Positions 1 to 38,627 of a DNA stretch of 38,627 nucleotides are shown here, in pieces; position 1 is the first letter of the stretch; each line of letters opens with the position of its first letter. Source of the DNA: Lentisphaeria bacterium (GTDB taxonomy: Bacteria; Verrucomicrobiota; Lentisphaeria; Victivallales; Victivallaceae). The stretch lies in assembly GCA_017508285.1 (NCBI GenBank), contig JAFVZG010000029.1, forward strand, positions 1 to 38,627, written 5' to 3'. The translations under genes and the position numbers were made by a program. The notes under the pieces are model-generated. The model was not told the origin of the DNA, searched no databases, and saw only the letters and a program-made list of their open reading frames with translations.

Positions 1-3
1 AAC

Positions 4-79
4 TGGAGCCTACATCCGGACTTGAACCGGAGACCTCATCCTTACCAAGGATGTGCTCTACCGACTGAGCTATGTAGGC
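4..79 (-). tRNA. tRNA-Thr(GGT)
   Basis: Reads on the minus strand as a complete cloverleaf. The acceptor stem GCCTACA/TGTAGGC pairs positions 79-73 with 14-8. The anticodon stem CATCC/GGATG encloses the loop TTGGTAA, giving anticodon GGT (Thr, ACC/ACU codons). The T arm has the TTCAAGT loop. The discriminator base is followed by an encoded CCA at 4-6. It lies 18 bp downstream of tRNA-Leu and is probably processed from the same transcript. Confidence 0.96.
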
Positions 80-97
80 CCGTACATCACAGAGAAT

Positions 98-182
98 TGG
101 TACTCGAGGGGGGACTTGAACCCCCAAGGATTGCTCCATATGGACCTCAACCATACGCGTCTGCCAGTTCCGCCACCCGAGC
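98..182 (-). tRNA. tRNA-Leu(GAG)
   Basis: Class II tRNA with a long variable arm. The 5' acceptor strand GCTCGGG pairs with CTCGAGT, with G-U pairs. The D region TGGCGGAA and GGCAGACGC are typical of bacterial tRNA-Leu. The anticodon stem TATGG/CCATA holds the loop TTGAGGT, giving anticodon GAG (CUC/CUU codons). The CCA end is encoded at 98-100. A strong promoter lies about 50 bp upstream. Confidence 0.96.
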
Positions 183-229
183 ACTTTGCACTCGCCGTTT
201 TACTTCGGCGTGATATGCGAACAAAACAT

Positions 230-258
230 AATATAGTTATGCTTTAGCCGATTTTCAA
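230..258 (-). promoter_or_regulatory. sigma70-type promoter of the tRNA-Leu/tRNA-Thr unit
   Basis: On the minus strand TTGAAA (253-258) is separated by exactly 17 bp from TATATT (230-235). Transcription would start near 223 and run into tRNA-Leu. The same architecture recurs before ricT, purA, plsC-like, ptsN-like and purF-like genes in this window. Confidence 0.8.
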
Positions 259-281
259 ATGGTTTTTCGGATATTTTTTGA

Positions 282-318
282 TTTTTTTGCGGTTTTTACG
301 GATTTTTCCGCAAAAAAA
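282..318. terminator. AT-rich inverted repeat, possible terminator after speE
   Basis: An 11-bp perfect inverted repeat: seven T plus GCGG at 282-292, and CCGC plus seven A at 308-318. It lies between the speE stop and the tRNA promoter. It could form a hairpin in either transcript and would be a reasonable end for the purF-speE unit. It has no separate U tract after the stem, so the assignment is tentative. Confidence 0.4.
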
Positions 319-321
319 CGG

Positions 322-1158
322 TCAGAATCCCAACAATTCCTTAACAAATCCCGGCTTGGCAAATGCCGCCTGATGAACTTCCTTATTATAGTAACGCAGA
401 CCGGGAATGATCTTTTCTGCAGTTTCCGGACTCAAAATCGCCGGTTCATGGCGGTCAGTTGCCACGCAGCAGCCGATCATACCGGTAGGATAAGTCGGCA
501 CCGAGATCGCCGCATAATCCACAAAAGCAAAATTTTTCCGCGCGGCAGAAACCAGCTGCCTGACCACATCCGGCAGCAGCCAGGGGGATTCCGCCTGAGT
601 ACCGACCACACCTCCGGGGCGCAATGCCTTTTTCAAATCAGCATAAAATGCCTCTCCGAAAAGCGGCGCACCCGGGCCGCCGGGATCGGTGGAATCCACG
701 ATCACCAGATCATAATATCCCGGTTTGCGGCGGATGAATTCACTGCCGTCTTCAATGTGTACCGTCACCCGCGGATCATCAAACCCGCACGCCATCTCCG
801 GAAGAAACTCCCTGGAAAGCCGGATCACCTCTTCATCGATTTCGCAAATATCCAGCACCTCCGGTTCAGGGTGCCGGGCCAGCTCCCGTAAAACTCCGCC
901 ATCCCCGCCGCCGATGACCAATATCCGTTGCGGGGAACCATGGGTGTAATACGGCAGATCCGCCATCATTTCCTGATAAGCAAATTCATCTGCGGAAGTG
1001 GATTGGATTATCCCATCCAGCAGCATCAATTTGCCGAGGCGGGCAGTTTCAAATATTTCGATCTTCTGAAATTTGCTCTGAGTGCAGCACAAGGTACGGG
1101 TGACTTCGATGGTCTGCCCATAACCGTCGCCGGTTTCAGTTACCCATTTACCTGCCAT
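322..1158 (-). CDS. speE: spermidine synthase (polyamine aminopropyltransferase)
   Basis: Transfers the aminopropyl group of decarboxylated S-adenosylmethionine to putrescine in the cytoplasm, making spermidine. The 278-residue length fits bacterial SpeE. Visible family marks are the glycine-rich nucleotide loop VIGGGDGG, the acidic strand CEIDEEV and the catalytic-region motif DSTDPGGPG; the last two residues of the C-terminus are GF. I chose ATG at 1158 over a GTG three bases earlier, because GGAG lies 8 nt before the ATG. The ATG shares one base with the stop of the purF-like gene (TGATG), so the two are translationally coupled. No decarboxylase (speA, speC or speD) is in the window. Confidence 0.93.
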   Translation of the reverse strand: MAGKWVTETGDGYGQTIEVTRTLCCTQSKFQKIEIFETARLGKLMLLDGIIQSTSADEFAYQEMMADLPYYTHGSPQRILVIGGGDGGVLRELARHPEPEVLDICEIDEEVIRLSREFLPEMACGFDDPRVTVHIEDGSEFIRRKPGYYDLVIVDSTDPGGPGAPLFGEAFYADLKKALRPGGVVGTQAESPWLLPDVVRQLVSAARKNFAFVDYAAISVPTYPTGMIGCCVATDRHEPAILSPETAEKIIPGLRYYNKEVHQAAFAKPGFVKELLGF

Positions 1159-2603
1159 CACTCAAACTCCGGGGCTTCGGTTTCCACATCTCTGCCATTC
1201 CAGCAGTAGGTACATACGCGCTCCTGCGGCAGACCGATCGCCTTGATGAGAGACTCCAGTTTCTGGAACTTCAATGAGGTCAGATTGAGATCTTTGCGGA
1301 TCTCCTCGACCATCTGCAAATACTTCGGTGAATCGTAAGTAAGATACTCCTGCAGCACCTCTTTGGTGACATGCCCGCCTTCCAGACGGCTGATCGCCCG
1401 GCGCGCCGCCAGATCCAATTCACTGCGGGAACGGGAGAAATTCAAAAAGCGGCAGCCGAAAACCAGCGGAGGACACGCTGAACGCATATGCACCTCTTTG
1501 GCTCCCCGGCGGTAAAGCCTGCCCACCGTATCGCGCAGCTGGGTACCGCGGACAATGGAATCGTCGCAGAAAAGCAGTTTTTTATTGCGGATCTGTTCTT
1601 CGACAGGAATAAGTTTCATTCTGGCGATCTTCTCCCGGATCTTCTGATCCTGCGGGGTGAAACTGCGCGGCCAGGTCGGAGTGTACTTCACAAACGCCCG
1701 CTGATACGGTTTATGCGCCGCATTGGAGTAGCCGACAGCGTGCGCCACACCGGAGTCGGGAATACCGCAAATCGAATCGATTTCCGGCAGGATATCCTTA
1801 TCCTGTTCCGCCATGATCGCCCCGTTGCGGTAACGGGTGCTCTCGGTATTCACCCCCTCGTAACAACTGGAAGGATAACCGTAATATACCCAGTAAAAAC
1901 TGCAGATCTTGCAAGTTCTGCCCGGAGGGGTCAACTGTTTCACCCCGTCTGCCGTGATCTCCACCACCTCGCCGGGCCCGAGTTCCCGGAGCAATTCGTA
2001 ATCCAGATTCGGGAAAGCGGTCGTTTCCATCGTCACGGCAAATGAACCGGGTTTTCTGCCGATGATCACCGGAGTTCTGCCGTAACGGTCACGCGCGGCA
2101 TAGATGCGATCCTTGCGCAATATCAGCATGGAACATGATCCGTCTATCACCCGCTGAGCATATTCGATACCGGCAGAAACCGTATTGCCGCGGCTGATGA
2201 GCATGGCAACCACCTCAGTCGGATTGGGTTCACCGTCACCCGATTCAGAAAGGTGCGAACAACCGGAAGAAAAGCCCTGCTCGATGATCTCATTGATATT
2301 ATTGATCTTGGCAACCGTGGAAATGGCGAAAGTGCCGAGCTGACTGGTGATGATCAGCGGCTGATCTTCAGTATCGCTGATAACTCCGATACCGCATTTG
2401 CCCTCAAAACTGCCGATCTCATCATCAAATTTGGAACGGAACTGCGAATTGCTGATATCGTGAATACGGCGGGTTATACCGCCATCTTTGCGGGCGACCG
2501 CAATACCGCCGCGACGGGTCCCCAAATGCGAATGATAGTCGATGCCGAAATAGAGATCACTGACACAATCCCCACTGGAAACCACTCCGAAAAAACCACC
2601 CAT
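1158..2603 (-). CDS. PurF-like phosphoribosyltransferase with a class II glutamine amidotransferase-like N-domain lacking the catalytic cysteine
   Basis: A 481-residue homologue of amidophosphoribosyltransferase, which makes phosphoribosylamine from PRPP and glutamine in purine synthesis. The N-terminal Ntn-hydrolase fold is recognisable (LGTRRGG, residues 27-33), but the protein begins MGGFFG, with Gly where active enzymes have the nucleophile Cys after the initiator Met. The PRPP loop LFCDDSIVRGT (344-354) is intact. Cysteines at 231/234, 377/384, 464 and 467 sit where Bacillus PurF binds a 4Fe-4S cluster. I recall similar MGGFFG proteins from Bacteroidetes-type genomes as extra PurF paralogues. 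It may use free ammonia, act as a scaffold, or have another phosphoribosyl role. It is coupled to speE. Confidence 0.82.
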   Translation of the reverse strand: MGGFFGVVSSGDCVSDLYFGIDYHSHLGTRRGGIAVARKDGGITRRIHDISNSQFRSKFDDEIGSFEGKCGIGVISDTEDQPLIITSQLGTFAISTVAKINNINEIIEQGFSSGCSHLSESGDGEPNPTEVVAMLISRGNTVSAGIEYAQRVIDGSCSMLILRKDRIYAARDRYGRTPVIIGRKPGSFAVTMETTAFPNLDYELLRELGPGEVVEITADGVKQLTPPGRTCKICSFYWVYYGYPSSCYEGVNTESTRYRNGAIMAEQDKDILPEIDSICGIPDSGVAHAVGYSNAAHKPYQRAFVKYTPTWPRSFTPQDQKIREKIARMKLIPVEEQIRNKKLLFCDDSIVRGTQLRDTVGRLYRRGAKEVHMRSACPPLVFGCRFLNFSRSRSELDLAARRAISRLEGGHVTKEVLQEYLTYDSPKYLQMVEEIRKDLNLTSLKFQKLESLIKAIGLPQERVCTYCWNGRDVETEAPEFE

Positions 2604-2654
2604 TATCCAAACTCCCGGTCTTTGTTATCGTAAATCATATAATACTTATTGCAT

Positions 2655-2683
2655 AAAATAGCCGTCCCCGGCTGATTTTTCAA
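2655..2683 (-). promoter_or_regulatory. promoter of the purF-like/speE unit with an inverted repeat in the spacer
   Basis: Minus-strand TTGAAA (2678-2683), 17 bp, TATTTT (2655-2660). The spacer and first base of the -10 contain the inverted repeat AGCCG-GGGA-CGGCT (2660-2673). It could serve as an operator or as the stem of a murD terminator (followed on the minus strand by ATTTT), or both. Confidence 0.7.
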
Positions 2684-2710
2684 GGGTAACGGCAAAAATT
2701 TTTCACAGAG

Positions 2711-3937
2711 TCAATCACCGCCGCCGCCGGCGATTTGCGCGGCAAGGCGAGTAAATTCGTCACCCCGTTCAGCGTAATTTTTGAACATATCCATACTCGC
2801 GCAAGCCGGAGAAAGCAGTACCGTATCCCCGGGATGAGCCAATCTTACAGCTGAAGCGATCACCTTTTCAAAGTCGTCCCCGCAATCGACGAGCGGACAT
2901 TTGCCGATCAATACCGCGGCAATATCTTTGCGGTCAGCTCCGTAGAGCACTGCCGCCCGGAAACGGTCACTGCGGGAACCAAGAGGCGAAAAATCCATCC
3001 CTTTGCCCAGCCCGCCGAGCAGGATCACCAGTTTTCCCGGCAGAGAATCGATCGCCGCCAGAACCGCCGCCGGATTGGTACCCTTGGAGTCATCCACAAA
3101 TGTGACCCCGTTATACACTCCGGTGACTTCCACCCGGTGTCTGCCCCGCCGGAAACTCTGCAATGCCCGGATGAATCTTTCACTTCTGACTTTTTCAAGC
3201 GGTAAAAAACGCAGGATCAATTCAACCGCGGCAGCGGCATTTTCCCCATTGTGAAACCCCGGCAGATCGCTTCCGGAAAGATCAAAAAACTCCTCCCCAT
3301 CCAGAATCAGACGGTGTTCACGGTACTCCACCCGGCGGCGATACTCCGGAAAACTCAAGCCATAGATCCGGTTCTCTTCCGGCACATGGGTGAATATCTT
3401 CTCTTTGGTCGCGCAATATTCGGCAAAACCGCCGGGATAACGGTCGATATGATCACTCTGAAAATTCAGGATCACTGCCGCCAGCGGCGCAAAATCCGAG
3501 ATTTTTTCCAACTGGAATGAACTTACTTCAATGACCGCCACCTCACAATCCCCCGGTTCAGCGGCAAGATCAGAAAGCGGCCTGCCGATATTGCCGCACA
3601 CCTCTGCTGACACACCGCAATTTTTCAAAAGATGGCAGGTCAATTCGGTGGTGGTGGTCTTGCCGTTGGTACCGGTGATCGCCAGAAGCGGTTTATTCCA
3701 GAAACGGCAGGCGAATTCCATCTCACTGACGATCTTTCTGCCGCTTCTCAATGCCGCCTGATAAAGCGGTGATTTTGCCGGATGCAAACCGGGAGATACC
3801 ACGATCCAATCCCCATCAGGCAAAACTGCACCGTCGCCATCATTGACAACGGTGCAGCTGATATTATTGGCGGCACAGAGTTTTGCCGCAGCTTTGCCGG
3901 AAATCCCGGCACCGAGGACAGTTACATTTTTCACCAT
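2711..3937 (-). CDS. murD: UDP-N-acetylmuramoyl-L-alanine:D-glutamate ligase
   Basis: Cytoplasmic Mur ligase that adds D-Glu to UDP-MurNAc-L-Ala during peptidoglycan precursor synthesis. The 408-residue protein has the N-terminal Rossmann start VLGAGISG, the ATP loop GTNGKTTTTE, the VSSFQLE and NFQSDHIDRY motifs typical of MurD, and the C-terminal ligase domain with FVDDSKGTNP and LSPACASMDMF. ATG at 3937 is preceded by AAGAGG at 8 nt spacing; an in-frame GTG nine bases upstream lies inside the ribosome site and is less likely. It sits 21 bp after lysS with no promoter between, so it is probably co-transcribed. Confidence 0.95.
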   Translation of the reverse strand: MVKNVTVLGAGISGKAAAKLCAANNISCTVVNDGDGAVLPDGDWIVVSPGLHPAKSPLYQAALRSGRKIVSEMEFACRFWNKPLLAITGTNGKTTTTELTCHLLKNCGVSAEVCGNIGRPLSDLAAEPGDCEVAVIEVSSFQLEKISDFAPLAAVILNFQSDHIDRYPGGFAEYCATKEKIFTHVPEENRIYGLSFPEYRRRVEYREHRLILDGEEFFDLSGSDLPGFHNGENAAAAVELILRFLPLEKVRSERFIRALQSFRRGRHRVEVTGVYNGVTFVDDSKGTNPAAVLAAIDSLPGKLVILLGGLGKGMDFSPLGSRSDRFRAAVLYGADRKDIAAVLIGKCPLVDCGDDFEKVIASAVRLAHPGDTVLLSPACASMDMFKNYAERGDEFTRLAAQIAGGGGD

Positions 3938-3958
3938 GAACCGCACCTCTTGATAACG

Positions 3959-5461
3959 TTATTTCAACCGTTTCATCTGCGGGAAAAGGATCACATCACG
4001 GATGGATTCCGCACCGGTGAGTGCCATGACCAGACGGTCGATACCGACACCCATACCGCCGGCGGGCGGCATGCCGTATTCCAATGCGGTGAGGAAGTCC
4101 TCATCCACCTTGTTCTCCAATTCATCTCCCTCTTCTTTAGTCGCTTCAAACTGATCCATGAAACGCTGACGCTGGATAATGGGGTTATTCAACTCGCTGT
4201 AAGCCGGAGCCAATTCCATACCGTTGACGCCCAATTCAAAGACATCCACCAGTGACGGATCATCGGCACAGGGGTTGGCAAGCGGCAGCAATTCCGCCGG
4301 AAGCCGGGTGACAAAGGTCGGCTGGATATTATTCGGCTCGACCAGTTTTTCATAAAGTTCGTTGGTAACTTCCAGATCGCTCATGGATGAGTTGACATCC
4401 AAACCGAGTTCCTGACCGCGGGCAACTCTTTCTGCCGGAGTGATATCGAACCAGTCTTCGCCGCCTTTTTCTTTGCACAGCTCATGATAAGTTGCCCGGC
4501 GGAAAGGCGGAGTGAAATCGATGATCTTACCATCGCCGTGGTCGATTTTCAGCGTGCCGCAAACTTTCATGGCAACGGTGGAGATCATGGATTCGATCAA
4601 CTCCATCATGCCTTTGCAGTCGCTGTACGCCTGATAAATTTCCAGCATGGTAAATTCCGGATTGTGACGGCGGTCAAGACCCTCGTTACGGAAAGAACGG
4701 TTGAGTTCAAAGACCTTTTCAAAGCCGCCGACCAGCAACCGCTTCAAATACAATTCCGGAGCGATACGCATGTAAACCGTGCTGTTCAATGCGCCGTAGA
4801 AGGTCTCAAACGGAGTAGCGGATGCACCACCGGCAAGCGGCTGGAGCATCGGAGTTTCGACCTCCATAAAACCGCGGTCGGCAAGGAAGTTGCGCACTTC
4901 ACGGATGATCGCTGAACGCTTGCGGAATACATCTTTGACCTCCGGATTGGCGATCAGATCCAGATAACGCTGACGGTAACGCTGCTCCACATCCACCAGA
5001 CCGTGGAATTTTTCCGGCAGCGGACGCATCGATTTGGAAAGCAGCTGCACCTCTTTCACCCGGAGAGTCAATTCACCGGTACGGGTGGTGAAAAGCGTAC
5101 CTTTCACACCGATGATATCACCGATATCCAATTTGCGGCAGAGAGCAAACATCTCTTCGGACATGTCACTTTTGCCGGCAAACAACTGCAATCTGCCGGT
5201 GCTGTCACGCAGGTCGGCAAAGATGGATTTGCCCATACCGCGTTTGGCAGTCATGCGCCCGGCGACCACGGCACCGGGAGCGGGAAGTTCGCTGCCTTCC
5301 GGAGGAAGTTCCTTCTGCCGGACAACTTCGATCAACTCCACACCGGGGAATGCTCCGCCGAAAGGATTGACTCCTGACTGCTGATATTCACGGATCTTGG
5401 CGAGCCGCTGCTCAAACATATCCATATTCTGGACGGCATTGTTTTCAATGTTTTCGGACAT
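3959..5461 (-). CDS. lysS: lysyl-tRNA synthetase, class II
   Basis: Charges tRNA-Lys with lysine. The 500-residue length is standard for class II LysRS. The N-terminal OB-fold anticodon domain includes the GRMTAKRGMGKS strand. The catalytic core shows motif 1 (VETPMLQPLAGGA), motif 2 (FRNEGLDRRHNPEF) and motif 3 (GMGVGIDRLVMALTG); it ends DVILFPQMKRLK. The start has AAGGAG 6-7 nt upstream. It is the first gene after an extended -10 promoter and probably shares a transcript with murD. Confidence 0.97.
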   Translation of the reverse strand: MSENIENNAVQNMDMFEQRLAKIREYQQSGVNPFGGAFPGVELIEVVRQKELPPEGSELPAPGAVVAGRMTAKRGMGKSIFADLRDSTGRLQLFAGKSDMSEEMFALCRKLDIGDIIGVKGTLFTTRTGELTLRVKEVQLLSKSMRPLPEKFHGLVDVEQRYRQRYLDLIANPEVKDVFRKRSAIIREVRNFLADRGFMEVETPMLQPLAGGASATPFETFYGALNSTVYMRIAPELYLKRLLVGGFEKVFELNRSFRNEGLDRRHNPEFTMLEIYQAYSDCKGMMELIESMISTVAMKVCGTLKIDHGDGKIIDFTPPFRRATYHELCKEKGGEDWFDITPAERVARGQELGLDVNSSMSDLEVTNELYEKLVEPNNIQPTFVTRLPAELLPLANPCADDPSLVDVFELGVNGMELAPAYSELNNPIIQRQRFMDQFEATKEEGDELENKVDEDFLTALEYGMPPAGGMGVGIDRLVMALTGAESIRDVILFPQMKRLK

Positions 5462-5503
5462 AACTGCTCCTTGTATTGATAAATGTTAAAACATATTTTT
5501 CAT

Positions 5504-5512
5504 AATATAGCA
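5504..5512 (-). promoter_or_regulatory. extended -10 promoter element before lysS
   Basis: On the minus strand TGC-TATATT (5504-5512) forms an extended -10. No good -35 is found at 17 bp (TGGCAT is the nearest). It lies between the rsmB stop and lysS and gives a leader of roughly 40 nt. Confidence 0.6.
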
Positions 5513-5536
5513 CACTTTACACTCAAATGCCACAAA

Positions 5537-6745
5537 TCAGGGGGCAACTTTTTTCATAAGTGCCGCAAATGCCCCGTCATGTCCGTCATCCGGAAGCAAA
5601 GTACACTCTTTCACCACTTCCCAACCGCTGATTCGGGTCAATGCCCGGTTTTCATCCTCTTCTATCGAACAGCTTGAAACCAGCAGGAAACCATTATCCT
5701 GCGTCAACTCTGCCGCCCGGCGGACTATTCTGCGCTGCAGACGCATAACTTCTGCCAGCGCACTTCCGGAAAAACGCCACAATGCATCCGGGCGGCGGCG
5801 GAAAACTCCGGTATTGGAACAGGGGACATCGGCGATGACCAGATCGAATTTTCCGGTGATTTCCGACGGATCGGCAGTTATCACCTCGCCATTGATCCGG
5901 TGACGGGCAAAATTTTCCCGGGTCTGCTCCTGACGGAGAGCGGAAATATCCGCCGCAGTTATCCGGGAATCCGGCGGCAGAAACTCCGCCGCCATCAATG
6001 TTTTCCCGCCGGGAGCGGCACAAAGATCAAGAAAGGTGCGGCAGTTCCCGGCAACTTCTTCTGCCAGAGATACCGCCAATGCCGCCGCCGGATCCTGAAT
6101 ATAATAACTGCCGGAAGCGAACTCTGCCGAAGTCAATACTTTTGCCGCCTCCCACGCGGCGAACCGGAAACTGCCGGGAGCCCAGACCGCCCCGGCTCCT
6201 TCCGGAAGTTCCGCCCCGCGGCACAAACGGAAAGTAAATTCCGGCTTCATCAGAAACAACCGGGCAAAACGGGCGACCTCAACGGGAGAAAAATTTTTCT
6301 GCCACCGTTTCAATATTCCATCCGGCAAAATATCTTCCGGCGCAGAAGGAATGGTAAAATCTTCTGCCAGCACCCTGCGCAGCAGGGCATTGACAAATTT
6401 ATCTGCATGATGTTTTTTGGCAAGAGTGACTGCCACATTGACCACCGAATAAGGCGGAACCGCCTGCTGGAAACGGCACTGCGTGACCGCCGAATCCAGC
6501 AATGCCCCGATCTCCGGAGCCGCCGGTTTGCGGCAGAATTTCATCCATGACCGCCGGATACTTTTGCGGTAACGGTAGAACTGGATAAGCAGATGCTCCA
6601 AAATTCTCCGGCACTCATCCGGCAGATGCATCAACGCATCATCAAGAGTCATCTTACCGGAATCAACTGCCGTCACCGCAGTCACTGCGGCGGAAAGGAC
6701 GTTTTCCAGCATGCTGCTGCCGGAAGCAGTTTTACGCTTATTCAT
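5537..6745 (-). CDS. rsmB: 16S rRNA (cytosine-C5)-methyltransferase, RsmB/Sun family
   Basis: Methylates C5 of a cytosine in 16S rRNA (C967 in E. coli) using S-adenosylmethionine. An N-terminal NusB-like helical domain (about residues 10-135) is followed by the methyltransferase core: SAM loop DLCAAPGGKT (about 240-249), motif IV DVPCSNTG with its Cys near 309, and motif VI SSCSIEEDEN with the catalytic Cys near 359. At about 402 residues it is slightly short for the family. I place the start at the ATG overlapping the hldD stop by 8 bp; an in-frame TTG 24 bases earlier is a possible alternative. It is the last gene of the envelope operon. Confidence 0.9.
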   Translation of the reverse strand: MNKRKTASGSSMLENVLSAAVTAVTAVDSGKMTLDDALMHLPDECRRILEHLLIQFYRYRKSIRRSWMKFCRKPAAPEIGALLDSAVTQCRFQQAVPPYSVVNVAVTLAKKHHADKFVNALLRRVLAEDFTIPSAPEDILPDGILKRWQKNFSPVEVARFARLFLMKPEFTFRLCRGAELPEGAGAVWAPGSFRFAAWEAAKVLTSAEFASGSYYIQDPAAALAVSLAEEVAGNCRTFLDLCAAPGGKTLMAAEFLPPDSRITAADISALRQEQTRENFARHRINGEVITADPSEITGKFDLVIADVPCSNTGVFRRRPDALWRFSGSALAEVMRLQRRIVRRAAELTQDNGFLLVSSCSIEEDENRALTRISGWEVVKECTLLPDDGHDGAFAALMKKVAP

Positions 6746-7721
6746 CACCGAGATACGATCCGGTTTCAAGGTAATTCACCAGATAATCCGCCACCGCCTC
6801 ATCCAATGACATGATCTTCTCATTATACCCCAGAGCGCGGAGTTTGCTGATCTTGGCGCAAGTATAATATTGATAACGGTCACGCAAAGACTCCGGCATA
6901 TCGATATACTCGATATTCACCGGTTTTTTCAGGGCATTGAATGCTGCTGTAACCAGATGATTCCAACTTTCAGCCACCCCGCTGCCGATATTGAATAATC
7001 CGGAGGCTTTGGGATTATTGAAGAGGAATTCCACCATCTTCACCGCATCTTTCACATAGAGGAAATCCCGCAGCTGTTCGCCATCGGCATACTCCGGTTT
7101 ATAGGAGCGGAAAAGTTCCATTTTTCCGGTCGCGCTGATCTGTTCCCAACTGCGCAATGCCACACTGCGCATATTCGCTTTATGTCTCTCATTCGGACCG
7201 TAAATATTGGAAAATTTACATCCGGTAATCTCTCCCAGCATCCCCCGGCGTTTCGCCCAGAGATCAAAAAGCTGTTTGCTGTAACCATACATATTCAGCG
7301 GACGGAGATTTTCGATCGTACTCTCATCGTCATCGTAACCCTGAGAACCGTCGCCGTAAGTAGCACAGCTGGAAGCATAGACCAGACGGATATGATGATC
7401 CACACAATATTGCGCCACCATTGCAGTATAACGGAAGTTGTTGTCAATAAGATAACTGGCATCTCTTTCCGTCGTGGATGAGCAGGCTCCGAAGTGGATT
7501 ATCCCCTCGATCTTTCTGCCGTCGAAAAAACCGGCAAGCAGTTTTTCCCGGAAATCTCCGCGCTCAAGGTAATCATCAAACTTCAGCGGCGCAAGATTTT
7601 TCCACTTATCCGTGGTGTTGCCGAGGTGATCGACGACCAATATGTCGCTGATCCCCGCTTTATTGAGCTGCCACACCATCGCACTGCCGATCAACCCGGC
7701 GCCACCGGTAACAATGAACAT
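6738..7721 (-). CDS. hldD: ADP-L-glycero-D-manno-heptose 6-epimerase
   Basis: Epimerises ADP-D-glycero-D-manno-heptose to the L,D form used for LPS inner core. This extended short-chain dehydrogenase has the NAD(P) loop VTGGAGLIGS at the N-terminus, the HldD-specific HFGACSSTTE segment, the YGYSK catalytic pair and GEQLRDFLYVKD. The 327-residue length is close to the family norm. It lies 16 bp after lptD, which fits a shared role in building and exporting LPS, and its end overlaps rsmB. Confidence 0.95.
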   Translation of the reverse strand: MFIVTGGAGLIGSAMVWQLNKAGISDILVVDHLGNTTDKWKNLAPLKFDDYLERGDFREKLLAGFFDGRKIEGIIHFGACSSTTERDASYLIDNNFRYTAMVAQYCVDHHIRLVYASSCATYGDGSQGYDDDESTIENLRPLNMYGYSKQLFDLWAKRRGMLGEITGCKFSNIYGPNERHKANMRSVALRSWEQISATGKMELFRSYKPEYADGEQLRDFLYVKDAVKMVEFLFNNPKASGLFNIGSGVAESWNHLVTAAFNALKKPVNIEYIDMPESLRDRYQYYTCAKISKLRALGYNEKIMSLDEAVADYLVNYLETGSYLGDE

Positions 7722-7737
7722 CTCTCTTTCTCCCGTA

Positions 7738-10356
7738 TCAGAATTTTATTGAGGAAACGGCAGTATCCAACTGCTGCAACACCACATTCTGAGTATTATT
7801 CATCACATCATTCAAGCCGGTCAGATTGGCAGTAACCGAGTACTCCACATCCCACTCCCAGCCGTCATCGTAATCCCGGTCAAATCCCACCGTCGCCACC
7901 AGCTGCCAGCAGTGGAATTTGCGCAAAACTGCCAAACCGATCTTATCCAGAGATCCTTCGGTAACATCATAGGTCAGGAAAAATTCTCCCATCGTCCGGC
8001 GATCCGGCGTCAGAGGCAGAGCCGCATTCAAATAGAAACTCTCATCGGTTTCGTTGTTGAATTGCTCAAAGTAACTGGCGGCATTGACCTGCGTCAGAGT
8101 CGATCCCATGGAGTATGAACTGCGCATACTGTAAGGACGGGTGTACTTGTAACCGAAAGAAAATTCCCAATCTTTTGCCGGTGAATAAGTGACATTGATA
8201 TTCCACAAATTCAGCCAGTCCAGAGCCAGACCGGTCTTTCCGGCATTGCGCCCGTGGCGGATCGTATCAGCCACTTCGCTGTCACCGGCGACATCGATCA
8301 GAAATTCGGTATTGACCGAAAGCCCTTTGAATAACTTCAATGACATCAGAGTACCCACATTGCCGCACTGGCTCAAACCATCTTCTTTTTCCATGTGGAT
8401 ATCCCAGTAATTTTCCATATACAGCAGATCTTCCACGCTGTTGCCCCGGCGGGTCTGCAAACGGTTGACCACTCCGAAACGCACAAAATTCTGTTTGGTG
8501 ATCCGGTCGACATCATCAAAGAAGTAGATCTTTTTACGGTCAAGGGTCGGTTTGGGGATAAAGGTGTAATTCATATACGGCTGAACAATGTGGCGCAAGC
8601 CGTCGATCCGGAAAAAGCCGCTCTGCAGATCCTGCCAGGTATTGTGGAACTTGGTGGATAATTCAAAACCCAACTCACCGATCAGGCGAACCTTTGAGCC
8701 GCCCTTGCGGTCATAATTATTGAAACGGTAACGGCCGTCACTCTGCGGTTCGGCGGCGGCAAACATCTTCTGCAGATCTTCATTGCGCACCTTGCCCTTG
8801 CTGGTGTGGGAATAGGTCGTCAAACGGAACCCGGCCCGGGGAACCAGAGAAAAATAGCGGTTGGCAATGGGATAGTAGAAAAAGTGCGTCGTATCAAAAC
8901 GGAAGTTGTCATAATCTTTCAACTTGCTGTATCCGCGCGGCGGATCATCATCAAAGTCGATCCACTTGCGCCGCATGTATGCCGCCGATGTCTCACTCTG
9001 ATAGTAAATGCCGGTATCAAATATCTCCTGCCGCGGCATATCCATGCGCAACTCCGGGAATTTCTCGGTCACAGTATAAAAATCGTTTACCCGCCAACGG
9101 CTGTAAAGTGAAAATCCGAAGCGGTCAAACTGCTGTTCCAGAGCAGCGAAAGTCGCCGGCTGAGGATCCTGATCGTACAACTTCGTGAAGAAATCCCGTT
9201 TGAAATACGGATCACTCTGATAATCAAAAACTCCCCGGAAATCCAGTCGCGGCGTGATATGGGTCACATTGCTGATGCGGAAGTCGAAACGGGATTTGGG
9301 AATACTCAGACGGAAGTCATCATAATCATCCGTTTCGTAACGGTCACGGTCATAAATCGAGTAGACAAAGAAATCTGTCCGGCTTTCCGGCGCAACGATC
9401 CTGCCCTCTGCTCCGTAGCCGAAACCGCGTTTTTCGTACCAGTCAGCATGAAGTTTCACCGATGAATAAGGATCATCGGTCAGAACAAACTGCTTGTATA
9501 AGTTGATATAGTAACCCAGTGATGAACTTTTGCCATACTGGAATCCGGCGATACCGGGATTCTCATCTTTCGGCTTGTAAAATGCCGGAAGCCAGAATAC
9601 CGGGATGCCGTAAACCTTAACTATGCCGTTTATCAGCAGTATCGACCGGTCACCCCGGTCAAAATCGGCATGTTTCATCTCATAAAAACGGGCCTCATGC
9701 GGAGTCAGCCGGATCTCGGAAGCGGCGATGGAGTAGTGGGCACTGTCTGACTCCAGATAACGGCAGGAACTGACTTCCGCACCTTTGAGGGTAATGACCC
9801 CATCCGGAGTACGCACCCCGCTGTCAGCCTTGCAGACAAATGTGGCGTAAGATATCGCCGGATTTATCATACTGAAGTAACCGCTGGCGAGGTTTCCGGT
9901 GACTTTATCGGCAGTGATCTTATCGGCCTGCACCGCATATTTCACCTTGTATTCAGCTTCTCCGAAAAGCGAATAGCCCGGAACAACTTCTCTCACATAG
10001 AGATCGGCGGCACGCTCCATGGCGGCGATTTTTTCCAGCGGGAATGAGCCGCTGCCCTCCTGCCAGCGGAATATCCGGATGTTTCCGGCAGCTTCAAAGT
10101 CACGGCTGCGGGTGTTGACGATGATCTGATCGGCAAAAATTTCCAACTCTCCGACCGGCAGATAGGCATTACCCTCGATGATGATATTCTGACCGACGGC
10201 ACGCCACGAATCGGCATACAATCTTTTAAAGTTGTCAGGAGAGAGTTTTTTCAACTGCGACAATCCCGTGCCGGCACTCAACTGCAGTGCCAGAAAAACA
10301 CCGGTAACTGCAGCCAATATGCTGAAAATCCTCCCCGGTCTGCCGATGCCCCCCAT
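7738..10356 (-). CDS. lptD: LPS-assembly outer membrane protein
   Basis: Forms the outer-membrane beta-barrel that inserts LPS on the cell surface. The start is ATG 10356, with AGGAGGAG 10 nt upstream and an N-terminal signal peptide (basic GRPGR, then a hydrophobic run ending LQLSAG). This gives 872 residues, longer than E. coli LptD. An OstA/LptA-like beta-jellyroll with repeated EGNAYL/ADQIIV/AAGNIRIF strands occupies about residues 50-230. The rest is rich in alternating aromatic and charged strands and ends SSIKF, with a terminal Phe as in Bam-assembled barrels. A longer upstream frame exists but runs through the preceding acyltransferase gene. Cysteines are few, so the E. coli disulfide pattern is not obvious. 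Confidence 0.9.
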   Translation of the reverse strand: MGGIGRPGRIFSILAAVTGVFLALQLSAGTGLSQLKKLSPDNFKRLYADSWRAVGQNIIIEGNAYLPVGELEIFADQIIVNTRSRDFEAAGNIRIFRWQEGSGSFPLEKIAAMERAADLYVREVVPGYSLFGEAEYKVKYAVQADKITADKVTGNLASGYFSMINPAISYATFVCKADSGVRTPDGVITLKGAEVSSCRYLESDSAHYSIAASEIRLTPHEARFYEMKHADFDRGDRSILLINGIVKVYGIPVFWLPAFYKPKDENPGIAGFQYGKSSSLGYYINLYKQFVLTDDPYSSVKLHADWYEKRGFGYGAEGRIVAPESRTDFFVYSIYDRDRYETDDYDDFRLSIPKSRFDFRISNVTHITPRLDFRGVFDYQSDPYFKRDFFTKLYDQDPQPATFAALEQQFDRFGFSLYSRWRVNDFYTVTEKFPELRMDMPRQEIFDTGIYYQSETSAAYMRRKWIDFDDDPPRGYSKLKDYDNFRFDTTHFFYYPIANRYFSLVPRAGFRLTTYSHTSKGKVRNEDLQKMFAAAEPQSDGRYRFNNYDRKGGSKVRLIGELGFELSTKFHNTWQDLQSGFFRIDGLRHIVQPYMNYTFIPKPTLDRKKIYFFDDVDRITKQNFVRFGVVNRLQTRRGNSVEDLLYMENYWDIHMEKEDGLSQCGNVGTLMSLKLFKGLSVNTEFLIDVAGDSEVADTIRHGRNAGKTGLALDWLNLWNINVTYSPAKDWEFSFGYKYTRPYSMRSSYSMGSTLTQVNAASYFEQFNNETDESFYLNAALPLTPDRRTMGEFFLTYDVTEGSLDKIGLAVLRKFHCWQLVATVGFDRDYDDGWEWDVEYSVTANLTGLNDVMNNTQNVVLQQLDTAVSSIKF

Positions 10357-10360
10357 GATC

Positions 10361-11164
10361 TTACTTCTCCTCCTGTTGCCAGCGGTCAAATGCCGCCGCA
10401 ATAAAATCTTCCACCGCCTGCTGCTGAAGCTGACCGTTGCCCTCGATATCCATCGCCGCGCCGAATTCAAAACGGACATCCCGCTCCGGATAAAGCGGCC
10501 CGAGATCACGGATAACTCTGCCGCTTTCCAGCAGATCGGTCTTCAATGCCAGCGGCACCACCGGCACCCCGGCTGACTTCGCCAGTTTTATACCGATGGA
10601 GTTGAATTGTTCACGGTCGAAATTGCGGGTTCGGGTGGATTGGGGAAAGACGATCATGGATCTGCCGGATTGCAGAACCTTTTTCCCTTCAGTAAGCACC
10701 GTTTTCAAATCCTCCCGGGGATTGACCCGCGAAACCCCGATCGCTCCCAGCGCATTGAGGATATCTTTCATATACGCAGTGCGGAGCAGAGATTCTTTGA
10801 CCACAAAGGAAAAATCCACATACTCCCGCATCACCGCATGAAGCGAGGCGGTTTCCAGCAGACTCATGTGGTTGCCGATGATCACCGCCGGACGCCCCTG
10901 CAGATCGCGCAGATGATTCAAACCGCGCAGATGCAGTTTTGCCCCGCAATTTTCGATCAGACGGATATTTTCATTGGAATAATGGATCTGATTATCCTTA
11001 TCCAGAAGTCCTCTGGCGGCACATCTGCCGCTGCGGATAAAGGTGCCGAAGTTGTGAAAATAAAAATACCAGCGGCTTTTGAACATCAGTTTGAAAAGCA
11101 GCGATACCGGATGATTTTCCGGAGTATCGTAACTATCCATACCGCCAAATAAATATTCAGACAT
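10361..11164 (-). CDS. PlsC-family lysophospholipid/glycerol acyltransferase-like protein
   Basis: A 267-residue member of the LPLAT superfamily, which transfers acyl groups to glycerolipids or lipid A precursors at the inner membrane. The core is visible as GNHMSLLE (residues 97-104), then FVVKESLL, GAIGVSRVNP and VFPQSTRT. The usual HX4D is HX4E here (H99, E104), and the FPEGTR block reads FPQSTR. It may therefore be a variant subfamily with altered specificity. The start is ATG 11164 with GGGAG upstream. It is first in an operon with lptD, hldD and rsmB behind a strong promoter, which suggests a lipid A or envelope lipid role; the substrate cannot be told from sequence. Confidence 0.8.
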   Translation of the reverse strand: MSEYLFGGMDSYDTPENHPVSLLFKLMFKSRWYFYFHNFGTFIRSGRCAARGLLDKDNQIHYSNENIRLIENCGAKLHLRGLNHLRDLQGRPAVIIGNHMSLLETASLHAVMREYVDFSFVVKESLLRTAYMKDILNALGAIGVSRVNPREDLKTVLTEGKKVLQSGRSMIVFPQSTRTRNFDREQFNSIGIKLAKSAGVPVVPLALKTDLLESGRVIRDLGPLYPERDVRFEFGAAMDIEGNGQLQQQAVEDFIAAAFDRWQQEEK

Positions 11165-11204
11165 CAGAAGTCTCCCAGCCAAATACGATTTTTGCCAATG
11201 ATTT

Positions 11205-11233
11205 AATATATCACCGCTACTTGCATAATGCAA
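11205..11233 (-). promoter_or_regulatory. promoter of the acyltransferase-lptD-hldD-rsmB operon
   Basis: Minus-strand TTGCAT (11228-11233), 17 bp, TATATT (11205-11210). Transcription would begin about 35 bp before the acyltransferase start. Confidence 0.8.
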
Positions 11234-11242
11234 GAATCCCCC

Positions 11243-11275
11243 GCCGTTCCGCAAAGATGCAACTTACGGAACGGC
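11243..11275 (-). terminator. hairpin after valS, probable terminator
   Basis: GCCGTTCCG (11243-11251) and CGGAACGGC (11267-11275) form a perfect 9-bp GC-rich stem with a 15-nt loop, just past the valS stop and before the next promoter. The U tract on the minus strand is poor, so termination efficiency is uncertain. Confidence 0.5.
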
Positions 11276-11293
11276 AGGCTTTTTCAATGATGC

Positions 11294-13939
11294 TCAGTTG
11301 CCCAGCACCGCCAGCAGTTTTCCGGTTTCTTCAGCTTTCTGCTCCAACTCTGCCAGTTTGCTGCGGGTATCAGCCACCACCTGTGCCGGAGCGGAGGAGA
11401 CAAATTTCTCATTTGCCAGACGGGCTCTGGTTCCCGCGATCCACTTATCCAGATCGGCAAGCTGCTTTTTCAAACGGGCGATCTCGGCATCGACATCGAT
11501 CAGGTCGGCAAGCGGCAGACTGATCACACCGCAAACCACCGTCTGACTGACGGCGGCACCGCGGGAAGGATCGAATGCTTCGGCAGATATTTCGATATCT
11601 TCAGCATTGAGCAGGCTCTTCAATGAGGGCAATTCATTGCTGAGAAACTCCAGCATTTCGCCATTGGCGGCTTTGATGTGGAATTTGAGTTTTTTGCCAT
11701 CCGGCAGATTGTAGCTGCTGCGCAGGAAGCGGCCGGCACGCACCAATTCAAATTTACCGTCGACCGCAACTGCCGCCCCGGCATTGCTGCGGCCGCTGCC
11801 GGTGGTCGGGAATTCCTCATACATCAGGAATTTGCCCTCTTCCACAAAGCCCATGCGGTGCGCCAGTTCCTCAGTGATGAACGGCATAAAGGGATGGAGC
11901 AGTTTCAAGATGCGGAAAAGAGCGTAGTCCAATACTGCCAGCGCGCGCTCTTTGGCTTCACCGCCGGCACGCATCGGAACTTTTTCCGCCTCAACGAACC
12001 AGTCGCAGAAATCGCTCCACACCAGATCGTAAAGCGCATGTGCCGCTGCGTGGAAACGGAAATTCTCCAACTCATTTTCAATGGTTTCAGTGGCGGCATC
12101 CAGTTTGGCAAGCATCCAGTTTTCATCAGCCGACAAAGCACCTTCCGGCAGTTTGCGGCAATCAGCGGAGCAATCGCCCTGCATCTGACGGAACCGGCAG
12201 GCATTCCACAACTTGTTGGCGAAGTTTCTGCCGATCTCGCATTTTTCATTGCTGTATTTGATATCCATGCCGATGGGGGCAATGTAGGCGATGGAAAAGC
12301 GCAGCGCATCCGCGCCGTACTCTTTTATCACATCCAGCGGGTCGGGGGAGTTGCCCAGACTCTTGGAGAGTTTTCTGCCCAGATCGTCGCGGATGATACT
12401 GGTAAAGTAGACATTGCGGAAGGGTATCTCACCGGTAAATTCGCACCCTGCCATGATCATTCTTGCCACCCAGAAAAAGATGATATCCGGCCCGGTCACC
12501 AAATCGTTGGTGGGATAGAATTTCGCCATCTCCTCCTTGCCGCCGTTGGGCCAGCCCATGATCGAAAACGGCCACAGCCAGCTGCTGAACCAGGTATCCA
12601 GCACATCCTCTTCCTGACGCCAGTTGTCTCCGGCGGGAGGTTCTTCACCGACATAGACTTCGCCTTTTTCGTTGTACCATGCCGGGATGCGGTGTCCCCA
12701 CCAGAGCTGACGGGAAATGCACCAATCCTGGATATTTTCCATCCAGTGGAAATAGGTTTTGCTCCATCTTTCAGGATAGAATTTGATCTTGCCGCTTTTC
12801 ACCGCTTCGATAGCAGGTTTGGCAAGTTCGCCCATTTTGCAGAACCACTGGGCACTGACCAGGGTTTCGATCGGCACATTGCCGCGCTCGGAAAATCCGA
12901 CGGCATGGGTGATATCCTCGATCTTCTCCAGCAAACCGGCCTCTTCCATCCGTTTTACGCAGAGATCACGGGCGGCGAAGCGATCCATACCGGCAAACTC
13001 CGCCGGGCAGAGATCATTGAGAGAACCATCCGGATTCATGATATTGATAACTTCCAGATTGCAGCGTCTGCCGACTTCAAAGTCGTTGGGGTCATGTCCC
13101 GGAGTGATCTTCACACAACCGGTCCCTTTGGTCGGGTCGGCATGCTGATCGCCGACAATGGGGATCTCGCGGTCGGTCAGCGGAAGTTTGACCATTTTGC
13201 CGATCAGGTTTTTGAAACGGGGATCTTCCGGATGAACTGCCACTGCCGTATCACCGAACATGGTTTCCGGGCGGGTGGTGGCGACCGTCAGGTAACCTGA
13301 GCCGTCAGCCAGCGGATAGCGGAAGTAATAAAATTTGCCCGCAACATCCTTGTAGATGACCTCTTCATCCGACAAAGCACTCTTCGCCGCCGGACACCAG
13401 TTGATCATTCTCTGACCGCGGTAGATATAACCTTTTTCATAAAGCCGGATAAAGACTTTGCGCACCGCGGCGGAAAGTCCCTCATCCATAGTGAAGCGTT
13501 CTCTCTCCCAGTCGCAGGAACAGCCCAGAGTGCGCAGCTGGCGGATGATCTTGCCGCCGAACTCCTCTTTCCACTGCCAGACCCTTTTGATGAATTCCTC
13601 TCTGCCCAGCTCATCACGGGAAACATTTTCCGTCTCTTTGAGATACTTCACCACCCTCGCTTCAGTAGCGATACCGGCGTGGTCGGTGCCGGGGAACCAG
13701 CACACCTCAAACCCTTTCATCCGGGCGCGGCGGCAGAGGATATCCTGCAAAGTATTGTTAAGTACATGACCGAGAGTCAGGATACCGGTGACATTCGGCG
13801 GCGGGATAACGATGGAATATCCCGGTTTTCCGGATGCCGGATCACCGTGGAAACAGTTTGCTTTCTCCCATTCGGGAAACCATTTTTTCTCGACATCAGC
13901 CGACTCATACGCTCTGGGCAAAGGTTCGATATTCGCCAT
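11294..13939 (-). CDS. valS: valyl-tRNA synthetase
   Basis: Charges tRNA-Val and edits mischarged Thr. The 881-residue class I synthetase has the signature PPPNVTG followed by TLGH (HIGH equivalent with Thr for the first His), the PGTDHAGIAT block, an editing domain with TVATTRPETMFGDTAV, the KMSKS equivalent KLSKS, an anticodon-binding helical domain, and a C-terminal coiled coil (VDAEIARLKKQLADLDKWI). The TLGH variant is one I associate with Verrucomicrobia/Planctomycetes-type ValRS. The start is ATG 13939, with GGAG 11 nt upstream. It lies 24 bp after secA without a promoter, so the two are probably co-transcribed. Confidence 0.96.
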   Translation of the reverse strand: MANIEPLPRAYESADVEKKWFPEWEKANCFHGDPASGKPGYSIVIPPPNVTGILTLGHVLNNTLQDILCRRARMKGFEVCWFPGTDHAGIATEARVVKYLKETENVSRDELGREEFIKRVWQWKEEFGGKIIRQLRTLGCSCDWERERFTMDEGLSAAVRKVFIRLYEKGYIYRGQRMINWCPAAKSALSDEEVIYKDVAGKFYYFRYPLADGSGYLTVATTRPETMFGDTAVAVHPEDPRFKNLIGKMVKLPLTDREIPIVGDQHADPTKGTGCVKITPGHDPNDFEVGRRCNLEVINIMNPDGSLNDLCPAEFAGMDRFAARDLCVKRMEEAGLLEKIEDITHAVGFSERGNVPIETLVSAQWFCKMGELAKPAIEAVKSGKIKFYPERWSKTYFHWMENIQDWCISRQLWWGHRIPAWYNEKGEVYVGEEPPAGDNWRQEEDVLDTWFSSWLWPFSIMGWPNGGKEEMAKFYPTNDLVTGPDIIFFWVARMIMAGCEFTGEIPFRNVYFTSIIRDDLGRKLSKSLGNSPDPLDVIKEYGADALRFSIAYIAPIGMDIKYSNEKCEIGRNFANKLWNACRFRQMQGDCSADCRKLPEGALSADENWMLAKLDAATETIENELENFRFHAAAHALYDLVWSDFCDWFVEAEKVPMRAGGEAKERALAVLDYALFRILKLLHPFMPFITEELAHRMGFVEEGKFLMYEEFPTTGSGRSNAGAAVAVDGKFELVRAGRFLRSSYNLPDGKKLKFHIKAANGEMLEFLSNELPSLKSLLNAEDIEISAEAFDPSRGAAVSQTVVCGVISLPLADLIDVDAEIARLKKQLADLDKWIAGTRARLANEKFVSSAPAQVVADTRSKLAELEQKAEETGKLLAVLGN

Positions 13940-13963
13940 TTTCAACTATTCTCCATTAGAAAA

Positions 13964-16930
13964 TCACTGCTCTTTTCCGCAGCATTTTTTATATTTTTTG
14001 CCGCTGCCGCAGGGGCAGAGGTCATTACGCCCGACTTTCGGAGTTTCCCGGTGAAAGGTGACATGCACCTCTTCCTGCGGAGCTTCCGCGGCTTCCGGCT
14101 CAACTATGCCGAATTGCTCCAAAGTCTGATGGCGCAACTCCTGCGGCACGGATGCCAGAAGTTCTTCAAGAGAGACGATCCGGTTGATGGTGATGCGGAA
14201 AAGATTCTTTGCCACATCCATATACACCTGATCCATCATATTTTTGAAGATATCAAAAGCCTCATTTTTGTATTCAACCAGCGGATCTTTCTGAGCGTAA
14301 ACCCGCAATGACATGCTGGAACGCAGCTGATCCATGGCATAAAGATGCTCCTGCCACAAACGGTCGATCGCCTCTAAAATGGTGTGCCGCTGCAAATAGG
14401 CAAGCTGTTCCGGATCAAGAGTGGCATTACGGTCGGCATAGGCACTTTCCAGACGGTCGATGATCTGCAAATCAAGGGCATTGAAGTCAACCACTTTGTC
14501 ACCGGCTATGCCGTCAGTGAAAAACTCCGGTTTGAACTCCACCGGGAATACCGAATTCAATTCAGCCGCCAGTTTTTCAGCGGGGAAACTGCCGTCATTG
14601 CGATTGCCGGGAGCGGAGACAGTTTTCTGCACGATATCTTCCACCACCTGATCGATGACCCCGAAAAGCACTTCATGGGGATTATCTGACAGAAGAGCAT
14701 CGCGGCGCAGAGCGTAGACGATCTCCCGCTGTTTATTCATCACATCGTCGAAATCCAAAGTCCGCTTACGGATGGAAAAATGCTGCTGCTCCACCCGCTT
14801 CTGGGCAGTTTCGATGGAGCGGTCAAGCCACGGGTGCTGAAGTTCATCGCCCTCTTTCAACCCGAAACGGTCAAAGATCTTCACGATCCGGTCGCCGCCG
14901 AAAAGACGCATCAGATCATCCTCAAGCGAAACATAAAATTTGGAACTGCCCGGATCACCCTGACGGGAACAGCGGCCGCGCAGCTGACGGTCGATACGGC
15001 GGGAATCGTGACGGGAACTGCCGATAACATGCAAACCGCCCAATTCATGCACATTTTCCCCAAGTTTGATGTCAGTACCGCGGCCTGCCATGTTGGTGGC
15101 AACGGTAACTGCTCCGACCTGACCGGCACGGGCGACGATCTCAGCTTCATGCTGGTGGTTTTTGGCATTGAGGACATAATGGGGAATGTTACGGATCTTG
15201 AGCATCCGTGACAACTTTTCAGAATCATCGACTGAGATCGTACCCAGCAGAACCGGCTGACCTTTGGCGTGTCTTTCTGCCACATCCGCCAGGATCGCAT
15301 TGAATTTCTCCCGCTTGGTCTTGAATATGGAGTCGTTTTCATCCTTGCGGATGCAGGGCCGGTTGGTGGGGATGACCACCACATCAAGCTTGTAGATCTG
15401 GTGAAACTCCGATGCCTCGGTTTCCGCAGTACCGGTCATACCGGCAAGTTTGGAGTACATGCGGAAGTAGTTCTGGATGGTGATGGTCGCCATCGTCTGG
15501 GTCTCCTGCTCGATGGGAACATCCTCTTTGGCTTCCAGAGCCTGATGCAGACCATCGGAAAAACGGCGGCCGGGCATCAGACGGCCGGTATGCTCGTCAA
15601 CGATCATGACCTTGCGGTCCATGACCACATAGTTGACATCCTTTTCAAAGAGGCAGTAGGCTTTGAGCAGCTGGGAAAGATCGTGAAGTCTCTCACTCTT
15701 GGCGGCAAATTGCTCTTCAAAGCGGTTCTTTGCCTCCACTCTCTCCCCGGCGGAAAGGGTTTCATCCGTTTCAATGCGGTGCAATTCACCCAGAAGATCC
15801 GGTACGATAAATTCCTCAGGATTATCCGGACTCAAAGTATTTCTGCCCAATTCGGTAAGGTCGGCTTCGTGAGTTTTCTCATCGATGGTGAAGTAGAGGA
15901 TCGACTGCACCTCCTGCAGCATACCGCGGTTGTTGTCACTGTGGACTTTCGCATCCAGCCGGTCGATCTCCCGCAGGACTTCGCCGTCTTCCATAGCGTG
16001 CAGCAGCTGACGGTGGGTCGGCATGCCGAACTTCACCTGCAGAAGTTTCAAATAAGCCGCTTCTTTCTCCTCATCGGAAATTTCCGTTTTGGCAAGTGTC
16101 TCTCTGGCTTCACGAACCAGCCGGGAACAGAGCAGATTCTGCTTGTTGTAAAGAGCTGCCACCGGGGGCTTCAACTCCCCGAATTGGTTGGTCGCCATCG
16201 GCACCGGACCGGAAATGATCAGCGGAGTTCTCGCCTCGTCGATAAGGATACTGTCGATCTCATCCACGATCGCAAAGAAGTGATCACGCTGAACGATCTG
16301 GTCGGCTTCAGTCGCCATTCCCATATCCCGCAGATAGTCGAAACCGAATTCACTGTTGGTACCGTAAGTAATATCACAGGCATACTGCTCTTTGCGGATG
16401 GCGGGCGGCTGCATATTCTGCAGACAGCCGACCGTCAGACCGAGAAAATTGAATATCACTCCCATCCAGCTGGAGTCACGCAGGGCAAGATAGTCGTTGA
16501 CGGTCACCAGCTGACAGTTTTTACCGGTCAGGGCATTGAGATAAAGCGGCATGGTCGCCACCAGTGTTTTACCCTCACCGGTCGCCATCTCGGCGATCGA
16601 ACCGCGGTGCAGGGCGATACCGCCCATCAACTGAACATCAAAAGGAACCATGTTCCAGGTCTGTTCCTGACCGCAGACTTCAAATGTTTTACCGCACATT
16701 CTGCGGCAGGCATTTTTCACCACGGCGAATGCTTCGCACATGATATCATCGGTGGTTTCCCCATTGGCAAGACGGGCTTTGAATTCCGGAGTTTTCGCCT
16801 GAAGTTCCTCATCAGAAAGTTTCTGATATTCGACCTCCAAAGCATTGATCCGGGCGACCAGCGGGCGCATCTTTTTCACATCCCGCTGACTTTTGGTGCC
16901 GAATATGGCTTTGATTACAGCATTGATCAT
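13964..16930 (-). CDS. secA: preprotein translocase ATPase SecA
   Basis: Motor of Sec-dependent export, working on SecYEG at the inner membrane. The 988-residue protein has Walker A MATGEGKT, the DEIDSILIDEARTPLIISG segment, the helicase-like MAGRGTDIKLG block, and a C-terminal zinc-binding SEC-C tail (CPCGSGKKYKKCC). It is longer than E. coli SecA (901 residues); the extra length seems to be spread over the first nucleotide-binding and preprotein cross-linking regions. The start MINAVIKAIFG is the standard SecA N-terminus, with AAGGAT upstream. A roughly 300-bp structured leader precedes it. Confidence 0.98.
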   Translation of the reverse strand: MINAVIKAIFGTKSQRDVKKMRPLVARINALEVEYQKLSDEELQAKTPEFKARLANGETTDDIMCEAFAVVKNACRRMCGKTFEVCGQEQTWNMVPFDVQLMGGIALHRGSIAEMATGEGKTLVATMPLYLNALTGKNCQLVTVNDYLALRDSSWMGVIFNFLGLTVGCLQNMQPPAIRKEQYACDITYGTNSEFGFDYLRDMGMATEADQIVQRDHFFAIVDEIDSILIDEARTPLIISGPVPMATNQFGELKPPVAALYNKQNLLCSRLVREARETLAKTEISDEEKEAAYLKLLQVKFGMPTHRQLLHAMEDGEVLREIDRLDAKVHSDNNRGMLQEVQSILYFTIDEKTHEADLTELGRNTLSPDNPEEFIVPDLLGELHRIETDETLSAGERVEAKNRFEEQFAAKSERLHDLSQLLKAYCLFEKDVNYVVMDRKVMIVDEHTGRLMPGRRFSDGLHQALEAKEDVPIEQETQTMATITIQNYFRMYSKLAGMTGTAETEASEFHQIYKLDVVVIPTNRPCIRKDENDSIFKTKREKFNAILADVAERHAKGQPVLLGTISVDDSEKLSRMLKIRNIPHYVLNAKNHQHEAEIVARAGQVGAVTVATNMAGRGTDIKLGENVHELGGLHVIGSSRHDSRRIDRQLRGRCSRQGDPGSSKFYVSLEDDLMRLFGGDRIVKIFDRFGLKEGDELQHPWLDRSIETAQKRVEQQHFSIRKRTLDFDDVMNKQREIVYALRRDALLSDNPHEVLFGVIDQVVEDIVQKTVSAPGNRNDGSFPAEKLAAELNSVFPVEFKPEFFTDGIAGDKVVDFNALDLQIIDRLESAYADRNATLDPEQLAYLQRHTILEAIDRLWQEHLYAMDQLRSSMSLRVYAQKDPLVEYKNEAFDIFKNMMDQVYMDVAKNLFRITINRIVSLEELLASVPQELRHQTLEQFGIVEPEAAEAPQEEVHVTFHRETPKVGRNDLCPCGSGKKYKKCCGKEQ

Positions 16931-16967
16931 TGGATAACAAATCCTTACACTTGATAATTACGCTTCA

Positions 16968-17027
16968 CCGGGATACTCCCGGGGAAACTCTGTTCAGAGA
17001 TCCCGGCACTTTTCTGCCGCAGATCTC
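16968..17027 (-). promoter_or_regulatory. secA leader with three hairpins, two mutually exclusive
   Basis: In transcript order on the minus strand there are three hairpins. Hairpin A spans 17027-16997, with GAGATC pairing with GATCTC and CGGCA with TGCCG around a 6-nt loop. Hairpin B spans 17004-16982, with GGGA/TCCC and CTCT/AGAG; it reuses the 3' arm of A. Hairpin C spans 16982-16968 as CCGGG-AGTAT-CCCGG, 37 nt before the secA ATG. A and B share bases and cannot coexist, an arrangement typical of attenuator or translational switch leaders. No known riboswitch class was recognised. Confidence 0.4.
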
Positions 17028-17247
17028 CTTTAACTGCAACATCTGACAATCTGCCGCATTGCAATCAGCTGTAACCGACTGCTTTGCAGCAAGTTGCGTT
17101 CACACATCCAGAGTTGGCACCACCCCTGCGCTCTCTGTATCTATAATTGCACCGAAGGGCGAAAGGTTTTCGACAAACCATTTCGCCCTGAACGCTGCTG
17201 CTTTTTCACCGGAAAACCGGATAACTTTTGAGTATTGCTCTTCCCGC
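17028..17247. other. intergenic segment upstream of secA
   Basis: With the leader hairpins this makes a 317-bp gap between secA and the zinc-protein gene. I see a possible -10 TATAGAT on the minus strand near 17140 without a good -35, and the hairpin at 17157-17188. No convincing reading frame was found: a 25-codon frame starting near 17042 has no clear features. I recognised no structural RNA (SRP RNA, 6S, tmRNA). Confidence 0.4.
17157..17188 (-). terminator. hairpin after the EIIA/zinc-protein pair
   Basis: GGGCGAAA (17157-17164) pairs perfectly with TTTCGCCC (17181-17188), with an inner GG/CC pair, 60 bp past the stop of the upstream unit. A poor U tract follows on the minus strand (TTCGG). 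A terminator is the most likely role. Confidence 0.5.
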
Positions 17248-17640
17248 TTAGCGGAAGACTTGAGAATTGGACGGCTTCACCCACAAATGGAAATCGATCT
17301 TGCGTCCGGCGATCTCCAAAGTTATCATCGTATTCAACCGGGTCAGCAGCAGCGCATAAGGAATTTTCACCTCTCCGCCGGCGACACTCACCGATACCGC
17401 ACTGCAGCCCAGAATATCCTCGCAATCGCGGAGATGCGAGATCAACTTCATCATTCTGGTCAACTTGTCGCGCAAACTCTCATCCAGAGCGTAAGCCCGG
17501 TGACAAACCGGACAGACCGCCTGAAAATCCGGATCGGCGACATTCTCCAGATCCAGAACGATCAAACCTTCACAACCGTCGGTCAGACAGTTGAAATCCA
17601 GTTTTGCTCCGCCGGAGGCGGCTGTTTCCCCGCTGCTCAT
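17248..17640 (-). CDS. unknown small protein with a four-cysteine zinc-ribbon-like motif
   Basis: A 130-residue cytoplasmic protein of unknown function. Cys18 and Cys23 (CLTDGC) and Cys43 and Cys46 (CPVC) are spaced like a zinc ribbon. A helical stretch with DKLTRMMKLISHLRDCEDILG follows, then a beta-rich tail. Its start overlaps the stop of the EIIA-like gene by four bases (ATGA), so the two are translationally coupled and probably act together. No catalytic motif is seen. Confidence 0.7.
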   Translation of the reverse strand: MSSGETAASGGAKLDFNCLTDGCEGLIVLDLENVADPDFQAVCPVCHRAYALDESLRDKLTRMMKLISHLRDCEDILGCSAVSVSVAGGEVKIPYALLLTRLNTMITLEIAGRKIDFHLWVKPSNSQVFR

Positions 17641-18104
17641 TGGGGATCGGCTTCCTGCTGAATGACTTTGAGCAATTCCACGGTATTGCCGACCGTACCG
17701 ATGATCTGCTCGATCAGTTTCGGATTGCGCAGACGGCGGGAAATGCTGGAAAGCAACTGCAAATAGGCTTCCTGATTCTCATCCGGAGCAACGGTGAATA
17801 CGATCACCCGCACCGGCTGATCATCCAACCCCTGATAGTCGGTAATGGGATTTTCACAGACACCGACGATCACATAAGGATGCAGAATATCATTTACCCG
17901 GATATGGGGCAGAGCAAGCATGCCGCCGACACCGGTGGTCATCATCTGTTCGCGTTTCCAGGCAAGCCGGAAGATAACATCGCGATTGAGTTTGGTCAAA
18001 TCTGCCGCCCTGGAGATCAACTGATCCATCACCTCCAGCTTGGTTTTCCCCACAAGAGTCATCACTGAATCCTTGTCGACATACTGGGAAAAATCATTTT
18101 TCAT
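17637..18104 (-). CDS. PTS EIIA domain protein, fructose/PtsN type
   Basis: A stand-alone EIIA2 domain of 155 residues, the class phosphorylated on His by HPr or NPr. The active-site segment GMLALPH places the phospho-accepting His at 67, matching the GIAIPH pattern of EIIA-Fru and EIIA-Ntr. The remainder follows the fold (VIVGVCENPI, VFTVAPDENQEAYLQLLSSISRRL). No EIIB or EIIC is nearby, so a regulatory PtsN-like role is more likely than sugar transport. GGAGAAAG precedes the ATG. It has its own strong promoter. Confidence 0.85.
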   Translation of the reverse strand: MKNDFSQYVDKDSVMTLVGKTKLEVMDQLISRAADLTKLNRDVIFRLAWKREQMMTTGVGGMLALPHIRVNDILHPYVIVGVCENPITDYQGLDDQPVRVIVFTVAPDENQEAYLQLLSSISRRLRNPKLIEQIIGTVGNTVELLKVIQQEADPQ

Positions 18105-18163
18105 AATTTCTTTCTCCGTATAACCGTAATAGATACCTGAAATTTCTACTTAGTGCAACTAAT

Positions 18164-18192
18164 AAAATATCGCAAAAAAATATTTTTGTCAA
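18164..18192 (-). promoter_or_regulatory. strong sigma70-type promoter before the EIIA gene
   Basis: Minus-strand perfect TTGACA (18187-18192), 17 bp, TATTTT (18164-18169), about 60 bp before the EIIA start. This has the best -35 in the window. A/T-rich sequence lies upstream up to the glycosyltransferase stop. Confidence 0.85.
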
Positions 18193-18200
18193 CTGATTTT

Positions 18201-19286
18201 TTATAATTTTTCTGAAAATCCGTTTAAAAAGTGTAAAAATCGCAAGGTTTTCAAGCCGTCAAACCACAGATGAAACGCCGCTTGCCGGGCATGCGGGCGA
18301 TCCGGGAGATTGACAAGCACCTTGCGCCAGCTCGCCGGGAAGCGTTCTTTCAGGAAAAATTCACCGGCGGCGGCAGGGAGCGTGAAAAGGAATTTTTCCG
18401 GAGTTTCCAGATGCTCATCATCGGCATTTGCCAGTACCTTTTTCAACACTTCAAAGGCTCCGTCAGGTATCTCATTCAACGCTTCTTTGCGCAATAAAGC
18501 CGCCATCGCAGGCCCGGTGCCGAAAGGAACTCTGGTGGATATCCGGGGCGACGGATGCACCAGTTTTTCCGGCAATATCCTCACCCCGCCGACCTTTGCC
18601 ACCGCCTGAAGAAAGTAAAAATCCTCCCCTGCATCACGCACTTTCATCCCACCGGATCGCACATAGGCATCGCATCTGACCGCAAATGCCGAACCGATGG
18701 AGGCAAAAGCGTAAGGCGAACCGGCATAACGCAATTTTTCCACATAGCGCAGTAAATACGCTTCATAACGGTCGATCGCCTGCTGGTGTTCACGGTCTGC
18801 GGCCTGCTGATGGGAAAAACCGATGGAAACTGCCCCGCCTTTGAGGGCCTCAGGCAGAACTTTGACAAAATACTCTTTTTCCACGACCGTATCGGCATCC
18901 AGAGAAAATATGACACTCTTTTCCATATCTCCGGCATTGAGAGTGTTTATAAAGGCATCCATACCGGCTTTTCTTGCGCCGCCGACCCCGCCGGTAAATT
19001 CCGGCAGATAAAGGGGGATCACTCCGGGAAATACTCCGCTGCGGATCAGATTCAAAAGTTTTTCCGATTCCGTTTTATCTGTTCCGGCAGGGTAATTGAT
19101 CACGGCGATCACCGCAATATTTTCCTTTACCTCTTTCAATGCCTGCCGGATGGAATACTCCGTGGCACCGAAGTGCGCCAATTCATTGTATACCGGGATC
19201 ACCACCGCATGACGGAAGTGCCGGGAAAGATCATCAAGATGCTCCGGATTGCGCCGCTGATACTTTCTGAGATCGAATTCTCTCAT
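18201..19286 (-). CDS. family 2 glycosyltransferase
   Basis: A 361-residue GT-A fold protein that would transfer a sugar from a nucleotide donor. After about 25 residues it begins HAVVIPVYNE, the usual nucleotide-binding strand, followed by FTGGVGGARKAGMD and the metal-binding SLDADT (DxD-type) motif. The acceptor region has GSAFAVRCDAY and GEDFYF (an ED-type catalytic acid). No membrane helix is clear, so it is probably cytosolic or membrane-associated. The start overlaps hydE by ATGA. Donor and acceptor are unknown. It is the last gene of the long ricT operon. Confidence 0.85.
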   Translation of the reverse strand: MREFDLRKYQRRNPEHLDDLSRHFRHAVVIPVYNELAHFGATEYSIRQALKEVKENIAVIAVINYPAGTDKTESEKLLNLIRSGVFPGVIPLYLPEFTGGVGGARKAGMDAFINTLNAGDMEKSVIFSLDADTVVEKEYFVKVLPEALKGGAVSIGFSHQQAADREHQQAIDRYEAYLLRYVEKLRYAGSPYAFASIGSAFAVRCDAYVRSGGMKVRDAGEDFYFLQAVAKVGGVRILPEKLVHPSPRISTRVPFGTGPAMAALLRKEALNEIPDGAFEVLKKVLANADDEHLETPEKFLFTLPAAAGEFFLKERFPASWRKVLVNLPDRPHARQAAFHLWFDGLKTLRFLHFLNGFSEKL

Positions 19287-20383
19287 TTGCCGCTCCCGGT
19301 TCTCCGGAAAAAATGCAGCGGGTCGCCCGCAGAATTGAAGCGGGGTGCTTCGCCGATCGCCGCCAGACTGCGGATCAGATTTTCCCGGATGCTCAGGGAA
19401 TTCTCATCCAGAGACGGTTTTCCGTTGTAAAGCTGATAATCCCGGCGGAAAGCCACATCCCCCACATTGGGCATTATCACATTTGCTCCGGCAAGGATGC
19501 CTCTTTCCCTGCCCTGAGCCGGGTCGATGGTCTGCAAAGCCGTCGTGGCGGCAATATTCACATCGCGCAGCACCAGCCGGGTGACGGCGATCATCCGCAA
19601 AGACAACTGCAGACGCTGCTCTGCCATATTACCGCTGTCAGGGTACTGCTGCCCCAAAGGAGTATCTGTCTGAGGAAGATAGGGTCCCATACCGATCATA
19701 TCCAGATCCATATCCCGGAAAAATGCGATATCTGCCGCCAGATCTTTCAGAGTTTGCCCCGGCAGACCGATCATCACTCCGGAACCGGTTTGGAACCCTG
19801 CCTGCTGCAACCGCTTCAAAGCGGCTTTGCGTTCAGAAAAAAGTGCCTCTGCCGGATGGATGGCATTGAAGATCTTTTCGCTGGAACTTTCGATCCGGAG
19901 CAGATATCTGGTCGCTCCGGCTTCGCGCCACCGCCGGTAAGTATCCAAACTCTCCTCCCCGCAGGAAAGAGTTATCCCGAATCCCGGAGCAAGGGCGGAA
20001 ATTTTTCCGACCACCCTTTCCACAAAACCGGCAAATTCCTCATCGGAGCGTTCCCCGCTTTGCAATACTACCGAGCCGTAACCGAATTCCAGAGCCTTTT
20101 CCGCCGCGGAAACGATCTCATTTTCACTCATCCGGTAACGGGTGACTTTGCCGTTGCTTTTGCGGATACCGCAATAAAAACAATCCCGGGTGCAGATGTT
20201 GGAAAATTCGATCAATCCCCGCAAATTCACCATCCGCCCGCAGATTTCACATTTAAGTTGATAAGCAGCATCGAAAAGTGCTTTTTCAGCAGTTTCATCC
20301 GGCGGGGCAAGCAAAGTTGCGATCTCGCCGGTATCCGCAAACTTTCCGGAAACGACTTTTTCCAGAATCCGGTAAAAATCCAT
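19283..20383 (-). CDS. hydE: [FeFe]-hydrogenase H-cluster maturase HydE, radical SAM
   Basis: Radical SAM enzyme that helps build the dithiomethylamine-bridged diiron subcluster of [FeFe]-hydrogenase. The CX3CX2C motif CTRDCFYC (Cys 64, 68, 71) binds the 4Fe-4S cluster; TRYRMSENEI, LQSGERSDEE and GVMIGLPGQT are typical HydE blocks. I prefer HydE over the related PylB or BioB from these blocks and the 366-residue length. ATG 20383 follows AGAGG by 7 nt; a TTG six bases earlier is less likely. HydF, HydG and the hydrogenase are not in the window. The neighbours are a transporter permease and a glycosyltransferase. Confidence 0.88.
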   Translation of the reverse strand: MDFYRILEKVVSGKFADTGEIATLLAPPDETAEKALFDAAYQLKCEICGRMVNLRGLIEFSNICTRDCFYCGIRKSNGKVTRYRMSENEIVSAAEKALEFGYGSVVLQSGERSDEEFAGFVERVVGKISALAPGFGITLSCGEESLDTYRRWREAGATRYLLRIESSSEKIFNAIHPAEALFSERKAALKRLQQAGFQTGSGVMIGLPGQTLKDLAADIAFFRDMDLDMIGMGPYLPQTDTPLGQQYPDSGNMAEQRLQLSLRMIAVTRLVLRDVNIAATTALQTIDPAQGRERGILAGANVIMPNVGDVAFRRDYQLYNGKPSLDENSLSIRENLIRSLAAIGEAPRFNSAGDPLHFFRRTGSGK

Positions 20384-20385
20384 CG

Positions 20386-21549
20386 TCAAACCTCTTTCAC
20401 ATCAAACGCCCGGCGCAGACCTTCACCGGTAAAGTTAAAGGAAAGCACCGCAATGAACAGTGCCAATCCGGGGAAAAATGTCAAATGCCAATACGACAGC
20501 GGATTATCAAACGCCTGACGCAGAAGATTCCCCCAGCTCGCCGTCGGCGGCTGCACCCCGAAACCGAGAAAACTCAATCCGCTTTCACTCATGATCGCTC
20601 CTGCCACCATAAAAGGGATGCTTATAAGTATGCAGCTGACCGTATTCGGCAGAAGATGACGGAACATTATCCGCCACCGGGGAATACCGGCAACAGCACA
20701 ACTTTGGATATAAGGCAGGGAACTCTCTTTCAAAACCTCTCCGCGCACCAGCATCGCCAGAGATATCCACGCAGTACAGCCGATGACCGCCACCAGAAGC
20801 GGAATGGATTGCCCGATCTTACAATCCCGCATCATCGACATCAATATCAAAAGCAGTAAAAAGGTCGGGAAACAGAGCAGTATTTCCACTATACGCATCA
20901 CAAAAAGGTCGAATTTCCCCTTGAAAAATCCGGTACACATCCCCACTGTCACCCCGATCACCAGTGCCAGAAGTGTGGCAAAGATCCCTGCTGCCAGCGA
21001 GACCCGCGCACCGTAGATCAACCGCGATAAAAGATCCCTGCCCACATCATCGCAACCGAGCAGATGCTTTGCAGAAGGCGGTTCGTAAGGGGTTCCGGCG
21101 ATCTCATCCGGCCCGTAAGGCACCGGAGCGAAGATGACAAAATCCGCCCGCTGCGCCGACTGCCGGTAATCCCGTTTATCCATCACCGGTTCAGCCAGTA
21201 TGAAAAGCAAAGCGCAAATCAATGCCGTCGCCCCGGTAAAGACCCGGCGCATCACCGGCTTACGCCGTAAAATCAGACGGTAAAAGAGCCATGCCGGGAG
21301 CATCAATGCCGTGAAATTGGCAATCTTTTCCAGCCACACTTCAGAACTTTCCGGAGCGAAAAAAAATCTTAAAAACGGCATCGACCAGGTTCCTTCCCCG
21401 TCGATCAGCAGCAACGGTCTGCCATTGGCGATCAAAGGTGCAAAAATTGCGGGGATCAACAAAAAAATTATCCCGGCGACTCCGGAAACGGCACTGCGGC
21501 TGGAGAAAAATTTTTTCCGGATGGAATGGATATATGCGGATTCTGCCAT
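20386..21549 (-). CDS. ABC transporter permease, OppC/DppC type
   Basis: Inner-membrane subunit of a peptide or oligosaccharide-type ABC importer, 387 residues. It has an N-terminal cytoplasmic tail and first helix (about 22-42), a long insertion with two more hydrophobic stretches (about 75-120), and then the BPD permease domain with GCDDVGRDLLSRLIYGARVSL and the EAA loop AVAGIPRWRIMFRHLLPN that contacts the ATPase. SGLSFLGFGV and PSWGN-like PTASWGN are typical OppC endings. It shares a TAATG overlap with the binding protein. The partner permease OppB and the ATPases are absent here. Confidence 0.92.
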   Translation of the reverse strand: MAESAYIHSIRKKFFSSRSAVSGVAGIIFLLIPAIFAPLIANGRPLLLIDGEGTWSMPFLRFFFAPESSEVWLEKIANFTALMLPAWLFYRLILRRKPVMRRVFTGATALICALLFILAEPVMDKRDYRQSAQRADFVIFAPVPYGPDEIAGTPYEPPSAKHLLGCDDVGRDLLSRLIYGARVSLAAGIFATLLALVIGVTVGMCTGFFKGKFDLFVMRIVEILLCFPTFLLLLILMSMMRDCKIGQSIPLLVAVIGCTAWISLAMLVRGEVLKESSLPYIQSCAVAGIPRWRIMFRHLLPNTVSCILISIPFMVAGAIMSESGLSFLGFGVQPPTASWGNLLRQAFDNPLSYWHLTFFPGLALFIAVLSFNFTGEGLRRAFDVKEV

Positions 21550-23360
21550 TACCGTTTCTCCCTCTCTTTTCCCGCCAGTTCCGTCAGAGAAAGCGGGCGG
21601 AAACTCTTTACCGCCTTTGCTCTGGCATCGACATTTACCGAAAGATACTTCCAGCGGACAAAGCCGAAGTCATGCCGGATGCTGTTTTGCAGCCACGGAT
21701 AATTCAACACCCCGGAAACCGGAAATCCCTCGTAGATCCAGACACATTTATCTTCCAGCAGCGTCACCATCTGCAAATACAATTCCGTGCGTTCACTCCC
21801 CTCATCCAGAGCCAGAGCCGCCTCGTAGAGCCGGTCAAACTCCGGATCGGCAAAACCGCAATAGTTGCAGCTGCCGATATTTTTTGAGTAAAAAAGCTGC
21901 AGAAAATTTGCCGCATCCGGATAATCACCGATCCATGAATAGCGGAAAAGCTGAAACCTTCCCCGCCGCAATTTATCCACAAACCGGGGACGGGAGTTGA
22001 GCCGGGAAGTCACCGTTATACCGATCTGCCGCCAGTCGTCACTTGCCAATTCCCCCATCTGCCGGTGACCGACACTGGAACCTGCCTGATCGAAGTCAAA
22101 TTGCAGACTTTTGCCGGTCGCCGGATCGATACCGCCGGGGAAACCGGCTTCGGCGAGCAGTTGTTTCACCTTTTCAAGATCCGGAGATACCGGGGCATCT
22201 GCCGGAATAAATCCTGCCACCCCTTCCGGTACCGGCCCGGCGGCGGGGATCAGCATCCCGGATGCGTGTTCCACCCGGCGGCGGATGTCGTAAGCCATCT
22301 TCAACGCCTGACGCAGTTTGAGGTTTTTCCCCAGCAGCGGATCGCGGAAGTTGAAGCCGACATAACGGATCTCAAATTCCGGGCGGTGTTCCAGAGTGAC
22401 GCCTCTGGCGGCAAGAGCCGGAATGACCTCCCCGCCGGCAGCAAGGGTTTCATGATTATCTTTATCCAGAGCATTGCAATCCAGTTTTCCCTGCAGAAAG
22501 AGCATCCATTGGGTCATGACCTGACGGATCTGGCTGATCTCCACACCGTCAAGCAGCGGCAGCGGCCGCTTCCGGTCAGCCGGATCGGCGGCACCGGGGA
22601 AAAACTCCTGACGGTAAGCCGGATTGCGGACAAAACTCAACCGCAGATTGGGTATCCACTTTTTAAGAATGAATGGCCCGCTGCCCGCCGGATCACGGGC
22701 AAGTGAACTCTTTTTTTTCTCCAAAACCGCCCGATGCGAAACGATCCCGGCATTGGGCATGGCAAGCAGATAGAGAAACCCCGGATCAGGTTCATCAAGA
22801 GTAAGGATGAATTCCCGCTTTGAAATGATCTTTATTCCCGGGATATCCGACTTGTAAACCGAGTTATCCCCCGGCGGCAGAGAGGCAGACTTTTTGCGGA
22901 ATTCCCCCAACCCGGCGATCCGGTTGCGGTAGATCCAGTATACCGGACTGTGGTTGCGGGCATCGGCAATGCGGAGAATGGAAAACTTCACATCCTCTGC
23001 CGTCACCTTCCCCAATTCCCGGTCGGCAAAGTAAAGATCATCCCGCAATTCGCAGCGGTAACTGCGCCGATCCGCCGAAATGACCGGCATCTTTGCCAAC
23101 ATCGACGGCACCAGTTTGTATGGCCGCTCAAGGTAGTCATACTGCACCAGAGTATCATAGCAAAGTGCCGTAAGATCCCGGCTGGCAAGGTCATCGGCAA
23201 ATGCCGGATCGAGAGTTTTCACCGTTCCCCCGGAAGCACTGTATAAAATGCGCGGAGCTGCCGCTCCGTTCCCGGAGGAAAATTTCCCGCAGAAACAGAG
23301 ACAGACAACAACTGCCGCAAACAGTATCCCGGCAAGGATAAAACGGTGACTTTTTTTCAT
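21549..23360 (-). CDS. extracytoplasmic solute-binding protein, SBP family 5 (OppA/DppA type)
   Basis: A 603-residue periplasmic binding protein for peptides or oligosaccharides. The N-terminus has a signal or anchor (KKSHRF, then a hydrophobic run to CLCFCGK); a lipobox is uncertain. Family 5 marks include GGTVKTLDPAFADD, YDTLVQYD, AEDVKFSILR, a central KLRQALKMAYDIRRRVEHASG, and RYSWIGDYPDAANFLQLFYS with a C-terminal EDKCVWIYEGFPV. It is coupled to rhaB upstream and to the OppC-like permease downstream by TAATG overlaps. Its position after rhamnulokinase hints at a rhamnose-containing saccharide, but the family more often binds peptides. Confidence 0.9.
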   Translation of the reverse strand: MKKSHRFILAGILFAAVVVCLCFCGKFSSGNGAAAPRILYSASGGTVKTLDPAFADDLASRDLTALCYDTLVQYDYLERPYKLVPSMLAKMPVISADRRSYRCELRDDLYFADRELGKVTAEDVKFSILRIADARNHSPVYWIYRNRIAGLGEFRKKSASLPPGDNSVYKSDIPGIKIISKREFILTLDEPDPGFLYLLAMPNAGIVSHRAVLEKKKSSLARDPAGSGPFILKKWIPNLRLSFVRNPAYRQEFFPGAADPADRKRPLPLLDGVEISQIRQVMTQWMLFLQGKLDCNALDKDNHETLAAGGEVIPALAARGVTLEHRPEFEIRYVGFNFRDPLLGKNLKLRQALKMAYDIRRRVEHASGMLIPAAGPVPEGVAGFIPADAPVSPDLEKVKQLLAEAGFPGGIDPATGKSLQFDFDQAGSSVGHRQMGELASDDWRQIGITVTSRLNSRPRFVDKLRRGRFQLFRYSWIGDYPDAANFLQLFYSKNIGSCNYCGFADPEFDRLYEAALALDEGSERTELYLQMVTLLEDKCVWIYEGFPVSGVLNYPWLQNSIRHDFGFVRWKYLSVNVDARAKAVKSFRPLSLTELAGKEREKR

Positions 23361-24835
23361 TATCCGGCGATCGCAAGGAATTTATCCTTGACAGAATTAT
23401 ACTTTTCAGTCATCACCGCATCCGGAGCAAAGGTCTTCAACTCAAAGGAGTTGCGTATCACCTGACGCACCCCGGCAAGATCGGGCAATTCGCCGTCAGC
23501 CATCGCCTGCACCAGAATATTACCGGCGGCAGTGGCTTCCACGGGCCCGGCGACCACCTGACGGTCAAGGGCGCAGGCGGCAAGTTCCATCAAAAAGCCG
23601 TCTTTGGTTCCGCCGCCGACCACATTCAAACAGGCGTATTTCACACCGAGCAGTTTTTCCAGCATCTCAAGTTTGCTGCAGAAATAGAGAGCCAGACTGT
23701 CATATACCGCCCGGATGACCTCGGCATCGCTGATATTTTCCCCCTGTCCGGTACGCCGGATGAATGCCCGGATATTACCCGGCATATCTCCGGGAGCGGC
23801 AAATTCGGCGCAGTTGGGATTGATGAAATATTTGCACGGTTCGCTGTTGCGCGCCATATTTTCCATGTCGTTGAAAGAGAGATTTTTACCCTCTTCATTC
23901 CAGACCCGGCGCAGCTCCTGGAAGAGCCATGAACCCATGATATTGGTCAAAAAGCGGATCTTGCCGCCGACACCGCCTTCGTTGGTGATGGATTCTTTCT
24001 CTGATTCAGCGGTAATAAACGGAGCATCATTTTCCGCACCGAGCAGTGCCCAGGTGCCGGCACTGAGATACGCCCACTGCCCCTGAAGCGGAGCCGGAAC
24101 CGCCGCCACAGCACTGGCAGTATCATGGGAACCGCACTTGTAGATCGGAATGGGGCCACAGCCGAATTCGGCACAGAGTTCCGCGCTGAGCATTCCCGCC
24201 GGAGTCGCCGCCGGTACGATTTCGGGGAAGACCTCTTTGGGAAGTCCGAGAATATCGATCAACTCCCAATCCCACTGCCGCTTGACCGGATCAAGCAGAT
24301 TGGTGGTGGAGCAGAAGGTGTATTCCGCTACCGGAGTGCCGCCCAGCGAAAGAGCAAGAGCATCCGGTACCGGCAGGAAAAAGGAGTTTTCAAAATCTTC
24401 CGGATGCTCCTCATAATGGGCGCATAACTGATAGATGGTATTGAGGGTCATGCACTGAATACCGGTACGCTTGTAAAGATCGGCTTGAGAGATCTTCTGC
24501 CAGACCTTCTCTGAAGCGGCGATGGTGCGCTGATCCCGGTAGTTATAGGGCAGACGGCGCATGGCAAGAGTCTCTTTATCAAAAAAGACATAATCCACCC
24601 CCCAGGTGTCGATGGAAATACCGTCAAGTTTTATCCCGGTGGCAAGAGCATTGCGCAAGCCGGTTTTCAACTCATTGCAGAGCCGGGGGTAATCCCAGTA
24701 GAATGAACCGTCGATCTCCACCGGTCCATTGGGAAAACGGTGGACTTCCTGCATGGCAAGTTTGCCGTCAGACAGAGTGCCGATGATCGCTCTGCCGCTG
24801 GATGCGCCCAAATCGAATGCGAGAAAATTTTTCAT
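23360..24835 (-). CDS. rhaB: rhamnulokinase
   Basis: FGGY-family sugar kinase that phosphorylates L-rhamnulose at O-1. The 491-residue protein has the N-terminal ATPase strand FLAFDLGASSGR, the RhaB-typical SIDTWGVDYVF and YRDQRT, FCSTTNLLDP, CGSHDTASAVAAVP, and a C-terminal VVGGGTKDGFL phosphate loop. A/G-rich AGGAAAAG precedes the start. No RhaA or RhaD is in the window. It lies 30 bp after the HIS6-type gene and is overlapped by the binding-protein gene. Confidence 0.94.
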   Translation of the reverse strand: MKNFLAFDLGASSGRAIIGTLSDGKLAMQEVHRFPNGPVEIDGSFYWDYPRLCNELKTGLRNALATGIKLDGISIDTWGVDYVFFDKETLAMRRLPYNYRDQRTIAASEKVWQKISQADLYKRTGIQCMTLNTIYQLCAHYEEHPEDFENSFFLPVPDALALSLGGTPVAEYTFCSTTNLLDPVKRQWDWELIDILGLPKEVFPEIVPAATPAGMLSAELCAEFGCGPIPIYKCGSHDTASAVAAVPAPLQGQWAYLSAGTWALLGAENDAPFITAESEKESITNEGGVGGKIRFLTNIMGSWLFQELRRVWNEEGKNLSFNDMENMARNSEPCKYFINPNCAEFAAPGDMPGNIRAFIRRTGQGENISDAEVIRAVYDSLALYFCSKLEMLEKLLGVKYACLNVVGGGTKDGFLMELAACALDRQVVAGPVEATAAGNILVQAMADGELPDLAGVRQVIRNSFELKTFAPDAVMTEKYNSVKDKFLAIAG

Positions 24836-24865
24836 TTTTCTTTTCCTGTGATTTGATGTTTATAC

Positions 24866-25645
24866 TTAAAAACCGTTGTTGTAATTGACAATATCCCGGT
24901 AAGAGAGGCTGCCGCCGAATATATCCAATGCCGAACCGATGGTGTAATCAATGCGCCCTTTGCCGCAATTTTCGATAGTGTGAATATCTCCGATCGAGGC
25001 GATGCCTCCGGCATAGACACACTTTACCGGAGAATCAGCGGCAAGCATGGCGACCAATTCAGCATCTATTCCTCCGCATTTGCCTTCCACATCCACCGCA
25101 TGGATGAGAAACTCCGAACAGCTTTCGGCAAGAAATTCAAGGGTCTGCCGGTTAACCTCAACATTTGTAAAATTTTTCCACCGGTCGGTCACCACCATAT
25201 ATCTGCCATCCGGCAGTTTCCGGCAGGAAAGATCAAGCACGATCCTCTGCCTGCCGACCGCCTTGAGCAGTTTCTGCAGATTATCACTCCGGAACTCCCC
25301 ACCGGAAAAGACAAAACTGGTCACGATAACCGCCATTGCCCCGGCATCAAGAAAATCTCCGGCGTTACCGTCATTGACCCCACCGCCCAGCTGCAAACCG
25401 CCGGGATAAGCGCGCAAAGCCGCCAGAGCCGCTTCATCATTACCGGCACCGAGTTTGATCACATGACCGCCGGAAAGAGCATCGTCACGGTACATCCCGG
25501 CAAAATATTCCGGAGGATATTCCGAAACGAAATTGGTCTGCAAAGCTCTCTCCCCGGCGGCAGTATTGAGAGTGCCGCCGACGATCTGTTTGACTTTGCC
25601 GTCATGCAGATCGATACAGGGCCGGAATTTTGCCCGCAACATCAT
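24866..25645 (-). CDS. ProFAR isomerase of eukaryotic HIS6 type (HisA function)
   Basis: A TIM-barrel isomerase that converts ProFAR to PRFAR in histidine synthesis. The 259-residue sequence follows the yeast His6/plant HISN3 pattern, not bacterial HisA: RPCIDLHDGKVKQIVGGTL at the N-terminus (likely catalytic Asp12), TNFVSEYPPEYFAGMY, HVIKLGAGNDEAA, LQLGGGVND, VTSFVF, VLDLSCRK, FLIHAVDVEGKCGGID (second Asp near 185), CVYAGGI and IGSALDIFGG. The start ATG overlaps the previous stop (ATGA) and follows GGAGGAG at 8 nt. No other his gene is nearby. HisA function is expected from the family; a different aldose-amine isomerisation cannot be excluded. Confidence 0.88.
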   Translation of the reverse strand: MMLRAKFRPCIDLHDGKVKQIVGGTLNTAAGERALQTNFVSEYPPEYFAGMYRDDALSGGHVIKLGAGNDEAALAALRAYPGGLQLGGGVNDGNAGDFLDAGAMAVIVTSFVFSGGEFRSDNLQKLLKAVGRQRIVLDLSCRKLPDGRYMVVTDRWKNFTNVEVNRQTLEFLAESCSEFLIHAVDVEGKCGGIDAELVAMLAADSPVKCVYAGGIASIGDIHTIENCGKGRIDYTIGSALDIFGGSLSYRDIVNYNNGF

Positions 25646-26700
25646 AACTCAAACTCCTCCTGTGTGCCGTCGGCAACTTCACATGCCGCTTTACCGAGAT
25701 TGGCGGTGATCACCGAACCGGAAAACTCCGGCAAACTGCTCTCTATGGCAAAGGAACCTCCCTTGCGCGCCATTGCCGATGATGCCCAGAGATATTCATC
25801 GAATAATTCACCGATCATTCCATGCTGAACCGCTTTCCCGGGACGGTTGATATGCGAACCGTCATTACATACGGCGTTGCCTGCAACGGTGAGCAAAACG
25901 CCGTTTGCCTGCTGCTTGCGGATAAATGCCCGGAAATTCCGGCGCAATACCGGAGCGGCAAAACAGCCTTCTGCGGTGAACCGGGCAGAAGTTTCAGAAT
26001 TTACGCCCGCAGCATCCGCTTTTCCGGCACCGAAAAGTGCCTTGAACCGCCACGGCCGCTTCTCCACTTCCTGATCTTCCGGCACACTCAGCACCTGCCG
26101 TACCCAGTGGATACCGTCATCAGCGGCATAGATCCGGTGACTGGCGGCGGCACCGGAGTAATTGGCGGCGCAATTATGCCGCCAGAAATCATCGCCGCAA
26201 TAAAATTCGGCGGCGATACCGTCATCAAAGGTCACTTTCACTCTGACCGGCAGAGTGCTTCCTTCGCAGATCACCCCTTCTGCCGGAGCCGTGATCACTT
26301 CAGCACTTCCCAGGAGCCAGTACTCCACAGCAACGGCTCTGCCGGTAAAAGTGATCTCTTCCAAAGTCAATTCATGGATCCTGCCGCCGTTGTCAGCGGC
26401 AATATCACAGGTCAATTCACCGCAATTTCCGGCAAATTTCCACTGTCTGGCGACATGGTATTCACAACCGAAAGGTATCACATTCACGCTCTCTGCCTCC
26501 GCCGAAAGTCCATCATTGGCGAAGTGCTTGCGCAACTTCTCAGACAAACCGGTGCTCTCACTGAATTTACCGGTGGTGATCCTGCCGGCACTCAGAACCT
26601 TGCGCCCCTCAAAAAAGAGAGCGGCACTCTCATTCCCGTCGGGATAAACTTCAAAGACGGCATCCGGTGAAACCACCTTTACCAGAGATTCTATTTTCAT
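25642..26700 (-). CDS. protein of unknown function
   Basis: A 352-residue protein I do not recognise. The start at 26700 overlaps the protease stop by ATGA; a longer frame upstream would run through the protease gene. No signal peptide or membrane helix is evident. The sequence is beta-rich, with segments such as VKVTFDDGIAAEFYCGDDFW, HRIYAADDGIHWVRQVLSVPE and RKQQANGVLLTVAGNAVCNDGSH. These suggest a carbohydrate- or lectin-like beta-sandwich, which is only an impression. It is coupled to the HIS6-type gene downstream. Confidence 0.7.
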   Translation of the reverse strand: MKIESLVKVVSPDAVFEVYPDGNESAALFFEGRKVLSAGRITTGKFSESTGLSEKLRKHFANDGLSAEAESVNVIPFGCEYHVARQWKFAGNCGELTCDIAADNGGRIHELTLEEITFTGRAVAVEYWLLGSAEVITAPAEGVICEGSTLPVRVKVTFDDGIAAEFYCGDDFWRHNCAANYSGAAASHRIYAADDGIHWVRQVLSVPEDQEVEKRPWRFKALFGAGKADAAGVNSETSARFTAEGCFAAPVLRRNFRAFIRKQQANGVLLTVAGNAVCNDGSHINRPGKAVQHGMIGELFDEYLWASSAMARKGGSFAIESSLPEFSGSVITANLGKAACEVADGTQEEFEL

Positions 26701-27620
26701 AAATTTTCCACTCCTTCCGCACCGGCAGGCTCTGCCGGCTGACAAAAACGCGCACTTATCACCTGCCAGCGCAAAGAACCGGCACTCTTTTCTTCAATTA
26801 TTCCGGGGATATCTTCCGCTTTTGCGGTGCTGAATTGCCCGACTTCCTCCAATGTGCAGCGGAAAAGCACCGCTTCCGCCCGGCTCACCCCCGCTTTGCG
26901 CAGATTTTCCGCCGCATGGATGACCAGTTTGCGGGAAAAATGGTTGCGGCACAGGAGAAACAACGGATAGATCACCGCCAGTATCCAGAATATCCACGAC
27001 GGGAACCACGGCAGAAACAACGCCTTGACCAATTCCGCCGCCGGAAGCAGCATCACCGGCAGGAGAAATCCCAGAGCATCCTTATCCGAAATAAAGCAAT
27101 TGCCCAGATAGCGGCGCAACGGAGAATCCGAAGTCTGATAGGCAAAATACTCCTCAAGAGCCGGTTCCTCCATCACATGCCGCACCGCATGGCACAACTC
27201 GTGCGCCAACAGCTCTTCCCGGCAGTAATTGAGAAAACGCCGCTTTTTACGGAAGACATCGCGCAGCAGAAAAACGGCGAAATTCGCCTCCGGATCACCG
27301 ACCAGACAGCCGCCCCACAGCCAGCCGATCTTCTTTTTCAGAAAAAATCCCGGCACATGATGCACCGCGAAACCGTAAAGTTTTTCCGTAATACCGGCGA
27401 CCTCCCCGGTTATTTCCGGCGGGATACGGCAATCGGCAGAAACCTCAAAGATATCAAAAACTTTGATTTTTTCCCCGGAAGCCAGTTCCTTTTCAAAAGC
27501 GGCAGAGACCTCTCTGACCGCCTCCACCCGTTTCAGAAAACCGGCGGCATCCTCCCCCGGGGTGATAAGAAATCCGGCGGCATCCAGAGCGATGAGCCGG
27601 TCCAATGATTCCGAATTCAC
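26697..27620 (-). CDS. predicted membrane zinc metalloprotease (HExxH)
   Basis: A 307-residue protein with the zinc motif HELCH (His140, Glu141, His144) in the helix REELLAHELCHAVRH. EEYFAYQTS about 12 residues later may supply a third ligand (Glu156/157) as in gluzincins. Two hydrophobic segments (about 183-203 and 206-225) would anchor it in the inner membrane with the active site on the N-terminal side. A GLWGGC-like region (WLWGGCLVGD) precedes the motif. The family is not identified. Its start overlaps the ricT stop by ATGA, and its own stop overlaps the next gene. Confidence 0.75.
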   Translation of the reverse strand: MNSESLDRLIALDAAGFLITPGEDAAGFLKRVEAVREVSAAFEKELASGEKIKVFDIFEVSADCRIPPEITGEVAGITEKLYGFAVHHVPGFFLKKKIGWLWGGCLVGDPEANFAVFLLRDVFRKKRRFLNYCREELLAHELCHAVRHVMEEPALEEYFAYQTSDSPLRRYLGNCFISDKDALGFLLPVMLLPAAELVKALFLPWFPSWIFWILAVIYPLFLLCRNHFSRKLVIHAAENLRKAGVSRAEAVLFRCTLEEVGQFSTAKAEDIPGIIEEKSAGSLRWQVISARFCQPAEPAGAEGVENL

Positions 27621-28534
27621 TTTTTAGATCCGGGCTCCTGTTTGTTATTCTGACCGTGATTGCGGTTTTTATCCTGATTGCGGAAGTTGTTTTTTCCGCC
27701 CTTTTCCAGAGAGTTGCCGTTGTGATGTTTTTCCGGAGTGCAGACGGTGATCTCGGAAACCGGGAAAGTGGAAACATTGCCGTTCTCAAAGGTCACACTG
27801 ACTTTGGATGTAAGCAGATTGCGGTCAGTTATCCGCCCTTTTCCGGCGGGGGTCTCACAGAATTCACCTTTGCGCGGCATACCTTTTTCCAGTTCCAGAT
27901 ATCCCTCATGCTCATACTTCAGACAGCACTTCAATCTGCCGCAGATGCCGGAAATGGTGCCGGGAGTGAGCAGAAGATCCTGTTCCTTTGCCATTTTGAC
28001 ATTGATGGAGTTGAATTCTTTGAGGAAACGGCAGCAGCAAAGCACCTGACCGCAAACGGCGATACCGCCGTAAATACCGGTCTCATCCCGCACCCCGATC
28101 TGCCGCAATTCGATGCGCACGCTCAAGGCATGGGATAACTCTTTGACCAGCTCCCGGAAATCCACTCTGCCGTCGGCGCAAAACTGCACCGTCAGCAGTT
28201 TGCGGTCAAGAGAGTAATGGGCATTGACCGGATTCATTTCCAGAGAGAGTTTAGCTATCCAATCTCTGACGATCGCCATATCGCTTTTGGCTTTGGCGCG
28301 ATTCTCATCAGCCTCGGCAAGTTCCGCATCACCGGCGACCCGGAGTATCTGCGGCAGGTCTTCGACCCGGGAAGTCATACTGGGGTTGGCAAGTTCCGCG
28401 CCGACGGTACCGATATCCTCGTAAAAATCCCGCCGGAATACGCACTTCATGCCCCGTTTCAACGCCAGTTCTTCTGCGCCCCGCACCTCAAAGGATGCGC
28501 CGTTTTCCAGTTTTATGACCCAAACTTTTTCCAT
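27617..28534 (-). CDS. PSP1/RicT (YaaT) family iron-sulfur protein
   Basis: Homologue of Bacillus RicT (YaaT), part of the RicAFT complex that binds 4Fe-4S clusters and supports mRNA processing by RNase Y. The 305-residue protein has the PSP1 core with its cysteine cluster: AVCGQVLCCCRFLKEF followed by KMAKEQDLLLTPGTISGICGRLKCCLKYE, the latter almost a family signature. The C-terminus is a low-complexity Asn/Lys/Gln-rich tail (about residues 270-305), possibly RNA-binding. The start at 28534 has GGAAG upstream; ten extra codons are possible. It is first in the nine-gene operon. RicA and RicF partners are not seen. Confidence 0.88.
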   Translation of the reverse strand: MEKVWVIKLENGASFEVRGAEELALKRGMKCVFRRDFYEDIGTVGAELANPSMTSRVEDLPQILRVAGDAELAEADENRAKAKSDMAIVRDWIAKLSLEMNPVNAHYSLDRKLLTVQFCADGRVDFRELVKELSHALSVRIELRQIGVRDETGIYGGIAVCGQVLCCCRFLKEFNSINVKMAKEQDLLLTPGTISGICGRLKCCLKYEHEGYLELEKGMPRKGEFCETPAGKGRITDRNLLTSKVSVTFENGNVSTFPVSEITVCTPEKHHNGNSLEKGGKNNFRNQDKNRNHGQNNKQEPGSKK

Positions 28535-28591
28535 AGACTTCCAATCTGCAGCTCTGCTTATCAAAGATTATATAAAAAATGCCTTACGGAC

Positions 28592-28620
28592 AATATAGCA
28601 GTGCAATGGCATATTTACAA
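28592..28620 (-). promoter_or_regulatory. promoter of the nine-gene ricT operon
   Basis: Minus-strand TTGTAA (28615-28620), 17 bp, TATATT (28592-28597) with an extended TGC before the -10. Together with the purA promoter and leader it occupies the 316-bp divergent gap between ricT and purA; the stretch 28621-28724 shows nothing else I recognise. Confidence 0.8.
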
Positions 28621-28724
28621 GTTGTTCTGCGCAAAAACTCCGGAGAGAAAAGCAGTTTTTATCCTCCGTCACCCCGAAAAAGCCGGATACGGGAACTAAA
28701 TCAATAAAAATGAGCGTTTTGCAT

Positions 28725-28753
28725 TTGAAAAAATGTCCCTGAGATGCTATTTT
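28725..28753 (+). promoter_or_regulatory. promoter of purA-rodA
   Basis: TTGAAA (28725-28730), 17 bp, TATTTT (28748-28753) with an extended TGC before the -10. It is divergent from the ricT promoter and gives a leader of about 90 nt. Confidence 0.8.
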
Positions 28754-28784
28754 ATGGCTTAAGTGTTTATTTTTATCAAACAGA

Positions 28785-28815
28785 AACGGCGGGAGTGCAA
28801 AAATTCTCTGCCGTT
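28785..28815 (+). promoter_or_regulatory. hairpin in the purA leader
   Basis: AACGGC (28785-28790) pairs with GCCGTT (28810-28815), with an inner GGAG/TCTC stem. The stretch GGTTTTTG follows a few bases later. The shape could act as an attenuator, but no purine riboswitch consensus is present. Confidence 0.35.
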
Positions 28816-28850
28816 GCAAGGTTTTTGAAAGCAGTAAAGGAGTTTTCGTT

Positions 28851-30125
28851 ATGCCGGTAGATATTCTGGTCGGTACCCAGTGGGGTGACGAGGGTAAAGG
28901 TAAATTGATCGACGTCCTCACCCGTGATGTGGATATGGTCGTGCGTTTTCAGGGCGGCAATAATGCCGGTCACACTGTTGAGATCGGTGATAAACGTTAT
29001 GTGCTGCACCTTGTACCGTCGGGCATTTTCCGTCCGGAAGTGACCTGCGTTATCGGCAACGGTCTAGTGGTCGATCCGGTGGCTCTGGATGAAGAGTTGC
29101 GCGGTATCGAAGAAAAGGGGTTTTCCACCGGCAATGTCCAGTTGAGCAACCGCGCCCAGTTGATTTTCATCTACCATCGCGTGGCTGATACCCTCAGCGA
29201 AAACAAAGCCAAACAGAAGATCGGTACCACCGGCAGAGGTATCGGGCCTGCCTACATGGATAAGATGCGCCGTACCGGGATCCGTGCCATCGATTTGAAA
29301 TTTCCGGAAAAACTGGCGGAGCAGTTCCGCGCCGAATGTGCCCGTTACAATAAGATTTTCGCTGAATACGGTGTGCCGGAATTGGATGTCGAAGCCGAAT
29401 TGACCAAAGTTCTGGAAGCGGCAAAACGCCTTGCTCCCATGGTCTGCGATACGGTTTACTCCATCAACCGCGCCGTGAAAGAGGGAAAAAATGTGCTGTT
29501 TGAAGGTGCGCAGGGCGCACTGCTGGATATCGACCACGGAACCTACCCCTTTGTGACCAGCAGCAACACCGTCAGCGGCGGTGCCTGCACCGGCGGCGGC
29601 ATCCCGCCCCAGAGCGTCCGTGATGTCTGGGGGGTCATCAAGGCTTACACCACAAGAGTCGGCGAAGGCCCTTTCCCCACCGAACTTTTTGATGCCACCG
29701 GCGAAAAACTCCGTCAGGTCGGCAGAGAATTCGGCGCGACCACCGGCCGCCCCCGCCGTTGCGGCTGGTTCGATGCAGTGGCATCCCGTTATGCCTGTAT
29801 GGTCAACGGCATCAACAAACTGGCGGTCACCAAACTTGACTGCCTCGATGATCTGGATGAGATCGCCATCTGCGTTGCTTATAAAGTCAACGGCGTACTG
29901 ACTACCGAATTTCCCGCTTCAGTAGCGGAATTGGAAGCCGCTGAACCGGTCTACGAGTACCTCCCCGGCTGGAAATGCAGTACCAGCGGTGCCGCAAAGA
30001 GCAGCGATCTGCCGGAAAATGCCCGCAAATATCTTGCCCGCATGGCAGAGTTGGTCGATTCAAATATCGCCATCATCTCCGTCGGTCCCCGCCGGGATCA
30101 GACCTTTGCCGCTGACGCGGAGTAA
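28851..30125 (+). CDS. purA: adenylosuccinate synthetase
   Basis: Joins IMP and aspartate with GTP hydrolysis to make adenylosuccinate, the first committed step to AMP. The 424-residue protein begins VDILVGTQWGDEGKGK, the phosphate loop with the catalytic Asp, followed by QGGNNAGHT, GTTGRGIGPAYMDK, LFEGAQGALLDIDHGTYPFVTSSN, GVIKAYTTRVGEGPFPTEL and TTGRPRRCGWFD. The C-terminus follows the family to SVGPRRDQT. AAAGGAG lies 8 nt before the ATG. It is followed by rodA after 5 bp. Confidence 0.98.
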   Translation: MPVDILVGTQWGDEGKGKLIDVLTRDVDMVVRFQGGNNAGHTVEIGDKRYVLHLVPSGIFRPEVTCVIGNGLVVDPVALDEELRGIEEKGFSTGNVQLSNRAQLIFIYHRVADTLSENKAKQKIGTTGRGIGPAYMDKMRRTGIRAIDLKFPEKLAEQFRAECARYNKIFAEYGVPELDVEAELTKVLEAAKRLAPMVCDTVYSINRAVKEGKNVLFEGAQGALLDIDHGTYPFVTSSNTVSGGACTGGGIPPQSVRDVWGVIKAYTTRVGEGPFPTELFDATGEKLRQVGREFGATTGRPRRCGWFDAVASRYACMVNGINKLAVTKLDCLDDLDEIAICVAYKVNGVLTTEFPASVAELEAAEPVYEYLPGWKCSTSGAAKSSDLPENARKYLARMAELVDSNIAIISVGPRRDQTFAADAE

Positions 30126-30130
30126 AACTC

Positions 30131-31291
30131 ATGCAGGGAAACACCCGGCAGGCAGCGATATGGAACTATCTGCGGAATCTTGATTATCTGCAGCTGGTCA
30201 CCGTAGCACTCCTGCTGGGGATCGGTCTGATATTCATCCACTCGACCGGGATGCAGATCGACACCGAAGAGAGCCGGGGATTTTTCGGCAGGCAGTTGAT
30301 CTGGATCGGACTCGGATGCACGGCATATTTTCTGATATCTCTGCCGGATTACCGCTCATTCACCAGCCGGGTGGCGATGCTCGGCGGCTATGCACTGTCG
30401 GTGATCCTGTTGATCACGGTGCTTTTTTTCGGCTTGAAAATCTTTGGTGCCACCCGCTGGCTCAATATTTTCGGATTCCGGCTCCAACCGTCGGAACCGG
30501 CAAAACTGATGGTCATCTGCGCTCTGGCGGCGATACTTTCCGCCCCCCGTTTCTCCCGGAATAAAAATCTCTCGCTGTTTCTCTGCACCATGACGGTGCT
30601 TATCCCATTCATCCTCATTGCCATCGAACCGGATCTGGGCAGTGCATTAGTACTGCTGCCGATCTCCTGTGCCGTGATTTTCGCTTCCGGCATCAAATGG
30701 AAAATCGTGATCCTGGGGCTGGCGGCAGTAGCAGTGGGAGTGGCAGTGATTTTGCTGGATTGCTTCAGGGAAGAACCTGTACTGCTGCGGGGATATCAGC
30801 GTGACCGGATCAAGACTTTTCTCGATCCGGGGGCTGATTTGAGCAATCGCGGTTACAATGCCCATCAGGCAAAAATTGCCGTCGGTGCCGGCGGATATAC
30901 CGGCACCGGGATCGGCAAAGGGGTGCAGAATGAGTTGGGGTTTCTGCCCAGAACAGTCTCAAATAATGACTTCATCTTTTCAGTCATCGCCGAAGAGACC
31001 GGTTTCTGCGGAGTGACCGGAATACTCTTTTTGTATGCCATGCTGCTTTACAGCATTCTGCGGACAGCTTTCGTCACCTCCGGTTACGGCAGATATATTG
31101 CCGTGGGGGTGGCAACACTGATATTCTGTCACATATTCATCAATATCGGCATGAGTATCGGCATTGCTCCGGTGACCGGTTTGCCGCTGCCGCTGATAAG
31201 TTACGGCGGATCATTCATTCTCACCTCAATGATCACTCTGGGGCTGGTTCAGGCGGTCTACCGGCAGAATAAACTTGATCAACTAAAATAA
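30131..31291 (+). CDS. rodA: SEDS peptidoglycan glycosyltransferase, RodA type
   Basis: Inner-membrane polymerase of the elongasome, which joins lipid II into glycan strands with a class B PBP. The 386-residue protein has about ten hydrophobic helices. SEDS marks include GATRWLNIFGFRLQPSEPAKL, the catalytic-site EPDLGSALVLLP with its Asp, GYQRDRIKTFLDP, AVGAGGYTGTGIGKG, NDFIFSVIAEETGF, and the ending GLPLPLISYGGSF. RodA is preferred over FtsW because of the QPSEPAKL/FLDPG pattern and the lack of division genes; the partner PBP2 is not in the window. GGAG lies 8 nt before the ATG. Its stop lies 5 bp from the convergent terminase stop. Confidence 0.93.
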   Translation: MQGNTRQAAIWNYLRNLDYLQLVTVALLLGIGLIFIHSTGMQIDTEESRGFFGRQLIWIGLGCTAYFLISLPDYRSFTSRVAMLGGYALSVILLITVLFFGLKIFGATRWLNIFGFRLQPSEPAKLMVICALAAILSAPRFSRNKNLSLFLCTMTVLIPFILIAIEPDLGSALVLLPISCAVIFASGIKWKIVILGLAAVAVGVAVILLDCFREEPVLLRGYQRDRIKTFLDPGADLSNRGYNAHQAKIAVGAGGYTGTGIGKGVQNELGFLPRTVSNNDFIFSVIAEETGFCGVTGILFLYAMLLYSILRTAFVTSGYGRYIAVGVATLIFCHIFINIGMSIGIAPVTGLPLPLISYGGSFILTSMITLGLVQAVYRQNKLDQLK

Positions 31292-31296
31292 TCGAT

Positions 31297-32553
31297 TCAC
31301 ACCAGGATAAACCGGTCAGCGGCATTATATTTTGCCAATTCGGTCAAAGCCCAGACCATCGCATCCATCCGGTCGGGGGATGCGGTGAAATTTCCCGGTT
31401 TGCATGAACACATTTCGCTCTCCAATTCCGGAAAAACCCCAGCATGGTGAACGATACCTTTTTCATAAAATCCTGCCACCGGCACCGCGCGGGAGTACTT
31501 GTCTTTCACCGCCCTGACTTCGTGGAATCTGATATATGGATCTTCCGCAGCAAAGAGAGTCCCGATCAAATCCCCGCCGTTGTTGACCTCGACCACCACA
31601 TGAGCAGTGTGCCATTGCCGGGCAAGGGCGATCGTCTCACGCACCCACAACAATGGAGAAACCCGCATACTCCGGTCATCAAGGATATAATACTCGCCGT
31701 CTTCACCGATTCCGGCGGCGATGATCCCGGTCATATCGCCGGATTTGCCGGATGTGACCGCCGGATCGACCCCGACGACGACCCTTGCCATCGCCGGAAC
31801 TGCACTTACCCGGAAAGGGTCGATCATGGAGTAGTTCCACAATGCCCCGCGGTCATCATCCAGCCATTTTCCTTCGAGGAAACGCTCTTTTTCCCTTGCC
31901 GGCAGATTACAGAGAGTATTTTCGATGTATCCGGCAGGAAGATTTGCCCGGTTGGCATCGGGATTCATCTGCATTGCCCCGTAATTTTCCGGGAACGCAA
32001 ACTTCTTCCGGGTGACCGGATCGCACTTCTCCATGAATACCCGGTAACTCCAATGCCGTTTACCCGGCGGATTGCAGTCATAATATGCCCGGTTGACCAG
32101 AGGCGGGGAGTTCTGAGCCAACCGGGTGAGAGCCACCTGGATCCCGGAATAATCCAATTCGGAACACTCATTGAAGTAGATCGTGGCAAACTCCTTGCCC
32201 AGGATCTTATCGGCGCGTTCCCCGTCATCCAGACCGATCAGCCATATTTCCGAATGGTTGGCGAAACGGAAAAAGTTTTCCGTCCGGTTGAAGCGGCAGC
32301 GCACTTTCCCGCCGAAACGGGTGCGCAGAACTTTCGGCAGGGTATCCAGACCGATGGTATTGCGGGCACTGGCACAATAACGGCGGATCACAGCGTGACG
32401 GCTGCCGGGAGAGCGCAGAGCTCTTGCCACCAGCGAACAACACAACACAAAACTCTTACCGGAGCGGGAACCGCCGAAAAGCATGATATGCCGCGCCGGA
32501 GATGCCAGCAGAGACAACGCCTTGCGCTGAGTGGAAGTATACTCAAACATCAT
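31297..32553 (-). CDS. phage terminase large subunit
   Basis: ATPase-nuclease motor that packages DNA into the capsid through the portal. The complete 418-residue protein has Walker A GGSRSGKS (27-34), an adenine-motif region IRRYCASARNT, Walker B TIYFNE with Glu129, and a C-terminal RNase H-like nuclease with GVDPAV (Asp263), VVEVNNGG and DRMDAMVW (third acidic site near 402). All catalytic residues look intact, so no decay is visible. GGAG precedes the ATG. It is the last gene of the leftward capsid operon, an unusual place, and ends 5 bp from rodA. Confidence 0.93.
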   Translation of the reverse strand: MMFEYTSTQRKALSLLASPARHIMLFGGSRSGKSFVLCCSLVARALRSPGSRHAVIRRYCASARNTIGLDTLPKVLRTRFGGKVRCRFNRTENFFRFANHSEIWLIGLDDGERADKILGKEFATIYFNECSELDYSGIQVALTRLAQNSPPLVNRAYYDCNPPGKRHWSYRVFMEKCDPVTRKKFAFPENYGAMQMNPDANRANLPAGYIENTLCNLPAREKERFLEGKWLDDDRGALWNYSMIDPFRVSAVPAMARVVVGVDPAVTSGKSGDMTGIIAAGIGEDGEYYILDDRSMRVSPLLWVRETIALARQWHTAHVVVEVNNGGDLIGTLFAAEDPYIRFHEVRAVKDKYSRAVPVAGFYEKGIVHHAGVFPELESEMCSCKPGNFTASPDRMDAMVWALTELAKYNAADRFILV

Positions 32554-32571
32554 TGGTTCACTCCGGGAAAT

Positions 32572-33069
32572 TTACGCATTGGCGGCAAGATGACGGAGAA
32601 AGGTGCGCCTGCCGGCAGAGATTTTCTCCATCACGCCTTGAAAAAGTGCTGCCAATTCCGGATGGATGGCGATGGAACGGAGGATCTTCCGGTGGATCGC
32701 CTGCCGGGAACAGCCGTGAATTTTTCCAAGCTGACGGATATTGGGTACTTTATCCCTGACCGATGGAGCGATTATCTCCCGGATCAAACTCAATGTGTAA
32801 TCATCCAGTTCCAGAAGATAACGGAAAAATGCGGCAAGAGCCGGAATGATCTCTGCATCTTTTTCCCCCTCTTCGTTACGGATTATCTCTTCATACCCGT
32901 TTCCTCCGGCGATGATCCCCTTTGCCGCTTCAAAACTCACCCAGTGCTTGCGCTTCTTCATGGAATTTTCGCTGGCAGTGTAGTAATTGCATGACTCCGT
33001 ATATTCGCATTGGCGGCAAATTTTTTCACTCTGCCGGTATTTTCCGTAACACTCAGGACAACTATTCAT
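32572..33069 (-). CDS. Cys-rich helix-turn-helix protein (possible small terminase or regulator)
   Basis: A 165-residue protein with an N-terminal cysteine cluster (Cys 4, 7, 18, 21, 27: CPEC ... CRQCEYTESC) that may bind zinc. Its C-terminal HTH (about residues 111-131, RQLGKIHGCSRQAIHRKI) is of the sigma/Mor type. ATG 33069 with GGAGGAG 6 nt upstream is the clear start, although the frame is open further upstream. It lies 18 bp before the large terminase, the position where a DNA-binding small terminase is often found. An alternative is a late transcription regulator. Confidence 0.7.
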   Translation of the reverse strand: MNSCPECYGKYRQSEKICRQCEYTESCNYYTASENSMKKRKHWVSFEAAKGIIAGGNGYEEIIRNEEGEKDAEIIPALAAFFRYLLELDDYTLSLIREIIAPSVRDKVPNIRQLGKIHGCSRQAIHRKILRSIAIHPELAALFQGVMEKISAGRRTFLRHLAANA

Positions 33070-33103
33070 AAAAGACTCCTCCATTGTCGATACTCTGTAA
33101 ACT

Positions 33104-33580
33104 TCAACCGCGCTGCAAACGCACGGAAGGAATAATATTTGTATTGTTTTCATCACCGCCGCTGTCACTGCTGCCGTCATCACTGCTGCCGGAACTGCCC
33201 GGATCATCATCCGGCTGATTACCCCCGGATTGAGCCGTTTTATTGAGCAGAGGAGCAAGCAATGCGGCGGCACGCTGACCTAAAAGTGACTTCTGGTCGC
33301 TGAACCGCAAACTTTCTCCGGCGGAATCAACGGCATTCACCCGGGTGTAACAACCGGTAAGATATTCCGGATTAAGCATCAGAAAAATCGTTTGTTCTGC
33401 GATGGCAGCATTAAAAAAATCCATCTCCTCACCGGTTTCCGGCAGATGAAATGCCACGGCGGCACGCACATCTCTTTCTGCGACGGCAACGATACCGCTG
33501 CGCTCTGCTTCGCTGAAACTGAAATAGCGTTCTTTCAGCGGGTGAACGAGAAAAAAATTATCGGTTTCGATCAAATCCAT
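33104..33580 (-). CDS. probable head completion/connector protein
   Basis: A 158-residue protein lying downstream of the capsid gene, where head-tail connector (gp6-like) proteins normally sit. The ordered part (about 1-115) ends SLLGQRAAALLAPLLNK; the remaining tail is rich in Asp, Gly and Ser (about 116-150) and probably disordered. The assignment rests on position and size, not on a motif. It is separated from the capsid gene by two hairpins. AGGGG precedes the ATG. Confidence 0.5.
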   Translation of the reverse strand: MDLIETDNFFLVHPLKERYFSFSEAERSGIVAVAERDVRAAVAFHLPETGEEMDFFNAAIAEQTIFLMLNPEYLTGCYTRVNAVDSAGESLRFSDQKSLLGQRAAALLAPLLNKTAQSGGNQPDDDPGSSGSSDDGSSDSGGDENNTNIIPSVRLQRG

Positions 33581-33616
33581 CAGATTACCCCTTATTGACT
33601 GCCTTTTGAAACTCCC

Positions 33617-33641
33617 TCCCTCTGCGTTTGAAACAGAGGGA
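33617..33641 (-). terminator. hairpin downstream of the capsid gene
   Basis: TCCCTCTG (33617-33624) and CAGAGGGA (33634-33641) form a perfect 8-bp stem with a 9-nt loop. It is the second of two consecutive hairpins between the capsid and connector genes. It has no U tract, so partial termination or 3'-end protection of the capsid mRNA is more likely than full termination. Confidence 0.5.
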
Positions 33642-33649
33642 AGGATGAC

Positions 33650-33673
33650 AATTTCCGGAATTTACCGGAAATT
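33650..33673 (-). terminator. perfect 9-bp hairpin at the capsid gene stop codon
   Basis: AATTTCCGG (33650-33658) and CCGGAAATT (33665-33673) are exact inverted repeats with a 6-nt loop, overlapping the capsid stop codon. It may stabilise the capsid mRNA or slow readthrough. Confidence 0.5.
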
Positions 33674-34829
33674 ATGCATTGCGGATCGCTGAGATCGCTT
33701 CGCTGCTGCTCAACAGATTTTTGATCCGGCAGCAACGCTGGGCGACATTGCGGAACTCAAAGGTCAATTCGCCGATCGCCACCCGGCGGATACCGTCAAA
33801 TCCCTGCGGAGTGGCATCCATGTCAGAGATCGCTCTGCCGGCAAGATTGACCAGCGCAAAGCAGCCGGTATCCACCACCCATGCGTCACCGTCAGGCATA
33901 TCCGGGTCAGCCATGATGGTCATTCCCTTGCCGTTGATCTCGTTGACGATGACGGCGACATAGGCACCGCGGCGGTCATCGGAACGCAGGATCTGGATAC
34001 GGTCACGGTATTCATTGGAAATTACCCGCGCCTGACCGGGAGAACAGAGGATCTGCATGGGATCACCGCCCTCACCGAGGATCGCCTGAGCGGCATCATT
34101 GATGATGAAACTATCCAATTGTTTTCTGCCGCCGTCGATCACCGGCACTCCGGCTTGCGTACCGAAAAAGTACAAGCCGCCGGCTTCGCCCCGGGTATTG
34201 ACGGAGGCTTCCACGCGTCTGCCGAAAAGTGCCACCCGGTTGAGGTCGCGGGCGAGGTCGGCGAGAGCGAAAGCGGTCTGACGGTTGAGCTGATTATCGG
34301 CATTGCCGTAAAGATTCACCGCCAGAGCCGTACCGGAAAGCACGATCTCTTTGCGGAAGATCTGCGTGGCATTCCACTGAGTGGTTGCCAGGTGGTAATT
34401 TTCTTCGCCGTCGCCGTTGGAAGTCCCTTCGGTCATCGGAGTTGAGACGATGATGAATTTACCGCCTTCAGCGGGCAGAGAAGCGGCATCGGTATAAGTT
34501 GAACCGTTGACTGCAGCGATCTCCAGCGTGGCTCCTTCGGCATCGACTCCGGTTACTTTGAAAAGAGCCGGATCATCCTTGAGCGCGACCAGAGTGCCGG
34601 TTTTCAATTTGGCGGCATCGGCACCCCCCAGCGAGATCCGGCTGCCGGAAACTGCCAGAGCGGTCACTCCGCGCCCGGTAAGCTGATCTTCCAGATATTC
34701 ATGTTTGGCACTGGAAGCATCCGGTGCACTGCGGAAGTTGGAAATGAAGCGCGGTTCATCCTTGATGACACTTGACATCACATCCGAAAGATCCCGTTTG
34801 CGATTGGCGAAACTGTAATTGTAAAGCAT
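33672..34829 (-). CDS. major capsid protein, SU10/DUF5309 type
   Basis: A 385-residue capsid subunit. The N-terminal FANRKRDLSDVMSSVIKDEPRFISNF pattern followed by HEYLEDQL matches the DUF5309/SU10-like group of HK97-fold capsid proteins, as do TQWNATQIFRKEIVLSGTA, DLARDLNRVALFGRR, the central FIINDAAQAILGEGGDP and the late GMTIMADPDMPDGDAWVVD. An inserted beta domain (about 60-130) resembles the small insertion domain of this group. The start is ATG 34829 with AAGGA upstream; a longer open frame upstream lacks a ribosome site. No maturation protease gene is seen. Confidence 0.87.
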   Translation of the reverse strand: MLYNYSFANRKRDLSDVMSSVIKDEPRFISNFRSAPDASSAKHEYLEDQLTGRGVTALAVSGSRISLGGADAAKLKTGTLVALKDDPALFKVTGVDAEGATLEIAAVNGSTYTDAASLPAEGGKFIIVSTPMTEGTSNGDGEENYHLATTQWNATQIFRKEIVLSGTALAVNLYGNADNQLNRQTAFALADLARDLNRVALFGRRVEASVNTRGEAGGLYFFGTQAGVPVIDGGRKQLDSFIINDAAQAILGEGGDPMQILCSPGQARVISNEYRDRIQILRSDDRRGAYVAVIVNEINGKGMTIMADPDMPDGDAWVVDTGCFALVNLAGRAISDMDATPQGFDGIRRVAIGELTFEFRNVAQRCCRIKNLLSSSEAISAIRNA

Positions 34830-34875
34830 AGTTTTTCCTTTTTTTTTGATTGATTTTGATTGCTTATAAGATATA

Positions 34876-35340
34876 TCAACGGTATCCGGCATCGGGCGCA
34901 CTGTCGATGGCAAGTGCGATCATGGCGATGCGGTCACCGGTAAAAGTTTCCGCCGGCCCGGCGGCAGAAACGGTTTTTTCACCGCTGCCGGAGTGACTTC
35001 CCGGCGTTATGCGGGCGGTGAAACACCCCGGAGAAGATGCTGCCAATTCAACTGCAAAGCGGCGCAATCCTTCGATATCACCGGGGGCGACATTCCGGCG
35101 TGCGGCGCAGAACCGGAAGTACTCCGGGTCAGTACAGCCGCTTTCGGCACAGACTTTTTCCAGAATATTCTGCTGCTGCAGCTGAATATACTTTTCCTGC
35201 AGTGCGGCATACTCTTTTGCCAGATCATCTGCGGCAGCGGCGATCACATTTTCCGGCGGTATTCCGGCAGCAGCACCGGCACCGTTTCCGGGAACCTCTT
35301 CATTTACCGTGCCAAGATCATCATTATTCACTTCACTCAT
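34876..35340 (-). CDS. scaffold-like protein between portal and capsid genes
   Basis: A 154-residue protein in the portal-capsid gap where scaffolding proteins are encoded. An acidic N-terminus (SEVNNDDLGTVNEEV) is followed by an Ala/Gly linker and a probable coiled coil (about 38-65, DDLAKEYAALQEKYIQLQQQ). The C-terminal half is Gly/Ser/Ala-rich. No protease motif is seen. AAGGAG is 8 nt before ATG 35340, which overlaps the portal stop by 8 bp. The role is inferred from position and helical content. Confidence 0.65.
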   Translation of the reverse strand: MSEVNNDDLGTVNEEVPGNGAGAAAGIPPENVIAAAADDLAKEYAALQEKYIQLQQQNILEKVCAESGCTDPEYFRFCAARRNVAPGDIEGLRRFAVELAASSPGCFTARITPGSHSGSGEKTVSAAGPAETFTGDRIAMIALAIDSAPDAGYR

Positions 35341-36724
35341 TATTACTCTCCTTTTCGATCTCTTTGATGATATTCTCCTTTTCCTGCAATCCGACATGAC
35401 CGATGCTGCCCAGTAATTCCAGAGCGGTTTTGCCGATGGCGCGGCGATAACCGTTACCGGCGGGAATTTCCGAAAGCTGCAGCAATCCGGCGATACCGGC
35501 GGCAAGATCGGTAACTGCGAAACGGCGGTTGTAATGCACTTCCGGCAGCGGCAGATCCAGATCGTAACGGCGCATCAGTTTCCACGCATCCAATTCCGCC
35601 TGCTCCAACAACTCTGCCCGGGAGGCAAGGAACTGACTGACATTCTGGAAATCCCACGCTTTGGATTCTGAACTCTGTGCCTCTTTGCTGTTGCCCTGCA
35701 CTGCCAGACCGACCACATCGTACAACTCCTGTTTCAGGTAACGGTTCTCTTCTCTGATGGTATCCGTTTCCACTCCGGAAGGGCTGATAAAGCGGCTGAT
35801 CCCCTTTTCCTCCACCGTTTCCACAATGGCGGCACTGCGGGCAACAGTGGCGGCGAAGTTGTCACTCTCTCCGGAACGCACCGCCAGTTTCTGGGCACTG
35901 CGGGCAAATGAGTCGGAAACCACCAGCATTCCGAACATCTGTTTGACAGTATTCATCTGCGCTTCGGATTCATTATTGAGGATCGCTTCGCTAATCCTGA
36001 CCACATCCTCGAACCAGTGATTTGCCGTCAGACCGAAACCATCGGGTTCAGTCACCGGTATCAGCGGCACACAACCGGTGGGATTGACTCCGGAACTGCT
36101 TTCCACGATGTTACCGGAAACATTTTCAAAGACCCGCCAGCTGTTCCGGTCATACAGCCGCCGCCGTTTCCGGCGTACCGGCGGAGTGAATGGATCGTTA
36201 TTCGCCCACTCCTCTTCTGCGACCAGAGCCCAGAGCAATCTGCCATCCCCGCCATACGCCCAATCGACCACATCCAGCGGAGACAATGCCCGCACATATG
36301 GTCTCAACCGGGCTTCTCTTGCTTCAAGCAAAGTGGGATTGCCGCTGAAACATGGCATTTCGACCTGAAGCCACGCTCTGCCGAAAACATTGAGCAAAGT
36401 TGACAACTGCCGCATGACCTCATTGGTGCGCAACCCGGTTCTGCTCCAATCCTCCACCAGTTGAGCATCGGCATTGCGCCGCACCGGTTCCACGCTCAAG
36501 GCGTACTGAGTGATCCGTCTGGCGATTGCCCGGGGATAGTTGAAGTAGTAGGCTCTGCGCCGCCTTTCAGCGAATTCCACATCGATCTCCGACACATGCC
36601 GGATCAACGCCTCCTCGATATACTCCCGCCCGCCGGAATAAGCCTCTGCGGAACGCCGCCAACGCTTTTCATTGGCACTGTATTGGGCATTTTTGCGGTA
36701 AAAAATATAATTTGTCACCATCAT
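35333..36724 (-). CDS. phage portal protein
   Basis: A 463-residue dodecameric-ring portal through which DNA is packaged. The N-terminus has the RRSAEAYSGGREYIEEAL and YYFNYPRAIARRITQYALS region typical of SPP1/DUF1073-like portals, a middle domain with PYVRALSPLDVVDWAYGG, and a long helical C-terminal part. Three start codons occur in a row (ATG ATG GTG at 36724, 36721, 36718); AGGAG is very close to the first, so initiation at the GTG is possible. It is preceded by a small-terminase-like gene and overlaps the scaffold gene. Confidence 0.85.
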   Translation of the reverse strand: MMVTNYIFYRKNAQYSANEKRWRRSAEAYSGGREYIEEALIRHVSEIDVEFAERRRRAYYFNYPRAIARRITQYALSVEPVRRNADAQLVEDWSRTGLRTNEVMRQLSTLLNVFGRAWLQVEMPCFSGNPTLLEAREARLRPYVRALSPLDVVDWAYGGDGRLLWALVAEEEWANNDPFTPPVRRKRRRLYDRNSWRVFENVSGNIVESSSGVNPTGCVPLIPVTEPDGFGLTANHWFEDVVRISEAILNNESEAQMNTVKQMFGMLVVSDSFARSAQKLAVRSGESDNFAATVARSAAIVETVEEKGISRFISPSGVETDTIREENRYLKQELYDVVGLAVQGNSKEAQSSESKAWDFQNVSQFLASRAELLEQAELDAWKLMRRYDLDLPLPEVHYNRRFAVTDLAAGIAGLLQLSEIPAGNGYRRAIGKTALELLGSIGHVGLQEKENIIKEIEKESNNE

Positions 36725-36745
36725 TCTCCTGCGATTATAGCTGTT

Positions 36746-36991
36746 TCAAAGTAATTTTTCTTCATCGGTAAGGCTCTTATCCCCGCCGTCGTCTCCGGCT
36801 TGCGCCCGGATCTTTTTCCATCTTTCCGGAAAACGGTTTTCCAGCCAGTACATTGCCGCCCTCACATCCGGCGGCACCACTTTACCGGCGGCATCCTCAT
36901 ATCCGGTCGCCCGGCGGAAGAGTGCCTCTTCCACCTCTGCCAGCAACTTCTCATCTTTATTTTTTTCTGTGTCTGTTCCTCTCGTATCCAT
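36746..36991 (-). CDS. terminase small subunit-like protein, short
   Basis: An 81-residue protein. The segment ALFRRATGYEDAAGKVVPPD followed by AAMYWLENRFPERWK matches the C-terminal part of many phage small terminases (pattern A.GY ... PPDTTAA..WLKNR.P..W). The N-terminal DNA-binding helix-turn-helix normally found before it is absent, so the gene is short or relies on another protein, perhaps the HTH protein near the large terminase. CAGGAG is 8 nt before ATG 36991. It overlaps the preceding small gene by 35 bp. Confidence 0.65.
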   Translation of the reverse strand: MDTRGTDTEKNKDEKLLAEVEEALFRRATGYEDAAGKVVPPDVRAAMYWLENRFPERWKKIRAQAGDDGGDKSLTDEEKLL

Positions 36992-37154
36992 GTTGATCAC
37001 TCCTGCCTTTGGTGCTTATGCAACTTTGCACCGGATCGTCAACACAAATTTTCCCCAATATCGTTTCCAGCATCCGTTTCAAACCGGATAATGAATAAAC
37101 TCTGCCGCTCGGAGTGATCATAATATCCTTCACAGCACCGCTTGCAACATCCAT
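36957..37154 (-). CDS. small unknown protein, first gene of the leftward phage operon
   Basis: A 65-residue basic protein with SGRVYSLSGLKRMLETILGK and a Lys/Arg/His-rich end (YERNRHRKK). I do not recognise it. ATG 37154 has GGGAGGAAGG just upstream, which makes it a credible gene. It begins about 93 nt after the predicted transcription start of the leftward promoter, with one operator copy between. Confidence 0.55.
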   Translation of the reverse strand: MDVASGAVKDIMITPSGRVYSLSGLKRMLETILGKICVDDPVQSCISTKGRSDQHGYERNRHRKK

Positions 37155-37187
37155 TGCGCCTTCCTCCCAAAATTCTTTTTTACACTG

Positions 37188-37203
37188 ATTGCATGCATGC
37201 AAT
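37188..37203. promoter_or_regulatory. repressor operator O3
   Basis: A perfect 16-bp palindrome ATTGCATGCATGCAAT, inside the transcribed leader of the leftward operon, 34 bp before its first start codon. It shares the 14-bp core with two other copies nearby. A bound repressor here would act as a roadblock or in cooperative looping. Confidence 0.75.
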
Positions 37204-37253
37204 TCACCCGGGCAAAAAAATTCCGCCCGCCATTCAGCAGCCGACAAAAACTC

Positions 37254-37282
37254 AATATAATTGCATGCATGCAATTTTTCAA
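37254..37282 (-). promoter_or_regulatory. leftward promoter PL of the capsid operon
   Basis: Minus-strand TTGAAA (37277-37282), 17 bp, TATATT (37254-37259). The 17-bp spacer is filled by the operator palindrome, so repressor binding and RNA polymerase binding would be mutually exclusive. Confidence 0.85.
37259..37276. promoter_or_regulatory. repressor operator O2 inside PL
   Basis: A perfect 18-bp palindrome AATTGCATGCATGCAATT containing the same core as O3, centred 72 bp from it. It occupies the spacer of PL. Confidence 0.8.
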
Positions 37283-37313
37283 CCCTGTTTTCAGAATTTT
37301 TTCAAAAAAATTA

Positions 37314-37328
37314 CTTGCATGCAAGCAA
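37314..37328. promoter_or_regulatory. repressor operator O1 (one mismatch)
   Basis: TTGCATGCAAGCAA (37315-37328) differs from the 14-bp core at one position and contains the 12-bp palindrome CTTGCATGCAAG. Its first six bases are the -35 of the repressor promoter, which suggests autoregulation by a weaker site. Confidence 0.7.
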
Positions 37329-37343
37329 TCACTGATATATATT
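37315..37343 (+). promoter_or_regulatory. rightward promoter of the repressor gene
   Basis: TTGCAT (37315-37320), 17 bp, TATATT (37338-37343), about 38 bp before the repressor ATG. The -35 is embedded in operator O1. Confidence 0.8.
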
Positions 37344-37381
37344 ATATGCAAACGAAGATTTTAAGACAGGAGTATAAGAAA

Positions 37382-38287
37382 ATGCGGATAGACGATCATA
37401 TCATCCACGCTTTGCGTAAAGCAGTCACAGCAGCGGGAGATGCCAAAGAATTCGCCCTGCGCTGCGGCGTGAGTGCTTCCAATATTTCCCGCTATCTCAG
37501 CGGCAAAGTGCGGACGATCACCGATGAATCGTGGGAAAAACTCCTGCCTTTTCTGGAATTGACCCCGCAGAAACCGGCGGCCGGCACGATCGCCAACACT
37601 CCGGAATTGCGGCAATTCATTCTGGAAGCAATGGCGAAAAAATCACTCTCCACGCCGGATCAGCTGCGCCGTTTTATCGGTTACGGTCACAGCAGCTCAT
37701 TCAAACGGATCTTTGACGGGGAGTTGAATTGGTTTCCGGATGTGCTTTCGGCGGTATTCGATGCGCTGGAGTGCGATGCTTCACATGCCCCGCTTACGCC
37801 GGGGGAAAGAGAGATGCTCTCACCCGTCGGATTGTACCGCGATGGAGCAATGCTGGTGCGGCCGGTGCCGGTGGTGGAGTGGGCAAATGCCGCCAGTCAC
37901 CTTGAGATGCTTGAATCTGACAATGTGGTGATGGATCAATGGGATCCGGAAACCACGCCGACGGTACCGGTTCCTGCCGATGCCCGACGGGATACCCGGG
38001 CATTCCGGGTGAATGGGATATCCATGGAACCGAAGATCCTCGACGATGATATCGTACTGGTCGAACCGGTGGATAACACCGATGATATACCGGATAACAA
38101 GATCGTGGTGGTGCGCTTCAATGACCAATCGGATATACCGGAAAAGGTGGTATGCAAACGATTCCGCCGCCAGAACAACTCGCAACTGCTTCTGACCAGC
38201 GATAATCCGGAAGGGCACATAATCCCCTTTGACCGCAGCGATATCCTCTGGATCGGGATCGTGGTAAAAAAGATTTCGGAAATGTGA
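37382..38287 (+). CDS. LexA/CI-like phage repressor with peptidase S24 domain
   Basis: A 301-residue transcription repressor expected to hold the capsid operon off. An N-terminal XRE-type HTH (about 20-45, EFALRCGVSASNISRYLSGK) is followed by a similar second helical unit (about 90-125, LRRFIGYGHSSSFKRIFDGE), possibly a tandem HTH. The C-terminal S24 domain has the nucleophile Ser214 in GISMEP and a Lys near 255/259 (EKVVCKR). The autocleavage region VPVVEWANAAS lacks the usual Ala-Gly. ATG 37382 follows AGGAG with a 9-nt gap; earlier in-frame starts would run through the promoter. It is divergent from the virion genes and adjoins their operators. Confidence 0.9.
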   Translation: MRIDDHIIHALRKAVTAAGDAKEFALRCGVSASNISRYLSGKVRTITDESWEKLLPFLELTPQKPAAGTIANTPELRQFILEAMAKKSLSTPDQLRRFIGYGHSSSFKRIFDGELNWFPDVLSAVFDALECDASHAPLTPGEREMLSPVGLYRDGAMLVRPVPVVEWANAASHLEMLESDNVVMDQWDPETTPTVPVPADARRDTRAFRVNGISMEPKILDDDIVLVEPVDNTDDIPDNKIVVVRFNDQSDIPEKVVCKRFRRQNNSQLLLTSDNPEGHIIPFDRSDILWIGIVVKKISEM

Positions 38288-38315
38288 TCTCCACCACGCG
38301 CCTCTTTCTGCTCCC

Positions 38316-38340
38316 ATTGCGCTTCTTTTTTGCAGGGTGG
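38316..38340 (+). repeat. direct repeat, copy 1
   Basis: ATTGCGCTTCTTTTTTGCAG followed by GGTGG resembles the sequence at 38598-38620, with differences at two positions and one base of length. The second copy runs into the contig end, suggesting that the assembly broke in a repeat. Confidence 0.45.
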
Positions 38341-38578
38341 CTCACGCCGCCCCCCTGCACCCCACCGCGGTGCCACCGGCACTTTTGTTCTTTTGGCTTG
38401 CACGCGCTTTATGGCGTTGGGCTTACCCGACTCATGTGGCGCAATCCTTCACCCCGCTTCCGCCTTTTATGGCGAAAGCCGGGCTTTGTATTGCACCACG
38501 ACTGCCGCATCCGGGGGATGTTTCCCCCGGAACCCCCTCGCTCCTCAGCTCACGCTTCGTCGCTTCTTGGGGTGCTGT

Positions 38579-38595
38579 ATGCAAACGCTTTGCAT
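38579..38595. repeat. inverted repeat ATGCAAA-CGC-TTTGCAT
   Basis: A 7-bp perfect inverted repeat with a 3-bp centre. The TTTGCAT arm is reminiscent of the TTGCAT half-site of the repressor operators, but the spacing differs, so any regulatory role is speculative. Confidence 0.4.
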
Positions 38596-38597
38596 GT

Positions 38598-38620
38598 ATT
38601 ACGCTTCTTTTTGCGGGGGG
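38598..38620 (+). repeat. direct repeat, copy 2, at the contig edge
   Basis: ATTACGCTTCTTTTTGCGGG matches copy 1 at 38316-38340 and then dissolves into the terminal G run. Confidence 0.4.
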
Positions 38621-38627
38621 GGGGGGG

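Follow-up and report, generated by a model that had tools for sequence, protein, structure and literature searches.

The window (the whole stretch of 38,627 nucleotides that was analysed) carries near its right end a gene for an S24 repressor and a leftward operon of phage head and packaging genes. The two diverge from a 382-bp gap, which contains two exact TTGCATGCATGCAA sites and one site with a single mismatch. The elements of the gap and the repressor gene are listed below.

37189..37202, unstranded: putative operator O1, exact TTGCATGCATGCAA, in the leader of the leftward transcript, with ORF1 starting 34 nt further on; 16-bp palindrome at 37188-37203
37254..37282, minus strand: leftward promoter of the capsid operon, TTGAAA-17-TATATT, from the promoter scan
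37261..37274, unstranded: putative operator O2, exact TTGCATGCATGCAA, lying wholly between the -35 and the -10 of the leftward promoter (17-bp spacer); the perfect palindrome extends over 18 bp, 37259-37276
37297..37309, unstranded: conserved A-tract dyad TTTTTTCAAAAAA, halfway from O2 to O3, possibly an UP element or a bend
37315..37328, unstranded: putative operator O3, TTGCATGCAAGCAA, one mismatch and presumably weaker, its left half forming the -35 of the repressor promoter; perfect 12-bp palindrome at 37314-37325
37315..37343, plus strand: probable repressor promoter, TTGCAT-17-TATATT
37382..38287, plus strand: repressor, 301 aa, with an XRE-type HTH (residues ~5-57), a second XRE-like helical HTH domain (~74-129) and an S24 peptidase domain (~159-298)

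The layout agrees with the preliminary description, which had placed three such palindromes between repressor and capsid operon, one filling a promoter spacer, one supplying the -35 of the repressor's own promoter and one in the leftward leader. The leftward promoter consists of TTGAAA (37282-37277), a spacer of 17 bp (37276-37260) that holds all of O2, and TATATT (37259-37254). In the repressor promoter, TTGCAT (37315-37320, the left half of O3) is followed after 17 bp by TATATT (37338-37343), ahead of the ATG at 37382; this pair was picked out by eye and is absent from the promoter-scan list. O1 is situated some 45-60 nt into the transcript predicted from the leftward promoter. Three sites with at least 9 of 10 half-site matches are found in a region of 231 bp, whereas 2000 dinucleotide shuffles of these 231 bp gave 0.10 such sites on average and never more than 2. 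The genome search that had been proposed returned, with up to one mismatch in 1.87 Mb, only one site beyond O1-O3 (C86:9489, in or beside an AraC-type ORF).

The identification of the neighboring protein as a LexA/CI-like repressor is upheld by its matches to Pfam S24 and the PHROG transcriptional repressor family, together with weak HTH matches. The predicted structure (mean pLDDT 85.5) consists of two helical HTH-like domains and the S24 domain, and a fold search with it gives lambda repressor (CI) and LexA as the best solved-structure matches. A search of the solved structures by sequence gave no match.

The head and packaging operon

The operon reads leftward from ORF1 and stops 6 bp short of rodA, a host gene in convergent orientation.

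36957..37154, minus strand: ORF1, conserved small first gene, 65 aa, motif D-P-L-I-S..G-[KR]-[IV]-Y-S..G-L
36746..37000, minus strand: small terminase subunit (TerS), 84 aa, without the N-terminal HTH-like part of longer relatives
35333..36724, minus strand: portal protein, conserved
34876..35340, minus strand: probable scaffold protein, from position, composition and conservation
33672..34829, minus strand: major capsid protein (MCP), SU10-type family
33104..33580, minus strand: gp158, conserved protein after MCP, probably a head-completion or adaptor protein; no family match
32572..33072, minus strand: gp233, conserved Cys-rich HTH-like protein; no family match
31297..32553, minus strand: large terminase subunit (TerL); rodA follows at 30131-31291

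The conserved unit comprises the repressor, ORF1 and the seven operon genes, and in the relatives it is bordered at both ends by ordinary host genes that differ from one genome to another. ORF1, which starts 34 nt past O1 here, does so at 21-56 nt in most relatives. The N-terminal part of TerS is retained in several other clades of the genus. Neither the own operon nor those of the relatives contain integrase, excision/replication, lysis or tail genes, and the integrase and excision/replication module that would mark the ends of a prophage or a cf-PICI is absent. On its right side the own cassette can be read for 340 bp beyond the repressor, where the contig breaks off in 12 consecutive G (38616-38627), probably an artefact of assembly or sequencing. 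In other genera gp233 is encoded near the repressor paralogue too (L050, L058); it is possibly a late regulator.

Inheritance of the cassette and the remote tail genes

The comparison set consists of 34 genomes of the genus. Most of the relatives are MAGs in fragments, and the completeness of the own assembly is 71%, so that losses may be due to missing sequence. The surroundings of the repressor homologues were retrieved from the relatives, and their gene order and upstream sites were compared.

Sequence comparison indicates that the head operon is inherited vertically and is under purifying selection. Mantel correlations with host RodA are 0.86 for the portal, 0.85 for MCP and 0.77 for TerL, with permutation maxima of 0.34-0.39, and the portal tree agrees with the host RodA tree, the same subclades appearing in both. 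The reading frames are intact across the genus, and dN/dS of the cassette is 0.04-0.20 at dS 0.56-1.7. The chromosomal location of the cassette varies between relatives, and its orientation at rodA differs. Of 26 genomes from sister genera in the family, 20 have the portal, MCP and TerL, each gene occurring in precisely this set of genomes and usually at a locus of its own. Relatives of MCP in the species-genome search belong only to Lentisphaeria/Victivallales or to unnamed MAGs; cultured phage records reach an identity of about 28% at most, and matches in IMG/VR are limited to four contigs, of which one is a cassette of the present type, operators included. The setting, a capsid cassette without tail genes that is inherited vertically and sits at host loci, is not that of an ordinary phage lysis/lysogeny switch.

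Three Victivallaceae genomes contain tailed prophages with the same capsid and terminase families (G037:C10, L283; G039:C90, L286; G054:C40, L289). Each of the three has, besides its compact prophage, another set of portal, MCP and TerL genes at dispersed loci. The portal of the G037 prophage is sister to the portal of the genus cassette.

A protein resembling a tail tube is encoded away from the cassette in 26 of the 34 genus genomes, the own copy being at C34:331-762; it was not detected in six capsid-positive genomes. Its predicted structure matches the tail tubes of siphophages and of RcGTA (6tba among the matches). No TTGCA sites were found near the remote tail-tube loci, so the cassette repressor appears to be without direct control there. 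In some relatives a head-tail joining protein is encoded beside the tail tube. No tape measure, baseplate or lysis genes were identified in the genus set, and with these unaccounted for, the particle could be incomplete.

The operon has several properties of gene transfer agents (GTAs). Its phage-derived structural genes are vertically inherited under purifying selection, integration and replication genes are absent, and the genes are spread over several host loci. Loss of the N-terminal DNA-binding domain of TerS has been proposed as a mark of the GTA-type protein, RcGTA being an example (PMC6854486). The own 84-aa TerS has no specific DNA-binding domain, and several clades keep the N-terminal part. 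The head operon of these gut Lentisphaeria suggests a previously undescribed GTA-like particle in the phylum; a literature search found no report of a GTA or a domesticated phage in Lentisphaerota.

Capsid-forming phage satellites (cf-PICIs) carry head and packaging genes but no complete set of tail genes. The cassette has the same make-up, and one could imagine it to be an active mobile satellite with an ordinary CI switch that obtains its tails from a helper prophage. Related complete tailed prophages do exist in the family (G037, G039 and G054), and the variable location and orientation of the cassette would fit such an element. It is nevertheless unlikely, as the cassette is present in single copy with host genes directly at both ends, has no integrase, excision or replication genes, is strongly congruent with the host phylogeny, thus vertically inherited and not mobile, and is accompanied by a dedicated remote tail tube. 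About as improbable is a domesticated particle under the same repressor switch that serves a purpose other than gene transfer, for instance as a killing particle or a cargo compartment. Most of the tail parts were not found, and purifying selection shows usefulness only; the conservation of both terminase subunits and the portal nevertheless points to DNA packaging.

Operators across the genus and induction of the repressor

The operator conserved in the relatives is TTGCA-N4-TGCAA, with near-invariant half-sites and a variable center that is usually Y..R. By this comparison, the 14-bp perfect palindrome of the own genome is a special case of it. In almost all cassettes O2 is flanked by a -35 of the TTGAAA/TTGATA type and by a conserved -10, TATATT, and the leader copy O1 is present in all but one of the cassettes read through. 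O3, over the repressor -35, is a poorer match in most cassettes, exact in two, and reduced in five genomes with short repressors. The A-tract dyad is found between O2 and O3 in most cassettes. The spacing of O2 and O3 is 51-55 or 62-65 bp, i.e. near five or six turns, in few independent clades. Strict helical phasing of O1 and O2 was rejected, their distance being 63-196 bp. The earlier proposal of repression with weaker autoregulation stands in so far as O3 is usually the poorer site, as weaker autoregulation would lead one to expect.

Most genomes of the genus have one repressor homologue. Repressor and operators occur together in 26 of 26 genomes, and the four capsid-positive genomes that have no repressor homologue (G006, G009, G025 and G027) all keep the operon and lack the operators; these counts are not phylogenetically independent, the independent joint losses of repressor and operators numbering two. 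In G007 the repressor gene has moved to another contig (L048), and two operators remain at the operon (L307 8962-8975 and 9080-9093), which implies control in trans. Short repressors without the second HTH still have O2, and family paralogues with different N-terminal HTHs have no sites; the N-terminal HTH is thus probably the reader of the operator. No regulon outside the cassette was identified: in 20 genomes the number of TTGCA-N4-TGCAA sites is near that expected by chance, the centers of the further sites are mostly unlike those of real operators, and the remote sites were partly inspected. No shared palindrome was found at the dispersed capsid loci of the sister genera, where only GGTTGACAA-type -35 elements recur.

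Conservation across the genus and inheritance together with the repressor support the operator status and the promoter placement of the sites, and the predicted wiring, in which the repressor acts on these operators, is strongly supported by the genus comparison. That the palindromes are bound by a different regulator, the adjacent repressor acting elsewhere, is very unlikely in view of the 26 of 26 against 0 of 4 co-occurrence with its two independent joint losses, and of the association of the sites with the type of N-terminal HTH. That the cassette is what is left of a decaying prophage, repressor and operators being residual, an idea for which the reduced gene content and the truncated TerS of this clade might speak, is still less credible and was rejected on dN/dS, the frames being intact across the genus and the operators maintained together with the repressor.

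The repressor has the Ser214/Lys259 dyad, and Ala171-Ser172 occupies the aligned position of the cleavage site. The cleavage-like site is thus Ala-Ser and not Ala-Gly or Cys-Gly; several cassette-free paralogues have Ala-Gly. The catalytic serine is replaced in nine of 26 relatives, by glutamine in G011, G013, G014, G023 and G028, and together with the lysine in G003, G031, G018 and G029; the operators are nonetheless conserved. These relatives have thus kept the switch although their repressors should be incapable of self-cleavage, and SOS control cannot be general. The canonical lexA profile TIGR00498 gives the repressor 26.7 bits against a curated cut-off of 110.95, and none of the 34 genus genomes has a lexA match over this cut-off. 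The proposed link to DNA damage is doubtful, given the loss of the serine in these relatives and the Ala-Ser cleavage-like site. For the repressor of the own genome, SOS control is possible from its sequence; an antirepressor or another inducing signal would be equally plausible. Conserved operators accompany the S24 repressors with a replaced serine (Met, Gln or Glu) at loci L052-L055 and L061-L065.

Proposed mechanism and known systems

By combining these observations, it is possible to propose how the switch might work. The S24 repressor would bind TTGCA-N4-TGCAA by its N-terminal HTH. Occupied O2 would cover the spacer of the leftward promoter and thus keep the TerS-portal-scaffold-capsid-TerL operon off, and O1 in the leader may add an elongation block or cooperative binding. 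The weaker O3 would cover the -35 of the repressor's own promoter and tune the repressor level, possibly acting together with O2 bound on the same face of the DNA about five turns away. The operon would represent a domesticated phage head-and-packaging module, inherited vertically by the genus, which together with the remote tail-tube gene most likely forms a GTA-like particle; particle formation and DNA transfer, like binding, repression and the inducing signal, are inferences. We assign a probability of roughly 0.68 to this reading, an autoregulated repressor switch on a domesticated head-and-packaging operon that most likely builds a GTA-like particle.

The switch resembles those of the lambda/434-type CI in having an HTH with an autocleavage-type S24 domain (lambda repressor and LexA being the best structural matches), several palindromic operators in a divergent promoter region, and an expected autoregulation. 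It differs in that no cro, integrase or lytic genes are seen and the target is a vertically inherited head operon, in its two HTH domains, in the loss of the catalytic serine in two lineages, and in the operator inside the promoter spacer. The nearest functional analogue is RogA of Caulobacter, a repressor that keeps the chromosomal CcGTA cluster silent in its host via the activators GafYZ (PMC11150451), whereas the repressor described here probably acts directly on the promoter of the head operon and on its own.

RcGTA of Rhodobacter shares vertical inheritance, a TerS without the N-terminal DNA-binding domain and the tail-tube fold (6tba) with the present system, which has a SU10-type capsid and apparently a separate origin (PMC6854486, PMC11841831). 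Unlike RcGTA, it combines a compact head operon with an S24 repressor encoded in cis, and its tail genes lie outside the cluster. FpGTA of Faecalibacterium, also a gut bacterium, is similar in gene make-up: its ~10 kb operon encodes TerS without an obvious DNA-binding domain, TerL, portal, scaffold and capsid, and a second operon lies elsewhere (PMC12946183). FpGTA is podovirus-like and its packaging has been shown experimentally, whereas packaging by the Lentisphaeria system is a prediction; the word repressor does not occur in the text on FpGTA (PMC12946183).

Few GTAs are known, most of them from alphaproteobacteria, and how to recognize them from sequence is regarded as an open problem (PMC11841831, PMC12946183). 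A capsid set that a family of gut and environmental bacteria inherits vertically, and for which a repressor and its operator are defined, offers a testable handle. There is an even chance that this is the first GTA-like system in Lentisphaerota, with a cis-linked CI-type repressor directly on the head operon, conserved operators, dispersed tail parts, and two lineages whose repressor is unable to cleave itself, so that release there would need a signal other than RecA-driven cleavage.

The cultured Lentisphaerae strain zth2 releases unexplained hexagonal particles (PMC11361711). Its genome carries a dispersed set of portal, MCP and TerL, and the present cassette may, as a lead only, bear on these particles. 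The zth2 chromosome also contains two ORFs, far from the capsid genes, in which a tail-tube-like domain is fused to a tail-terminator-like domain (L327 9175-10071 and L328 8658-9554).
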